From: Streptomyces venezuelae
Lineage (GTDB): Bacteria > Actinomycetota > Actinomycetes > Streptomycetales > Streptomycetaceae
Direction of reading: 5' to 3'
NCBI RefSeq assembly: GCF_008642335.1
Contig: NZ_CP029191.1
Location: 4,774,001 to 4,838,000 of the forward strand
DNA: 64,000 bases
This document shows, piece by piece, positions 1-64,000 of this stretch. The notes below the pieces were generated by a model, which saw only the letters and a list, made by a program, of their open reading frames with translations, was not told the origin of the DNA and made no database searches. Position 1 is the first letter of the stretch. Every line of letters begins with the position of its first letter. Both the position numbers and the translations under genes were made by a program.

Positions 1-989
1 TCGTAGACCGGGCGCTCGACGTTGCGGAAGACGCCGATCGGCGTGTGGTGCAGCGTGTCCGGGTCGGCGAGCCGGGAGAGCGCGAAGGCCGTGGTCGGCG
101 ACGTGGAGTGCGCGTCGTGGACCAGGATGTCGCCCTCGTTCTCCGGCGTGACGGCGACGACCTTGAGGTCGCCGGTCACCGCGTCGCGTACGACGCCCTT
201 CGAGCCTTCGGTGCCGAAGCGGATCGGCTGCCCGTGCTCGAGGCGGATCACCGCCTCCTCCGCCTGCTGCTTGTCCTTGAGGACCTCGAAGGCGCCGTCG
301 TTGAAGATGTTGCAGTTCTGGTAGATCTCCACGAGGGCGGTGCCGGGGTGCTCGGCGGCCTCGCGCAGCACCTCGGTGAGGTGCTTGCGGTCGGAGTCCA
401 CCGTGCGCGCCACGAACGACGCCTCGGCGCCGATGGCCAGCGAGACCGGGTTGAAAGGCGCGTCCAGGGAGCCCATCGGCGTCGACTTCGTGATCTTGCC
501 GACTTCCGACGTGGGGCTGTACTGGCCCTTGGTGAGGCCGTAGATCCGGTTGTTGAAGAGCAGGATCTTCAGGTTCACGTTGCGGCGCAGGGCGTGGATC
601 AGGTGGTTGCCGCCGATGGACAGCGCGTCGCCGTCACCGGTGACCACCCACACGCTCAGATCCCGCCGCGAGGACGCGAGGCCGGTCGCGATGGCCGGGG
701 CACGGCCGTGGATGGAGTGCATCCCGTACGTGTTCATGTAGTACGGGAAGCGGGAGGAGCAGCCGATGCCCGAGACGAAGACGATGTTCTCCTTCGCCAG
801 ACCCAGCTGCGGCATGAAGCTCTGCACCGCGGCCAGCACGGCGTAGTCACCGCAGCCGGGGCACCAGCGCACCTCCTGGTCGGACTTGAAGTCCTTCATG
901 GACTGCTGGGCCTCGGCCTTGGGCACCAGGGAAAGCGCTTCGATCGTGCTCCCGGTCCCCTCCGGCCCGGCCGTTTTCGTGTCAGCCAT
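1..989 (-). CDS. korB: 2-oxoacid:ferredoxin oxidoreductase, beta subunit (3' end outside window)
   Basis: TPP-binding beta subunit of a 2-oxoacid (probably 2-oxoglutarate):ferredoxin oxidoreductase, which decarboxylates the oxoacid to acyl-CoA and reduces ferredoxin in the cytoplasm. Reading back from ATG at 989, the protein shows WCPGCGDY near residue 42, a cysteine motif typical of KorB. Further on are SGIGCSSRFPYYMNTYG, the TPP/Mg motif TGDGDALSIGGNH, and FNNRIYGLTKGQYSPT. The start overlaps the korA stop by 8 nt (ATGGCTGA), so the two genes are translationally coupled. About 329 residues are visible; the C-terminus is cut by the window edge. Identification is firm; the exact oxoacid substrate is inferred. 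Confidence 0.95.
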   Translation of the reverse strand, partial: MADTKTAGPEGTGSTIEALSLVPKAEAQQSMKDFKSDQEVRWCPGCGDYAVLAAVQSFMPQLGLAKENIVFVSGIGCSSRFPYYMNTYGMHSIHGRAPAIATGLASSRRDLSVWVVTGDGDALSIGGNHLIHALRRNVNLKILLFNNRIYGLTKGQYSPTSEVGKITKSTPMGSLDAPFNPVSLAIGAEASFVARTVDSDRKHLTEVLREAAEHPGTALVEIYQNCNIFNDGAFEVLKDKQQAEEAVIRLEHGQPIRFGTEGSKGVVRDAVTGDLKVVAVTPENEGDILVHDAHSTSPTTAFALSRLADPDTLHHTPIGVFRNVERPVY

Positions 990-2913
990 CGATGGCCTCC
1001 TTGAGAGCCGTGGCGAGCTGCTCGGCCTTGAACGGCATTCCGTTGACCTGGTTGTACGAGACTGCGTCCACCAGATACCGCGCCCGGATCAGCGTGGCGA
1101 GCTGACCGAGGTTCATCTCGGGGATCACCACCTTGTCGTAACGCGCGAGGACGTCGCCCAGATTCCGCGGGAACGGGTTGAGGTGGCGCAGATGGGCCTG
1201 CGCGACGGACTCACCCGCGGCGCGCAGCCGCCGGACGGCCGCGGTGATCGGCCCGTACGTCGAACCCCAGCCGAGGACCAGCGTGTCGGCGTCCCCGCCC
1301 GCGTCGTCGACCTCCACGTCGGGCACGACGATCCCGTCGACCTTGGCCTGCCGGGTGCGGACCATGAAGTCGTGGTTGGCCGGGTCGTACGAGATGTTGC
1401 CCGTGCCGTCCTGCTTCTCGATGCCGCCGATCCGGTGCTCAAGGCCCGGCGTGCCCGGGATCGCCCACGGGCGGGCCAGGGTCTGCGGATCGCGCTTGTA
1501 CGGCCAGAAGACCTCGGTGCCGTCGGCCTCGGTGTGGTTGGTCCCGGAGGCGAACTGGACGCGCAGGTCGGGCAGTTCGTCGACCTCGGGGATGCGCCAG
1601 GGCTCCGAGCCGTTGGCGAGGTAGCCGTCGGAAAGAAGGAACACCGGCGTCCGGTACGTCACCGCGATCCGGGCCGCCTCCAGCGCCGCGTCGAAACAGT
1701 CCGCCGGGGTCTTCGGCGCCACGATCGGCACCGGCGCCTCGCCGTTGCGCCCGTACATCGCCTGGAGCAGGTCGGCCTGCTCGGTCTTCGTCGGCAGTCC
1801 CGTGCTCGGCCCGCCGCGCTGGATGTCGACGATCAGCAGCGGCAGTTCGAGACTGACGGCCAGGCCGATGGTCTCCGACTTGAGCGCCACGCCGGGACCC
1901 GACGTCGTCGTCACCGCAAGCGACCCGCCGAACGCCGCGCCCAGCGCCGCGCCGATGCCCGCGATCTCGTCCTCGGCCTGGAAGGTCCGCACACCGAAGT
2001 TCTTGTGCTTGGACAGCTCGTGCAGGATGTCCGAGGCCGGGGTGATCGGGTAACTGCCCAGGTAGAGCGGCAGATCCGCCTGCCGGCCCGCCGCGATCAG
2101 ACCGTACGACAGGGCCAGGTTGCCGGAGATGTTGCGGTAGGTGCCGGTCGCGAACGCCTGTGCGGCCGGGGCGACTTCGTAGGAGACCGCGAAGTCCTCG
2201 GTCGTCTCGCCGAAGTTCCACCCCGCGTGGAACGCCGCGATGTTCGCCTCGGCGATCTCCGGGCGCTTGGCGAACTTGGCTCGAAGGAACTTCTCGGTTC
2301 CCTCGGTCGGCCGGTGGTACATCCACGAAAGGAGGCCGAGCGCGAACATGTTCTTCGAGCGCCCGGCGTCCTTGCGGGAGAGGTCGAACTCCTTGAGGGC
2401 CTCCACGGTCAGCGTGGTCAGCGGCACGGGGTGCACGCTGTAGCCGTCCAGGGAGCCGTCCTCCAGCGGGGAGGTCGCGTAACCGACCTTCTGCATGGCG
2501 CGCTTGGAGAACTCGTCGGTGTTCACGATGACCTCGGCGCCGCGCGGCACGTCACCGATGTTCGCCTTCAGCGCTGCCGGATTCATCGCCACCAGTACGT
2601 TCGGGGCGTCGCCCGGCGTCAGGATGTCGTGGTCGGCGAAGTGCAGCTGGAAGGACGACACGCCCGGCAGCGTCCCTGCGGGCGCACGGATCTCGGCGGG
2701 GAAGTTCGGCAGCGTCGACAGGTCGTTGCCGAAGGACGCCGTCTCCGAGGTGAACCGGTCACCCGTGAGCTGCATACCGTCACCGGAGTCCCCCGCGAAG
2801 CGGATGATCACTCGGTCCAGACGCCGCACGTCCTTGTCACCTGCGGGCTTGCGTTGCTCTCCGACGACAGCCCCGTCGGCCTGCTCGGCTTGGCTACTGA
2901 CCTGGCTGGTCAC
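982..2913 (-). CDS. korA: 2-oxoacid:ferredoxin oxidoreductase, fused gamma/alpha subunit
   Basis: 643-residue KorA with an N-terminal gamma domain (about 30-220; RFAGDSGDGMQLTGDRF near the start) followed by the alpha (pyrimidine-binding) domain. The alpha part shows SYPITPASDILHELS, FQAEDEIAGIGAALGAAFGG and TTTSGPGVALKSE. It pairs with KorB to oxidise a 2-oxoacid with ferredoxin. The start is GTG at 2913, behind a good Shine-Dalgarno (GGGAGG). The gene is first in a two-gene operon with korB. A possible minus-strand -10 (TAGGGT, complement of 2977-2982) lies upstream. It sits close to a Nuo operon that lacks the NADH module, which makes ferredoxin a plausible link between the two. Confidence 0.95.
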   Translation of the reverse strand: MTSQVSSQAEQADGAVVGEQRKPAGDKDVRRLDRVIIRFAGDSGDGMQLTGDRFTSETASFGNDLSTLPNFPAEIRAPAGTLPGVSSFQLHFADHDILTPGDAPNVLVAMNPAALKANIGDVPRGAEVIVNTDEFSKRAMQKVGYATSPLEDGSLDGYSVHPVPLTTLTVEALKEFDLSRKDAGRSKNMFALGLLSWMYHRPTEGTEKFLRAKFAKRPEIAEANIAAFHAGWNFGETTEDFAVSYEVAPAAQAFATGTYRNISGNLALSYGLIAAGRQADLPLYLGSYPITPASDILHELSKHKNFGVRTFQAEDEIAGIGAALGAAFGGSLAVTTTSGPGVALKSETIGLAVSLELPLLIVDIQRGGPSTGLPTKTEQADLLQAMYGRNGEAPVPIVAPKTPADCFDAALEAARIAVTYRTPVFLLSDGYLANGSEPWRIPEVDELPDLRVQFASGTNHTEADGTEVFWPYKRDPQTLARPWAIPGTPGLEHRIGGIEKQDGTGNISYDPANHDFMVRTRQAKVDGIVVPDVEVDDAGGDADTLVLGWGSTYGPITAAVRRLRAAGESVAQAHLRHLNPFPRNLGDVLARYDKVVIPEMNLGQLATLIRARYLVDAVSYNQVNGMPFKAEQLATALKEAIDG

Positions 2914-3479
2914 TGAACTGGACCTCCCTCGAGGCGACTGAGCGGATCGCCGGGACGACCGGCGCTCCCAAGGTCCACCCTACGTCTGTAAGGGTCGCCT
3001 TCCTGGGGTTGTTCGCATGGTGGATGAACTTCTGAGACACCGTGTTGCACTGCTTTGCCATGGTTTGCCTCGCCCCCCGGTCCTTCATGGATGACGCTCC
3101 CCGCTCATCCTTTGGTTCTAGGACTTGCGTCCCTGGGGCCTGCTTCCGGCCGTCTCCCGCCGCCTGCGACGATCAGTCACTCTCCGTGGCTTTCCCTGAT
3201 CCCGCTCCTGATTCCGCTGCTGTCTTCCGACCTGACCGGTCCCGATTTTGCTGGTCGCGCATGTGCTCTGAACGGTGCGCTGTAGGCCCCGGGCGTGTCC
3301 GGCGGCGCCCCCCTATGGCCCTGACGGGGGGTCCGACGGCACCCGATCGGCGCTCCAGTGGCGCCCGACCGGGGCTGTGGTCACAGGCCCGGACCGGCGT
3401 ATTCCGCTGGCTTCCGCGTGTATCTGACGCGTGCATCCACGCGTGCATCCATGTATGCATCTGACGGGGTGTCAGTTAT
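2914..3479. other. 566-bp intergenic region, no convincing gene
   Basis: This stretch separates the korA start from the response-regulator stop. Open frames exist on both strands, but none has codon bias, a ribosome-binding site or a recognisable product. Its korA-proximal end should hold the korAB promoter. Near 3427-3460 there are three overlapping GTGCATCCA-like repeats, followed by the small hairpin listed separately. Confidence 0.5.
3461..3475 (-). terminator. Short hairpin just after the response-regulator stop
   Basis: CTGAC-N5-GTCAG inverted repeat, 4 nt beyond the regulator's stop codon. The 5-bp stem is weak for a terminator and has no T-run. It could instead be a small operator-like palindrome. 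Confidence 0.3.
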
Positions 3480-4139
3480 TTATGAGTTGAGGTAAGTGAG
3501 GACCGCAAGCACACGGCGGTGATCCCCGTCGCTCGGCGAAAGTCCGAGCTTCAGGAAGATGTTGCTCACGTGCTTCTCGACGGCGCCGTCGCTCACGACG
3601 AGCTGGCGGGCGATCGCCGAGTTGGTCCTTCCTTCGGCCATGAGGCCGAGTACCTCGCGTTCGCGTGGAGTAAGCCCCGCGAGCACATCTTGCTTTCGGC
3701 TGCGGCCGAGGAGCTGCGCGACGACCTCCGGGTCGAGCGCCGTGCCGCCGTCCGCCACGCGCACCACGGCGTCGACGAACTCCCGCACCTCGGCGACGCG
3801 GTCCTTGAGCAGATAGCCCACGCCGCGGCTCGAACCGGCGAGCAGTTCGGTGGCGTACTGCTCCTCGACGTACTGCGAAAGGACCAGGACCCCGAGGCCG
3901 GGGTGCTGGTGACGCAGGTACACGGCGGCGCGCACGCCCTCGTCGGTGTGGGTCGGCGGCATCCGCACGTCGGCGACGACCACGTCGGGCAGTGTGTTCT
4001 GCGCGGCGAGATCGGTGATCGTCTTGATCAGGGCGTCGGCGTCTCCCACGCCGGCGACCACGTCGTGCCCGCGGTCGGTCAGCAACCGGGTCAGGCCCTC
4101 CCTGAGCAGCACTGAATCCTCGGCGATGACCACCCGCAC
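3480..4139 (-). CDS. NarL/FixJ-type two-component response regulator
   Basis: 219 residues, the usual NarL/FixJ length. The receiver domain starts RVVIAEDSVLLREGL; the acidic pair is E7/D8, the phospho-acceptor is D57 in VVVADVRMP, and the switch lysine lies in GYLLKDR. The C-terminal LuxR-type helix-turn-helix reads LTPREREVLGLMAEG, then VEKHVSNIFLKL. The frame stays open upstream to 4337. I chose GTG at 4139 because GGAGG lies 5 nt before it and the receiver domain begins immediately. The partners are probably the two sensor kinases upstream on the same strand. Target genes are not shown by sequence; the repeats at the nuoA promoter are one candidate. Confidence 0.9.
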   Translation of the reverse strand: MRVVIAEDSVLLREGLTRLLTDRGHDVVAGVGDADALIKTITDLAAQNTLPDVVVADVRMPPTHTDEGVRAAVYLRHQHPGLGVLVLSQYVEEQYATELLAGSSRGVGYLLKDRVAEVREFVDAVVRVADGGTALDPEVVAQLLGRSRKQDVLAGLTPREREVLGLMAEGRTNSAIARQLVVSDGAVEKHVSNIFLKLGLSPSDGDHRRVLAVLTYLNS

Positions 4140-4533
4140 TTTGTCCTCCACTTTTCGGCCCCCCGGCACGTTTGGCCCCCCGGCGCCGACGCTTGGCGCC
4201 GAACACTCGGCACCCCAGTATCGCGCGCCCAAGGGGCGTCTGTGGTGCGGGGCCGTGGGGGGATGTGCGTACTCGCCATCCCTACGCCGCGTCGGGCGTC
4301 TCTGCACGTCATGGGTGGCTCGGTGCTCCGTGCGCACATCCCCCCACGTCCCCTCCGGCGCGCTCGCGGGTGCCGGGGCGTGGGGGTGCCGGGGCGTGGG
4401 GGTGTCGGAACGTGCGGGGCGGGGGCGGCTCCGGCTCTGGGGGGGGGGCTGGTGTGCGGCTCAGGGGCGGGCGAGGGCGGCACAGCTGCGCTCAGGCGCT
4501 GAGGTCATTTTCCGCTCAAGGCCAGAGGCCTGC
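4140..4533. other. 394-bp gap between regulator and kinase genes
   Basis: Very G-rich intergenic DNA on the plus strand with short direct repeats around 4371-4404 (GCCGGGGCGTGGGGGT type). Open frames run through it on both strands but have composition-driven sequence and no recognisable domain. It separates the regulator from its likely kinases, so the regulator may have its own promoter here. Confidence 0.45.
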
Positions 4534-5898
4534 TCACGCCTGGCGCCACGGGAGTTCCGCCGTGACCGTCGTCGGGCCGCCCTGCGGGGAGTCGACCACC
4601 AGGATTCCGTCGACCGCGTCGAGCCGCTCCGCGAGTCCCGCGAGGCCGGAGCCCGCCGACACGTCGGCGCCGCCCGTCCCGTTGTCGGTCACCTGGAGCA
4701 TCAGCCGGTTCTCGGCCCGCCAGACGTCGACGCTCGCGTTCCGCGCCCTGCTGTGCTTGCTGATGTTCTGGAGCAGCTCGGAGACCGTGAAGTACGCGAT
4801 GCCCTCGATGGCCGCCGCGGGCCGGCTCGTCAGGTCCACGTCCACCTGGACCGGCACCGTGCACCGGGCCGCCAGCGCGGAGAGGGCGGCGTCGAGACCG
4901 CGGTCGGTGAGGACTGCGGGGTGGATGCCGCGGGCCAGGTCGCGCAGCTCCTGGAGGGCCACCTTCACCTCGCCGTGCGCCTCGTCCACCATGCGCGCCG
5001 CCGCCTCCGGGTCCTCGGCCAACTTCTCCTTGGCCAGGCCCAGGTCCATGGCGAGGGCGACGAGGCGGGCCTGCGCGCCGTCGTGCAGATCGCGCTCGAT
5101 GCGGCGCAGGTCGGCGGCCGCGGTGTCCACGACCACGCCCCGGTCCGACTCCAGCTCGACGACGCGCGTCGCGAGCCGCGAGGGGCCGAGCAGCCCGTAC
5201 ACCATCACGCGGTCCACGGTCGTCAGGGCCCGCAGGATCCACGGCGTGGCCAGCGTGACGAGGAGGCCCGTCGCGGCCGTGATGCCGATCTCGAAGGGGT
5301 TGTCGAGGTAGATGCGGTGCCCGTCGTCCCCGCCGTACAGCTGGATGCCGTCCTGCCCTCCGTACATCGGGAAGAGCCAGAACCACAGCGGGTACGTGAG
5401 CATCATCCAGCCGTACGCCCAGAAGACGATCGCCACCGTGAAGGAGAAGATCGACCACGGCAGCATCAGCAGCGAGTACAGGACGTGCCGCCAGGACGCG
5501 CCGCTCTTCAGGACCGCGCCCATGAACGCCATCGGACCGCCGCCCTTGGGGCGCAGCGGCTCCGGCGCGGAGACCTCAAGGCCGAGCAGGCCGCGCGCCC
5601 GCGTCCGCTCCAGGGCGCCGATGCCGCGGCAGCCGGCGAGACCGGCCGCGAGCACCGGGATGCCGATGAACGTGATCAGCAGGCCCACGCCGAGCGAGAG
5701 CATGGTGACGGCGAAGACGAAGGACGTGATGCCGATCGGCAGGCTCAGCATGGTGTAGCCGAACTCCCGCCACGTGCGGGCCTCGACCGGGGCGCGCAGT
5801 CCGGCGGGCAGCCGGTGTCGTCGCCGCTCCTCGACGTCGCTTCCCCGGAAGTCCGGCCGGTCCATGTGCGCGTACCCCTGTCCGTAATCCGTGGCCAT
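4534..5898 (-). CDS. Sensor histidine kinase (membrane sensor + HisKA_3), copy 1
   Basis: About 454 residues. An N-terminal multi-pass membrane 'sensor' domain has hydrophobic segments such as TMLSLPIGITSFVFAVTML and LLITFIGIPVLAAGLAG. A HisKA_3 dimerisation domain follows with the phospho-histidine in ERDLHDGAQARLVALAM. The HATPase domain has ELLQNISKHS as N-box and ends ELPWR. The ATG at 5898 (MATDYGQGY) is preferred; the frame is open to an ATG at 6024, but that adds a low-complexity leader. The C-terminal half is nearly identical to the next kinase gene upstream, so the pair looks like a tandem duplication served by one response regulator. Confidence 0.9.
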   Translation of the reverse strand: MATDYGQGYAHMDRPDFRGSDVEERRRHRLPAGLRAPVEARTWREFGYTMLSLPIGITSFVFAVTMLSLGVGLLITFIGIPVLAAGLAGCRGIGALERTRARGLLGLEVSAPEPLRPKGGGPMAFMGAVLKSGASWRHVLYSLLMLPWSIFSFTVAIVFWAYGWMMLTYPLWFWLFPMYGGQDGIQLYGGDDGHRIYLDNPFEIGITAATGLLVTLATPWILRALTTVDRVMVYGLLGPSRLATRVVELESDRGVVVDTAAADLRRIERDLHDGAQARLVALAMDLGLAKEKLAEDPEAAARMVDEAHGEVKVALQELRDLARGIHPAVLTDRGLDAALSALAARCTVPVQVDVDLTSRPAAAIEGIAYFTVSELLQNISKHSRARNASVDVWRAENRLMLQVTDNGTGGADVSAGSGLAGLAERLDAVDGILVVDSPQGGPTTVTAELPWRQA

Positions 5899-6058
5899 CG
5901 CTGCCGTCCGTTTCTGCGTCTGTGTATTCCCGGGCTCGGGCGTGTATCCGGGCCCTGGACCCCTGGGTCGCGGCTGTCTGTCCGCCGTGCCTACAGACTC
6001 GTCGACACGGCGTTCCCGGGCCATGCAGCCGGTCGGCGTCTTGGACCGGGGGTTTTCC

Positions 6059-7261
6059 CTACCCCCGGACCTTGTGCGAGCCGGGCGCCGCGTCCGTCGA
6101 GCGGTCGCGCCACGGCAGCTCCGCCGTGATCGTCGTGGGGCCGCCCTCGGGCGACTCGATCACGAAGAGCCCGTCCACCGCGCCGAGCCGGTCGGCGAGC
6201 CCCGACATGCCCGTGCCGCCGTCGAGCCGCGCCCCGCCGCGCCCGTCGTCCCACACCTGGATGAGCAGCCGTTCGTCCGCCCGCCAGACGTCGACGCTCG
6301 CGTTCCGCGCCCCGCTGTGCTTGCTGATGTTCTGCAGCAGCTCGGAGACCGTGAAGTACGCGATGCCCTCGATGGCCGCCGCCGGGCGCGCCGGAAGGTC
6401 GGCGGTCACCTTCACCGGGACCGTGCAGCGCGAGGCGACCGAGGAGAGGGCGGCGTTCAGGCCGCGGTCGGTGAGGACGGCGGGGTGGATGCCGCGGGCC
6501 AGGTCGCGCAACTCCTGGAGGGCCAGCTTCACCTCGCCGTGCGCCTCGTCGACCATGGAGGCCGCGGCGTCGGGGTCCTCCAGAAGCTTCTCCTTGGCGA
6601 GGCCGAGCCCCATGGCGAGGGCGACGAGGCGTGCCTGCGCGCCGTCGTGCAGATCGCGTTCGATGCGGCGCAGGTCGGCGGCCGCGGTGTCCACGACCAC
6701 GCCCCGGTCGGACTCCAGTTCGGCGATCCGCCGCTCCAACTCGTCGGAGGGCGAGAGGAGTCCGCGGACCATCGCCCGGTCCACGTTGGTGAGCCCCCGC
6801 ACGATGAACGGCAGCACCGGCCAGAGCACGAAAAGCCCGGTGGAGACGACGGCGAAGGTCAGCACGCCCCAGGGCAGCCGGATGAACCCGTACAGCATGG
6901 TGCGCCAGCCCACCGGGTCCTTCAGGTTCGACCACAGCCTCCCGAGGAAACCCTGGCCCCGCCGCCCCGGCATCGGACTCGGCTCGTCCACCTGTACGCC
7001 CAGCAGTTTCCTGGCCCGCGCCCTCTCCACCCTGCCGAGGACGCGCGCGCCGAGCAGCCCCATCGCGAGCAGCGGCAGACCGATCACGGTCACCGTCATG
7101 GCGACGCCGACGGACACCACGCTCACCGCGTAGACGAACCCGACGATCCCCATCGGCAGGTTCACCAGGAGGTGGACGATCTCCTTCCAGGTGTACGTGT
7201 CGTACGCGAAGCGCGCGGGCGGCGGGCGGTCGTCGTGCAGAGGCATGGTGCGTGCGGTCAT
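6059..7261 (-). CDS. Sensor histidine kinase (membrane sensor + HisKA_3), copy 2
   Basis: 400 residues with the same layout as its downstream paralogue. Membrane segments include NLPMGIVGFVYAVSVVSVGVA and LPWGVLTFAVVSTGLFVLW. The HisKA_3 H-box is ERDLHDGAQARLVALAMG and the N-box ELLQNISKHSG. The sensor halves differ far more than the kinase halves, which suggests the two copies read different inputs but can signal to the same regulator. ATG at 7261 is used; a second in-frame ATG lies 15 nt downstream. It is divergent from nuoA. Confidence 0.9.
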   Translation of the reverse strand: MTARTMPLHDDRPPPARFAYDTYTWKEIVHLLVNLPMGIVGFVYAVSVVSVGVAMTVTVIGLPLLAMGLLGARVLGRVERARARKLLGVQVDEPSPMPGRRGQGFLGRLWSNLKDPVGWRTMLYGFIRLPWGVLTFAVVSTGLFVLWPVLPFIVRGLTNVDRAMVRGLLSPSDELERRIAELESDRGVVVDTAAADLRRIERDLHDGAQARLVALAMGLGLAKEKLLEDPDAAASMVDEAHGEVKLALQELRDLARGIHPAVLTDRGLNAALSSVASRCTVPVKVTADLPARPAAAIEGIAYFTVSELLQNISKHSGARNASVDVWRADERLLIQVWDDGRGGARLDGGTGMSGLADRLGAVDGLFVIESPEGGPTTITAELPWRDRSTDAAPGSHKVRG

Positions 7262-7350
7262 ACGCGCTAGGGTGCCCGGCCCGCCGCCGCGGCGCCATGA
7301 GGGCGGCCGCCCGGACGGCCGGGGGATAACCCCACCCCGAGGGCGATCGA

Positions 7351-7396
7351 TGCGTGACGCCCCGCTTACCGAATGCGTGACGCTCTGCTTACCGAA
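7351..7396. repeat. Tandem 23-bp direct repeat upstream of nuoA
   Basis: Two adjacent 23-bp copies (7351-7373 and 7374-7396) differ at only two bases. Each contains TGCGTGACGC and GCTTACCGAA. The 3' end of the second copy overlaps the proposed nuoA -35. Spacing of about two helical turns and the position are typical of an activator or repressor site. The divergent kinase gene is on the other side. Confidence 0.7.
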
Positions 7397-7416
7397 CCTT
7401 TAGCAGGCCCTAGACT
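7388..7416 (+). promoter_or_regulatory. Candidate promoter of the nuo operon
   Basis: -35-like CTTACC at 7388-7393, 17-nt spacer, -10 TAGACT at 7411-7416. The -35 is a poor match to TTGACA, consistent with a promoter needing an activator at the overlapping repeats. Confidence 0.5.
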
Positions 7417-7481
7417 CCCGTGCGTACAGATCGTCGAAAAGGGCCAGGAAGGTCAAGGAGTCCAGGGAGTGAGGGGCTGAC

Positions 7482-7871
7482 GTGCACGTGACGAATGTCG
7501 CGGCGAGCTACTACCAGTCGTACTCCGTCGTCGGACTGCTCGCCGTCGTCGGCGTGCTGTTCGTCGCAGTGGCCTTCGGCGCGGGGCGGCTGCTGCGGCC
7601 CGTGGTGCCGACCCCGGAGAAGCTCCTGACGTACGAGTGCGGCGTCGACCCCGTCGGCGAGGGCTGGGCCCACACCCAGGTCCGCTACTACGTCTACGCG
7701 TTCCTCTACGTGATCTTCGCCGTCGACTCGATCTTCCTCTTCCCCTGGGCGACGATCTTCGCCGCGCCCGGCTACGGCGCGACGACGCTCGTGGAGATGT
7801 TCGTCTTCCTCGGCTTCCTCGCCGTGGGCCTGCTGTACGCATACAAGAAGGGCGTCCTGACGTGGACGTGA
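7482..7871 (+). CDS. nuoA: NADH-quinone oxidoreductase subunit A (second nuo set)
   Basis: 129-residue membrane subunit at the head of the operon. Three hydrophobic segments ([57 protein letters not shown]) flank the conserved loop [14 protein letters not shown], whose cysteine region lies near the quinone channel in complex I. It starts with GTG at 7482 and ends inside the nuoB start (GTGA overlap). It belongs to a reduced nuoABCHIJKLMN operon. Confidence 0.95.
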
Positions 7872-8521
7872 CCCCGGAGACCAACGGGCAGCCCGCACCG
7901 CAGCCTGTTGTGCCACCCGCTGCGCAACCCGCCGCGCAGCCCGTGCTGCTTCCCGAGCCGAAGCGGCTGGGCGCGCTCGCCCGGCTCGCCCCCGAACCCA
8001 TGAAGGTGGTCCTCAACTGGGGCCGCCGCTACTCCCTCTGGGTCTTCAACTTCGGCCTCGCCTGCTGCGCCATCGAATTCATCGCCGCGTCCATGGCGCG
8101 GCACGACTTCATCCGGCTCGGCGTCATCCCCTTCGCACCCGGGCCGCGCCAGGCCGACCTGATGGTCGTGTCCGGCACGGTCACGGACAAGATGGCGCCC
8201 GCGGTGAAGCGCCTGTACGAGCAGATGCCCGAGCCGAAGTACGTCATCTCCTTCGGCGCCTGCTCGAACTGCGGCGGCCCCTACTGGGACTCGTACTCCG
8301 TGACCAAGGGCGTCGACCAGATCATCCCGGTCGACGTGTACGTCCCCGGGTGCCCGCCCCGCCCCGAGGCGCTGCTCCAGGGCATCCTCAAGCTCCAGGA
8401 GAAGATCGCGCGCGAGTCGCTGGGGGAGCGGTACGGCAACGGTTCCGGCGCCCGCCCCTCGGCGGCCGCCCTGCAGAGCGGCCTCGTGCGGCCGCCCGCA
8501 CCGGGGGAGGGCACGGCATGA
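7868..8521 (+). CDS. nuoB: NADH-quinone oxidoreductase subunit B
   Basis: Peripheral-arm subunit carrying iron-sulfur cluster N2, the last electron carrier before quinone. Cluster ligands are visible in [19 protein letters not shown] and [11 protein letters not shown]. The protein has about 217 residues, with a proline/alanine-rich N-terminal extension (about residues 5-30) and a short C-terminal tail. I chose GTG at 7868, which overlaps the nuoA stop as GTGA; GTG at 7862 is equally in frame. The stop overlaps the nuoC start as ATGA. Confidence 0.93.
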
Positions 8522-9654
8522 CCGGCTGGCTGCCGAGCCCCGTCGAGGAGCTCTTCGGCGCGGAGGCGACGGCCGAGGAGTCGTACGACGTCCTGACGGT
8601 CGACGTCCCCGCGTCCTCCTGGGTCACGGCCCTCGACACCGCCCGCACCACGCTCGCCTGCACCTACTTCGACTGGCTGAGCGCGGTCGACGAACCCGGC
8701 ACGGGCTTCCGCGTCGCCGCCCACGTGGTCGCGCTCTCTCCCGTACGCCGCCTCCTCATCCGCACGACGGTCGCCCACGACGCCCCGGTGCTCGCCTCCG
8801 CGGTCGACGTGTACGCGGGCGCCGCCTGGCACGAGCGCGAGACCCACGAGATGTTCGGCGTGACGTTCGAGGGCCACCCCGGACTGACCCCGCTGCTCCT
8901 GCCCGAGAGCTTCGAGGGCCACCCCCTCCGCAAGGACTTCGTGCTCGCGGCCCGCGTCGCGAAGGCCTGGCCGGGCGCCAAGGAGCCGGGCGAGTCGGAG
9001 CACGGCGGCCCGAAGCGCCGCCAGATGCTGCCGCCCGGCGTCCCCGACCCGAACGAGTGGGGCCCCCTCAAGGGCCAGCTCCCGGCGGCCCCGGCCCGCC
9101 CGGCCCGTGGCGCGGGCCGCGCGGCGGGTGCGGGGGCCGGTCCTCGTGCGGGCGCGGGTGCCGGTCCTCGTGCGGGCGCGGGTGCGGGTCCTCGTGCCGG
9201 TGCGGGTGAGCGCCCGCCCCGCAGGACACGCTCGGTCAGCCAGGGCTCGGTCAGCCAGGGCTCGGTCAGCCAGGGCTCGGCGAGCCAGGCGGTTCCCGAA
9301 GCGCAAGCGCAGCCCGAGGCGACGCAAGAGACCCCTGAGGCGACGCGACCGACTCCGGAGGCCCCTGCCCGCCCCGCGCGCCGCACCCGCAGCGCGAGCC
9401 AGGGCTCGGCCTCCCAACGAGCGGCCACCCCGGAACCGACAACTCCGGAACCGGCCGCCCCAGAACCGACGGCCGCCCCCGAGCCGAAGTCCGACGCCCC
9501 GTGGCACCACGCCCGTCCGGCGTTCGAGGACCCGGAACAGCCGAAGCGCAAGCCGCAGTCAGAGACCCCCCGAACCGGGGAAGCCGGAGACACCAGGGAA
9601 GCCGGAGAGACCGGAGACACCGGAGACACCGGCACCACCGGAGGCACCGAGTGA
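8518..9654 (+). CDS. nuoC: NADH-quinone oxidoreductase subunit C with long repetitive C-terminal tail
   Basis: 378 residues. The first ~155 form a recognisable NuoC domain: [11 protein letters not shown] near 51, and the hallmark [11 protein letters not shown] at 105-115, then GHPLRKDF. From about 156 to the end the protein is a low-complexity Pro/Ala/Gly/Arg/Ser/Glu tail. The tail is built partly on DNA repeats: three 24-bp copies encoding GAGAGPRA units, and four 15-bp copies encoding SVSQG units. NuoC homologues do not normally carry such a tail. In complex I the C subunit docks to NuoD, which is absent from this operon. Start and stop overlap nuoB (ATGA) and nuoH (GTGA). Confidence 0.88.
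9124..9195 (+). repeat. 24-bp tandem repeat x3 inside nuoC
   Basis: Three consecutive near-identical 24-bp units (9124-9147, 9148-9171, 9172-9195) plus a partial fourth, each encoding Gly/Ala/Pro/Arg. The unit length is a multiple of three, so copy-number change would keep the frame. Confidence 0.85.
9231..9290 (+). repeat. 15-bp tandem repeat x4 inside nuoC
   Basis: CTCGGTCAGCCAGGG occurs three times perfectly (9231-9275) and a fourth time with changes (9276-9290), encoding SVSQG-type pentapeptides. Again in-frame units. Confidence 0.85.
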
Positions 9655-10619
9655 ACGACGCCCTCGACGTCGCCCTGCGCCTCGTCATCGTCTTCGCCGT
9701 GTTCCTGGTCCTCCCCCTCGTCATCGGCCAGACCGAGCACAAGGTCATGGCCCACATGCAGGGCCGCCTCGGCCCGATGCACGCGGGCGGCTTCCACGGC
9801 TGGGCGCAACTCGTGGCCGACGGCGTCAAGTTCGCCCAGAAGGAAGACGTCGTCCCGGCCGAGGCCGACCGCCGTGTCTTCCAGCTGGCGCCCGCGATCG
9901 CCCTGCTGCCCTACCTCCTCGTCCTGATCGCCATCCCGATCGGCCCCGACGAGGGCGCGGTCGGCGAGGTCGTCGACGCGGGCATCTTCTTCGTGCTCGC
10001 GGTGATGGGCGTCGGCGTACTCGGCTCGCTCATGGCCGGCTGGGCCAGCGCCAACAAGTTCTCCCTCCTCGGCGGCCTCCGCACCGCCGCGCAGCTCCTC
10101 GCGTACGAGCTCCCGATGCTGCTCGCCGCCGCGTCCGTCGCGATGGCCTCGGGCACGGTCTCGCTGCCCGGCATCGTCGACGCCTTCGAGTGGTGGTGGC
10201 TGCCCTGGCAGATCGTCGGCGCGCTCGTGTTCTTCGTCGCGGGCCTCGCCGAACTCCAGCGCCCGCCCTTCGACATGCCGGTCGCCGACTCCGAGATCAT
10301 CTTCGGCGCCTACACCGAGTACACGGGCCTGCGCTTCGCCCTCTTCCTCCTCGCCGAGTACGCCGGAATCGTCGTCCTGTGCGGCCTCACCACCGTCCTC
10401 TTCCTGGGCGGCTGGCACGGCCCGTGGGGCGCCGACGGCCTCGGCTGGGTCTGGACCCTGCTGAAGACGGCCGTCCTCGCCTTCGTCGTGATCTGGCTCC
10501 GCGTGTCCTACCCCCGTCTCCGCGAGGACCAGCTCCAGAAGCTCTCCTGGACCCTCCTCGTCCCGCTCGCCCTCGCGCAGATCGCGCTCACCGGAATCGT
10601 GAAGGTGGCGATCAACTGA
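9651..10619 (+). CDS. nuoH: NADH-quinone oxidoreductase subunit H
   Basis: 322-residue multi-pass membrane subunit at the junction of membrane and peripheral arms, lining the quinone tunnel. Conserved stretches: [62 protein letters not shown] and [16 protein letters not shown]. It starts with GTG overlapping the nuoC stop (GTGA) and ends in TGATG with nuoI. No nuoD, E, F or G lies between nuoC and this gene. Confidence 0.95.
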
Positions 10620-11200
10620 TGCCCCCGATCCCAGGCTCGGGCCTCGCCAAGGGCCTCGCCGTCACCCTGCGCACGATGACGAAGAAGACCGTCACCGAGC
10701 AGTACCCCGAGCACCAGCCCGAACTGCCGCCCCGCACCCGCGGCGTCATCGGCCTCTTCGAGGAGAACTGCACGGTCTGCATGCTCTGCGCCCGTGAATG
10801 CCCCGACTGGTGCATCTACATCGACTCCCACAAGGAGACGGTCCCGCCCGCCGCCCCCGGCGGACGCGAGCGCAGCCGTAACGTCCTCGACCGCTTCGCC
10901 ATCGACTTCGCCCTCTGCATGTACTGCGGCATCTGCATCGAGGTCTGCCCCTTCGACGCCCTCTTCTGGTCGCCCGAGTTCGAGTACGCCGAGACCGACA
11001 TCCACGAGCTCACCCACGAGCGCGACAAGCTCCGCGAGTGGATGTGGACCGTCCCGGCCCCGCCCGCCCTGGACCCCGCCGCCGAAGAACCGAAGGAACT
11101 CGCCGCCGCGCGCAAGACGGCCGAGAAACTGGCCGCTGCCCAGGAACTGGCCGCAGCCGAGGAACTCGCCGCGGCCGAGGCGAAGGGCGAGGAGTCGTGA
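10619..11200 (+). CDS. nuoI: NADH-quinone oxidoreductase subunit I (two 4Fe-4S clusters)
   Basis: 193 residues. Two 4Fe-4S motifs are intact: [17 protein letters not shown] and [18 protein letters not shown]. These correspond to clusters N6a/N6b, which pass electrons toward NuoB. In a complex without NuoEFG this ferredoxin-like subunit could be the entry point for electrons. The C-terminus ends in an Ala/Glu-rich helix-like tail ([13 protein letters not shown]). ATG overlaps the nuoH stop; GTGA overlap with nuoJ. Confidence 0.95.
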
Positions 11201-11772
11201 CCATCGCCACCGAGACAATCGCCGCCGAAACACAGGGCTTCCTGTCCCCGACGGGCGTCGAGATCGCCTTCCTGCTGGTCGGTCTCGTCACCCTCGGCGC
11301 GGCCGTCATCACGGTCACGACCCGGCAGCTGGTGCACGCCGCGCTGTGGCTGGTGGTCGCGCTCGGCGGGCTCGCCGTCGAGTACCTCCTCCTGACCGCC
11401 GAGTTCATCGCCTGGGTCCAGGTCCTCATCTACGTCGGATCCGTCGTCGTCCTCCTCCTCTTCGGACTGATGCTCACCCGGGCGCCCATCGGCCGTTCCC
11501 CGGAGGCCGATTCGGGCAACCGCCCGGTCGCGCTCGCGGTGGCCCTCGTCGCCGCGGCCGCCCTGGTCTGGGTCGTCGTGGACGCGTTCCGCACCACGGT
11601 GATCGACCTGGACGGCGCCGCCCATGGCTCCACCGACGTGACCGGCTCGATCCTCTTCCGGCACTGGGTGCTGCCCTTCGAGGCCCTCTCGGTCCTCCTC
11701 CTCGCCGCCCTCGTCGGCGCGATCGTCCTGTCCCGCAAGAACACCGCCCAGGACCAGGAGGAGAACAACTGA
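11197..11772 (+). CDS. nuoJ: NADH-quinone oxidoreductase subunit J
   Basis: 191-residue membrane subunit with the typical five hydrophobic helices and the conserved core [17 protein letters not shown]. It starts GTG at 11197 inside the nuoI stop and shares one base with the nuoK start (TGATG). The start fits because the hydrophobic domain begins about 15 residues in ([14 protein letters not shown]). Confidence 0.93.
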
Positions 11773-12179
11773 TGCACCTCCACCTCGCCTACCCCGCGGT
11801 CCTTGCCGTCCTCCTCTTCTGCGTCGGCCTGTACGGCGTACTCGCCCGGCGCAACGCGATCCTGGTCCTGATGTCCGTCGAGCTGATGCTCAACGCCGTC
11901 AACCTCAACCTCGTCGCCTTCGACGTCTGGCTCCGCGACTCCCTCCACGCCGGCCAGGCCCTGACCCTCTTCACCATCGCCATCGCCGCCGCCGAGATCG
12001 GCATCGGCCTCGCGATCGTCCTGGCGGTCTACCGCAACCGCGGCAGCTCCGCCGTCGACGACCTCCGCGACACCGCCGAGCACCCGGACGACGACCCCGG
12101 CGACGGTGACGGCGACGACGGCCCGGGCGACACCGACGCAGAGGCCGCACCGGCGCAGAAGGCTGAGGCCACCGCGTGA
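11772..12179 (+). CDS. nuoK: NADH-quinone oxidoreductase subunit K with acidic tail
   Basis: 135 residues; the first ~100 are a normal NuoK (three helices, with the conserved glutamate in [13 protein letters not shown] and a second in [12 protein letters not shown]). The remaining ~35 are an Asp/Gly/Glu-rich tail ([18 protein letters not shown]) not found in ordinary ~100-residue NuoK. TGATG junction with nuoJ and GTGA with nuoL. Confidence 0.93.
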
Positions 12180-14185
12180 CCACGACCACCCTCGCCGTCC
12201 TCGTCCCCCTCCTTCCGTTCCTGGGCGCGGCCGCGGGCCTGCTCCTCGGCCGGCGCGTCCCCGGTCTCGTACGCCCCCTCGCGGTGCTGCCCACGCTGAC
12301 GGCGCTCCTGCTCGCCGTGCTCGTGGCGGTCCGTCAGGGGGGCGGCGCCGGCGGCGGAACGGCTCCGGTCGACGCCGCCACCGAGCTCACCCCGACCGGC
12401 TCGGTCCCCATCGACCTCGCCCTGCACGTCGACGGCTTCGCCGCCCTCGTCGCCGTCCTGGTCGGCGTCGTCGCGTCGTGCGTGCAGATCTACTCGACGG
12501 GCTACCTTCGCGAGGACCCGCGCTACCCCTCGTACGCCGCACTCGTCTCCCTCTTCACCTCCGCGATGCTGCTCGTCGTCTACTCCGGCGACCTGATGGT
12601 GCTCCTGGTCGGCTGGGAGGTCATGGGCATCTGCTCGTACTTCCTGGTCGGCCACTACTGGGAGACCCCCGAGGCGCGCGCCGCCTCCCTCAAGGCCTTC
12701 CTCGTCACCAAGCTCGGCGACGTCCCCTTCCTGATCGGCCTGTTCGCTCTCGCCGCCGACACGGGCTCCTTCCGCATCACGACGATCCTGTCGACGGTCG
12801 CGGACAACGGCCTGGACCACCCGACGCTGATCGCCCTGCTGCTGCTCGCGGGCGTCGCCGGCAAGTCCGCGCAGTTCCCGCTCCACACCTGGCTGCCCGA
12901 CGCGATGGCGGGCCCCACGCCCGTCTCCGCGCTGATCCACGCCGCGACGATGGTCGCCGCCGGTGTCTACTTCGTGGCCCGGCTCCTCCCCGTCTTCGCC
13001 CTCTCCGGCGCGGCCCTGGTCGTCCTCGCCGTCATGGCCGCCGTCACCATGGCCGGGTCGGCCCTCGCCGCGCTCGCCCAGGACGACATCAAGCGCGTCC
13101 TCGCGTACTCGACGATCGGTCAGCTCGGCTACATGACCGGTGCCCTCGCCGTCGGCGACCGCGGTGCCGCCGTCTTCCACCTCCTGTCGCACGGCGCCTT
13201 CAAGGCGCTCCTGTTCCTCGCGGCCGGCGTGATCATCTACGCCGCCGGCACCAACTCGCTGGCCGCCATGTCGCGCATGAGCGGCCTGCGCGACCGCATC
13301 CCCGACGCGTACTGGACGATGACCGTGGCGCTCCTCGCGCTCGCCGCGATCCCGCCGTTCAGCGGCTTCTTCTCCAAGGAGGCCGTGCTCGGCGCCGCCG
13401 AGCACACGGCCACCGGCCACGCCGAGTCCGTGCCCACCGCGGCGGGCTGGATCGTCCTCGTCGCCGGTCTGCTCACCGCCCTCCTCACCGCCGCCTACGC
13501 GACGCGTCTGTGGCTCCTCGCCTTCCACGGCCGGGGAGCGCAGGCCCCCGACCACGGGCGCCAGCCCGTCGCCATGACCGCCGTGCTCTGGGTGCTCGCC
13601 GTGCCCTCCCTCGCCTTCGGTCTCGCCGTCGGAGCCCTGCCGGACTGGTTCGACGGTCACTCGCTCGCCCCGACGCTCACCACCTCCGTGCTCGGCACGG
13701 GCGTCGCGCTCGTCGGCGGCCTGGTCACCTACGGCGCGTGGCGGCACACCACGGCACTCGCCGCCCGCGTCCCGATGGGCGCGGTCGCCGCGACCCCGGA
13801 CGGCGACGGCGCCCAGGTCGAGGCGGAGGCCATCGCCACCCACACGCCCGCGTACGGAGACATCGCCTCGGCACCGGACCCGGCCGACCCCGGCCGTCTG
13901 CTGCTCGGCCCGCTGCACCGGCACGCGGCCGCCGGCTTCCACCTCGACGCCGTCTACACCGTGCTGTTCGTACGCCCCGTCCGCGCCGCGGCCAGCCTGG
14001 TCCGCTTCCTGGACCGCGAGGTCGTCGAGACGTACGTGCGCGGCGCGGGCGCCGCACCCCGCTGGCTCGGCGCGGCCGTCCGCCGCGTGCAGACCGGCAA
14101 CGTGCAGACCTACCTGAGCGCGCTGCTCGCAGGCACGGTCGTCCTGGCCGTCGCCGCCGTCCTCGTCGCCACCGCCGGAGCGTGA
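12176..14185 (+). CDS. nuoL: NADH-quinone oxidoreductase subunit L
   Basis: 669-residue antiporter-like proton-pumping subunit. Visible core: [54 protein letters not shown] with internal breaks, [12 protein letters not shown] and [14 protein letters not shown]. The charged residues of the antiporter fold (Glu in GWE, Lys in GKSAQ, Lys in AFKALLF) are kept. GTG start overlaps the nuoK stop. Confidence 0.95.
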
Positions 14186-14191
14186 GCAGCC

Positions 14192-15889
14192 GTGATCGGT
14201 ATCAGTGAGTCCGTGATGCAGTTTCTTCTGGCGTTGATCGTCGTCGGTCCGCTCATCGGCGCCGTGGCCGCTCTGCTGCCCGCCCCGCCCGGGCTGAAGG
14301 GAAAGTCGCCCGACCAGGCCGTGCTGCGCCACGGCGTCACCGTGACCGGCGTGATCCTGCTCGCCGCGATCGTCCTCGCGCTCGGCTTCGACCACGACCA
14401 GCCGTCAAAGATGCAGGCCACGACCGATATCAGCTGGATCCCCGCACTCGACGTGCGCATCCATCTCGGCATCGACGGCATCTCGCTCCCCCTTCTGGTC
14501 CTGACCGCGCTGCTGACGTTCCTCTGCGCGCTGTACTCCTACTTCAAAATGCCGGCCGGGCCTTCCCCCAAGGCCTTCGTCGCACTGATCCTCATGCTCG
14601 AGTCCGGCACCCTCGCGACCTTCGCCGTCCTCGATCTGCTGCTGTTCTTCCTGGCGTTCGAGATGGTGCTCATCCCGATGTACTTCCTCATCGCCCGCTG
14701 GGGCGGTGAGCAACGGGTCCAGGCCGCCTGGAAGTTCATCCTCTACACGCTGCTCGGCTCCGTCGTCATGCTGCTGGGCCTGCTCCTCATCGGGCTCAAG
14801 TCCGGCACATTCGACATGGTGGCACTCGCCACTGACAACGGCCGGGGCCTGACCACATCCGTGCAGGTCATCGCGGTTCTGGCGATCGGGATCGGGCTCG
14901 CGGTCAAGACGCCGATGTGGCCGCTGCACAGCTGGCTGCCCGACGCCCACACCGCCGCGCCCACCGTCGGATCGGTGCTGCTGGCCGGTGTCATGCTGAA
15001 GATGGGTACGTACGGGTTCGTCCGGATCATCCTGCCCGTCGCGCCGGACGGAATGCGGGAGTTCGCCCCGTACCTCGCGGCCTTCGCGGTCGTCGGCATC
15101 ATCTACGGATCCCTGGCCTGCCTCGCGCTCGCCAAGCAGGGCGCGAAGGGCGACCTCAAGCGCCTCATCGCGTACTCGTCCGTCGGCCACATGGGCTTCG
15201 TCCTGCTCGGCATCTCGACGATGAGCCCCACCGGCGTGAACGGCGCCCTGTTCGCCAACATCGCCCACGGCCTCATCACCGGCCTGCTCTTCTTCCTGGT
15301 CGGCGCGCTGAAGGACCGTACCGGCACGACCGACCTCGACACCCTCGCGCAGGGCTCCGGCGCCGCGCTCTACGGCAAGGCGCCACGCCTCGGCGGACTC
15401 CTCGCCTTCGGCGCCGTCGCCTCGCTCGGCCTGCCGGGCCTCGCCGGGTTCTGGGGCGAAATGCTCGCGCTGTTCGGTGCTTTCGAGCCCGCGGCGGACC
15501 TGAGCCGGCCCGCCTTCCTCACCTTCATGGCGATCGCCGCCTTCGGCACCCTGCTCACCGCCGCGTACATGCTCATCGTCGTACGCCGTGTCTGCATGGG
15601 CCCGACGCCGCGGCCCACGACCGAGGAGCCCCCGCACGGGGAGCTCGCCGCCGAACCCCTGCACGGCGGGTCCGCCGCGGCATCCGCGCACGGCGAGCCC
15701 GTCGGCGAACCCGCGCCCAGGGCCCTCGTCGGCGTCCGCGCCCGCGAGCTCCCCGACGTCCGCGGTTACGAGCTCGCCGCCTGGACCCCGCTCGTCGCCC
15801 TCACCGTCCTCGCCGGACTCTGGCCCGCGGCTCTCCTCGGCCTGACCGACCCGGCCGTGCAGAAGCTCCTCACTGGAGGCAAGTCGTGA
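14192..15889 (+). CDS. nuoM: NADH-quinone oxidoreductase subunit M
   Basis: 565-residue antiporter-like subunit. Core: FLAFEMVLIPMYFLIARWGG, KTPMWPLHSWLPDAHTAAPTVGS, RLIAYSSVGHMGFVLLG and ANIAHGLITGLLFFLVG. A Pro/Glu/His-rich insert at about 475-520 (EEPPHGELAAEPLHGGSA) contains small repeats, recalling the NuoC tail. GTG start 6 nt after nuoL; GTGA overlap with nuoN. Confidence 0.95.
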   Translation: MIGISESVMQFLLALIVVGPLIGAVAALLPAPPGLKGKSPDQAVLRHGVTVTGVILLAAIVLALGFDHDQPSKMQATTDISWIPALDVRIHLGIDGISLPLLVLTALLTFLCALYSYFKMPAGPSPKAFVALILMLESGTLATFAVLDLLLFFLAFEMVLIPMYFLIARWGGEQRVQAAWKFILYTLLGSVVMLLGLLLIGLKSGTFDMVALATDNGRGLTTSVQVIAVLAIGIGLAVKTPMWPLHSWLPDAHTAAPTVGSVLLAGVMLKMGTYGFVRIILPVAPDGMREFAPYLAAFAVVGIIYGSLACLALAKQGAKGDLKRLIAYSSVGHMGFVLLGISTMSPTGVNGALFANIAHGLITGLLFFLVGALKDRTGTTDLDTLAQGSGAALYGKAPRLGGLLAFGAVASLGLPGLAGFWGEMLALFGAFEPAADLSRPAFLTFMAIAAFGTLLTAAYMLIVVRRVCMGPTPRPTTEEPPHGELAAEPLHGGSAAASAHGEPVGEPAPRALVGVRARELPDVRGYELAAWTPLVALTVLAGLWPAALLGLTDPAVQKLLTGGKS

Positions 15890-17427
15890 CCGTGGCCGCC
15901 GAAAGCGCCGCAAGCCTCGTCCAGTCCGTCGACTGGCTCGCGATCGCACCGCCGACCATCGCCGCTGTCGTCGGCCTCGTCGTGCTCGTCGCCGATCTCT
16001 TCTTGAAGGACGGCAAGAAGGCGCTCCTCGGCTGGATCTCCGTGGCGGGTCTGGCCGCCGCCGCGCTCGCCCTGCTGCCGCTCCTGAACGACGACCGTTC
16101 GACCTTCTGCCTCACCGGCGGCGGCACGCACGCGTGCAGCTACTCCGCCGACCGCTTCACCCTCGTCATCCAGCTCCTCGTGCTCGTCGGCGCCCTGCTC
16201 GCCGCCCTGCTCTCGATGAGCACCCTCAAGGACTCCGGCGACGAACTGCCCGCAGGGGAGTACTGGTTCCTGCTGCTGTCGTCCGCGGCGGGCGCCGCCC
16301 TGCTCCCCGCATCGCGGGACCTCGCGACGCTCGTCGTCGCTCTCGAAGTGGCCTCCCTCCCGGCGTTCGCCCTTGTCGGCCTCAAGCGAGGCGACAAGCG
16401 CTCCTCCGAAGCGGCCCTGAAGTTCTTCCTCTCCTCGGTCACCGCGACCGCGGTGAGCCTCATGGGCGTCAGCTTCGTATACGCGGCCACCGGCACCCTG
16501 CACCTCACGGAGATCGCCACTGAGCTGCAGGACCTGCAGAACATCGACGGCCAGCTGCACACCCTCGCGCAGACGGGCGTCGCCCTCACCCTCGTCGGCT
16601 TCGCCTTCAAGGTGGCCGCTGTGCCCTTCCACTTCTGGGTGCCCGACACCTACGTAGGCGCGCCGCTGCCCGTCGCCGCCTACCTCTCGGTCGTCGGAAA
16701 GGCCGTCGGCTTCACCGGCCTCATCCTCGTCACCGTCGTCGCCTTCCCGTCGTACGCGGACGTCTGGGGCCCGGCGCTCGCCGTCCTGGCCGCGCTCACC
16801 ATGACCGCGGGCAACGTGGCGGCCCTGCGCCAGCAGGCCACGCGCGCGTACAGCGCGGTGCGCCTCCTCGCCTGGTCCTCGGTCGGCCAGGCCGGCTACC
16901 TCCTGGTGCCGATCGCCGCCGCCGGTTACGCCGACGACACCGCCGACGCCGAGAAGGCCATCGGTTCCACCGTCGCCTACGCCCTGATGTACGCGGCCGT
17001 GAACCTCGGCGCCTTCGCCGTGGCCGCTCTCGTCGGCCGCACGCAGCACCTGAACCGCGTCAGCGACTACCGCGGGCTGTACGCGCGCAAGCCCCTGGCC
17101 GCGCTCGTCCTCGGCTTCTTCCTGCTCTGCCTGGCCGGCCTGCCGCCCGGCATCATCGGCCTCTTCGCGAAGGTCACGGTCTTCTCGGCCGCCGTCGACG
17201 CAGGCCTGGGCTGGCTCGCCGTCGTGATGGCCGCGAACGTGGTGATCGCCCTCTTCTACTACCTCCAATGGACCGCGCTCCTGTTCCGCGCCCCCAAGGG
17301 GGAGCCGGTCGAACACCGCGTCCCCGCCCCGCTCACCGCGGCCATCGCGCTCACGGCGGTCCTCGGGGTCGCCCTCTCCGGAGCGCCCCAGCTGATCCTG
17401 AGGTTCTCGGACACCGGCCTGTTCTGA
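15886..17427 (+). CDS. nuoN: NADH-quinone oxidoreductase subunit N
   Basis: 513-residue antiporter-like subunit, last gene of the nuo set. Core: EVASLPAFALVGLKRGDKRSSEAALKFFL with breaks, GFAFKVAAVPFHFWVPDTYVGAPLPVAAYLS, LLAWSSVGQAGYLLV and GLPPGIIGLFAKVTVF. GTG at 15886 overlaps the nuoM stop. A 148-bp gap with no strong hairpin separates it from htpX. Confidence 0.94.
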   Translation: MTVAAESAASLVQSVDWLAIAPPTIAAVVGLVVLVADLFLKDGKKALLGWISVAGLAAAALALLPLLNDDRSTFCLTGGGTHACSYSADRFTLVIQLLVLVGALLAALLSMSTLKDSGDELPAGEYWFLLLSSAAGAALLPASRDLATLVVALEVASLPAFALVGLKRGDKRSSEAALKFFLSSVTATAVSLMGVSFVYAATGTLHLTEIATELQDLQNIDGQLHTLAQTGVALTLVGFAFKVAAVPFHFWVPDTYVGAPLPVAAYLSVVGKAVGFTGLILVTVVAFPSYADVWGPALAVLAALTMTAGNVAALRQQATRAYSAVRLLAWSSVGQAGYLLVPIAAAGYADDTADAEKAIGSTVAYALMYAAVNLGAFAVAALVGRTQHLNRVSDYRGLYARKPLAALVLGFFLLCLAGLPPGIIGLFAKVTVFSAAVDAGLGWLAVVMAANVVIALFYYLQWTALLFRAPKGEPVEHRVPAPLTAAIALTAVLGVALSGAPQLILRFSDTGLF

Positions 17428-17575
17428 GCCGTCACCCGCGCGGCCTACATCGCTCATGCGTGCACAAGGGAACTAGTGCTCCCCGCCTGGCGTTGACCAG
17501 TACGGGAGGGTCCACTGAACAGTGGAAGCACCAGTCAGCAGAGGGTTCCCCCACGCACCACCAGGAGGGCGTACC

Positions 17576-18439
17576 GTGCACCGCCGGCACAACGGATTGA
17601 AGACCGCCGTACTCCTCGGGGGACTGTCCGCGCTCATCCTTGTCATCGGCAGTTTCTTCGGGCGTACGGGCCTGATCGTCGCGCTGTTCGTGGCGCTCGG
17701 CACCAACGCGTACGCGTACTGGAACAGCGACAAGCTCGCCCTGCGCGCCATGCGTGCCCGCCCGGTGAGCGAATTCGAGGCCCCCGAGCTCTACCGCATG
17801 GTCCGCGAGCTCTCCACCCAGGCCCGCCAGCCCATGCCCCGGCTGTACATCTCGCCCACCGAGGCGCCGAACGCGTTCGCGACGGGCCGCAACCCCCGCA
17901 ACGCGGCGGTGTGCTGCACCGACGGCATCCTGCGGCTCCTCGACGAGCGCGAGCTGCGCGGCGTCATCGGCCACGAGCTCAGCCACGTCTACAACCGGGA
18001 CATCCTGATCTCCTCCGTCGCGGGCGCCCTCGCGTCCGTGATCATGTTCCTGGTCAACTTCGCCTGGCTGATCCCCGTCGGCCGCTCGAACGACAACGAC
18101 GGACCCGGCATCTTCGGGATGCTCCTGATCATGCTGCTCGGCCCGCTGGCGGCCTCCATCATCCAGCTCGCGATCAGCCGCTCCAGGGAGTACGAGGCCG
18201 ACGCGTCCGGCGCACAGCTCACCGGCGATCCCCTCGCCCTCGCGAGCGCGCTGCGTAAACTCGAAACGGGGACGAAGCAGTTGCCGCTGCCGCCCGAGCC
18301 CCGTCTCGAGACGGCGAGTCACATGATGATCGCGAATCCCTTCCGTCCGGGACAGGGCATGTCCAAGATGTTCTCCACGCACCCGCCGATGGCGGAGCGC
18401 ATCGCCCGACTCGAGCAGATGGCAGGTCGCCAACAGTGA
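17576..18439 (+). CDS. htpX: Membrane zinc metalloprotease HtpX
   Basis: 287 residues. Two N-terminal membrane segments ([39 protein letters not shown]), then the gluzincin site HELSH in [18 protein letters not shown]. More membrane helices follow, and the third zinc ligand is in [15 protein letters not shown]. The family degrades damaged inner-membrane proteins. GTG at 17576 is chosen because AGGAGGG ends 6 nt before it; the longer open frame from 17522 lacks such a site. The stop overlaps the next gene (GTGA), so the two are coupled. Confidence 0.95.
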
Positions 18440-18831
18440 AGACAATCCTCAACGTCATATGGCTCGTCCTCTGCGGCTTCTGGATGTTCCTGGGGTACCT
18501 CCTGGCGGGCCTGCTGCTCTGCATCACCATCATCGGCATCCCGTTCGGCCTGGCCAGCTTCCGCATCGGCCGCTATGCGCTGTGGCCCTTCGGGTACACG
18601 ACGGTCGAGCGCCGCGACGCGGGCGCACCCTCGTGCGTGGGCAACGTCCTGTGGCTGATCCTCGCCGGCTGGTGGCTGGCCATCGGCCACATCGTCACGG
18701 GTGTCCTGCTCTGCGTCACGATCATCGGCATCCCTCTGGGCGTCGCCAACTTCAAGCTGATCCCCGTCTCGCTGCTGCCGCTCGGCCGCGACATCGTCCG
18801 CACCGACCAGCCGTTCGCCGCGCGCTACTAG
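18436..18831 (+). CDS. YccF-type small membrane protein
   Basis: 131 residues in two homologous halves, each with the repeat [11 protein letters not shown] / [11 protein letters not shown] flanked by hydrophobic helices. This is the YccF (DUF307) layout of four membrane segments. Function unknown in the family. GTG start overlaps the htpX stop, suggesting a shared mRNA with the membrane protease. Confidence 0.88.
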
Positions 18832-18832
18832 G

Positions 18833-19674
18833 CCTGCGCCGGAGCCGAAGTACGCTCTCGCCGCGTACGACCCGGAGGTCGCCCCGTACGACGAGATCTG
18901 GGCGCTCTGCGCGGACGCGAAGCACCTGTTCGCCGACCAACTCCCGGACCGGCCGCACCGGCACGAAGAACGTGACGCCCCGTCGGACGCGCTGACAGAA
19001 CCCCCGGTACGGCTGCTCGGCTGCGCACCGCGCGGGGCCCTCAGAGACGCGCTGGAGTCCGGCAGAGGCGACCTCGGTCACGACCGGGTGCTGCGCCTGG
19101 GGAGGCCGGGGCGGCCCCTGCGGCACGCCGTGGAGGGCGAAGTCGTCGCCTGGATCCCCTCCGCGCGCGGACGTGGCCTGGTCGACTTCGCCCTGGACCC
19201 CTGGACCCCTGGACCCTGCGGCCGTCACGCGCCGCCGGAATGGCCTGGGACGCCTGGTGGTCCGGCCGACCCACGGAACCCAACCTCTGGGCGCGCGACG
19301 GCACGGGCGCGGAGGGCCGGTCCCACTGGCTGGCCATCGCGCGCGAGCACGCGAAACAACACACCCCGGCCGACGCCCCCGACCCCACTTACCACCTCGA
19401 CGGCCGCCACATCACCGATGAACCCGCCTTCTACCGCGCACTCGGCGAGGCGGTGCACGGCCCCGGAGGCTACGCCGGACGAAGCGCGGACACGCTCGCT
19501 GACTGCCTCCGCCGAACCACGGACACCCCGTCACCCCGCACCCTGGCCTGGCACACCGCGCACACGGCCCGAACCTGCCTGGGTGTCACGCCCCGCACCG
19601 ACGACCGCACACGGACCTTCGAGGAACTCCTGTCCCTGCTGAGGCAGATGAACATCGAGATGGTCCTGGCCTAG
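18833..19674 (+). pseudogene. Barstar-family protein, broken by frameshift and start loss
   Basis: The N-terminal part (PEPKYALAAYDPEVAPYDEI...) is open from 18833 in one frame. The C-terminal part (MAWDAWWSGRPTEPNLWA..., YHLDGRHITDEPAFYRALGEA, LLRQMNIEMVLA) is in another frame and ends at 19674. The latter resembles the barstar (barnase inhibitor) family. The frames meet at three perfect copies of CTGGACCC (19193-19216). Removing one 8-bp copy joins both halves into ...ALDPWTLRPSRAAGMAWDAWW. No ATG/GTG/TTG lies in frame at the 5' end (CCTGCG where a start is expected), so the start also seems lost. Alternatively the frameshift is an assembly error. Likely an immunity-type relic. Confidence 0.8.
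19193..19216 (+). repeat. 8-bp tandem repeat x3 at frameshift point
   Basis: CTGGACCC at 19193-19200, 19201-19208 and 19209-19216. Eight is not a multiple of three; two copies would restore the barstar-like frame. Confidence 0.95.
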
Positions 19675-19728
19675 CGGCCCGCCCGCCGCCCGGGCGGGAT
19701 TGTCAGTGCCGTGGTCCACGATGAACTC

Positions 19729-20259
19729 ATGACCGACGCCGAGCAGTTGCTGACCCGCATCGCCGCCGAGGCACGCGCCACCCGCCCCTGGGGCTGGGAC
19801 TCCCTGCCCGCCCCCGTGGACGCGGACACGCTGGCCCGCGCGGAGGCGTCCCTGGGCTTCACCCTGCCGCCCCTGCTCGCCGCGCTCTACACCCGCATAG
19901 GAGACGGCGGATTCGGCCCGGAGTACGGCCTGTTGCCGCTGCTCGAAGGCAAGTCGTCCGGAGGCGAGCCGGCCGTCGTCGAGAAGTACCTCGCGATGCG
20001 CGAATCGGACTGGGGCTGGCCCGAGGGCGTGCTGCCGATATCCCACTGGGGCTGCGCGATGTACGCGTGCGTGGACTGCCGCACGGCCGACGGGCAGGTC
20101 CTGCTCTTCGAGCCCAACGGCGGCGACCCCCGGCATGCCTGGTTCGTCGACGCCCCGACCCTCACGGCCTGGCTCACCGCGTGGCTCGACGGCACGGGCT
20201 GGTACGAGGAGGAGAACGACGGCATGGACCTGGAGCCGTGGCAGGACACTCCCGGGTAG
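19729..20259 (+). CDS. SMI1/KNR4 (SUKH) family protein
   Basis: 176 residues from ATG 19729 (182 from GTG 19711). The SUKH signature is visible: ARAEASLGFTLPPLLAALYTRIGDGGFGPEYGLLPL, with breaks, then WPEGVLPISHWGCAMYACVD and VLLFEPNG. SUKH proteins are often immunity proteins of contact-dependent or polymorphic toxins, but many actinomycete members have no known toxin. No toxin gene is adjacent. It lies next to a broken barstar-like gene, another immunity-type fold. TTGTCA at 19700-19705 may be part of a promoter for a nearly leaderless mRNA. Confidence 0.82.
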   Translation: MTDAEQLLTRIAAEARATRPWGWDSLPAPVDADTLARAEASLGFTLPPLLAALYTRIGDGGFGPEYGLLPLLEGKSSGGEPAVVEKYLAMRESDWGWPEGVLPISHWGCAMYACVDCRTADGQVLLFEPNGGDPRHAWFVDAPTLTAWLTAWLDGTGWYEEENDGMDLEPWQDTPG

Positions 20260-20378
20260 GACACCGGCTGTGGCATGCGCCGCACCTCACCGATCACCGC
20301 AACCGCGCCTCTCCGTAGTGACGTCCTACAGGGCAACAGCGCATCAAGCTCACCGCGCGGGAAAGGCCGGGTCATCAC

Positions 20379-20645
20379 ATGGGCATCATCAGCTGGGTCG
20401 TCTTGGGACTGCTGGCCGGAGCCGCCGCCAAACTGCTGCTGCCGGGACGCGACCCGGGCGGCTTCATCGGCACGACCGTCATCGGCATCGCGGGAGCCTT
20501 CGTCGGCGGCTGGATATCCGCTCGCTACCTCGACCGCCCGATCGCCGACGACTTCTACGACGGCGCCACCTGGGTGGCGGCCATCGGAGGCTCACTCGTC
20601 CTGCTCGTCGCCTACCGCATCCTCTTCGGACACTCACGGCGCTGA
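20379..20645 (+). CDS. GlsB/YeaQ/YmgE-type stress membrane protein
   Basis: 88-residue protein with three hydrophobic segments and the family pattern GLLAGAAAKLLLPGRDPGGFIGTTVIGIAGAFVGGW (quoted in overlapping pieces: AGAAAKLLLPGRDPGG, TTVIGIAGAFVGGW). Members are transglycosylase-associated membrane proteins linked to general stress; biochemical role unknown. GGAAAGG lies about 10 nt before ATG 20379. A strong hairpin follows the stop. Confidence 0.88.
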   Translation: MGIISWVVLGLLAGAAAKLLLPGRDPGGFIGTTVIGIAGAFVGGWISARYLDRPIADDFYDGATWVAAIGGSLVLLVAYRILFGHSRR

Positions 20646-20677
20646 GACGCCGTCCCACGGTCTGCGGCCAGCAGCAA

Positions 20678-20709
20678 AGGGCGGGCGCCCCAGCCGGGGT
20701 GCCCGCCCT
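20678..20709. terminator. Bidirectional terminator between convergent genes
   Basis: AGGGCGGGC-G-CCCC, loop AGC, GGGG-T-GCCCGCCCT forms a long GC stem between the stop codons of the YeaQ-type gene (+) and yajQ (-). Confidence 0.85.
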
Positions 20710-20737
20710 CAGTCGTCCGTACGACGGCGAACGCGAC

Positions 20738-21226
20738 CTACCGGTAGTTCACGAACTGCACGGCGAAGTCGAAGTCCTGCCCCTTGAGCAGCGCCTGCAC
20801 GGCCTGCAGGTCGTCCCGGCTCTTCGAGCTGACGCGCAGCTCGTCGCCCTGGACCTGAGCCTTGACGCCCTTGGGGCCCTCATCGCGGATGATCTTGGCG
20901 ACCTTCTTCGCGTTCTCCTGGGAGATGCCCTCTTCGATCGAGGCGAAGATCTTGTACTCCTTGCCGGACAGCTGCGGCTCGCCCGCGTCCAGCGACTTCA
21001 GCGAGATGCCCCGCTTGATCAGCTTGGACTGGAAGATGTCGAGGATCGCCTTGACCCGCTCCTCGCCGTTCGCCTCCATCAGGATCTTCTCGCCGGACCA
21101 GGCGATCGACGCGCCCGTGCCCTTGAAGTCGTAGCGCTGCGAGATCTCCTTGGCGGCCTGGTTGAGGGCGTTGTCGACCTCCTGCCGCTCGACCTTCGAG
21201 ACGATGTCGAAACTGGAGTCGGCCAT
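20738..21226 (-). CDS. yajQ: YajQ-family nucleotide-binding protein
   Basis: 162 residues, the normal YajQ length. Motifs: [50 protein letters not shown], and [21 protein letters not shown] near the end. Some members bind cyclic di-GMP; the Streptomyces protein's ligand is not established here. ATG 21226 follows AAGGAGCC. It reads away from tRNA-Tyr and ends at the bidirectional terminator. Confidence 0.95.
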
Positions 21227-21423
21227 GTCCTGTGGCTCCTTGTATCGGGGTATGCGTACTCAGCGGATACACGGCCGACTGACGCTGGCCGCATCCGCAA
21301 AGCCTAGCCATCGCCCCCGGATGGGGTGCCGATCAATCGGGTGGCGAAGCACCCCCGTGCATCAGGTATCGTTTACGTCGTTGCCACGGAGCGCCGCGAA
21401 AGCGGAGTGTGGGCAGCAAACCC

Positions 21424-21505
21424 GGCGGTGTGCCCGAGCGGCCAAAGGGAGCAGACTGTAAATCTGCCGGCTCAGCCTTCCCAGGTTCGAATCCTGGCGC
21501 CGCCA
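21424..21505 (+). tRNA. tRNA-Tyr (GTA)
   Basis: 82-nt class II tRNA with long variable arm. Acceptor GGCGGTG pairs with CGCCGCC; anticodon loop CTGTAAA gives GTA; the T arm has CCAGGTTCGAATCCTGG. CCA is not encoded. A terminator hairpin follows 10 nt downstream. Confidence 0.97.
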
Positions 21506-21514
21506 CATGAAGGT

Positions 21515-21556
21515 AAACCCCCTCCGATCTGCGGAAACGTTGATCTGAGGGGGTTT
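21515..21556 (+). terminator. Terminator after tRNA-Tyr
   Basis: AAACCCCCTC (21515-21524) pairs with GAGGGGGTTT (21547-21556); GATC/GATC can extend the stem inward. It ends in a T-rich tail. Confidence 0.85.
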
Positions 21557-21591
21557 CTTCGTATGCGGTCAGGGCGGGCCTCCGGGCAGCG

Positions 21592-24312
21592 TCAGGGCGG
21601 GCTCAGGCGGCCGCGTACGACCCTCGTGGACTCCGGGAGCAGGTTCCTGCCGATGAGCGTGGCCTCCTCGGGGACACGGAGCGTGAGCAGGCTGCGGACG
21701 CGTTCCAGGGTGCTGAGGTCGATGCTCGGGTGGAGCGTCTCGATGGTGAGCTCGCACAGCTTGGGGAAGAGGCCCAGCCAGTCCCACGTGGCCCCCATGT
21801 CGGCCTCCACCCACAGATGGGTCAGGCGCTGCCCCGGGCACGTCGCCACGAACTCGTCCACCGTGAACTCGCCGGTGATCTTGATGTGGGAGCGGCTGCC
21901 GTAGCTGCGGAGCGCGCGGAGCTCGCGCAGGTTCGACACGGGGAAGTAGAGACCGTCCTCGGCGAGGTGCGCGACCACCTCCTGGCCGTACAGGTCCGTC
22001 TCGTACCGGCCCCACGCGCGTGCCAGCTCATTTCGGACTCGCAGGTCCGGATGGTCGCGGTACTTGGAGAGCAGCTCGATCGCCGCGTCCGTCCCGAGCG
22101 GCGTCGCCGTGAGCACCGTGAAGTACGCCTCGTCGGCCGCCGCCCGGTACGCCTCCTCCTCAGCCGCGGCCTCCGCCCGCTGCAGCACCGTGGCGAACGG
22201 ACCCGGGGCGCTCGGGAGCGGCGGCAGCTCCCGCGGGCCGGGCAGCAGCCCGAGCACGAAGGGCCCGATCGCCGTCAGCGCCCGCGCCTGGTCCGGCGAG
22301 CGGGGCGGGATGAGGGCGGCCGCGCGCTCCTGCACCTCCGCCCGGACCGCCGGCGCCAGCTCGGTCGCGTGCTCCAGGCAGGCCGCCGCCAGGAGGTGCA
22401 GGCGGTCCCTGCCCCGTCGCGAGGTGTCCTCGCGCCGGATCAGGCCCGTGAGGAGCCGCGTGCGCTCCGTGGGCCGCGCGTGGGCCACGGCCATCCTGAT
22501 GACGTCCTCCCACTGGTCCAGGTGCGCGTTGGCGATCAGGAAGTCGAAGTCGAGCTCCTCGACCGCCGCCTTCGCCCCGAGGTAGTCCTGGAAGGTGCGG
22601 TGGACGAAGTCCATGGAGTCCGCGCTCGGCTCCCGGAGCAGGCCACTACGGACGAGCAGATGCTTGTAGACCGCCTCCGGAGTGCCCTGTTCGGCGACCT
22701 TCGGCATGGCGGGCAGGACCTGCCTCAACAGCTCCACCGCGTCGGTGTGGGTCATCTCCGAGCGGCCGTTGCGGATCATCCAATAGGCCAGCTTCTGGAT
22801 CAGCTGGATGTGCTCGGCCTCGCTGACATGGATGGGCCCGCTCTTGTAGACACCGCGTTCGCGGTCACGCCGGAAGAGCAGCATCGAAAGGGCCGCGTCG
22901 TAGATCTCCTTGCGCCCTTCTGGCAGGTACCCGCGGCGGTCCTGGTGCAGCGCGCAGATCAGGCCGCACATAAGAGGGTTGGTCGCGAGCTGGCTCAGAT
23001 CCTGCTGGGCCCGCACCGCACGCAGCAGTTCGGTCGCGTATTGGTCGCTGATGCCCGCCGCCTTGTGCCAGCGGTGGATGAACTCCGCGATGTCGTCGCG
23101 CTTCATGGGCGCGAGATCCAGCTCGGCGAAGTCGTCGTCGGTCAGCCAGCGTTCCCGCACGGCGGACGGCCGCGAGGTGACGAGCCAGCGGTTGTCGGGG
23201 TAGGCGCTCAGGAGCTCCCGCAGCCAGCGGCGGGCGTCGTTGCGGTCGTCCTCGGGGATCTCGTCGATCCCGTCGATCAGGATGAGCCCCCGCCCCGCCT
23301 GCAGCACCCTGTCGATCCACCCGTGCGGCTGGCTGCCTGCGATGGGGCAGTCCACTGCCGACAGGAACTTGTCGGGCGTCGGGAGAGGTGCGCCGCTGCG
23401 CGTGAGAGTGCGCAGAGGGAGGACGATCGGCACGAGACCGTAGAGGTAGAGCAGCTGCTCGTCGAGCGACCGCTTCGCCGTCGAAACCGCGAGCCATTGA
23501 ATGAGGGTGGTTTTGCCGGATCCGGCGAGTCCGCGCAGGAGCACACGGCTGCGGCCCGCCAGGACGTGATCCGCCGGCACCAGGGATGGTGTGCCGCTCA
23601 GCCCGTCGGCTGCCGCGTTCAGCCGCAGATACGCCACGTCGAGCCGCCAGCTCTCCGGCGCGCCCGACAGATCGAGACCGAAGATGCTCAGCTTGCCGTG
23701 CTTGGTCGCGATGTAGTGCGCGTAACGGTCCTCGAAGGGGCCGTCGGCCGGGGACGGGGACCGGGTGATCAGGGAGTCGATCTTCCGGGTCAACTCCTCG
23801 ATGCCGCGGCTCTGTTCCAGCAGGGTGCGCGGGACGAACGTGGAGCGCTGGGTGAAGAAGTTCAGGATGTGCAGGCAGGCCGTGTCGAGGACGCCCGCGT
23901 GCAGGGTCACCGCGTCGTGGGACAGGCCCAGCGTCGCCGTCCTGTTCTGCGCGCGCAGATGCTGGGAGAGCGCCAGATGGCCGAGGCGCACCGCCTGCAC
24001 GTCGTCCATCTCGAGCGTTCCGAGGGACCGCAGCGAGTCGGTGACGGCGTGGATGACGGCCTGCTTCTCGAACGACGGAAGCAACTCCTCCACGCCTGTC
24101 GAGTGCGCGGCCCGCTTCACCAGCTCTTCCGCGATCTTGTACAGATCCTTGTCGGAGAGCGTGCGCTTCTCGCCGCGGAAGGAGACGAGGTGGGCCACTC
24201 GAACGGGCTTGTCGACCAGATCGGCCCCGGGACCCTCGGCCTGGAACAGCTTTCTGATCAGCGGCCCCACGATGCTCGACGCGAGCCGGGCTCCGATCAC
24301 GGCGGGTTCCAT
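21592..24312 (-). CDS. NACHT-domain NTPase, NLR-like, candidate anti-phage protein
   Basis: 906 residues from ATG 24312. An all-helical N-terminal region (1-240; ARLASSIVGPLIRKLFQAEG, FRGEKRTLSDKDLYKIAEEL) is of the kind placed before NACHT in actinomycete proteins (NNH-type). The NACHT ATPase follows: Walker A GLAGSGKTT at 261-269, Walker B LILIDGIDEI at 343-352, and WLVTSRPSAVRERW as sensor region. Then come helical segments (QLATNPLMCGLICAL, FVHRTFQDYLGAKAAVEE) and a C-terminal leucine-rich stretch (LTHLWVEADMGATW, LGLFPKLCELTIETL, LSTLERVRSLLTLRV). Bacterial NACHT proteins include proven phage-defence NLRs; this one's function is unknown. It lies immediately downstream of tRNA-Tyr on the opposite strand. 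A TATCCT element lies 7 nt before the ATG. Confidence 0.88.
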   Translation of the reverse strand: MEPAVIGARLASSIVGPLIRKLFQAEGPGADLVDKPVRVAHLVSFRGEKRTLSDKDLYKIAEELVKRAAHSTGVEELLPSFEKQAVIHAVTDSLRSLGTLEMDDVQAVRLGHLALSQHLRAQNRTATLGLSHDAVTLHAGVLDTACLHILNFFTQRSTFVPRTLLEQSRGIEELTRKIDSLITRSPSPADGPFEDRYAHYIATKHGKLSIFGLDLSGAPESWRLDVAYLRLNAAADGLSGTPSLVPADHVLAGRSRVLLRGLAGSGKTTLIQWLAVSTAKRSLDEQLLYLYGLVPIVLPLRTLTRSGAPLPTPDKFLSAVDCPIAGSQPHGWIDRVLQAGRGLILIDGIDEIPEDDRNDARRWLRELLSAYPDNRWLVTSRPSAVRERWLTDDDFAELDLAPMKRDDIAEFIHRWHKAAGISDQYATELLRAVRAQQDLSQLATNPLMCGLICALHQDRRGYLPEGRKEIYDAALSMLLFRRDRERGVYKSGPIHVSEAEHIQLIQKLAYWMIRNGRSEMTHTDAVELLRQVLPAMPKVAEQGTPEAVYKHLLVRSGLLREPSADSMDFVHRTFQDYLGAKAAVEELDFDFLIANAHLDQWEDVIRMAVAHARPTERTRLLTGLIRREDTSRRGRDRLHLLAAACLEHATELAPAVRAEVQERAAALIPPRSPDQARALTAIGPFVLGLLPGPRELPPLPSAPGPFATVLQRAEAAAEEEAYRAAADEAYFTVLTATPLGTDAAIELLSKYRDHPDLRVRNELARAWGRYETDLYGQEVVAHLAEDGLYFPVSNLRELRALRSYGSRSHIKITGEFTVDEFVATCPGQRLTHLWVEADMGATWDWLGLFPKLCELTIETLHPSIDLSTLERVRSLLTLRVPEEATLIGRNLLPESTRVVRGRLSPP

Positions 24313-24349
24313 GCGGGTCAGGATAGGGCTGCGCCCGTGCGTGGGGCGG

Positions 24350-24381
24350 CCAACTGGCGTCATCAGTGGCGTAGTTGGCGT
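24350..24381 (-). promoter_or_regulatory. Repeat cluster upstream of the NACHT gene
   Basis: CCAACT (24350-24355) and AGTTGG (24373-24378) form an inverted repeat. TGGCGT occurs three times (24355, 24367, 24376). It lies 38-69 bp upstream of the ATG, where a regulator could bind. Functional assignment is inference. Confidence 0.4.
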
Positions 24382-24509
24382 ATGCCTCGTTGACCTGCGG
24401 GAAGTGTGAGGAACCAGGCCGGGTTTTTTCGTACGTGCGTCCGGCGCGCGGCGGTACGTTCCGCGCGGGCCGACGAGCTTCAGGTGTCGGCGATGGGCAC
24501 ACTGATCAC

Positions 24510-24722
24510 ATGTCGTCCCGTCGCAGAAACTGCCCGGAGTGCCGCCGCGAGATCGCCGTCGTCGGCGGCCGCTTCGCCCGCCACGACCCGCCCGGCCCGC
24601 GCGCCACCGGCGACCTGGTCTCCTGCCCGGGGTCCCGCAGGCAGGCCCCCCTCGGCGCCGCACAACCGGCTCTGGACGGCTATGTGGTCCCGGACTGCCC
24701 CGGACAGCTCCCGCTGTTCTGA
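24510..24722 (+). CDS. Small conserved-looking protein with CxxC, function unknown
   Basis: 70 residues from ATG 24510 (MSSRRRNCPECRREI). It has a CPEC pair and a third cysteine in LVSCPGSRR, with the end GQLPLF. It could bind zinc. I recall similar short proteins in other Streptomyces but no function. The upstream Shine-Dalgarno is weak, so the start is tentative. It is divergent from the NACHT gene. Confidence 0.6.
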   Translation: MSSRRRNCPECRREIAVVGGRFARHDPPGPRATGDLVSCPGSRRQAPLGAAQPALDGYVVPDCPGQLPLF

Positions 24723-24790
24723 AGGGGCGCCGAGAGCGCTGAAGGGGCCTCAGAAGCCGTTGCCGGCACCTCTGGCGGCCTCGCCGCCCG

Positions 24791-25447
24791 TCAGTTGCCC
24801 GCTACCGACTTGACCGCCACCGACACCGGCACGGACCCGCTGACCAGTTCCAGCGTCAGCCCGGCCGTCGCCGGTGTCTCCGTGAGTTCCGCCAGGACCG
24901 CGGCCACGTCGTCCCGCGGAACGGGCCCGCGCCCGGTCGACGCCTCCAGGCGTACGAGGCCTGTGCCCGCGTCGTCCGTCAGCATCCCGGGACGCAGGAT
25001 CGTCCAGTCGAGGCCGGCACGCGCGCGTACGTCCGCGTCGGCCTCGCCCTTGGCCCGCAGATAGGCGTCGAAGATCTCGTCGCCCTGGTGCGCGGGGTCG
25101 GCGCCCATGGACGACACGACGATGTAGCGCCGCACTCCGGCCCGTTCCGCCGCGTCCGCGAAGAGGACGGCCGCGTCCCGGTCCACGGTGTTCTTGCGGT
25201 CGGCGCCGCTGCCGGGCCCCGCGCCCGCCGCGAAGACGGCCGCGTCGGCGCCGCGCAGATGCCCCGCGACCTCGTCGACGGAAGCCGACTCCAGGTCGCA
25301 CAGGACCGGTTCGGCACCGGCCCCGCGCAGATCGGATTCCTGCCCGGCGTTACGGATCAGCCCGGCGACTTCGTCACCGCGCGCGGCGAGCAGACGCTCC
25401 AGCCGCAGCGCGATCTGACCATGACCTCCAGCGATGACAATGCGCAT
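24791..25447 (-). CDS. NAD(P)-binding oxidoreductase (atypical SDR / NmrA-like)
   Basis: 218 residues. It begins with a Rossmann nucleotide site MRIVIAGGHGQIALRLERLL, then has FAAGAGPGSGADRKNTVD, the catalytic-region motif YIVVSSMGAD, and ILRPGMLTDDAGTG. This is the atypical SDR layout (YbjS/HSCARG-like) in which the classical YxxxK is often missing. The substrate is unknown. Start ATG 25447 begins exactly at the Rossmann strand. Confidence 0.85.
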   Translation of the reverse strand: MRIVIAGGHGQIALRLERLLAARGDEVAGLIRNAGQESDLRGAGAEPVLCDLESASVDEVAGHLRGADAAVFAAGAGPGSGADRKNTVDRDAAVLFADAAERAGVRRYIVVSSMGADPAHQGDEIFDAYLRAKGEADADVRARAGLDWTILRPGMLTDDAGTGLVRLEASTGRGPVPRDDVAAVLAELTETPATAGLTLELVSGSVPVSVAVKSVAGN

Positions 25448-25607
25448 ACTCCCGACCGTACGGCAGGACGGAAGCAAGCGCTCAACACGCGCGCGGGGGA
25501 CCACCGAACGAGCGTGGGGGACCACCGATGCGTCTCTACGCACCCTGGCCGCGCATCCCGCCACGCACTCCGGTGCACTCCGCGGCGCACCCTCGGCCAG
25601 AACGCCC

Positions 25608-26903
25608 TCAGTCCGACGGCTCGTCCCCCGCGGGCCGCCCCGGTACCGCCCCCGTCGACCGCCCCTGGCGGGGCAGGTCCAACGCCACCGCCGCCGCCGA
25701 GTCGCAGTACTCGCGCACCGCGCTGGTCCGCGCCACGACCCGGCCCCGGTGCACCACGATGCGGCTGTACGCGAGCGACAGCGCACCCGAGAGGCGGTCG
25801 CCGCGCACCGCCAGCAACTCGGCGGGGAAGCCCGCCTCCACCCGCACCTCCGGCAGCCCCATGGCCGCGCGCGCGGCCCCGCTCACCGCGCCGTACGCGT
25901 CCTCGGGCCGCAGCCCGCACTGCGACGCCAGCAAGTACGCGGCCTCCAGCGGGTCCCCGCGCCCCACCGGATTCGACACGTCCCGCATGGCGCCGCTGCC
26001 CGCGGCGACCCGCACCCCCGCCGCCCGCAACAGGCGCACCGGCGCCGTCCCGCGCCGCTCCGCGCTCCCGCAGCCGCCCTGGGGCAGACAGACCACCGTC
26101 ACCGCGGCCGCGGCGAGTTGCTCGGCGGCGCGCGTAGCCACGTCGTCCGGCAGCCGCCCGAGGCCCGCGCACGGACCGAGCGTCACACCGGCCCGCAAGC
26201 CCCCCGCCATCGCCGCGAGCCGTCCCAGACGCGCCGGATCGTCACCATCCGTGTGCAGGTCGACGGGGCAGCCGTGCTCCGCGGCGATCTCCAGGACGGC
26301 CTCCGCGTACCCCGTGGGATCGGGGTCCAGATCGGGGCAACCGCCCACTACGGAGGCGCCCATTTTCACCGCGTCCCGCAGCATCGCGAGCCCGTCCGCG
26401 CCCGCGACGCCGGTCAGCAGCCGCGGCACGGCGACGGCGGTCAGGTCGACCAGGCCCCGGAGCGAGCGCCGCGCCTGCAGCACCGCTTCCAACGGACCGA
26501 GTCCCTGGACGTCGCCGATCCGCACGTGCGACCGCAGCGCCGTGGCGCCGTGTCCGAGCTGCAGCAGGGCCGCTTCGGTGGCGCGGCGCTGGACGTCCGG
26601 GGCGTCGTACGAGACCGGGCCCGGCGTGTCCGCCGACAGGGCCGTGTCGCCGTGTGCGTGCGGCTCGGCGGCCGCGGGCAGCAGGAGGTAGCCGGTGAGG
26701 TCCACGCGCGTGGTGTGGGCGCTCAGACTGCCCGCCGTGCCGACCGCCTCGATGCGTCCGCCGCCGAGCCGGACGTCCACGGTCCGGCCGTCGGTGAGCC
26801 GGGCGCCGCTGAGCAGCAGGGCACCGGAGTCGGCGGCGGGACCGGAGCCGGAGGGGCCGGAGGCGCCGGAGGAGTGGGGCTGCTGCGGCTGGCTGTCGGG
26901 CAT
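25608..26903 (-). CDS. Amidohydrolase-family protein (cytosine deaminase-like)
   Basis: 431 residues. A small beta domain (GARLTDGRTVDVRLGGGRIEAVG) and YLLLPAAAEPHAHGDTAL supply the HxH metal pair. DLHTDGDDP contains the next ligand, and GSGAMRDVSNPVGRGDPLEAA holds the likely conserved aspartate. The layout matches metallo-dependent deaminases of the CodA type; the substrate cannot be fixed by sequence. The N-terminal ~25 residues are Ser/Gly/Pro-rich. ATG 26903. Confidence 0.82.
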   Translation of the reverse strand: MPDSQPQQPHSSGASGPSGSGPAADSGALLLSGARLTDGRTVDVRLGGGRIEAVGTAGSLSAHTTRVDLTGYLLLPAAAEPHAHGDTALSADTPGPVSYDAPDVQRRATEAALLQLGHGATALRSHVRIGDVQGLGPLEAVLQARRSLRGLVDLTAVAVPRLLTGVAGADGLAMLRDAVKMGASVVGGCPDLDPDPTGYAEAVLEIAAEHGCPVDLHTDGDDPARLGRLAAMAGGLRAGVTLGPCAGLGRLPDDVATRAAEQLAAAAVTVVCLPQGGCGSAERRGTAPVRLLRAAGVRVAAGSGAMRDVSNPVGRGDPLEAAYLLASQCGLRPEDAYGAVSGAARAAMGLPEVRVEAGFPAELLAVRGDRLSGALSLAYSRIVVHRGRVVARTSAVREYCDSAAAVALDLPRQGRSTGAVPGRPAGDEPSD

Positions 26904-27105
26904 CGCGCTCCTCGGGCTCGGGGGCGGCTGCAGTTCGTCGAGGCGTCAAGATCACGCAGCGCGCGTCGAGCCTAGGACGGTGAAAGGCCCGCTTCGAGGA
27001 GGAGCGGAATAGTCGTACCGGTGTGGTGCGAGTACCCGGACGGGGTGTGCATGGACCCCTGAGGCGGGTCGTTCACTGCCCTCGGACAGCCCCCGCGAAA
27101 CGGAT

Positions 27106-27135
27106 TTGGGCGATCGGCGACCAACCGTGTAATGT
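27106..27135 (+). promoter_or_regulatory. Candidate promoter for tRNA-Thr/tRNA-Met
   Basis: TTGGGC at 27106-27111, 18-nt spacer, TAATGT at 27130-27135, 11 nt before the tRNA. Confidence 0.5.
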
Positions 27136-27146
27136 CTTCATCGCTC

Positions 27147-27219
27147 GCCCCAATAGCTCAGTCGGTAGAGCGTCTCCATGGTAAGGAGAAGGTCTGCGGT
27201 TCGATTCCGCATTGGGGCT
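27147..27219 (+). tRNA. tRNA-Thr (GGT)
   Basis: 73 nt. Acceptor GCCCCAA/TTGGGGC, D loop AGCTCAGTCGGTAGAGC, anticodon loop ATGGTAA (GGT), T loop GGTTCGATTCC. CCA not encoded. Confidence 0.97.
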
Positions 27220-27267
27220 CTGATGTTGAGTGATCCTCGCCTTCGGGCGGGGAGATCCCGGCATCGC

Positions 27268-27340
27268 AGCGGTGTAGCTCAGTCGGTAGAGCAAGCGGCT
27301 CATAATCGCTGTGTCACCGGTTCAAGTCCGGTCACCGCTA
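27268..27340 (+). tRNA. tRNA-Met (CAT), elongator type
   Basis: 73 nt. Acceptor AGCGGTG/CACCGCT, anticodon loop CTCATAA (CAT), T loop GGTTCAAGTCC. The acceptor's first pair is A-T and the anticodon stem lacks the three G-C pairs of initiator tRNA, so it is elongator Met. It lies 48 nt after tRNA-Thr and 88 nt before rpmG. Confidence 0.95.
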
Positions 27341-27428
27341 CTAACGGTAGCCGATTGTGGGGTCGGTCCTTCGATCGGCTACTCTTTTATGCGTTCATCC
27401 GTCCATCCGTCCGTCAAGGAGCACTCAC

Positions 27429-27593
27429 GTGGCTGCCACCGACGTCCGCCCGAAGATCACGCTGGCCTGCGTGGAGTGCAAGGAGCGGAACTACATCACC
27501 AAGAAGAACCGGCGTAACGACCCGGACCGTCTTGAGATGAAGAAGCACTGCCCGCGCTGCAACGCGCACACTGCGCACCGCGAAACGCGCTAA
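27429..27593 (+). CDS. rpmG: 50S ribosomal protein L33 (zinc-ribbon form)
   Basis: 54 residues with both CxxC pairs (CVEC and CPRC), i.e. the zinc-binding C+ paralogue. Sequence landmarks: [38 protein letters not shown] 27429 follows AAGGAGC. A TACTCT -10-like element lies in the short leader after tRNA-Met. A terminator hairpin follows. Confidence 0.96.
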
Positions 27594-27608
27594 ACACAGG
27601 CTCGTACA

Positions 27609-27641
27609 CGAGGCCGTCCCCGATTGTTGGGGGCGGCCTCG
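27609..27641 (+). terminator. Terminator after rpmG
   Basis: CGAGGCCG (27609-27616) pairs with CGGCCTCG (27634-27641), with CCCC/GGGG pairing further inside. Confidence 0.7.
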
Positions 27642-27696
27642 CGTCGTGTTTGCGAAGCCATCCGCAACGAAACCAACCGCAGGAGGTGCCGAGTCC

Positions 27697-28161
27697 ATGG
27701 CGCTCGACCAGTCCTTCGTGGGGCGTTCCTATCCCCCCACTGATCCTTATGAGGTCGGCCGGGAGAAGATCCGCGAGTTCGCCGAGGCCGTGGGTGACAC
27801 CAATCCCGCGTACGCCGACACGGAAGCGGCCAAGGCGCTCGGTCACCCCGATGTGATCGCTCCGCCGACTTTTGTGTTCGCGATCACTTTCAAGGCCGCG
27901 GGACAGGTCATCGAGGACCCGCAGCTGGGTCTCGACTACAGCCGCGTCGTGCACGGCGACCAGAAGTTCGCCTACACCCGCCCGGTGCGCGCGGGCGACC
28001 GGCTCACGGTGACCTCGACCATCGAGGCCATCAAGTCGATGGCGGGCAACGACATCCTGGACATCCGCGGAGAGGTCCACGACGAGGCCGGCGAGCACGT
28101 CGTGACCGCGTGGACCAAGCTCGTCGCGCGGGCGGCGGAGACTGTGGCGGAAGGGGCCTGA
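27697..28161 (+). CDS. MaoC/HadA-like dehydratase subunit
   Basis: 154 residues, hot-dog fold of the FAS1-like/MaoC N-terminal type: VGRSYPPTDPYEVGREKIREF, GDTNPAYAD, APPTFVFAITF, VHGDQKFAYTRPVRAGDRL (in pieces). ATG 27697 is chosen for AGGAGGT 9 nt upstream. Together with the next gene it resembles mycobacterial HadA-HadB, the (3R)-hydroxyacyl-ACP dehydratase, which also follows rpmG there. Streptomyces make no mycolates, so the substrate is open. Confidence 0.88.
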   Translation: MALDQSFVGRSYPPTDPYEVGREKIREFAEAVGDTNPAYADTEAAKALGHPDVIAPPTFVFAITFKAAGQVIEDPQLGLDYSRVVHGDQKFAYTRPVRAGDRLTVTSTIEAIKSMAGNDILDIRGEVHDEAGEHVVTAWTKLVARAAETVAEGA

Positions 28162-28165
28162 GGCG

Positions 28166-28594
28166 ATGACGGCGAAGATTGCGTACGGCGACGTCGAGGT
28201 CGGCACCGAGCTGCCGGCCCAGTCCTTTCCCGTGACACGCGCCACTCTCGTGCAGTACGCGGGCGCTTCCGGGGACTTCAACCCGATCCACTGGAACGAG
28301 AAGTTCGCGCGTGAGGTCGGGCTCCCCGACGTCATCGCGCACGGCATGTTCACCATGGCCGAGGCGATCCGCGTCGTGACCGACTGGGTGGGCGACCCGG
28401 GAGCCGTCGTCGAGTACGGCGTGCGCTTCACCAAGCCCGTCATCGTCCCGAACGACGACAAGGGCGCCACCATAGAGGTCAGCGCCAAGGTCGCGGCCGT
28501 GCTGGACGACAACCGCGTGCGCGTCGACCTGCTCGCGAAGAGCGGGGACCAGAAGGTCCTCGGCATGTCGCGGGCCGTCGTGCAGCTTGCTTGA
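28166..28594 (+). CDS. MaoC/HadB-like dehydratase subunit
   Basis: 142 residues with the catalytic hydratase-2 motif: ASGDFNPIHWNEKFAREVG (Asp and His in DFNPIH) and VIAHGMFTMAE. It is the probable catalytic partner of the preceding gene (4-nt gap). The gene ends inside a run of 7-bp repeats and is followed by a strong hairpin. Confidence 0.9.
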   Translation: MTAKIAYGDVEVGTELPAQSFPVTRATLVQYAGASGDFNPIHWNEKFAREVGLPDVIAHGMFTMAEAIRVVTDWVGDPGAVVEYGVRFTKPVIVPNDDKGATIEVSAKVAAVLDDNRVRVDLLAKSGDQKVLGMSRAVVQLA

Positions 28595-28634
28595 CGGCTG
28601 ACGGCTGACGGCTGACGGCTGATGGCTGACGGCT
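28593..28634 (+). repeat. 7-bp tandem repeat x6 after the dehydratase gene
   Basis: GACGGCT repeated six times (fifth copy GATGGCT), starting within the stop codon. Likely slippage product with no clear role. Confidence 0.95.
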
Positions 28635-28662
28635 TTACGGCGAGTGGCAGATAGCTGTTCGG

Positions 28663-28697
28663 GTAAGGGGCGTTCTCCATGGGAGGGCGCCCCTTAC
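28663..28697 (+). terminator. Terminator after the dehydratase pair
   Basis: GTAAGGGGCG (28663-28672) and CGCCCCTTAC (28688-28697) form a perfect 10-bp stem; CTCC/GGAG can pair inside the loop. Confidence 0.85.
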
Positions 28698-28738
28698 GCA
28701 TGTCCTCAAAGGCTCACTCCCGGGACACGCTTGACGAC

Positions 28739-28756
28739 TTAGTGATTGGCCACTAA
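28739..28756 (+). promoter_or_regulatory. TetR operator 1 (TTAGT-N8-ACTAA)
   Basis: TTAGTG-ATTGGC-CACTAA, 9 bp before the tetR ATG. The same half-sites and spacing recur before the MFS gene. Probably the autoregulatory site. Confidence 0.75.
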
Positions 28757-28765
28757 CTTACTCCC

Positions 28766-29323
28766 ATGGTCAGGATGAGCGCAGAGGAGCGGCGCGAAAG
28801 CGTCATCCGCGCGGCGATGGTCGAGTTCGCCCGAGGTGGATACAACGGCACTTCCACCGAGGTGATCGCCAGACGGGTGGGTGTCTCGCAGCCGTATCTC
28901 TTCCGCCTCTTCCCGGGAAAGCAGTCCATCTTCCTCGCCGCCTCCGGGCGGTGCTGCCAGGAGGTCACCGAGGTCTTCCGCAAGGCGGCCGAGGGGCTGG
29001 AGGGCGAGGAGGCCCTGCACGCCATGGGCAGGGCCTATCAGGCCCTCATCGCCGAGGACCCGGACAAGCTCCTCATGCAGATGCAGATGTACGTCGCCGT
29101 GGCATCCGCGGAGGCGTCCGGCGACCGGGAGTTCGGTGACGCGCTGCGGGCCGCCTGGATGGAGATGTACGACACGGTCCGCCTCGCGCTGGGGGCGGAC
29201 GTCGACGAGACGACGCAGTTCCTGGCGTACGGGATGCTGATCAACGTCCTGGTGTCGATGGGATTCCGGCCCGATCACCGGGTCTGGAACGGTTTCTACG
29301 AGTCGGCGCACCCCGCGGGGTGA
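28766..29323 (+). CDS. TetR-family repressor of the adjacent exporter
   Basis: 185 residues. N-terminal helix-turn-helix: RRESVIRAAMVEFARGGYNG, STEVIARRVGVSQPYLFRLFP. The C-terminal ligand domain is divergent. A palindrome TTAGT-N8-ACTAA overlaps its own start region, and a second lies before the MFS gene 74 bp downstream, so it very probably represses both. The inducing ligand is unknown. Confidence 0.9.
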   Translation: MVRMSAEERRESVIRAAMVEFARGGYNGTSTEVIARRVGVSQPYLFRLFPGKQSIFLAASGRCCQEVTEVFRKAAEGLEGEEALHAMGRAYQALIAEDPDKLLMQMQMYVAVASAEASGDREFGDALRAAWMEMYDTVRLALGADVDETTQFLAYGMLINVLVSMGFRPDHRVWNGFYESAHPAG

Positions 29324-29365
29324 GTCGCGCTGCGGGGCAGGGGTCTTCTTCTGTGCCCGCAGAAG

Positions 29366-29383
29366 TTAGTCATCAATAACTAA
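29366..29383 (+). promoter_or_regulatory. TetR operator 2 (TTAGT-N8-ACTAA)
   Basis: TTAGT-CATCAATA-ACTAA, 13 bp before the MFS ATG; half-sites identical to the tetR operator, spacer different. Confidence 0.75.
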
Positions 29384-29396
29384 CCAAGGGGGAGTA

Positions 29397-30863
29397 ATGC
29401 CGAAGCAGGAAGCACAGGCAGAAGCGCGGACCAGGGAGACCACATCACGCGGGGGGATGGTCTGGGCCCTCGTCATCACGAGCGTCGCCGGCTTCATGGC
29501 CGCGCTCGACAACCTCGTCGTCACCACCGCCCTGCCCTCCATCCGCGAGGACCTCGGGGGCGCCCTGCACGACCTCGAATGGACCGTGAGCGCCTACACC
29601 CTCACCTTCGCCGTGCTGCTGATGTTCGGCGCGGCCCTGGGGGACCGGTTCGGACGCCGCCGGCTCTTCACGGTCGGCCTCGCGGTCTTCACCGGCGCCT
29701 CCGCCGCCGCGGCGCTCGCACCCGGTCTGGACGCGCTGATCGCCGCCCGCGCGGTGCAGGGCGTCGGCGCCGCGATCATGATGCCGCTCACGCTGACGCT
29801 GCTCACGGCGGCCGTACCGCAGGCCAAGCGCGGCATGGCGTACGGCATATGGGGCGCCGTCAACGGCCTCGCGGTCGCCAGTGGCCCGCTGATCGGCGGC
29901 ACCCTCACCGAGCACGTCTCCTGGCAGTGGATCTTCTGGCTGAACGTTCCGCTGGGGCTCGCCCTGCTGCCGCTCGCCCGGCTCCGCCTCGCCGAGTCCC
30001 ACGCCCCCGGCGCCCGCCTCGACGTGGTCGGCACGCTGCTCGCCAGCGGTGGGCTCTTCGGAATCGTGTACGCCCTTGTCCGCGGTCCCATCGACGGCTG
30101 GTCCAGCGCCACCGTCCTCGTCAGCCTGAGCGCGGGCGTCGTCCTCCTCGGCGGCTTCGTCCGGCACGGGATGCGCCACAAGGCGCCGATGCTGCCGATG
30201 CGCCTCTTCCGTAGTCGTGCCTTCGCGGGAATCAACGCGGCGAGCCTGCTCATGTTCCTCGGGATGTTCGGCTCGATCTTCCTGCTCAGCCAGTACATGC
30301 AGGGCGTCCTCGGCTACTCGCCCACCGAGGCGGGGCTGCGGATGCTGCCCTGGACCGGCATGCCGATGCTCATCTCGCCGCTGGCCGGGTACCTCTCCGA
30401 CCGGATCGGTGGCCGCCCGGTCGTCGCCGCGGGCCTCTTCCTCCAGGCCGTGGGCCTGGCCTGGTACGCCGTCGTGGTGGCGCCCGACGCCACGTACACG
30501 GCCCAGCTGCCGGCACTGATCATCAGCGGCGTCGGGATGTCCCTGTACTTCGCGCCCGCCTCCAACCTGGTCATGTCCAGCGTGCGACCGCAGGAGCAGG
30601 GCATCGCGTCGGGCGCCAACAACGCGCTGCGCGAGGTCGGCGGCGCCCTCGGCATCGCCGTGATGTCCTCGATCTTCTCGGCGCAGGGCGGCTACGACTC
30701 CGGGTGGGACTTCGTGAACGGGCTCGAGCCCGCGCTCTGGGTGGGCTCCGCGGTGGTGGCCCTCGCGGCGGTCGCGGCGCTCTGCATCCCGTCGGGCCGA
30801 CGCACGGCCGGAGGGTCCGGGGCGCCCGCCGCTGCCGCTCAGGACGAGCTGATCGCCGCCTGA
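29397..30863 (+). CDS. MFS drug exporter, DHA2 (14-helix) family
   Basis: 488 residues with the DHA2 length and motifs: ALDNLVVTTALPSIREDLGG (motif D1), LGDRFGRRRLF (motif A), GVGAAIMMPLTLTLLTAAVP and WGAVNGLAVASGPLIGGTL (motif C region). Predicted proton-driven export of a small molecule. ATG 29397 follows GGGGGAG. Control by the upstream TetR is indicated by the shared operator. The stop codon lies in the first of four 21-bp repeats. Confidence 0.93.
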   Translation: MPKQEAQAEARTRETTSRGGMVWALVITSVAGFMAALDNLVVTTALPSIREDLGGALHDLEWTVSAYTLTFAVLLMFGAALGDRFGRRRLFTVGLAVFTGASAAAALAPGLDALIAARAVQGVGAAIMMPLTLTLLTAAVPQAKRGMAYGIWGAVNGLAVASGPLIGGTLTEHVSWQWIFWLNVPLGLALLPLARLRLAESHAPGARLDVVGTLLASGGLFGIVYALVRGPIDGWSSATVLVSLSAGVVLLGGFVRHGMRHKAPMLPMRLFRSRAFAGINAASLLMFLGMFGSIFLLSQYMQGVLGYSPTEAGLRMLPWTGMPMLISPLAGYLSDRIGGRPVVAAGLFLQAVGLAWYAVVVAPDATYTAQLPALIISGVGMSLYFAPASNLVMSSVRPQEQGIASGANNALREVGGALGIAVMSSIFSAQGGYDSGWDFVNGLEPALWVGSAVVALAAVAALCIPSGRRTAGGSGAPAAAAQDELIAA

Positions 30864-30942
30864 GGGACGTACAAGCGCCTCTGAGGGACGTACAACAGCG
30901 TCTGACGGACGTACGACCGCGTCTGACCGACGTACGAGAACG
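30859..30942 (+). repeat. 21-bp tandem repeat x4
   Basis: Four 21-bp units (30859-30879, 30880-30900, 30901-30921, 30922-30942) of the form TCTGAnGGACGTACnAnnGCG. The first holds the MFS stop codon; the last runs into the left arm of the following terminator. Confidence 0.85.
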
Positions 30943-30975
30943 GCCCCGCCCTGACCGGTGGGGCCGTTCTCGTAC
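30932..30975 (+). terminator. Terminator hairpin abutting murB
   Basis: Perfect 16-bp stem: GTACGAGAACGGCCCC (30932-30947) and GGGGCCGTTCTCGTAC (30960-30975), 12-nt loop. It ends 10 nt before the murB GTG. Confidence 0.9.
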
Positions 30976-30978
30976 TCT
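30951..30978 (+). promoter_or_regulatory. Candidate murB promoter inside the terminator
   Basis: CTGACC at 30951-30956, 16-nt spacer, TACTCT at 30973-30978, 7 nt before GTG. This fits a leaderless murB mRNA starting at or near the GTG. The promoter would overlap the terminator hairpin of the upstream gene. Confidence 0.45.
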
Positions 30979-30985
30979 TGAGCAC

Positions 30986-32041
30986 GTGCAGGAACTCCAC
31001 GATGCCCCGCTCGCCCCGCTGACCACCTTCCGGCTCGGCGGCCCCGCGACCCGTCTGATCACCGCGACGACCGACGCCGAGGTCATCGCCGCCGTCCGGG
31101 AGGCCGACGACTCCGGAACCCCGCTGCTGCTCATCGGCGGTGGCTCGAACCTGGTCATCGGCGACAAGGGCTTCGACGGCACCGCCCTGCGCATCGCGAC
31201 CCAGGGCTTCGCGCTCGACGGCACGAAGCTGGAGCTCGCCGCCGGCGAGGTCTGGACCGACGCGGTCGCCCGTACCGTCGAAGCGGGTCTCGCGGGCATC
31301 GAGTGCCTCGCCGGAATCCCCGGCTCCGCGGGCGCGACGCCGATCCAGAACGTCGGGGCGTACGGCCAGGAGGTCTCCTCGACGATCACCGAGGTGGTCG
31401 CGTACGACAGGAAGACCCACGAGACGGTCGTGATGGCGAACGCCGAGTGCGACTTCTCGTACCGTCACAGCCGCTTCAAGGCCGATCCCGACCGCTTCGT
31501 GGTGCTGCGGGTCCGCTTCGAGCTCGAGGACGCGCAGGGGATGAGCGCGCCCCTGAAGTACCCCGAGACGGCACGCACGCTCGGTGTCGAGGCGGGGGAG
31601 CGGGTGCCGGCCGCGGTGGCCAGGGAGACCGTGCTCAAGCTCCGCGCGGGCAAGGGCATGGTGCTCGACCCTGAGGACCACGACAGCTGGTCCGCCGGGT
31701 CGTTCTTCACCAACCCGATCCTCACCGAGGAGGAGTTCGGTGCCTTCCACGCGCGCGTGACCGCACGCCTCGGCGCGGACGTCTCCCCGCCCGCCTTCCC
31801 GACGGGCGACGGCCGCGTGAAGACCTCCGCCGCCTGGCTCATCGACAAGGCGGGCTTCACCAAGGGCTACGGAGAGGGCCGGGCCCGTATCTCCACCAAG
31901 CACACGCTCGCGCTCACCAACCGCGGCGGCGCGACCACCGAGGACCTGCTGGAGCTGGCCCGCGAGGTCGTCGCGGGCGTGCGGGACGCCTTCGGAGTCA
32001 CCCTCGTCAACGAGCCCGTGACGGTGGGCGTCAGCCTGTAG
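30986..32041 (+). CDS. murB: UDP-N-acetylmuramate dehydrogenase
   Basis: 351 residues. Cytoplasmic FAD enzyme reducing UDP-GlcNAc-enolpyruvate to UDP-MurNAc in peptidoglycan synthesis. FAD-binding LLLIGGGSNLVIGDKGFDG, then GIPGSAGATPIQNVGAYGQE, the catalytic-serine region HDSWSAGSFFTNPIL, and C-terminal AAWLIDKAGFTKGYGEGRA are present. GTG 30986 starts the FAD domain (ELHDAPLAPLTTFRLGGPA); an upstream frame is just the 21-bp repeats and terminator. No Shine-Dalgarno is visible, consistent with leaderless translation. Confidence 0.95.
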   Translation: MQELHDAPLAPLTTFRLGGPATRLITATTDAEVIAAVREADDSGTPLLLIGGGSNLVIGDKGFDGTALRIATQGFALDGTKLELAAGEVWTDAVARTVEAGLAGIECLAGIPGSAGATPIQNVGAYGQEVSSTITEVVAYDRKTHETVVMANAECDFSYRHSRFKADPDRFVVLRVRFELEDAQGMSAPLKYPETARTLGVEAGERVPAAVARETVLKLRAGKGMVLDPEDHDSWSAGSFFTNPILTEEEFGAFHARVTARLGADVSPPAFPTGDGRVKTSAAWLIDKAGFTKGYGEGRARISTKHTLALTNRGGATTEDLLELAREVVAGVRDAFGVTLVNEPVTVGVSL

Positions 32042-32058
32042 GACCACCGCGGGGCGGG

Positions 32059-32697
32059 TCAGTAGGCCACGCCCACGCCCCGCTTCACGGTCTCCCGGTC
32101 GTCGATCATGCCGAGCATCGCGTGCGCCACGTCCGCGCGCCCGATCATGCGCCCCGAACGCGGCGAGCCGCCCACCACCTTGCGGTAGCGGCCGGTGACG
32201 GGCTTGTTCGTCAGGCGCGGCGGACGGACCGCGGTCCAGTCCGTCGCGCTCGCCGCCAGCTCGGCCTCCATGGCCGTCAGGTCGGTGTAGACGTCCCTGA
32301 GGACCCGGCCGACCACACCCAGCAGGGCGCGGTCGAACAACGGCGAGTCCGCGGGCTCCGGGCCCACCGGGGCCGCGCTGACGACCAGCAGCCGCCGCGC
32401 GCCCTCCGCGTCCATAGCCCGCAGCACACCGCGCGTGAGCTCCGTCGCGAGGCCACGGGCCGCGTCCGCGCGGTTGCGGGCACCCAGCCCCGAAAGGACC
32501 GCGTCCCGGCCCGAGACCGCGGGGCGCACCGCTTCAGCATCCCGGACGTCCGCGCGGAACACCTCAAGCCCCTCGCCGGTCACCGTCAGGCGCGCCGGAT
32601 CGCGTACCACCGCCGTGACCTTGTGCCCTGCCGTGAGCGCCTGCCGGACGATCTCCTGACCGATTCCACCGGTCGCACCGAACACCGTGAGCCTCAT
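32059..32697 (-). CDS. NAD(P)H-binding reductase (SDR-like)
   Basis: 212 residues from ATG 32697, behind GGGAGG. Rossmann site MRLTVFGATGGIGQEIVRQAL, then VRDPARL, LLVVSAAPVG, and WTAVRPPRLTNKPVTG. This is the NmrA/flavin-reductase-like group. Divergent from a TetR gene; the 88-bp gap holds four regularly spaced half-sites, so the TetR very likely controls this gene. An in-frame ATG 36 nt upstream would sit inside the operator and is rejected. Confidence 0.87.
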   Translation of the reverse strand: MRLTVFGATGGIGQEIVRQALTAGHKVTAVVRDPARLTVTGEGLEVFRADVRDAEAVRPAVSGRDAVLSGLGARNRADAARGLATELTRGVLRAMDAEGARRLLVVSAAPVGPEPADSPLFDRALLGVVGRVLRDVYTDLTAMEAELAASATDWTAVRPPRLTNKPVTGRYRKVVGGSPRSGRMIGRADVAHAMLGMIDDRETVKRGVGVAY

Positions 32698-32715
32698 CGC
32701 GCACCCTCCCAAGGT

Positions 32716-32759
32716 GGGTAAGTATTCACTCACCCACTAGGGTGAGTAAGCACTCACCC
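32716..32759. promoter_or_regulatory. Four-half-site TetR operator
   Basis: Half-sites GGGTAAGT (32716), ACTCACCC (32728), GGGTGAGT (32740) and ACTCACCC (32752) alternate in orientation every 12 bp with 4-bp gaps. Any adjacent pair makes a palindrome; only the first half-site has a mismatch. It lies between the divergent reductase and tetR genes. Confidence 0.8.
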
Positions 32760-32785
32760 CTCCGTCAAGTCAGGTTGGACGGCCC

Positions 32786-33388
32786 ATGCAGCAGAAGCCC
32801 ACGCGGGCCCGCATCCTCGACGCGGCCCACGAGCTCATGTTCACCCGCGGCCTGGCCCGCGCCACCACCAAGGAGATCGCCAAGGCGGCGGGCTGCTCCG
32901 AAGCCGCGCTCTACAAGCATTTCGCGAGCAAGGAAGAGCTGTTCGTGTGCGTGCTCAAGGAGCGGCTGCCCAGGCTGAACCCCCTCCTGAGCGAGCTCAT
33001 CGAGAAGCCGGGGGAGCGCAGCGTCCTGGAGAACCTCACGGAGATCGCGAGGCTGGCCAGCGACTTCTATGCGGAGAGTTTCCCGATCGCCGCCTCCTTG
33101 TACGCGGAGACGCAGCTGAAGCGCCGCCACGAGGACTCCATGCGCGAGATGGGCACGGGCCCCCACATGCCCATCGAGGCCCTGGACGCCTATCTGCGGG
33201 CCGAGCGGGACGCCGGCCGGATCGCCCCCGACGCCGACACGTTCGCGGCCGCCTCACTCCTCATGGGCGCCTGCGCGCAACGGGCCTTCGCCTACGACGC
33301 CACGGTCGGCAAGCGGCCCCCGCAGCCCGTCGAGGAGTTCGCCGCGGCCCTCGCCCGCACGCTCCTGAAGGGCATCACGCGCGTGTAG
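32786..33388 (+). CDS. TetR-family regulator
   Basis: 200 residues. HTH: ARILDAAHELMFTRGLARAT, KEIAKAAGCSEAALYKHFASKEELF. The C-terminal domain is of the TetR type with LMGACAQRAFAYDATVG. ATG 32786. It is likely to bind the four half-site operator at 32716-32759 and control itself and the divergent reductase. Ligand unknown. Confidence 0.9.
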   Translation: MQQKPTRARILDAAHELMFTRGLARATTKEIAKAAGCSEAALYKHFASKEELFVCVLKERLPRLNPLLSELIEKPGERSVLENLTEIARLASDFYAESFPIAASLYAETQLKRRHEDSMREMGTGPHMPIEALDAYLRAERDAGRIAPDADTFAAASLLMGACAQRAFAYDATVGKRPPQPVEEFAAALARTLLKGITRV

Positions 33389-33391
33389 GTC

Positions 33392-34450
33392 CTACGCGGT
33401 CAGCCACTCGTCCACCCCGGCCAGCATCTTCCGCTGTACGTCGACGGGCGCGGCCGAGCCGCGGACCGACTGCCGGGCGAGCTCCGCCAACTCCGCGTCC
33501 GTGAAGCCGTGGTGGGTGCGCGCGATGTCGTACTGTGCGGCGAGCCGCGACCCGAAGAGAAGCGGGTCGTCGGCGCCGAGGGCTATCGGCACCCCCGCCT
33601 CGAAGAGCGTACGCAAGGGGACGTCCTCCGGCTTTTCGTAGACCCCCAGGGCGACGTTGGACGCCGGGCACACCTCACACGTGACGCCCCGGTCCGCGAG
33701 CCGCTTCAGGAGCCGCGGGTCCTCGGCCGCCCGCACCCCGTGCCCGATCCGCGCCGCGTCAAGGTCGTCCAGACAGTCCCGCACCGACGCGGGCCCGGTC
33801 AGCTCGCCGCCGTGCGGCGCCGCGAGCAGACCGCCGTCGCGTGCGATGGCGAAGGCCCGGTCGAAGTCCCGCGCCATGCCGCGCCGCTCGTCGTTGGAGA
33901 GCCCGAAGCCGACGATGCCCCGGTCCGCGTACCGCACCGCGAGGCGCGCCAGCGTGCGGGCGTCCAGCGGGTGCTTCATGCGGTTCGCGGCGACCAGGAC
34001 GCGCATCCCGAGGCCGGTCTGCCGCGAGGCGCTCTCGACGGCGTCCAGGATGATTTCCAGGGCGGGGATCAGACCGCCGAGCCGCGGTGCGTAGGACGTC
34101 GGGTCGACCTGGATCTCCAGCCACCCCGACCCGTCGCGCAGATCCTCCTCGGCGGCCTCCCGGACCAGGCGCTGGATGTCCTCGGGCTCGCGCAGACAGG
34201 AGCGCGCGGCGTCGTAGAGCCGCTGGAAGCGGAACCAGCCGCGCTCGTCCGTGGCGCGCAGCTTCGGCGGCTCGGCGCCGGTCAGGGCCTCCGGAAGACG
34301 CACGCCGTACTTGTCGGCGAGCTCAAGCAGGGTGGTGGGCCGCATCGACCCGGTGAAGTGCAGGTGGAGATGGGCCTTCGGCAGGTCCCGTACGTCCCGT
34401 ACAGGCTCGTCTCGTACGTCTCGCACACGCTCGTCTCGTACACGCTCCAT
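33392..34450 (-). CDS. add: Adenosine deaminase-family protein with repetitive N-terminus
   Basis: 352 residues. Zinc amidohydrolase for purine deamination. HLHLHFTGSMR gives the HxH pair, AAPHGGELTGP the third histidine and catalytic Glu, RIGHGVRAAEDP the His acid/base, and GADDPLLFGS the Asp. It is shorter in some loops than classic ADA and could be an Add-like enzyme with other specificity. The first ~24 residues repeat VRDE/VRDV units (tandem DNA repeats at about 34380-34450). ATG 34450. Confidence 0.85.
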   Translation of the reverse strand: MERVRDERVRDVRDEPVRDVRDLPKAHLHLHFTGSMRPTTLLELADKYGVRLPEALTGAEPPKLRATDERGWFRFQRLYDAARSCLREPEDIQRLVREAAEEDLRDGSGWLEIQVDPTSYAPRLGGLIPALEIILDAVESASRQTGLGMRVLVAANRMKHPLDARTLARLAVRYADRGIVGFGLSNDERRGMARDFDRAFAIARDGGLLAAPHGGELTGPASVRDCLDDLDAARIGHGVRAAEDPRLLKRLADRGVTCEVCPASNVALGVYEKPEDVPLRTLFEAGVPIALGADDPLLFGSRLAAQYDIARTHHGFTDAELAELARQSVRGSAAPVDVQRKMLAGVDEWLTA

Positions 34451-34525
34451 TCGAGGATCTTGCCGTATGCACCTGGTCTCCCGGTAGCGGCTTTCCCCCT
34501 TCGGGTCCCCGTCCGAACGAAGAAA

Positions 34526-34556
34526 CGGGCCGTCTCTCCGAAGGAGAGACGGCCCG
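34526..34556 (-). terminator. Terminator after the aminotransferase gene
   Basis: CGGGCCGTCTCTCC (34526-34539), loop GAA, GGAGAGACGGCCCG (34543-34556): perfect 14-bp stem, 19 nt past the aspC stop and upstream of add. Confidence 0.92.
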
Positions 34557-34574
34557 CACGTTTCGACGCAGCCC

Positions 34575-35801
34575 TCAGTCGCGGGCCTCGGCGAGCAGCT
34601 TCTGGATCCGCGAGACACCCTCGACGAGGTCCTCGTCGCCGAGCGCGTACGAGAGGCGGAGGTAGCCCGGCGTCCCGAAGGCCTCACCGGGAACGACCGC
34701 GACCTCGGCCTCCTCCAGGATGAGTGCGGCCAGCTCGACGGAGTCCTGCGGGCGCTTGCCGCGGATCTCCTTGCCGAGGAGGCCCTTCACGGAGGGGTAC
34801 GCGTAGAAGGCGCCCTCGGGCTCGGGGCAGATGACGCCCGCGATGTCGTTGAGCATCCGCACGATGGTCTGGCGGCGCCGGTCGAAGGCCTCGCGCATCT
34901 TCTCGACGGCGACCAGGTCACCGGAGACGGCCGCGAGCGCGGCGGCCTGCGCGACGTTGGAGACGTTGGACGTGGCGTGCGACTGCAGGTTCGTCGCGGC
35001 CTTGACGACGTCCTTCGGGCCGATGATCCAGCCCACGCGCCAGCCGGTCATCGCGTACGTCTTGGCGACGCCGTTGACCACGATGCACTTGTCGCGCAGC
35101 TCGGGCAGGATCGCGGGGAGCGAGGTGAACTTCGCGTCTCCGTAGACGAGGTGTTCGTAGATCTCGTCGGTCATGACCCACAGGCCGTGCTCGACGGCCC
35201 AGCGGCCGATCGCCTCGGCGTCGGCCTCGCTGTAGACGGCGCCCGTCGGGTTCGACGGCGACACGAAGAGGACGAGCTTCGTGCGCTCCGTGCGCGCGGC
35301 CTCGAGCTGCTCGACCGAGACGCGGTAGCCGGTGGTCTCGTCGGCGACGACCGGGACGGGGACACCGCCCGCGAGACGGATCGACTCCGGGTAGGTGGTC
35401 CAGAACGGCGCGGGGACGATGACCTCGTCGCCCGGGTCGAGGACCGCGGCGAACGCTTCGTAGATGGCCTGCTTGCCGCCGTTGGTCACCAGGATCTGCG
35501 AAGCGTCGACCTCGTAACCCGAGTCACGGAGGGTCTTCGCGGCGATCGCCGCCTTGAGCTCGGGGAGGCCCCCGGCCGGCGTGTAGCGGTGGAACTTCGG
35601 GTTCTTGCAGGCCTCTACGGCCGCCTCGACGATGTAGTCCGGAGTCGGGAAGTCGGGCTCGCCCGCCCCGAAGCCGATCACCGGTCGGCCGGCGGCCTTG
35701 AGGGCCTTGGCCTTGGCGTCGACAGCGAGGGTCGCGGACTCGGAGATCGCGCCGATGCGCGCGGACACCCGGCGCTCGGTCGGAGAAGTAGCAGCGCTCA
35801 T
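34575..35801 (-). CDS. aspC: Pyridoxal-phosphate aminotransferase (aspartate aminotransferase type)
   Basis: 408 residues, class I fold-type I aminotransferase of the Ib subgroup. Motifs: [49 protein letters not shown], and PLP-lysine region [16 protein letters not shown]. The C-terminal Arg is in [10 protein letters not shown]. It transfers the amino group between aspartate (or another acid) and 2-oxoglutarate. ATG 35801 ([15 protein letters not shown]) starts at the normal N-terminus; an upstream in-frame ATG is less likely. Single gene with its own terminator. Confidence 0.92.
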
Positions 35802-35869
35802 GGCCCCATCGTTCCAGACCCGAAACGGCCCCGGTGCGCGGGTTTCCAAGACCGTCGCGGCCCTTTCTG

Positions 35870-35899
35870 TTCGACGGGGCGCCGCAGAGCACGTACACT
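35870..35899 (+). promoter_or_regulatory. Candidate promoter for tRNA-Trp/secE
   Basis: TTCGAC at 35870-35875, 18-nt spacer, TACACT at 35894-35899. A TAGGTT at 35965-35970, close to the tRNA, is an alternative -10. Confidence 0.45.
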
Positions 35900-35982
35900 C
35901 ACTGCTCGTTGGCCCTCACCGGCCGCTTTCTCTCAGCGCACTCCGTGCACATGGGCGGATGCGGTAGGTTGGGGGAAATCAA

Positions 35983-36055
35983 AGGGTCGTAGCTCAATTG
36001 GTAGAGCACTGGTCTCCAAAACCAGCGGTTGGGGGTTCAAGTCCCTCCGGCCCTG
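35983..36055 (+). tRNA. tRNA-Trp (CCA)
   Basis: 73 nt. Acceptor AGGGTCG/CGGCCCT, anticodon loop CTCCAAA (CCA), T loop GGTTCAAGTCC. CCA tail not encoded. tRNA-Trp before secE is the usual actinobacterial order. Confidence 0.97.
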
Positions 36056-36162
36056 CTACACACTCCTTCGCCAGGATGTGTGCGCATGTACGTACTGCAA
36101 TGCACCGCCGTGCGGCTCAACCGGGCGCGGCACGGCCACGACCCGGAATCAGGTGAGGACGA

Positions 36163-36450
36163 GTGACGGACGCCGTGGGCTCCATCGACAAGCCTGATGC
36201 CCAGGACGAGTCGACGGAGTCCAAGAAGAAGGCCCGCAAGGGCGGCAAGCGCGGTAAGAAGGGCCCCTTCGGCCGTCTCGCGCTCTTCTACCGTCAGATC
36301 ATCGCGGAGCTCCGCAAGGTCGTCTGGCCGACTCGCAGCCAGCTCACGACCTACACCACAGTGGTGATTGTCTTCGTCGTCATCATGATCGGTCTCGTGA
36401 CCGTGATTGACTATGGCTTCAGCCACGCTGTCAAGTACATCTTCGGCTGA
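36163..36450 (+). CDS. secE: Preprotein translocase subunit SecE
   Basis: 95 residues. A charged, Lys-rich N-terminal region ([16 protein letters not shown]), then the conserved amphipathic helix [20 protein letters not shown] and one membrane helix [20 protein letters not shown]. It stabilises SecY in the Sec channel. GTG 36163 follows AGGTGAGGA. A hairpin after the stop may attenuate read-through into nusG. Confidence 0.96.
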
Positions 36451-36458
36451 GCCGAGAG

Positions 36459-36488
36459 CGAAGGGCGCCGTTCCCGGCGCCCCTTTCG
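36459..36488 (+). terminator. Hairpin between secE and nusG
   Basis: GGGCGCCG (36463-36470), loop TTCC, CGGCGCCC (36475-36482), with CGAA/TTTCG flanks. It may be a partial terminator, since nusG follows in the same direction. Confidence 0.6.
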
Positions 36489-36527
36489 CGCGTTCCACCC
36501 CTCTGTATCCAGGAAGAAGCAGCCACC

Positions 36528-37430
36528 GTGTCTGACCCGAACCTGAACGACGCCGTCGAGCCTCGCGAAGAGAGCGCGGAGTCCGTGGAGGACCAGCTCG
36601 ACATCGTCGAGGCGGCGGACGCCGAGGACCCGGACCAGGCCGACGCTGCCGACGCCGCCGCGGGTGAGCCCGCCGAAGAGGCCGCCATCCACCTCGAGGG
36701 CGACGCCGAGGCCGTAGCGGAGTCCGAGGAGGACGAGACCGCTGCCGCCGACGTCGCCGACGAGGAGGACGCCGAGGCCGCCGCGGACGAGCCCGAGGAG
36801 GAGGCCGAGCCGGTCGACCCGATCGTGGCCCTCCGCGACGAGCTCCGCACCCTCCCCGGCGAGTGGTACGTCATCCACACCTACGCCGGTTACGAGAACC
36901 GCGTGAAGACCAACCTCGAGCAGCGTGCCGTCTCGCTGAACGTCGAGGACTTCATCTTCCAGGCCGAGGTGCCGCAGGAAGAGGTCGCGCAGATCAAGAA
37001 CGGCGAGCGCAAGACCATCCGTCAGAACAAGCTCCCCGGCTACGTGCTGGTGCGCATGGACCTGACGAACGAGTCCTGGGGCGTCGTCCGCAACACGCCG
37101 GGCGTCACCGGCTTCGTCGGCAACGCCTACGACCCGTACCCGCTGACCCTGGACGAGATCGTCAAGATGCTCGCCCCGGAGGCCGAGGAGAAGGCCGCCC
37201 GCGAGGCCGCCGAGGCCGAGGGCAAGCCGGCTCCGGCCCGCAAGGTCGAGGTCCAGGTCCTGGACTTCGAGGTGGGCGACTCGGTCACCGTCACCGACGG
37301 TCCGTTCGCGACGCTGCAGGCGACGATCAACGAGATCAACGCCGACTCGAAGAAGGTCAAGGGCCTCGTCGAGATCTTCGGCCGCGAGACCCCGGTCGAG
37401 CTCAGCTTCGACCAGATCCAGAAGAACTGA
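36528..37430 (+). CDS. nusG: Transcription termination/antitermination protein NusG
   Basis: 300 residues, longer than the ~180 of E. coli because of an acidic N-terminal region (about 1-110, rich in Glu/Asp/Ala) typical of actinomycetes. The NGN domain begins [19 protein letters not shown] and includes [12 protein letters not shown] and [13 protein letters not shown] Lys/Glu-rich linker precedes the KOW domain ([19 protein letters not shown]). It binds RNA polymerase clamp helices. GTG 36528 follows AGGAAG. Confidence 0.96.
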
Positions 37431-37456
37431 CGTTCCCTGGAACACACGCCTCCGAA

Positions 37457-37501
37457 CAGGTCAGACAGGCTGTCAAAGCCGGTCTGACCTGCTCGGTTTT
37501 T
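37457..37501 (+). terminator. Terminator after nusG
   Basis: CAGGTCAGAC (37457-37466) pairs with GTCTGACCTG (37482-37491), followed by CTCGGTTTTTA. Confidence 0.88.
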
Positions 37502-37541
37502 AGCCGCGCGACTATACCCGTTATCGTTGTGCGGTATGCCT

Positions 37542-37561
37542 CCATCCGGATGACCGGATGG
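37542..37561 (+). promoter_or_regulatory. Hairpin in the rplK leader
   Basis: CCATCCGG-ATGA-CCGGATGG, 36 nt before rplK. Candidate site for translational feedback by L1, which regulates the L11 operon in other bacteria; no direct support here. Confidence 0.4.
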
Positions 37562-37597
37562 CCGGCTGAAAACTCTCACTAGGACCCGGAGAGAGCA

Positions 37598-38032
37598 ATG
37601 CCTCCCAAGAAGAAGAAGGTCACGGGGCTTATCAAGCTCCAGATCCAGGCTGGTGCCGCCAACCCGGCCCCGCCGGTCGGCCCCGCGCTGGGCCAGCACG
37701 GCGTCAACATCATGGAGTTCTGCAAGGCCTACAACGCCGCGACCGAGTCGCAGCGTGGCTGGGTGATCCCGGTGGAGATCACGGTCTACGAAGACCGTTC
37801 CTTCACCTTCATCACCAAGACGCCGCCGGCCGCCAAGATGATCCTGAAGGCCGCTGGTGTCGAGAAGGGCTCCGGCGAGCCCCACAAGACCAAGGTCGCC
37901 AAGGTCACCGAGGCGCAGATCCGCGAGATCGCGCAGACCAAGATGGAAGACCTCAACGCCAACGACCTGGACGCCGCGTCGAAGATCATCGCCGGCACCG
38001 CCCGTTCCATGGGCATCACGGTCGAGGGCTGA
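37598..38032 (+). CDS. rplK: 50S ribosomal protein L11
   Basis: 144 residues. GTPase-centre protein binding 23S rRNA helices 43/44. N-terminal [20 protein letters not shown] and [20 protein letters not shown]-terminal rRNA-binding part ends [20 protein letters not shown] 37598 follows CGGAGAGAG. Starts a transcription unit with rplA after the nusG terminator. Confidence 0.98.
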
Positions 38033-38059
38033 GCCTCCTCCCCCGTCTGACCTTTCTCA

Positions 38060-38089
38060 GTGGTAGGGCCAAGCGCTGGCCCGAACCAC
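38060..38089 (+). promoter_or_regulatory. Hairpin between rplK and rplA
   Basis: GTGGT-A-GGGCCA, loop AGCGC, TGGCCC-GA-ACCAC. Possible processing or L1 feedback site in the 88-nt gap. Confidence 0.4.
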
Positions 38090-38120
38090 GACTCCATACC
38101 TGAACAAACCAGGAGCAGAA

Positions 38121-38843
38121 GTGAAGCGCAGCAAGACTCTCCGCGCTGCGGACGCCAAGATCGACCGGGAGAAGCTGTACGCCCCGCTCGAGGCCGTCCG
38201 TCTCGCCAAGGAGACCTCCTCGACCAAGTTCGACGGCACCGTCGAGGTCGCCATGCGTCTGGGTGTCGACCCGCGCAAGGCCGACCAGATGGTCCGCGGC
38301 ACCGTGAACCTCCCGCACGGCACCGGCAAGACCGCCCGGGTCCTGGTCTTCGCGACCGGTGACCGTGCTGCGGCCGCGGAAGCCGCTGGGGCCGACATCG
38401 TCGGCGCCGACGAGCTCATCGACGAGGTCGCGAAGGGCCGCCTGGACTTCGACGCCGTCGTCGCCACCCCGGACCTCATGGGCAAGGTCGGCCGCCTCGG
38501 CCGCGTGCTCGGTCCGCGTGGTCTGATGCCGAACCCGAAGACCGGCACCGTGACCCCCGACGTCGTGAAGGCTGTCAACGACATCAAGGGCGGCAAGATC
38601 GAGTTCCGCGTCGACAAGCACTCGAACCTGCACTTCATCATCGGCAAGGTGTCCTTCGACGACACCAAGCTGGTGGAGAACTACGCCGCGGCCCTGGAGG
38701 AGATCCTCCGTCTGAAGCCGTCGGCCGCCAAGGGTCGCTACATCAAGAAGGCCGCCATCACCACCACGATGGGCCCCGGCATTCCGCTGGACTCGAACCG
38801 CACCCGCAACCTCCTCACCGAGGAGGACCCGGCCGCCGTCTGA
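38121..38843 (+). CDS. rplA: 50S ribosomal protein L1
   Basis: 240 residues. Two-domain L1-stalk protein and translational repressor of its own operon in model bacteria. Motifs: [69 protein letters not shown] 38121 follows CCAGGAGCAG. Confidence 0.98.
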
Positions 38844-38877
38844 ATCTGACGGCAGCCGCGTCGCGTACGCGTTCTGT

Positions 38878-38916
38878 GGACGGGCCCCGCAACCTTTCGA
38901 GGTGCGGGGCCCGTCC
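38878..38916 (+). terminator. Terminator after rplA
   Basis: GGACGGGCCCCGCA (38878-38891) pairs perfectly with TGCGGGGCCCGTCC (38903-38916), followed by TGTTTGTG. Confidence 0.92.
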
Positions 38917-39000
38917 TGTTTGTGTACGGACCTTTCGGATACGTGTGTCAGTGGTCTGCGCTAGCGTGCAGGCTCCATGAATGCCAAGGGGTGGGACAAC

Positions 39001-39897
39001 ATGAACAGCACGACCATGCGCCGTGCCGGTCTCTCGATCGCGGTGGTCGCCGCGCTGACCGGCCTCACGGCCTGCGGTTCGGGTGACTCCTCCGACAAGG
39101 CCGACGGCGGCGGCAAGGACGAGGGCGGCATCAAGCTCAGCCCCATAGCCGCCCTGCGCACCGTCGAGAAGTCGACCGACAAGGCGGACACCGCCCGGGT
39201 CGACGGCACGACGACCATGGGCTCGCTCAGCTCCATGGACATGAAGGGCGTCATGGGCTGGTCCGACGGCATCACGGGCAACGTGACGGTGACCTTCACC
39301 GGCGGCTCCCAGGCCCAGCAGATGAAGCAGCTGGGCACGACGGAGCTCGACTACCGCTATCTGAAGAACGGCTTCTACGCGAACATGGGGGACAGGTTCG
39401 CGTCCCAGGCGGGCGGCGGCAAGCACTGGGTCGAGTACGACTACGACACGCTGGCGGAGCTAAGCGGCGCCGCGGGCGAGGCCTTCCAGGACCAGATGCA
39501 GAACACCACCCCGAACCAGTCCGTGAAGATGCTGCTGGCCTCCGGCGACGTGAAGCGCGTCGGCACGGAGGACGTCCGCGGCAAGAAGGCGGTCCACTAC
39601 TCGGGCAAGGTCGACGTCGCGGACTTCACCGCCAAGAGCGCGGACCTCGACGAAGACAAGATGGCCGAGCTGAAGAAGCAGTTCGAGCAGGCCGGCCTGA
39701 GCACCGAGACGATCGACATCTGGGTGGACGAGGACGACCTGCTGGTCAAGAAGAGCGAGAAGGGTGAGACGAAGAACGGCACCTTCTCGCAGACGGCCTA
39801 CTACAGCGACTACGGCACCGAGCTGAACGTGGAGAAGCCGCCTGCGTCGGACACGATGAGCTTCAAGGACCTCATGAACAAGCAGCCCGCCGTATGA
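39001..39897 (+). CDS. Predicted lipoprotein, paralogue 1
   Basis: 298 residues from ATG 39001. Signal peptide MNSTTMRRAGLSIAVVAAL ends in lipobox LTAC; the mature part is acidic and hydrophilic. Segments MKGVMGWSDGITGNVTVTF, YLKNGFYANMG and IDIWVDEDDLLVKKSEKGE match the next gene's protein, so the two are tandem paralogues. The fold resembles the LppX/LprG-like group, some of which bind lipids; function unknown. ATG 39001 is preferred over 38977 because AAGGGGTGGG precedes it, the same site used by the paralogue. It interrupts the ribosomal-protein cluster. Confidence 0.82.
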   Translation: MNSTTMRRAGLSIAVVAALTGLTACGSGDSSDKADGGGKDEGGIKLSPIAALRTVEKSTDKADTARVDGTTTMGSLSSMDMKGVMGWSDGITGNVTVTFTGGSQAQQMKQLGTTELDYRYLKNGFYANMGDRFASQAGGGKHWVEYDYDTLAELSGAAGEAFQDQMQNTTPNQSVKMLLASGDVKRVGTEDVRGKKAVHYSGKVDVADFTAKSADLDEDKMAELKKQFEQAGLSTETIDIWVDEDDLLVKKSEKGETKNGTFSQTAYYSDYGTELNVEKPPASDTMSFKDLMNKQPAV

Positions 39898-40018
39898 CCG
39901 CTGCGCCGCTCGCCGGATAACTCCTGCGCTTCTCGACCCACCCCTCGGGTACTCTCGGTCACACAAACATGTGTCGATCATGTGTTCTTTGTTCCAGGGT
40001 GTGCCAAGGGGTGGGGTC

Positions 40019-41008
40019 ATGACTGCAGGTGTCGTACGGGGACGCAGAGGGCGTCAGCGGGTGGCGGGGGCCGTGCTCAGCACCGCGCTGCTCTGTGTCG
40101 GCGCGGTGGCGTGCGGGGGCTCGGACGACAAGTCCGACAACGCTGCCGACTCGGGGAAGCCCCAGTCGCGCTCGCAGGTGACCGAGGTCATCACGGCCGC
40201 GTACAAGAAGACCTCGGCCGCCAAGTCGGCCAAGGTCAAGATGACGATGTCCACCCCGCCCGGTGAGATGGGCAAGGCCATGGGCGGCGCCGGTGAGATG
40301 AAGATGACCGGCGTCATGGGCTGGGACCCGACCGTCATGGACGTGACGGTCTCGGGCTCCGCGCTCACCGAGGGTGACCCGGAGGCTCCGGAGAAGATCC
40401 GGATGCTCTGGAGCGACAACGTCATGTACATGAACATGGGCGCCAAGGCGGCCAAGGACATGGGCGGCAAGCAGTGGGTCAAGATGGATCTCAACGCCAT
40501 CATGGAGAAGGCCGGTGACGACAAGCTCGCCAAGCAGATGACCGGCGGCCTGGACAGCATGAACCAGGACCCGGCGCAGCAGCTCGCGATGCTTCTCGAC
40601 TCCCCGAACCTGAAGCACCTGGGCTCCGCGCAGGTCAACGGCGAGCAGACCCAGCGCTACAAGGGCCGCCTCACCGTCAAGGAGATGGCGGAGTCCAACA
40701 AGGGCCTGAAGGACGTGCTCAGCAAGAGCGAGCGCGACCAGCTGTTCAAGAACATCGAGAAGTCGGGCATCAAGGGCTACGACACCGAGGTCTGGGTCAA
40801 CGAGGACGACTACCCGGTCCGCATGGACATCGACATCAAGACCCCCGAGGGCACGGTGAAGACGTCGCAGACCTTCTCCGACTACGGCGCGGCGACCAAG
40901 GTGACGCCGCCGGCGGCCAAGGACACCTTCGACATGATGAAGATGTTCGAGGAGCTCGGAAAGCTCGGCGAGGACAGCAAGGGCGCCGGTTCGGACAGCG
41001 CCTTCTGA
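40019..41008 (+). CDS. Predicted lipoprotein, paralogue 2
   Basis: 329 residues from ATG 40019, behind AAGGGGTGGGG. Signal peptide ends with AVAC lipobox (STALLCVGAVACGG). Met/Lys-rich mature region: MKMTGVMGWDPTVMDVTVS, VMYMNMGAKAAKDMGGKQW, YDTEVWVNEDDYPVRMDID, TSQTFSDYGAATKV. Homologous along its length to the preceding lipoprotein. Probably surface-anchored outside the cell membrane. Role unknown. Confidence 0.82.
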   Translation: MTAGVVRGRRGRQRVAGAVLSTALLCVGAVACGGSDDKSDNAADSGKPQSRSQVTEVITAAYKKTSAAKSAKVKMTMSTPPGEMGKAMGGAGEMKMTGVMGWDPTVMDVTVSGSALTEGDPEAPEKIRMLWSDNVMYMNMGAKAAKDMGGKQWVKMDLNAIMEKAGDDKLAKQMTGGLDSMNQDPAQQLAMLLDSPNLKHLGSAQVNGEQTQRYKGRLTVKEMAESNKGLKDVLSKSERDQLFKNIEKSGIKGYDTEVWVNEDDYPVRMDIDIKTPEGTVKTSQTFSDYGAATKVTPPAAKDTFDMMKMFEELGKLGEDSKGAGSDSAF

Positions 41009-41014
41009 CCGGAT

Positions 41015-41044
41015 TTGCTTGACGCGGACCCGTTCGCGTACTCT
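41015..41044 (+). promoter_or_regulatory. Candidate rplJ promoter
   Basis: TTGCTT at 41015-41020, 18-nt spacer, TACTCT at 41039-41044. Start would be about 41051, just upstream of the L10 leader. Confidence 0.55.
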
Positions 41045-41051
41045 TCCACAG

Positions 41052-41215
41052 AAGCCAAAGACCGCTGGTCGTTGCCGTGTTCTCGCAAGAGGGTGCGGTG
41101 GCCGAAGGATCCGCTGAAACGGCGGACGACCCGCGCAGGTGACTGTGGATGTGCTCCTGAATCGTCATGCGATTCGGTTGAGCTCACGCCCCGTGCGCCT
41201 GCGCCGGGGCGTTTC
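41052..41215 (+). promoter_or_regulatory. L10-type ribosomal leader with intrinsic attenuator
   Basis: A 220-nt leader precedes rplJ. It holds a helix with CCGCTGAAACGGCGG near 41111-41125, the kind of structure bound by L10-L12 in leaders of this operon. It ends with ACGCCCCG (41186-41193) and CGGGGCGT (41205-41212) followed by TTCGTTTT, a terminator-like hairpin. Autogenous control by L10(L12)4 is established for this operon in other bacteria. Confidence 0.7.
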
Positions 41216-41270
41216 GTTTTGTCGGCCCCTTCTGAGCGGTCCTCATCACCCGGAAGGAGGCCGACGCTCT

Positions 41271-41801
41271 ATGCCGACGCCCGACAAGGCTGCCGCGGTA
41301 GCCGAGCTCACGGACAAGTTCCGCAGCTCGAACGCCGCCGTGCTGACCGAGTACCGGGGTCTCACCGTGGCCCAGCTCAAGCAGCTGCGCCGTTCGCTCG
41401 GTGAGAACTCCGAGTACGCCGTGGTGAAGAACACGCTGACCAAGATTGCGGCCAACGAGGCCGGGATCAACACGCTCGACGACCTGTTCACGGGTCCGAC
41501 GGCGGTTGCCTTCGTCACCGGTGACCCGGTGGAGTCGGCGAAGGGTCTTCGTGACTTCGCCAAGGAGAACCCGAACCTCGTCATCAAGGGCGGTGTCCTT
41601 GACGGCAAGGCGCTGTCCGCCGATGAGTTCAAGAAGCTCGCGGACCTCGAGTCCCGCGAGGTTCTGCTCGCCAAGCTGGCGGGCGCCATGAAGGGCAAGC
41701 AGTCGCAGGCTGCCGCGCTCTTCCAGGCGCTTCCCTCGAAGTTCGTCCGCACCGCGGAGGCGCTTCGTGCCAAGAAGGCCGAGCAGGGCGGTGCCGAGTA
41801 A
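41271..41801 (+). CDS. rplJ: 50S ribosomal protein L10
   Basis: 176 residues. Base of the L7/L12 stalk. Landmarks: [52 protein letters not shown], and the C-terminal helix for L12 binding ([19 protein letters not shown]). ATG 41271 follows a strong GGAAGGAGG. Confidence 0.98.
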
Positions 41802-41914
41802 TTCGGCTCGCGCATTGATCGACGCCCGCTAGGGCGCCGGTCGCAGCGGGCCGAACGTACGCCCGCCTTCATATACACCCGGCACCAGCCGAATTAGTGG
41901 AAGGATCGCCCATC

Positions 41915-42298
41915 ATGGCGAAGCTCAGCCAGGAAGACCTGCTTGCCCAGTTCGAGGAGCTCACGCTCATCGAGCTCGCCGAGTTCGTGAAGGCCTTCGA
42001 GGAGAAGTTCGACGTCACCGCCGCCGCTCCGGTCGCCGTTGCCGCCGGTGGCGCCGCTGCCGCCCCGGCCGAGGCCGAGGCCGAGCAGGACGAGTTCGAC
42101 GTCATCCTCACGGGCGCCGGCGAGAAGAAGATCCAGGTCATCAAGGTCGTGCGCGAGCTCACCTCCCTGGGTCTCAAGGAGGCCAAGGACCTCGTCGACG
42201 GCACCCCGAAGCCGGTCCTCGAGAAGGTCGCCAAGGACGCCGCGGAGAAGGCCGCCGAGGCCCTCAAGGGCGCCGGCGCCTCCGTCGAGGTCAAGTGA
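41915..42298 (+). CDS. rplL: 50S ribosomal protein L7/L12
   Basis: 127 residues. N-terminal dimer domain [20 protein letters not shown], an Ala-rich hinge ([17 protein letters not shown]), and C-terminal factor-binding domain ([36 protein letters not shown]). ATG 41915 follows GGAAGG; an in-frame ATG at 41897 lacks support. Confidence 0.98.
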
Positions 42299-42361
42299 CC
42301 TCACGAGTCGTCTGACTCTCTTCCCCGTTCGTACGGCTGAGGCTGTAACGCACGGGTCGCC

Positions 42362-42393
42362 AAAGGCGATCACCCATGTGGGTGGTCGCCTTT
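42362..42393 (+). terminator. Terminator after rplL
   Basis: AAAGGCGATCACCC (42362-42375), loop ATGT, GGGTGGTCGCCTTT (42380-42393), one G-T pair. rpoB therefore needs its own promoter or read-through. Confidence 0.9.
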
Positions 42394-42872
42394 CGGCGTT
42401 CACGGGCGCCCCGCGGAGGGTGCCTTGCGATGTCGGTCCCGGCGAGTATGGTGATCTTCGTTGTGCCCTCGGGACGGCCCGTGACGGTGACGATCTCTGA
42501 GTGATGTCGGGGCAGGGGGGCCTTGACGAACCGCACGCAGCGCGCAATTCTCAGGACGCGTCGTCACAACGATCCGGATCCGAGGCATGGATCGGCGGCG
42601 AAGAGGGCAGTATCGATGTGCATCGAGGGCGTGGCTTGCAGCAGGGGTTGAGAACAACGAGGGTCTTCAAAAACCCGCACTGGACATCAGTGGGCCGAGT
42701 GGCTACACTGACCCTTTGCGCTGCCTGTTAGCTGCCTCCTGCCCGTCACCAGGGGCATGCCCTCGCTTGAGCACTGTGGATCCGAACCTCCCTGACCTGG
42801 GATGTCCGTCTCTGTGTCCAGCCTGGGACCGGTACGCGCGTAGTGAGTCCGAGCCCTCGGAAGGACCCCCTC
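42394..42872 (+). other. rpoB upstream region, 479 bp, no gene
   Basis: Non-coding stretch between the rplL terminator and rpoB. It contains the promoter described separately and a ~160-nt leader. I see no small ORF with a credible ribosome-binding site. Confidence 0.6.
42681..42709 (+). promoter_or_regulatory. Candidate rpoB promoter
   Basis: TGGACA (42681-42686), 17-nt spacer, TACACT (42704-42709): close to the housekeeping (HrdB) consensus. It gives a ~160-nt leader. Confidence 0.65.
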
Positions 42873-45800
42873 TTGGCCGCCTCGCGCACTGCCTCGACCG
42901 CGAATACGAACAACGGCGCCAGCACCGCCCCGCTGCGCATCTCCTTTGCAAAGATCAAGGAGCCCCTCGAGGTTCCGAACCTTCTTGCGCTGCAGACCGA
43001 GAGCTTTGACTGGCTGCTCGGCAATGACGCGTGGAAGGCTCGTGTCGAGGCGGCTCTGGAAAGCGGACAGGACGTCCCCACCAAGTCCGGTCTGGAGGAG
43101 ATCTTCGAGGAGATCTCCCCGATCGAGGACTTCTCCGGGTCGATGTCCCTGACGTTCCGCGACCACCGTTTCGAGCCTCCGAAGAACTCGATCGACGAGT
43201 GCAAGGAGCGCGACTTCACGTTCGCCGCCCCGCTCTTCGTCACCGCCGAGTTCACCAACAACGAGACCGGCGAGATCAAGTCTCAGACGGTCTTCATGGG
43301 CGACTTCCCGCTCATGACGAACAAGGGCACCTTCGTCATCAACGGCACCGAGCGTGTCGTTGTGTCGCAGCTGGTCCGTTCGCCCGGTGTGTATTTCGAT
43401 TCCTCGATCGACAAGACGTCCGACAAGGACATCTTCTCCGCCAAGATCATCCCGTCCCGGGGTGCCTGGCTGGAGATGGAGATCGACAAGCGCGACATGG
43501 TCGGTGTCCGCATCGACCGCAAGCGCAAGCAGTCGGTCACCGTTCTGCTCAAGGCTCTCGGTTGGACGACCGAGCAGATCCTCGAGGAGTTCGGCGAGTA
43601 CGAGTCCATGCGCGCCACCCTGGAGAAGGACCACACCCAGGGCCAGGACGACGCGCTGCTCGACATCTACCGCAAGCTCCGTCCGGGCGAGCCGCCGACC
43701 CGTGAGGCCGCTCAGACGCTGCTCGAGAACCTCTACTTCAACCCGAAGCGCTACGACCTCGCGAAGGTCGGCCGCTACAAGGTCAACAAGAAGCTGGGTG
43801 CGGACGCTCCGCTCGACGCGGGCATCCTCACGGTCGAGGACATCATCGCCTCGATCAAGTACCTGGTGAAGCTGCACGCCGGTGAGACCGAGACCGTTGG
43901 CGACAGCGGCACGTCGATCGTCGTCGAGACCGACGACATCGACCACTTCGGCAACCGTCGTCTGCGCAACGTCGGCGAGCTCATCCAGAACCAGGTCCGC
44001 ACGGGTCTGGCTCGTATGGAGCGCGTCGTCCGCGAGCGCATGACGACCCAGGACGTCGAGGCGATCACGCCGCAGACCCTGATCAACATTCGCCCGGTCG
44101 TGGCGTCGATCAAGGAATTCTTCGGCACCTCGCAGCTGTCGCAGTTCATGGACCAGAACAACCCGCTGTCGGGTCTGACGCACAAGCGTCGTCTCTCGGC
44201 GCTGGGTCCCGGTGGTCTGTCCCGTGAGCGGGCCGGCTTCGAGGTCCGTGACGTGCACCCGTCTCACTACGGCCGCATGTGCCCCATTGAGACGCCCGAA
44301 GGCCCGAACATCGGTCTGATCGGTTCGCTGGCTTCGTACGGCCGCGTCAACGCGTTCGGCTTCGTCGAGACGCCGTACCGCAAGGTCGTCGACGGCCAGG
44401 TCACCGACGACGTCGACTACCTGACGGCCGACGAGGAGGACCGCTTCGTCATCGCGCAGGCCAACGCCCCGCTGACGGACGACCTCCACTTCGCCGAGGC
44501 CCGCGTCCTGATCCGCCGTCGTGGCGGAGAGATCGACTACGTGCCCGGCACGGACGTCGACTACATGGACGTCTCGCCGCGCCAGATGGTGTCGGTCGCG
44601 ACCGCGATGATCCCCTTCCTGGAGCACGACGACGCCAACCGTGCCCTCATGGGCGCGAACATGATGCGTCAGGCCGTGCCGCTGATCACCGCCGAGGCTC
44701 CCCTCGTCGGCACCGGCATGGAGTACCGCTGCGCGGTCGACGCCGGTGACGTGATCAAGGCCGAGAAGGCCGGTGTGGTCCAGGAGGTCTCCGCGGACTA
44801 CGTCACGGTGACCAACGACGACGGCACGTACACCACGTACCGCATCGCCAAGTTCTCCCGGTCGAACCAGGGCACCTCCGTCAACCAGAAGGTTGTCGTC
44901 GACGAGGGCGCCCGCGTGATCGAGGGCCAGGTCCTGGCCGACGGTCCCGCGACCGAAGAGGGCGAGATGGCCCTCGGCAAGAACCTGCTCGTGGCGTTCA
45001 TGCCGTGGGAGGGTCACAACTACGAGGACGCGATCATCCTGTCGCAGCGCCTCGTGCAGGACGACGTCCTCTCCTCGATCCACATCGAGGAGCACGAGGT
45101 CGACGCCCGTGACACCAAGCTCGGCCCGGAGGAGATCACCCGGGACATCCCGAACGTCTCCGAAGAGGTCCTCGCCGACCTCGACGAGCGCGGCATCATC
45201 CGTATCGGTGCCGAGGTCGTCGCCGGCGACATCCTCGTCGGCAAGGTCACGCCCAAGGGTGAGACCGAGCTGACGCCGGAGGAGCGCCTGCTCCGCGCGA
45301 TCTTCGGTGAGAAGGCGCGCGAGGTCCGTGACACCTCCCTGAAGGTGCCGCACGGCGAGATCGGCAAGGTCATCGGCGTCCGCGTCTTCGACCGTGAAGA
45401 GGGCGACGAGCTGCCGCCGGGCGTGAACCAGCTGGTTCGTGTCTACGTGGCGCAGAAGCGCAAGATCACGGACGGCGACAAGCTGGCCGGCCGTCACGGC
45501 AACAAGGGTGTCATCTCGAAGATCCTTCCGATCGAGGACATGCCGTTCCTCGAGGACGGAACTCCGGTCGACATCATCCTGAACCCGCTGGGTGTGCCGT
45601 CCCGAATGAACCCGGGACAGGTCCTGGAGATCCACCTCGGCTGGCTCGCCAGCCGCGGCTGGGACGTCTCCGGCCTCGCGGACGAGTGGGCGCAGCGCCT
45701 GCAGGCCATCGGCGCCGACCAGGTCGACCCCGGCACGAACGTCGCCACCCCCGTCTTCGACGGTGCGCGTGAGGACGAGCTCGCCGGTCTGCTGCAGCAC

Positions 45801-46358
45801 ACCATCCCGAACCGCGACGGCGAGCGCATGGTGCTCCCGTCCGGCAAGGCGCAGCTGTTCGACGGCCGCTCCGGCGAGCCGTTCCCGGACCCGATCTCGG
45901 TCGGGTACATGTACATCCTCAAGCTGCACCACCTGGTCGACGACAAGCTCCACGCTCGTTCGACCGGTCCGTACTCGATGATCACCCAGCAGCCGCTGGG
46001 TGGTAAGGCACAGTTCGGTGGCCAGCGCTTCGGTGAGATGGAGGTGTGGGCGCTGGAGGCATACGGCGCCGCGTACGCCCTCCAGGAGCTGCTGACGATC
46101 AAGTCCGACGACGTGACCGGCCGCGTGAAGGTCTACGAGGCCATCGTCAAGGGCGAGAACATCCCCGAGCCCGGCATTCCCGAGTCCTTCAAGGTGCTCA
46201 TCAAGGAAATGCAGTCCCTGTGCCTCAACGTGGAGGTGCTGTCCTCGGACGGCATGTCCATCGAGATGCGCGACACCGACGAGGACGTCTTCCGCGCGGC
46301 GGAGGAGCTCGGCATCGACCTGTCCCGGCGCGAGCCGAGCAGCGTCGAAGAGGTCTGA
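42873..46358 (+). CDS. rpoB: RNA polymerase beta subunit
   Basis: 1161 residues from TTG 42873, which follows GGAAGGA by 7 nt and gives the N-terminus [17 protein letters not shown], as I recall for S. coelicolor RpoB. GTG 42843 is in frame but poorly placed. The rifampicin pocket has wild-type-looking residues ([27 protein letters not shown]), so no rpoB resistance change is evident. Other landmarks: [52 protein letters not shown]. It forms a pair with rpoC, which follows after 96 nt. Confidence 0.98.
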
Positions 46359-46454
46359 CGGGTTGGCCGGCCGGATCGCGTATCCGGCCGGCTCTCCCCG
46401 GACCCGTTCAGACCATGATTGAGACTCGACCCCGAAAGAGGGATTGACGACAAA

Positions 46455-50369
<3,915 letters not shown>

Positions 50370-50383
50370 GTCCCATGTCTGCT

Positions 50384-50420
50384 GAAGGGCGTCCGCTTCC
50401 TTTGGGGGTGGGCGCCCTTC
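50384..50420 (+). terminator. Terminator after rpoC
   Basis: GAAGGGCG (50384-50391) and CGCCCTTC (50413-50420). The arms recur in the next 100 bp (CGCCCTTC at about 50454, GAAGGGCG at about 50499), allowing alternative pairing. Confidence 0.75.
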
Positions 50421-50686
50421 GGCGTTCGGTCTGGTGGCCCATGGCCGGGAGGCGCCCTTCACGCTGGTCTACGGGGCGTACGTGGCTGTTTCGTGCGCGA
50501 AGGGCGGGATGGGCCATCGATCGTGCCGGCGTTGGCTGTACCGCCGGTACTGGCACGCGTTCTGCGGAAGCAGTCCACAGGTATGTGCGGGCATGCCGGA
50601 TCGGGCGGATGTCCAATTGATCAAGGACTTTCTGCGGCAGGCTTGATCTGCAGATGTCCGGCGTGTCGCCCCCCATCGCATTTGTT

Positions 50687-50715
50687 TTGACCAGACTCGA
50701 TGAGGTAGGTACGCT
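50687..50715 (+). promoter_or_regulatory. rpsL (str operon) promoter
   Basis: TTGACC (50687-50692), exactly 17-nt spacer, TACGCT (50710-50715). It is the best housekeeping promoter match in the window. Confidence 0.85.
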
Positions 50716-50835
50716 CAGACCTTGTGCCTGGGGTGTGCCTGGGCTCGCGCGCGTGTCATCAGCCGCTGCGGGAGTCCGAGAAAGGCCACCGTAATCTGCG
50801 CCCCTTTCCGCCTTGCGGCGGGAGTCTGCAGCATT

Positions 50836-50860
50836 CGACACACCCGACCGCGTGGGTCGG
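50836..50860 (+). promoter_or_regulatory. 25-nt leader element shared with rpsJ
   Basis: CGACAC-A-CCCGACCGCGTGGGTCGG occurs in the rpsL leader; the rpsJ leader has the same 25 nt with one change (60442-60466). It folds as CCGACC-GCGTG-GGTCGG. Confidence 0.7.
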
Positions 50861-50910
50861 CGACGTTCCGGGTTAGCTTTACTATTCGGCACACAGAAAC
50901 CGGAGAAGTA

Positions 50911-51282
50911 GTGCCTACGATCCAGCAGCTGGTCCGTAAGGGCCGGCAGGACAAGGTCGAGAAGAACAAGACGCCCGCACTTGAGGGTTCGCCCCAGCGC
51001 CGTGGCGTCTGCACGCGTGTGTTCACGACCACCCCGAAGAAGCCGAACTCGGCCCTCCGTAAGGTCGCGCGTGTGCGTCTGACCTCCGGGATCGAGGTCA
51101 CGGCCTACATTCCGGGTGAGGGACACAACCTGCAGGAGCACTCCATCGTGCTCGTGCGTGGTGGCCGTGTGAAGGACCTGCCTGGTGTTCGTTACAAGAT
51201 CATCCGCGGTTCCCTCGACACCCAGGGTGTCAAGAACCGCAAGCAGGCCCGCAGCCGCTACGGCGCCAAGAAGGAGAAGTAA
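50911..51282 (+). CDS. rpsL: 30S ribosomal protein S12
   Basis: 123 residues. Decoding-centre protein. [40 protein letters not shown] and [20 protein letters not shown] are intact; the two lysines that mutate to streptomycin resistance (TPKKPNS, RVKDLPG) are wild type. GTG 50911 follows GGAGAAG. The upstream open frame is leader sequence. Confidence 0.98.
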
Positions 51283-51284
51283 GA

Positions 51285-51755
51285 ATGCCTCGTAAGGGCC
51301 CCGCCCCGAAGCGCCCGGTCATCATCGACCCGGTCTACGGTTCTCCTCTGGTGACCTCCCTCATCAACAAGGTGCTGCTGAACGGCAAGCGCTCCACCGC
51401 CGAGCGCATCGTGTACGGCGCCATGGAGGGCCTGCGCGAGAAGACCGGCAACGACCCGGTCATCACGCTGAAGCGCGCGCTCGAGAACATCAAGCCGACC
51501 CTCGAGGTCAAGTCCCGCCGTGTCGGTGGCGCGACCTACCAGGTCCCGATCGAGGTCAAGCCGGGCCGTGCGAACACGCTCGCCCTGCGCTGGCTCGTCG
51601 GTTACTCCCGCGCCCGTCGCGAGAAGACCATGACCGAGCGTCTGCTCAACGAGCTCCTCGACGCCTCCAACGGCCTCGGTGCCGCTGTGAAGAAGCGCGA
51701 GGACACCCACAAGATGGCCGAGTCCAACAAGGCCTTCGCGCACTACCGCTGGTAG
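51285..51755 (+). CDS. rpsG: 30S ribosomal protein S7
   Basis: 156 residues. Organises the 30S head by binding 3' 16S r[60 protein letters not shown]. Starts 2 nt after the rpsL stop, with the ribosome-binding site (AAGGAGAAG) inside rpsL. Confidence 0.98.
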
Positions 51756-51794
51756 TCGCTACCCCCATCGAGACCGAGAGAAGACTGAGCCGAC

Positions 51795-53921
51795 ATGGCT
51801 ACCACTTCACTTGACCTGGCCAAGGTGCGCAACATCGGCATCATGGCCCACATCGACGCGGGCAAGACGACGACCACCGAGCGGATCCTGTTCTACACCG
51901 GTGTGTCGTACAAGATCGGTGAGGTCCACGACGGTGCCGCCACGATGGACTGGATGGAGCAGGAGCAGGAGCGTGGCATCACGATCACCTCTGCTGCCAC
52001 CACCTGTCACTGGCCGCTGAACGACGTCGATCACACGATCAACATCATCGACACCCCGGGCCACGTCGACTTCACCGTCGAGGTGGAGCGTTCGCTCCGC
52101 GTGCTCGACGGTGCCGTGACGGTGTTCGACGGCGTTGCCGGCGTCGAGCCCCAGTCCGAGACCGTGTGGCGTCAGGCGGACCGTTACGGCGTCCCGCGTA
52201 TCTGCTTCGTCAACAAGCTCGACCGCACCGGTGCCGAGTTCCACCGTTGTGTCGACATGATCGTCGACCGCCTCGGTGCGACCCCGATCGTCATGCAGCT
52301 GCCCATCGGCGCAGAGGCTGACTTCAAGGGCGTCGTCGACCTCGTCACCATGAAGGCCTTCGTCTGGTCCGCAGAGACCAAGATGGGCGAGGCCTACGAC
52401 ATCGTCGACATCCCCGACACGCACACCGAGGCTGCCGAGGAGTACCGCGGCAAGCTGCTCGAGGCCGTCGCGGAGAACGACGAAGAGATGATGGAGCTGT
52501 ACCTGGAGGGCCAGGAGCCCACCGAGGAGCAGCTGTACGCGGCGATCCGTCGCATCACCATCGCCTCCGGCAAGGGCGGCGACACCACCGTCACCCCCGT
52601 CTTCTGCGGTACCGCGTTCAAGAACAAGGGCGTCCAGCCCCTGCTCGACGCGGTCGTGCGCTACCTTCCCTCCCCCCTGGACGTCGAGGCCATCGAGGGC
52701 CACGACGTCAAGGACCCGGAGCTGGTCGTCAAGCGCAAGCCGTCCGACGACGAGCCGCTGTCGGCCCTCGCGTTCAAGATCGCGAGCGACCCGCACCTCG
52801 GCAAGCTCACCTTCGTCCGGATCTACTCCGGTCGCCTGGACTCCGGCACCGCGGTGCTGAACTCCGTCAAGGGCAAGAAGGAGCGCATCGGCAAGATCTA
52901 CCGCATGCACGCGAACAAGCGTGAGGAGATCGAGTCGGTGGGCGCCGGTGACATCGTCGCCGTCATGGGCCTGAAGCAGACCACCACGGGTGAGACGCTC
53001 TCCGACGACAAGGCTCCGGTCATCCTGGAGTCCATGGACTTCCCGGCCCCGGTGATCGAGGTCGCCATCGAGCCGAAGTCCAAGGGCGACCAGGAGAAGC
53101 TGGGTGTCGCCATCCAGCGTCTCTCGGAGGAGGACCCCTCCTTCCGCGTCCACTCGGACGAGGAGACCGGCCAGACCATCATCGGTGGTATGGGTGAGCT
53201 CCACCTCGAGGTGCTCGTCGACCGCATGAAGCGCGAGTTCCGCGTCGAGGCGAACGTCGGCAAGCCGCAGGTGGCGTACCGCGAGACGATCCGCAAGGCC
53301 GTCGAGCGCGTCGACTTCACGCACAAGAAGCAGACCGGTGGTACCGGTCAGTTCGCCAAGGTGCAGATCGCGATCGAGCCGATCCTCGATGGCGACGCGT
53401 CGTACGAGTTCGTCAACAAGGTCACCGGTGGCCGCATCCCGCGGGAGTACATCCCGTCGGTCGACGCCGGTGCGCAGGAAGCCATGCAGTTCGGCATCCT
53501 CGCGGGCTACGAGATGACGGGCGTCCGCGTCACGCTCATCGACGGTGCCTACCACGAGGTCGACTCCTCGGAGCTCGCCTTCAAGATCGCCGGTTCGCAG
53601 GCCTTCAAGGAGGCCGCGCGCAAGGCGTCCCCCGTGCTGCTCGAGCCGATGATGGCCGTCGAGGTCACCACGCCCGAGGACTACATGGGCGATGTCATCG
53701 GCGACATCAACTCCCGCCGTGGCCAGATCCAGGCCATGGAGGAGCGCAGCGGCGCTCGCGTCGTGAAGGGCCTCGTGCCCCTCTCGGAGATGTTCGGCTA
53801 CGTCGGAGACCTCCGCAGCAAGACGTCGGGTCGCGCAAGCTACTCAATGCAGTTCGACTCCTACGCCGAGGTTCCGCGGAACGTCGCCGAGGAGATCATC
53901 GCGAAGGCCAAGGGCGAGTAA
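51795..53921 (+). CDS. fusA: Elongation factor G
   Basis: 708 residues. Translocase GTPase. G1 [16 protein letters not shown]2 [12 protein letters not shown]3 [15 protein letters not shown]4 [10 protein letters not shown]. Domain IV/V landmarks [15 protein letters not shown] and [17 protein letters not shown]. Sits 39 nt after rpsG, in the usual str operon order. Confidence 0.98.
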
Positions 53922-53955
53922 CTCACCCGAGTTCACGCTTTAGGCTTGACACCAT

Positions 53956-53994
53956 CCGCCGGGGTTCGACCCCGCAGGGCGAGAACCCCGGCGG
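53956..53994 (+). terminator. Hairpin between fusA and tuf
   Basis: CCGCCGGGGTTC (53956-53967) and GAACCCCGGCGG (53983-53994), perfect 12-bp stem, 15-nt loop. No T-tract follows, so it may be an mRNA processing or stability element rather than a full terminator. A TTGACA at 53945 could be part of a separate tuf promoter. Confidence 0.65.
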
Positions 53995-54065
53995 CTGGCT
54001 TCCCAGCAAAGATCACCTGGCGCCGATGAAGCAAGGCGTACAGAACCACTCCACAGGAGGACCCA

Positions 54066-55259
<1,194 letters not shown>

Positions 55260-55335
55260 GTCCTCCCGACTTGCTTGCGGATCGGGGTAACCCGGTTGCT
55301 CTGAACTGAGCGCATCGCAGGACACGCAGTAACGG

Positions 55336-55369
55336 AAGGGCCCGTACGACTTCGGTCGTACGGGCCCTT
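55336..55369 (+). terminator. Terminator after tuf
   Basis: AAGGGCCCGTACGAC, loop TTCG, GTCGTACGGGCCCTT: perfect 15-bp stem with a stable tetraloop, then T and C. Confidence 0.95.
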
Positions 55370-55404
55370 TCGCGTGGACGCGGCCGTTTCGACGCCTCAG
55401 CGGC

Positions 55405-55992
55405 CTACTGGTAGCGAGGCAGGGACTCGGTCGGAATCGTCCACTCTGCGATGGTGACGTCCTCGCCGTAGACGAAGTCCTTACGGGTCGCATAGCGCGG
55501 ACCCTGCGGGGTGGCGTGGATGTCGGTGAGGACGGCACCCGTACCGGTGCGTGGGTCGAAGATCGCGTAAACGGGGATGCCGAGCAGCGGGTAGTCCCGC
55601 ATCTTGCTCACCCAGTCGTTGTCCGGGTTGGAGCGCGAAACGATCTCGATCGCGGCGATGAGCGTACGAGGGTCGAAGGCCTCCGGCACCTCCATGTCCG
55701 CCTCGGCGATCACCATGATGTCCGGGTGCCGCATGATCCCCCCGGGTTCGTCCTCCACATCAGGCGTCCCCGTGTGGGCCACCAGCTCCTCCGGCATCAC
55801 CTTCTCCAGGCGCTTCCGTAGGCGCAGCGCAGTCAGCTCGTGGGGTCCAACGGGCGACAGCATGTCGTGGACGATCCCTTCCTGGGTGATCTCAAACTTG
55901 CCCGGAAGGGCGTCCCCGAGCTGCACGACGGCGTCCCGCATCGCCTGGTACTGGGAGCTGCCCTGTCGTGCACTGTGCGGCGTGACGGTCAT
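55405..55992 (-). CDS. Uma2-family putative endonuclease
   Basis: 195 residues from ATG 55992. The Uma2 (DUF820) restriction-endonuclease-like fold shows [15 protein letters not shown] (Asp), then [17 protein letters not shown] (Glu in the EIVS motif) and [18 protein letters not shown]. These fit a PD-(D/E)xK core. Uma2 proteins are abundant in Streptomyces and of unproven function. Convergent with tuf. Confidence 0.88.
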
Positions 55993-56037
55993 GGCGTGCG
56001 CTCCTCGTCTGTGCCCGGGGGCCAAGGGTCGTCACGT

Positions 56038-56424
56038 TCATGCTAGGTCGCCTCTCGGCCGGGGCGGTGATTGTCCGGAGCCCTGCACCGCCTTCATGGC
56101 GTTGTCCAGGACGGCGCTCAGCTCGCGCAGGGCTTCACGGGCGACGGTGGCGTCCTCGTGTTCGAGGTCCCGCGTGGCGCGGGCGTGCCGCGTGGAAAGG
56201 TCGGGGCGGCGGGCGATCTCGATGTCCCTGGCCCAGGTCAGGACCCAGCCCTGCACGGGGCTGAGGGACTGCCATGCGGCAGCCTTGGCCAAGGCTTCGT
56301 CCTTGGTTCGCTGCATTTCCGGCAGGCGGGCCGGGGCGACGACTGCGAGGGCGGCGTGCAGGGCATCCAGGGTCTGGGCGGGGCGGGGGACCAGTTCGTG
56401 GGCGTGGCCGGGCTGTGGGGTCAG
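56038..56424 (-). CDS. Small helical protein, probable CTG start, function unknown
   Basis: 128 residues if it starts at CTG 56424 (LTPQPGHAHELVPRPAQTL). An internal ATG at 56316 gives 92 (MQRTKDEALAK). The longer form is favoured by GGGAGGA just upstream, by the 4-nt CTGA overlap with the stop of the preceding winged-helix gene, and by protein-like sequence continuing upstream (LDALHAALAVVAPARLPEM). No known domain; it is mostly helical with WVLTWARDIEIARRPDLSTRH. I do not recognise a function. Confidence 0.6.
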   Translation of the reverse strand: MTPQPGHAHELVPRPAQTLDALHAALAVVAPARLPEMQRTKDEALAKAAAWQSLSPVQGWVLTWARDIEIARRPDLSTRHARATRDLEHEDATVAREALRELSAVLDNAMKAVQGSGQSPPRPRGDLA

Positions 56425-57362
56425 GGTTTCCTCCCGGCTCCGTTCTCGGTGCAGTCGCGGCAGCGGCCCGGTTCTGGGGCTCGGTAGGCGCGGTCGCAGG
56501 TTTCGCAGTTCTGGAGTGGATGGCGGGTGGGCTGCGGGGCGTGGAACGGGGGTGAGGGTGGGATCAGGGCTGTCAGTCGGTGGGACAGGAGAGCGGCGGG
56601 GTGGCGGGGGCCATCGGGTGGGAGGGAATGGGTCAGGGCGTGGTGTACGGAGGCCGGAGTGGCTTCTCGTTCCAGCCAGGCGGCTACGCCAGGGGTGAGG
56701 TGGGCGGTTTCTAGGGCGGTGAGGAGCAGGTGGGGGGCTTGGTGGCGTAGGTCCGTAAGGGTGTCAGCGGCCTGTTGGAGGAGGGCCGGGGTGGGGGAGG
56801 AGGGGTGCGGTACGGCAGGGAGGGAGCGGAGGTGCTTGCGGGGTGCGTGCGGGGGCTCGCCGGGCGTGGGTGGGGCTGAGACGGTGGCGGGCTGCCTGCG
56901 TGGTGCGGTGGGGGCGCGCTGAGCCGCCACCTGTGGGTGGTTGCAGGACGTCGTGCGGGTGATGATGCGGCCGGCGGGGGTGCGTTCGCGCTCGCGGCGC
57001 AGGTAGCCGTGGGTCTCCAGCTCGCGCAGGGCCGCGGCGATGCGGGCCGCGCCCTCCGGGAAACGGGTGGTGAGGCTCTTGATGTCGACCCGGGATCCGG
57101 CTGGCAGCGACTGGATGTGGCAGCCCAGGCCGATCGCCAGGAGGGAGAGCTCCCGGTGCTGGGTGAGGTGGTTGCCGATCACCGTGAAGCGCGTGGTGTG
57201 GCGGGTGTTCTCGTGCGTGATTCCGGACGTGGGTGCGGAGGCGTTGGGCCGTCGACGCGTGTCCGTTCGGCTGCGGGGGTGTCGGGTCGCCCGTGCGTGG
57301 GATTGATTGCCGCCAGAAGCGGACTGGGCGCGCGGGGGCGCGCTAGGGTTTTGGGTGTCCAT
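56421..57362 (-). CDS. Winged-helix DNA-binding protein with C-terminal zinc pairs
   Basis: 313 residues from ATG 57362. After a Ser/Arg/Pro-rich N-terminus, residues ~60-140 form a helix-turn-helix (HRELSLLAIGLGCHIQSLPA, VDIKSLTTRFPEGAARIAAA, LRELETHGYLRRERER). A proline-rich linker and a helical middle follow. The C-terminus has CETCDRAYRAPEPGRCRDC, a likely zinc-binding pair. It resembles helix-turn-helix proteins common in Streptomyces chromosomes. Targets unknown. Overlaps the next gene by 4 nt. Confidence 0.75.
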   Translation of the reverse strand: MDTQNPSAPPRAQSASGGNQSHARATRHPRSRTDTRRRPNASAPTSGITHENTRHTTRFTVIGNHLTQHRELSLLAIGLGCHIQSLPAGSRVDIKSLTTRFPEGAARIAAALRELETHGYLRRERERTPAGRIITRTTSCNHPQVAAQRAPTAPRRQPATVSAPPTPGEPPHAPRKHLRSLPAVPHPSSPTPALLQQAADTLTDLRHQAPHLLLTALETAHLTPGVAAWLEREATPASVHHALTHSLPPDGPRHPAALLSHRLTALIPPSPPFHAPQPTRHPLQNCETCDRAYRAPEPGRCRDCTENGAGRKP

Positions 57363-57579
57363 CGGGAAGGTGCTTTCTTCCTCGGTGGTCAGGCCCTCGC
57401 CTCGGGATTGCCGTCCCGGCGGGGGCCGTCGCATGTCTGGTGTTGTTGTTCGGCTGCTGGGGCTGAGAGTAGGGCCATTGGGGGGCCGGAAAGCCAGCCG
57501 AGCCGGGGATGTTCACCCGGGGGAGTGAGCCGCCCCTGGCGGGGCCTGGTGGGGTTTGGTGGGGTGTCTCTTCTCCGTC

Positions 57580-58050
57580 TTACGTTCCTTGGGAAAAGGC
57601 ACCGGCGGTACCGGAGCACGGGGGGTCGGGCTCCGGTGGCGTGAGGCTCAGTTCCGCCCACACCGTCTTGCGCGGAAAGCGGTCCTCCGTTACTCCCCAG
57701 CGGTGTGCCAGCGCTTCTACGAGGAGCAGGCCACGCCCCGATTCGGCGTCGGGGGATGCGGGGCGGGGGATGGGCAGGCATTCGGGGTGCGTGTCTGTGA
57801 CCTCGATGCGGAGCGCTTCCGCAGTGGCGTGCAGTGCGAGTCGGAAGTCGCGGCCCGGTACACGGCCGTGGGCTGCGGCGTTGGCGGCGAGCTCCGCGAC
57901 GATGTGGCGGGCCGGGTCCAGGGGGAGCCCCCACGAACGAAACTGCTCGGTTGCGAGAAGTCGTGCGAGGCGGGCTCCGCGAGGCGTGGGGGAGAGCAGG
58001 ACGCTGAAGTGACGGGCGATGTGGGGGAGTTCGGCGGTTTCCTGGTTCAC
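57580..58050 (-). CDS. RsbW-like ATP-binding (anti-sigma type) protein
   Basis: 156 residues from GTG 58050. GHKL ATPase fold as in anti-sigma kinases: HIVAELAANAAAHGRVPGRD (N-box), IEVTDTHPECLPIP (G1) and ESGRGLLLVEALAHRWGV (G2). Such small ATPases often sit beside DUF397 and DUF5753/Scr1 regulators in Streptomyces developmental (whiJ-like) loci. Here the neighbours are a DUF397 gene and a truncated DUF5753 fragment, read divergently. Confidence 0.88.
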   Translation of the reverse strand: MNQETAELPHIARHFSVLLSPTPRGARLARLLATEQFRSWGLPLDPARHIVAELAANAAAHGRVPGRDFRLALHATAEALRIEVTDTHPECLPIPRPASPDAESGRGLLLVEALAHRWGVTEDRFPRKTVWAELSLTPPEPDPPCSGTAGAFSQGT

Positions 58051-58132
58051 GTCACTCAGCGTGGCCCCTGACTCTTACGCTGCGCAGTGACATGACGGCC
58101 GCGTACGGTCACTGTCCTGCGTTTGTCCAGGG

Positions 58133-58360
58133 ATGCCGACGTACCGCGAAGCTCATCCGGGGATGGACGGGAAGATCGAGGTGCTGAAGTTCCGGGACGG
58201 CACAGCAGTGGGGCGTTCAGAAGGCGCCTTCAACGGTCGTCCTGTGACGTGCCCGAAGCAGCTCCGCATCCTTGAGATGCGGTACGGAATCATCCGAGCC
58301 GAGGCACTCTCGCCACGGGAGACGCTGACCTTCATCGAGCAAGTGCTGGGAGAGACATGA
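58133..58360 (+). pseudogene. C-terminal remnant of a DUF5753 (Scr1-type) XRE regulator
   Basis: 75 residues that match only the end of DUF5753 regulators: AHPGMDGKIEVLKFRDGTAV, SEGAFNGRP, and RIEAEAL-like RAEALSPRETLTFIEQVL. The normal ~280-residue protein has an N-terminal XRE helix-turn-helix that is missing; there is no room for it before the divergent RsbW-like gene. The stub is still open from ATG 58133 and overlaps the DUF397 gene by ATGA, so it may be translated. Confidence 0.75.
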
Positions 58361-58566
58361 TCCGCAAGGCTGCCGCGCAAGGCGTTCCCGAGCTGGCCTG
58401 GTTCAAGAGCAGCTACAGCAGCGACGGGAACGAGGGTGACTGCGTAGAGGTCGCCCACGCCCCCCGCGCCGTCCACGTCCGCGACTCGAAGCAGACGTCA
58501 GGCCCTCGCCTCGCCCTCAGCGGCACCGCCTGGGCCGCCTTCCTTGCCCACGCCGCCCGGCGCTGA
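58357..58566 (+). CDS. DUF397 protein
   Basis: 69 residues with the DUF397 signature: WFKSSYSSDGNEGDCVEVAH, then AVHVRDSKQTSGPRLALSG and WAAFLAHA. DUF397 proteins accompany WhiJ-like XRE regulators and are thought to antagonise them. Here the partner is truncated. ATGA overlap with the fragment upstream; it converges on the ADP-ribosylglycohydrolase-like gene. Confidence 0.9.
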   Translation: MIRKAAAQGVPELAWFKSSYSSDGNEGDCVEVAHAPRAVHVRDSKQTSGPRLALSGTAWAAFLAHAARR

Positions 58567-58567
58567 C

Positions 58568-60052
58568 TCAGTCCCGGTCCCACGCCCCGCCCAGCGCCCC
58601 CAACCGCTCCCCGTACTCCACCGCCTCCACCCACTCCGGAGGCCACCCCGACGGGCCTCGGTGCGCTCCCGCCAGCGCCCCCGCCAGGGCCGCCGTCGCC
58701 GCCGAGGGGCCGGAGGTGTGCGCCGCCCGGCGCAGGGCCTGGCGCGGGTGCGCCCCCGTCGACAGGAACGCGTACAGGGCGCCGCCCAGCACCGTCTCCG
58801 CCGTCCACGCCGTACCCACCGCCGCGCCCGGATCCGTGTCGCTCCCCAGCGCCGCCTCCACCGCGTCCAGCACCGCCACGCACTCGTCCCAGCCCGCCGC
58901 GATGAACGACACCGCCTCGGCCCGGGGCGCCAGGTCGCCCAGCCAGTCCGCGCGGTACGTGTGGCGGGACGCCGACGCGTACAGACGCAGCTCGCCGAGC
59001 AGGTCGGCAGGCTTGCAGCGGTGCCTCAGCAGGTCCACCGCGTGCGACGCCAGGTCACTTGCCGCCAGGGCTGTGGGGTGGGCGTGGGTGAGGGCTGCCT
59101 GTAGTTGGGCGATTCCCGAGCGTTGGTCGGGGGTCAGGTACGGCGCCAGGCCCACCGTCGCCGCTCGTACCACCGCCGCGCAGCCCTTCGAGCCGGTCGC
59201 CGTCGCCTGTTGCCAGGGGACCGGGGTCGACAGCGCCTCGCAGGATTCCCGCGTCGTACGGCCGGGGGAGCGGTCGTTGTCCGGGGAGCGGTGCCAACCG
59301 ATCAGGTGGGTGCGCAGGGCCGTCGTCACCGCCCCGGGGGTCAGCCAGGGTGGGGCAGGGACGGCGCCCCGTACCGTGAGCGCCTGCCTCGCCTCTGCCT
59401 CCGGCAACGGGGCCCGTACCGCCACCTCCGCCAGCGCCTCCCCTACCGCCAGCGTCAGCTGCGTCTGGTCCGAGACCCGTACCGTGCCGTCGGAGGAGAG
59501 AGGGAGCTCCATCGATTGCCAGGGGCCGTAGACGGCGGTGATGCGGTCCAGCCCCAGCCCGGAGAGCGGGCGGCCCATCGCGTCGCCGATCGCCAGGCCC
59601 TGGAGCGCCGCACGGCACGACCTCCACACGGTGCGGCGGTAGGGCTGGTCCGCCAGGGCGTAGAGGGAGGCCAGGTCCGGGGAGGTCGTGAGTGAGCCCG
59701 GGAGCGCCCCCAGGGCCTCGCTGGTCAGCTCCTGCAGCACTCTCGTCGGCGGTACGCCCCGCTCCTTGCCGGCCCGTAGGCGGCGCAGCCACACGCCGCC
59801 CGCGTTCACCGCCCGCGTCCCCGCGTCCCTCCGTATGATCCAGCCCGCCGCGTCGTCCTCGTCGCACGCCCACACGTAGGTGGTGACGGTGCCGTCGTCG
59901 TCCGCCACGGCCACGTACCGGACCGGGCGGGTCGTCTCCTCCGCGTACTCGGGCGGGCCGCTCACGTATGAGAAGGCCACGTCCTCCTCGAAGCGGGGGT
60001 TGATGTACTTCCGGGGGAGGAAGCGGGGGGCGGGGGAGGTTGCGTCGCTCAC
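58568..60052 (-). CDS. ADP-ribosylglycohydrolase-family protein, altered metal site
   Basis: 494 residues from GTG 60052. An N-terminal extension (1-140; FLPRKYINPRFEEDVAFSYV) precedes the all-helical ARH domain: GLAIGDAMGRPLSGLGLDR at 152-170, then SDQTQLTLAVGEAL from 194, TGSKGCAAVVRAATVGL, and SDTDPGAAVGTAW at 404-416. The usual TDDT motif reads SDQT, so one metal-ligand Asp is replaced by Gln. The C-terminal DxD is kept. It may be an altered hydrolase or a binding protein. Confidence 0.82.
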   Translation of the reverse strand: MSDATSPAPRFLPRKYINPRFEEDVAFSYVSGPPEYAEETTRPVRYVAVADDDGTVTTYVWACDEDDAAGWIIRRDAGTRAVNAGGVWLRRLRAGKERGVPPTRVLQELTSEALGALPGSLTTSPDLASLYALADQPYRRTVWRSCRAALQGLAIGDAMGRPLSGLGLDRITAVYGPWQSMELPLSSDGTVRVSDQTQLTLAVGEALAEVAVRAPLPEAEARQALTVRGAVPAPPWLTPGAVTTALRTHLIGWHRSPDNDRSPGRTTRESCEALSTPVPWQQATATGSKGCAAVVRAATVGLAPYLTPDQRSGIAQLQAALTHAHPTALAASDLASHAVDLLRHRCKPADLLGELRLYASASRHTYRADWLGDLAPRAEAVSFIAAGWDECVAVLDAVEAALGSDTDPGAAVGTAWTAETVLGGALYAFLSTGAHPRQALRRAAHTSGPSAATAALAGALAGAHRGPSGWPPEWVEAVEYGERLGALGGAWDRD

Positions 60053-60103
60053 CCGTCCACCCTCCCCGAAGCCGTCACCGGCGCGTCGCGCCCGCCCCGG
60101 GTT

Positions 60104-60131
60104 TGATCTCCGTCACTCAGCGGGTAATGTC
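60104..60131 (+). promoter_or_regulatory. Candidate rpsJ promoter
   Basis: TTGATC (60104-60109), 16-nt spacer, TAATGT (60126-60131). It would give a ~390-nt leader. Confidence 0.5.
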
Positions 60132-60441
60132 TTCCGCTCGATTGGCACCACACGTGCCCCGTATGGCAGACTGTCCTGGTTGCTCGGTTGAGTGCCGATG
60201 CTGCGCGCCTCCCGCCGGGAGGACCGGAAGCGAGTCCCACAGTACTCGTCGCCTTATCTGCCCCACGGGTCCGCGAGGACCTGGACGGCAGCGCTGGGGC
60301 GGACGTACGGGAATCTTTCGGGAAGTGCGGTGCGGTTGCTCGGCCAGGCGCCCGGTGGGTTTCTTCCCCCGGACCCGCGGTCAGCGAGGGCCGCAGCCCC
60401 TAGCAGGGAACTCCTTCGGGAGAACTGTGTGAGCGGGACTG

Positions 60442-60466
60442 CGACACGCCCGACCGCGTGGGTCGG
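60442..60466 (+). promoter_or_regulatory. 25-nt leader element shared with rpsL
   Basis: CGACAC-G-CCCGACCGCGTGGGTCGG, 24 of 25 nt identical to 50836-50860, at a similar distance before the start codon (65 vs 51 nt). Same CCGACC/GGTCGG hairpin. Confidence 0.7.
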
Positions 60467-60530
60467 AGGAGGTAGAAAAAAGGGCCTCCCGGGAGCCAGA
60501 GCGTTCGAGACGAAGGACTACTAAGTAGCC

Positions 60531-60839
60531 ATGGCGGGACAGAAGATCCGCATCCGGCTCAAGGCCTACGACCACGAGGTCATCGACTCCTCGGCGAAGA
60601 AGATCGTCGAGACGGTGACCCGCACTGGTGCGTCGGTCGCGGGCCCGGTGCCGCTGCCCACTGAGAAGAACGTGTACTGCGTCATCAAGTCGCCGCACAA
60701 GTACAAGGACTCTCGCGAGCACTTCGAGATGCGCACGCACAAGCGCCTGATCGACATCCTCGACCCGACCCCCAAGACCGTTGACTCGCTGATGCGCCTG
60801 GACCTTCCGGCCGGCGTTGACATCGAGATCAAGCTCTGA
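60531..60839 (+). CDS. rpsJ: 30S ribosomal protein S10
   Basis: 102 residues, normal length; first gene of the S10 operon. [63 protein letters not shown] 60531 follows GAAGGAC. Confidence 0.98.
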
Positions 60840-60853
60840 AGGGCGCGAAGAAG

Positions 60854-61498
60854 ATGACCAAGCAGATCAAGGGCATCCTGGGCGAGAAGCTCGGCATGAC
60901 CCAGGTCTGGGACGAGAACAACCGTGTCGTCCCGGTGACCGTGGTCAAGGCCGGGCCCTGCGTCGTTACCCAGGTCCGTACGAATGACAGCGACGGCTAC
61001 GAGTCGGTCCAGATCGCCTTCGGCGAGATCGACCCGCGCAAGGTGAACAAGCCCCTCAAGGGCCACTTCGCCAAGGCCGACGTGACCCCCCGTCGCCACC
61101 TCGTCGAGATCCGTACCGCTGGTGCCAGCGAGTACACCCTCGGCCAGGAGCTGACTGCCGAGACGTTCGAGGCCGGTATCAAGGTCGACGTCACCGGCAA
61201 GAGCAAGGGCAAGGGCTTCGCCGGTGTGATGAAGCGTCACAACTTCCACGGTGGCAAGGCCTCCCACGGTGCCCACCGCGTGCACCGCAAGCCCGGTTCC
61301 ATCGGTGGCTGTGCCACCCCCGGCCGTGTCTTCAAGGGCATGCGCATGGCGGGTCGCATGGGCAACGAGCGGGTCACCACCCAGAACCTGACCGTCCACG
61401 CCGTTGACGCGGAGAAGGGCCTGCTGCTCATCAAGGGCGCGGTTCCTGGTCCGAACGGCGGCCTCGTCCTGGTCCGTACCGCGGCCAAGGGGGCCTGA
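60854..61498 (+). CDS. rplC: 50S ribosomal protein L3
   Basis: 214 residues. Early assembly protein near the peptidyl-transferase centre. [58 protein letters not shown]. 14 nt after rpsJ. Confidence 0.98.
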
Positions 61499-61506
61499 GG
61501 TAACCC

Positions 61507-62163
61507 ATGAGCACCATTGACATCCTTTCGCCGGCAGGCGACAAGACCGGGACGGTCGAGCTCCCCGCGGAGATCTTCGACGTCGAGAAGATCAGCATCC
61601 CGCTGATCCACCAGGTCGTCGTCGCTCAGCTGGCCGCGGCCCGTCAGGGCACGCACAAGACCAAGACCCGCGGCGAAGTCCGTGGTGGTGGCAAGAAGCC
61701 TTACCGCCAGAAGGGCACCGGCCGCGCGCGCCAGGGTTCGACCCGTGCGCCGCAGTTCGCCGGCGGTGGCGTCGTCCACGGCCCCGTGCCGCGTGACTAC
61801 TCCCAGCGCACTCCCAAGAAGATGAAGGCTGCCGCTCTGCGTCACGCCCTCACCGACCGGGCGCGCAACTCCCGCATCCACGTCGTCTCCGGCGTGGTCG
61901 AGGGCGAGATCTCGACGAAGGCCGCGAAGAGCCTGCTCGGCAAGGTCAGTGAGCGCAAGAACGTGCTCCTGGTCATCGAGCGCTCGGACGAGGCTTCGCT
62001 GCTCTCCGCCCGCAACCTGCCCCAGGTGCACATCCTGGAGCCGGGCCAGCTGAACACGTACGACGTGCTCGTCTCGGACGACGTGGTCTTCACCAAGGCC
62101 GCCTTCGAGTCCTTCGTGTCTGGCCCCACCAAGGCCGATGAGACCGAAGGGAGCGAAGCCTGA
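61507..62163 (+). CDS. rplD: 50S ribosomal protein L4
   Basis: 218 residues. Exit-tunnel protein; S10-operon autoregulator in E. coli. [40 protein letters not shown], the extended tunnel loop. Overlaps rplW by one base (TGATG). Confidence 0.98.
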
Positions 62164-62582
62164 TGGCTATCCGTCACCAGAGCATCGCGTCCAAGGCCGC
62201 GAAGGCCGCCAAGGCCGCGCGCGTCGCCAAGGCGAAGCGCATCGCGACCGAGGGCAAGATCGCCGTTGAGCCCACCCCGCTGAGCAAGTCCTTCTCGGAC
62301 CCGCGCGACGTCCTCGTCAAGCCGGTCGTCTCCGAGAAGTCGTACGCGCTGCTCGACGAGGGCAAGTACACGTTCATCGTGGCTCCGGGCGCCAACAAGA
62401 CCCAGATCAAGCAGGCCGTCGAGGCGGTCTTCTCGGTCAAGGTCACCGGCGTCAACACGATCAACCGTCAGGGCAAGCGGAAGCGTACGCGCACCGGGTT
62501 CGGCAAGCGTGCCGACACCAAGCGCGCCATCGTGACCCTTGCTGAGGGCGACCGTATCGACATCTTCGGCCAGGCCTCCTAA
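62163..62582 (+). CDS. rplW: 50S ribosomal protein L23
   Basis: 139 residues, longer than E. coli L23 because of a Lys/Ala-rich N-terminal extension ([20 protein letters not shown]). Core: [40 protein letters not shown]. Ribosome docking site for trigger factor and SRP. Confidence 0.97.
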
Positions 62583-62621
62583 CGGAGCGCCCTGGTCCGA
62601 ATATCGGACGAGGACTGAGAA

Positions 62622-63458
62622 ATGGGAATCCGCAAGTACAAGCCGACTACGCCGGGCCGTCGTGGCTCCTCCGTAGCCGACTTCGTCGAGGTAACGCGGT
62701 CCACGCCGGAGAAGTCGCTGGTTCGCCCGCTGCACAGCAAGGGCGGCCGTAACAATTCCGGTCGTGTGACCGTTCGCCACCAGGGTGGTGGCCACAAGCG
62801 CGCCTACCGCGTGATCGACTTCCGTCGCCACGACAAGGACGGCGTGCCGGCCAAGGTCGCGCACATCGAGTACGACCCCAACCGCACGGCGCGCATCGCG
62901 CTGCTGCACTACGCGGACGGCGAGAAGCGCTACATCCTCGCCCCGCGCGGCACGCAGCAGGGTGACCGGATTGAGAGCGGCCCCGGTGCCGACATCAAGC
63001 CCGGCAACAACATGGCGCTGCGCAACATCCCCGTGGGTACGACGATCCACGCCATCGAGCTGCGGCCCGGCGGCGGCGCGAAGTTCGCCCGCTCCGCGGG
63101 TGCCTCCGTGCAGCTGCTCGCGAAGGAAGGCGCCATGGCGCACCTTCGCATGCCGTCCGGTGAGATCCGCCTGGTCGACGTCCGCTGCCGCGCCACCATC
63201 GGCGAGGTCGGCAACGCCGAGCAGTCGAACATCAACTGGGGCAAGGCCGGCCGTATGCGCTGGAAGGGCGTCCGCCCGACCGTGCGTGGTGTCGTGATGA
63301 ACCCGGTCGACCACCCGCACGGTGGTGGTGAAGGCAAGACCTCCGGTGGTCGTCACCCGGTCTCGCCGTGGGGCAAGAAGGAGGGTCGTACTCGTGATCG
63401 CAACAAGGCGAGCAACAAGTACATCGTCCGTCGCCGCAAGTCGAACAAGAAGCGCTAG
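62622..63458 (+). CDS. rplB: 50S ribosomal protein L2
   Basis: 278 residues. Peptidyl-transferase-centre support protein; [20 protein letters not shown] and C-terminal [20 protein letters not shown] with the conserved histidine. ATG 62622 follows GAGGACTGAG. Confidence 0.98.
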
Positions 63459-63470
63459 GAGCGGGTTTAG

Positions 63471-63752
63471 ATGCCGCGCAGTCTCAAGAAGGGGCCCTTC
63501 GTCGACGACCACCTCGTAAAGAAGGTGGACGCTCAGAACGAAGCCGGTTCCAAGAACGTCATCAAGACCTGGTCCCGTCGCTCGATGATCATTCCCAGCA
63601 TGCTGGGTCACACGATCGCGGTGCACAACGGCAAGACCCACATCCCGGTGTTCGTCACCGAGTCGATGGTCGGCCACAAGCTCGGCGAGTTCTCGCCGAC
63701 TCGCACCTTCCGCGGCCACGTCAAGGACGACCGGAAGTCGAAGCGCCGCTAG
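63471..63752 (+). CDS. rpsS: 30S ribosomal protein S19
   Basis: 93 residues. 30S head protein contacting tRNA and S13. [60 protein letters not shown]. Confidence 0.98.
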
Positions 63753-63793
63753 TGCGGGGTGGAACGACTATGACTAACACCGAAGGGACAACC

Positions 63794-64000
63794 ATGGAAG
63801 CCAGGGCCCAGGCGCGGTACATCCGCGTCACGCCCATGAAGGCCCGCCGCGTGGTGGACCTCATCCGTGGCATGGATGCCACGGAGGCTCAGGCGGTCCT
63901 GCGTTTCGCCCCGCAGGCCGCGAGCGTGCCGGTCGGCAAGGTGCTGGACAGCGCCATTGCCAACGCCGCGCACAACTACGACCACACCGACGCCTCTTCG
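63794..64000 (+). CDS. rplV: 50S ribosomal protein L22 (3' end outside window)
   Basis: First 69 residues of L22: [60 protein letters not shown] 63794 (preceded by AAGGGAC) matches the start I recall for the S. coelicolor protein; an in-frame ATG at 63770, behind GGGGTGGA, would add 8 residues (MTNTEGTT). Cut by the window end. Confidence 0.93.

Follow-up and report, generated by a model that had tools for sequence, protein, structure and literature searches.

What does a solitary gene for an NLR-like NTPase do directly behind a tRNA gene of a Streptomyces chromosome, and how did it come to be there? The gene lies in the window (the whole 64-kb stretch of DNA that was analysed, part of a host genome of 8.05 Mb in a single contig), and the reading preferred here, to which a probability of roughly 0.7 is assigned, is that of a single-gene bacterial NLR directed against phages or mobile elements, which would have been acquired horizontally at an SLP1-type tRNA-Tyr attachment (att) site and passed on by vertical descent under purifying selection. 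The frame is intact, with an ATG start at 24312 and a stop codon at 21594–21592 of the minus strand, and comprises the following parts:

21592..24312, minus strand: NNH1-NACHT-LRR gene, 906 aa (ORF calling, Pfam, homologue alignment)
23767..24294, minus strand: NNH1 helical N-terminal domain, residues 7–182, presumed effector or adaptor (Pfam PF22733, E 3.2e-52)
23059..23547, minus strand: NACHT NTPase domain, residues 256–418 (Pfam PF05729, E 6.2e-29)
23506..23532, minus strand: Walker A GLAGSGKTT, residues 261–269 (K267 and T269 invariant in a 20-sequence alignment)
23257..23286, minus strand: Walker B LILIDGIDEI, residues 343–352 (D347, D350 and E351 invariant in the same alignment)
22573..22608, minus strand: winged-helix histidine motif FVHRTFQDYLGA, residues 569–580, with H571 (invariant in the same alignment)

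The initial annotation had claimed a helical N-terminus, possibly of the NNH type, ahead of an intact NACHT module. Both parts of this claim are borne out, the NNH1 and NACHT scores lying well beyond the Pfam cut-offs and both nucleotide-binding motifs being present with their key residues conserved. Across the alignment, which holds the window protein and 19 others, G266, K267, T269, D347, D350, E351 and H571 occur without variation, the last of these within what we take to be the winged-helix histidine motif with a known role in STAND proteins. No close match among the solved NACHT proteins was found. The best E-values of the family profile belong to midasin AAA chains (E 1e-9, over 226–289); over the NACHT region it also matches chain 5irl (E 6e-6), listed as an "uncharacterized protein" and presumably of the rabbit NOD2 type, and the NLRP2 chain 9l4k (E 0.0026). 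PADLOC v2.0.0 (2023) gave no convincing model for the window protein, the best match having an E of 0.0046 over 32 residues, and among five relatives it returned short P-loop matches in two (E 3e-5 to 6e-4) and none in three.

The remaining part of the protein is its C-terminus:

21643..21915, minus strand: short LRR-like C-terminus, about residues 800–890, the fastest-evolving part (hhalign, dN/dS; limits set by eye)

A leucine-rich stretch had been proposed here, and the proposal holds as far as homology is concerned. A profile built from seven close C-termini of the window type aligns to the C-termini of six family members from clpC loci (hhalign, E 8.8e-30), and the profile of these six in turn matches solved LRR proteins, internalin being the best (E 2.8e-10); the window protein is thus credited with an LRR, if a short one of about three repeats as counted by eye. 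What the proposal lacks is a Pfam LRR match in the window protein itself. The profile of the seven close C-termini matched no PDB chain, and LRR_4 was seen below the Pfam cut-off in three of nine relatives scanned (E 1e-5 to 1e-3) and was absent in six. With an LRR-homologous end behind NNH1 and NACHT, the likeness in the order of parts (effector, NACHT, LRR) to animal NLRs, pointed out from the beginning, is upheld. The idea that the C-terminus is unrelated to those of the other copies was rejected: many matches stopped at residue 696, but several extend to 860–904, which indicates divergence and not a swap of the C-terminus in those close relatives.

Relative to the three orthologues at the tRNA-Tyr site, dN/dS amounts to 0.08 for NACHT, 0.12–0.13 for NNH1 and 0.21–0.24 for the C-terminus, the latter rising to 0.43–0.61 against five more distant homologues. 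The gene is under purifying selection, and its C-terminus is the part fastest to change, as expected for a STAND sensor. This constraint, effective across all domains (0.08–0.24), and a frame open in four species weigh against a functionless gene that a decayed element left behind in the host as a passenger, selfish or inactive; its accessory character, its position at a hotspot and the lack of a partner gene would suit such a passenger, which is nevertheless extremely improbable.

The second half of the question concerns the place of insertion, for which four further features are needed:

21424..21506, plus strand: tRNA-Tyr(GTA), the attachment-site gene of SLP1-type integrative elements (ARAGORN; SLP1 comparison)
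21456..21576, plus strand: att region, the 3' part of tRNA-Tyr with its terminator hairpin, found at both ends of the element in genome G247 (blastn)
21567..24508, no strand: inserted cassette of 2942 bp, absent from the sister genomes G123 and G280 (flank mapping)
24393..24434, plus strand: possible attR remnant, left from the displaced host terminator, at the far cassette end (nhmmer, E 0.78, weak)

The gene had been described as standing alone directly behind a tRNA, and so it does: 85 bp separate tRNA-Tyr from the NACHT stop codon, the two genes are convergent, and NACHT is the one gene that the cassette contains. The tRNA matters because it is the SLP1-type att site. In G123 (L042), which has no cassette, window positions 21566 and 24509 are only 33 bp apart, and in G280 (L043), which has no NACHT gene, the distance between them is 6 bp, beyond a 16.7-kb insert with the same kind of repeat. 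From this flank mapping it follows that the cassette has its near boundary where the att repeat ends and its far boundary before the next gene; it is inserted at the tRNA-Tyr att, and the tRNA is intact (ARAGORN, flank mapping). Because the open reading frames of 21567..24508 include no integrase or transfer gene, and no replication gene either, the cassette was ruled out as a whole integrative element. As a separate observation, ARAGORN reported no tRNA-Tyr at the site in G123 (L042 about 1330–1410), where the gene lacks its anticodon part, and in G115 (L050), perhaps an artefact since these are draft assemblies.

An integrative element is found at the same site in G247, where 11 kb of DNA (L041 1304–12399) have been integrated inside the tRNA-Tyr att, between the tRNA and the NACHT gene, with an att repeat of 121 bp and an exact 24-mer of the att region at L041 1304 and again at 12376. 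It encodes RepSA, FtsK/SpoIIIE and NUDIX proteins, and one further protein matches an integrase below threshold. The NACHT gene of G247 is intact and lies outside the element, just past the second att copy. Two copies of the tRNA 3' end are present in 4 of the 30 fetched yajQ loci (G247, G280, G065 and G218; L041, L043, L075 and L077), and the tRNA-Tyr site is therefore regarded as in use. The locus offers a case of an NLR-type gene that persists beside a landing site of integrative elements while the elements come and go. Over its hairpin, the window's own tRNA-Tyr terminator (21507–21570) matches base for base the one at attL of the G247 element; two bases distinguish it from the copy next to NACHT in G081 and G093. 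An earlier element may have left this footprint.

At the far end of the cassette, no copy of the att repeat (attR) was found in the 64-kb window. The best match of a terminator profile off the att sites is at 24393–24434, with a counterpart of E 3 in the same place in S. atriruber (G081) and none in G093 and G247 (nhmmer), and in the direct comparison the resemblance between att and the far cassette end is equalled by 2% of shuffles and by 12 of 610 window segments. The cassette likely arrived as cargo of an integrative element; given the missing integrase, the lack of a clear attR and the weakness of a relic (E 0.78) that G093 and G247 do not share, we infer this from its position.

The NACHT gene occupies the tRNA-Tyr/yajQ site in 4 of 31 loci and is absent from 27, the sample being the window and 30 fetched loci picked mainly by YajQ identity, a non-random choice biased to near relatives. 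Presence at the yajQ–tRNA-Tyr–NACHT locus is accordingly patchy, and a gene fixed and syntenic in all Streptomyces, the case initially named as contrary to a defence role, is rejected by the 27 loci lacking it. Of 295 same-genus genomes, 204 have an NNH1-NACHT homologue at E ≤ 1e-30, for the most part beside clpC and not at this site; full-length matches of at least 79% are confined to five of the 295, the window's own counted. A class-wide sample held NNH1 in 17 of 246 genomes, 12 of the 17 being Streptomyces. Matching plasmid records number 127 (21 from Streptomyces, one with at least 80% query coverage), a phage collection yielded two matches, both distant and partial, and a scan of viral contigs found no NNH1-NACHT relative.

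In the gene tree, the four tRNA-Tyr copies form one clade (SH-aLRT 99), nested in a larger, well-supported clade whose copies stand alone at unrelated loci, and in the host tree the four hosts are grouped apart from G123 and G280 (UFBoot 84), the window's host pairing with G081 at 99. Both trees fit a single acquisition in an ancestor of four related Streptomyces species followed by vertical descent, which would be the simplest history. One member of the wider clade, in Streptomyces sp. AJS327, has a macro-domain-like gene (named by eye) beside it at L085 8688–9263.

Might the gene police conjugative elements and not phages, either by limiting incoming integrative elements or as an element-borne exclusion gene that was left behind? 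Its location at an SLP1-type att would be in keeping with this, as are a Frankia element annotated with a NACHT-domain NTPase (PMC3218068) and the common occurrence of conjugal immunity genes (Pif, NUDIX) in such elements. However, the element of G247 has been integrated right beside an intact NACHT copy, so the tRNA-Tyr site is unprotected there, and the other clade members (nine loci) lie in unrelated places with no tRNA gene in the fetched stretch except a tRNA-Pro about 7 kb off in G044. We regard this alternative as unlikely.

A "patch with immunity-type genes" had been claimed, which is literally so, a Barstar-like gene (19240–19674) and a SUKH-1 (SMI1/KNR4) gene (19711–20259) being recognised by Pfam; the claim is weak in that both belong to toxin-immunity families and stand on the other side of yajQ. 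The other neighbours scanned are metabolic, regulatory or respiratory-chain genes or have no assignment. Farther away, a gene of the ADP-ribosylglycohydrolase family was noted at 58568–60052 (Pfam).

The family is most often found beside clpC. The host genome holds three other strong NNH1-NACHT genes, arranged in tandem directly after clpC, convergent with it, and beside a gene that we take to be lsr2-like:

G000:C1:4528727-4542103 (L064 2728–16103): three tandem NNH1-NACHT genes behind clpC, and the lsr2-like gene

Among the matches listed, 51 of 60 genomes show a NACHT match, in one or more copies, no more than 10 kb from clpC, a count that favours close NACHT and close ClpC matches since only genomes among the matches listed for both proteins enter it. 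The median gap from clpC to the matched part of NACHT is 1,065 bp in these 51 genomes; in the nine others of that set, the nearest NACHT is megabases away (two) or none is on the clpC contig (seven). Twenty clpC loci chosen from genomes with no listed clpC-adjacent NACHT comprised 17 empty ones, two with fragments (decayed NACHT remnants behind clpC at L135 5935–6811 and L138 5319–5495, genomes G133 and G254) and one long divergent match. An invariably occupied clpC site is thereby rejected, and clpC is best described as a preferred yet optional site, adjacent in 51 of 60 genomes among the matches listed but empty in 17 of these 20. A row of the gene tree was labelled "clpC" when that gene lay at most about 9 kb away on the fetched stretch, and owing to this rule clpC clusters also include some rows that carry the label "other" (L104, L110).

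Streptomyces are rich in STAND regulators. The gene could be one that signals in development or secondary metabolism, as other NTPase regulators of the genus do, with no part in defence. The abundance of the family (the 204 of 295 genomes above), usually beside clpC, would be expected of such a regulator. Opposed to it are the Pfam scan, which found no DNA-binding domain in the window protein, the patchy occurrence, with some clpC sites, too, empty or decayed, and the fast evolution of the C-terminus; a regulatory role is therefore considered quite unlikely.

The clpC linkage has also suggested, by analogy, that the Streptomyces NNH1-NACHT-LRR proteins might serve to guard the ClpC unfoldase or protein quality control, a proposal that we rate as very unlikely. 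Family members most often stand immediately downstream of clpC, convergent with it, next to an lsr2-like gene and in one to three copies; mobile relatives, the window gene among them, would bring this guarding role to att sites in other places. The NACHT proteins would then respond to phages that hijack or block ClpC, much as phage sensing by bNACHT25 of E. coli requires the chaperone DnaJ; the authors of the bNACHT25 work suggest that chaperone guarding may be general (PMC12169576, available part). A shared insertion hotspot explains the linkage equally well. The clpC-linked home of the family does provide a concrete and testable hypothesis of chaperone guarding. The literature covered (titles and abstract openings, with few subscription papers) contained no paper on NNH1, and none on Streptomyces NACHT genes adjacent to clpC.

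We return to the preferred reading, a defence switch. The probable task of the gene is to protect the cell from phages or other invaders. At rest, the NACHT module would be nucleotide-bound and off, restrained by the LRR end. A cue from a phage or mobile element, acting directly or via a disturbed host process, would be sensed through the fast-evolving LRR C-terminus; the NACHT modules would then oligomerise and bring the helical NNH1 domains together, and clustered NNH1, by itself or through a partner, might halt growth or kill the infected compartment. Horizontal transfer into the SLP1-type tRNA-Tyr att of an ancestor of the four Streptomyces species, with vertical inheritance afterwards, would account for the present distribution. 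The scheme follows that given for bNACHT proteins, with C-terminal sensing, central oligomerisation and an N-terminal effector, in a study which, in the part available, reports bacterial NACHT proteins, some with LRRs, as anti-phage (PMC12169576). Counting against defence, NNH1 is without a recognised catalytic function, and no phage phenotype for any NNH1 protein was found in the literature covered. The protein brings to the bacterial NLRs an effector type as yet uncharacterised, NNH1, joined to an LRR that is short yet real, to judge from homology, and does so in Streptomyces, whose genetics are easy and whose phages are numerous.

Among known systems, the anti-phage bNACHT proteins share with the window protein an N-terminal domain, a central NACHT, a C-terminal sensor and a single-gene, accessory character, and proteins joining NACHT and LRR in one frame have been termed bona fide bacterial NLRs (PMC12169576). 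The four bNACHTs tested there, as described in the available part of that paper, have a PD-(D/E)XK or no recognisable effector and NCH1 or SNaCT C-termini, whereas the window protein has NNH1 and a short LRR. The animal NLRs NOD2, NLRP2 and NLRP7 show the same layout of NACHT and LRR; in the window protein the LRR is shorter and NNH1 takes the place of CARD or PYD. With the NTP-dependent conflict systems of multicellular bacteria the locus shares the theme of STAND NTPases in filamentous bacteria, but those systems, as far as the available part of PMC7159879 describes them, are multi-gene (vWA/MoxR or EAD), and no such partner genes were seen at the window locus. The bacterial NLR kind is already known, and it is the att-site history and the clpC linkage that are worth a specialist's look. 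In S. coelicolor, SLP1 integrates into tRNA-Tyr; the tRNA is made whole again at attL, and at attR there remains a 112-bp repeat (PMC3009677, available part), about equal in length to the 121 bp of the G247 element. Unlike SLP1, the window cassette is devoid of integrase, replication and transfer genes and of a clear attR. What the two have in common is the tRNA-Tyr site and, on the reading preferred here, a defence-type cargo gene, which in SLP1 is the type IV restriction enzyme ScoMcrA, carried near attR (PMC3009677).
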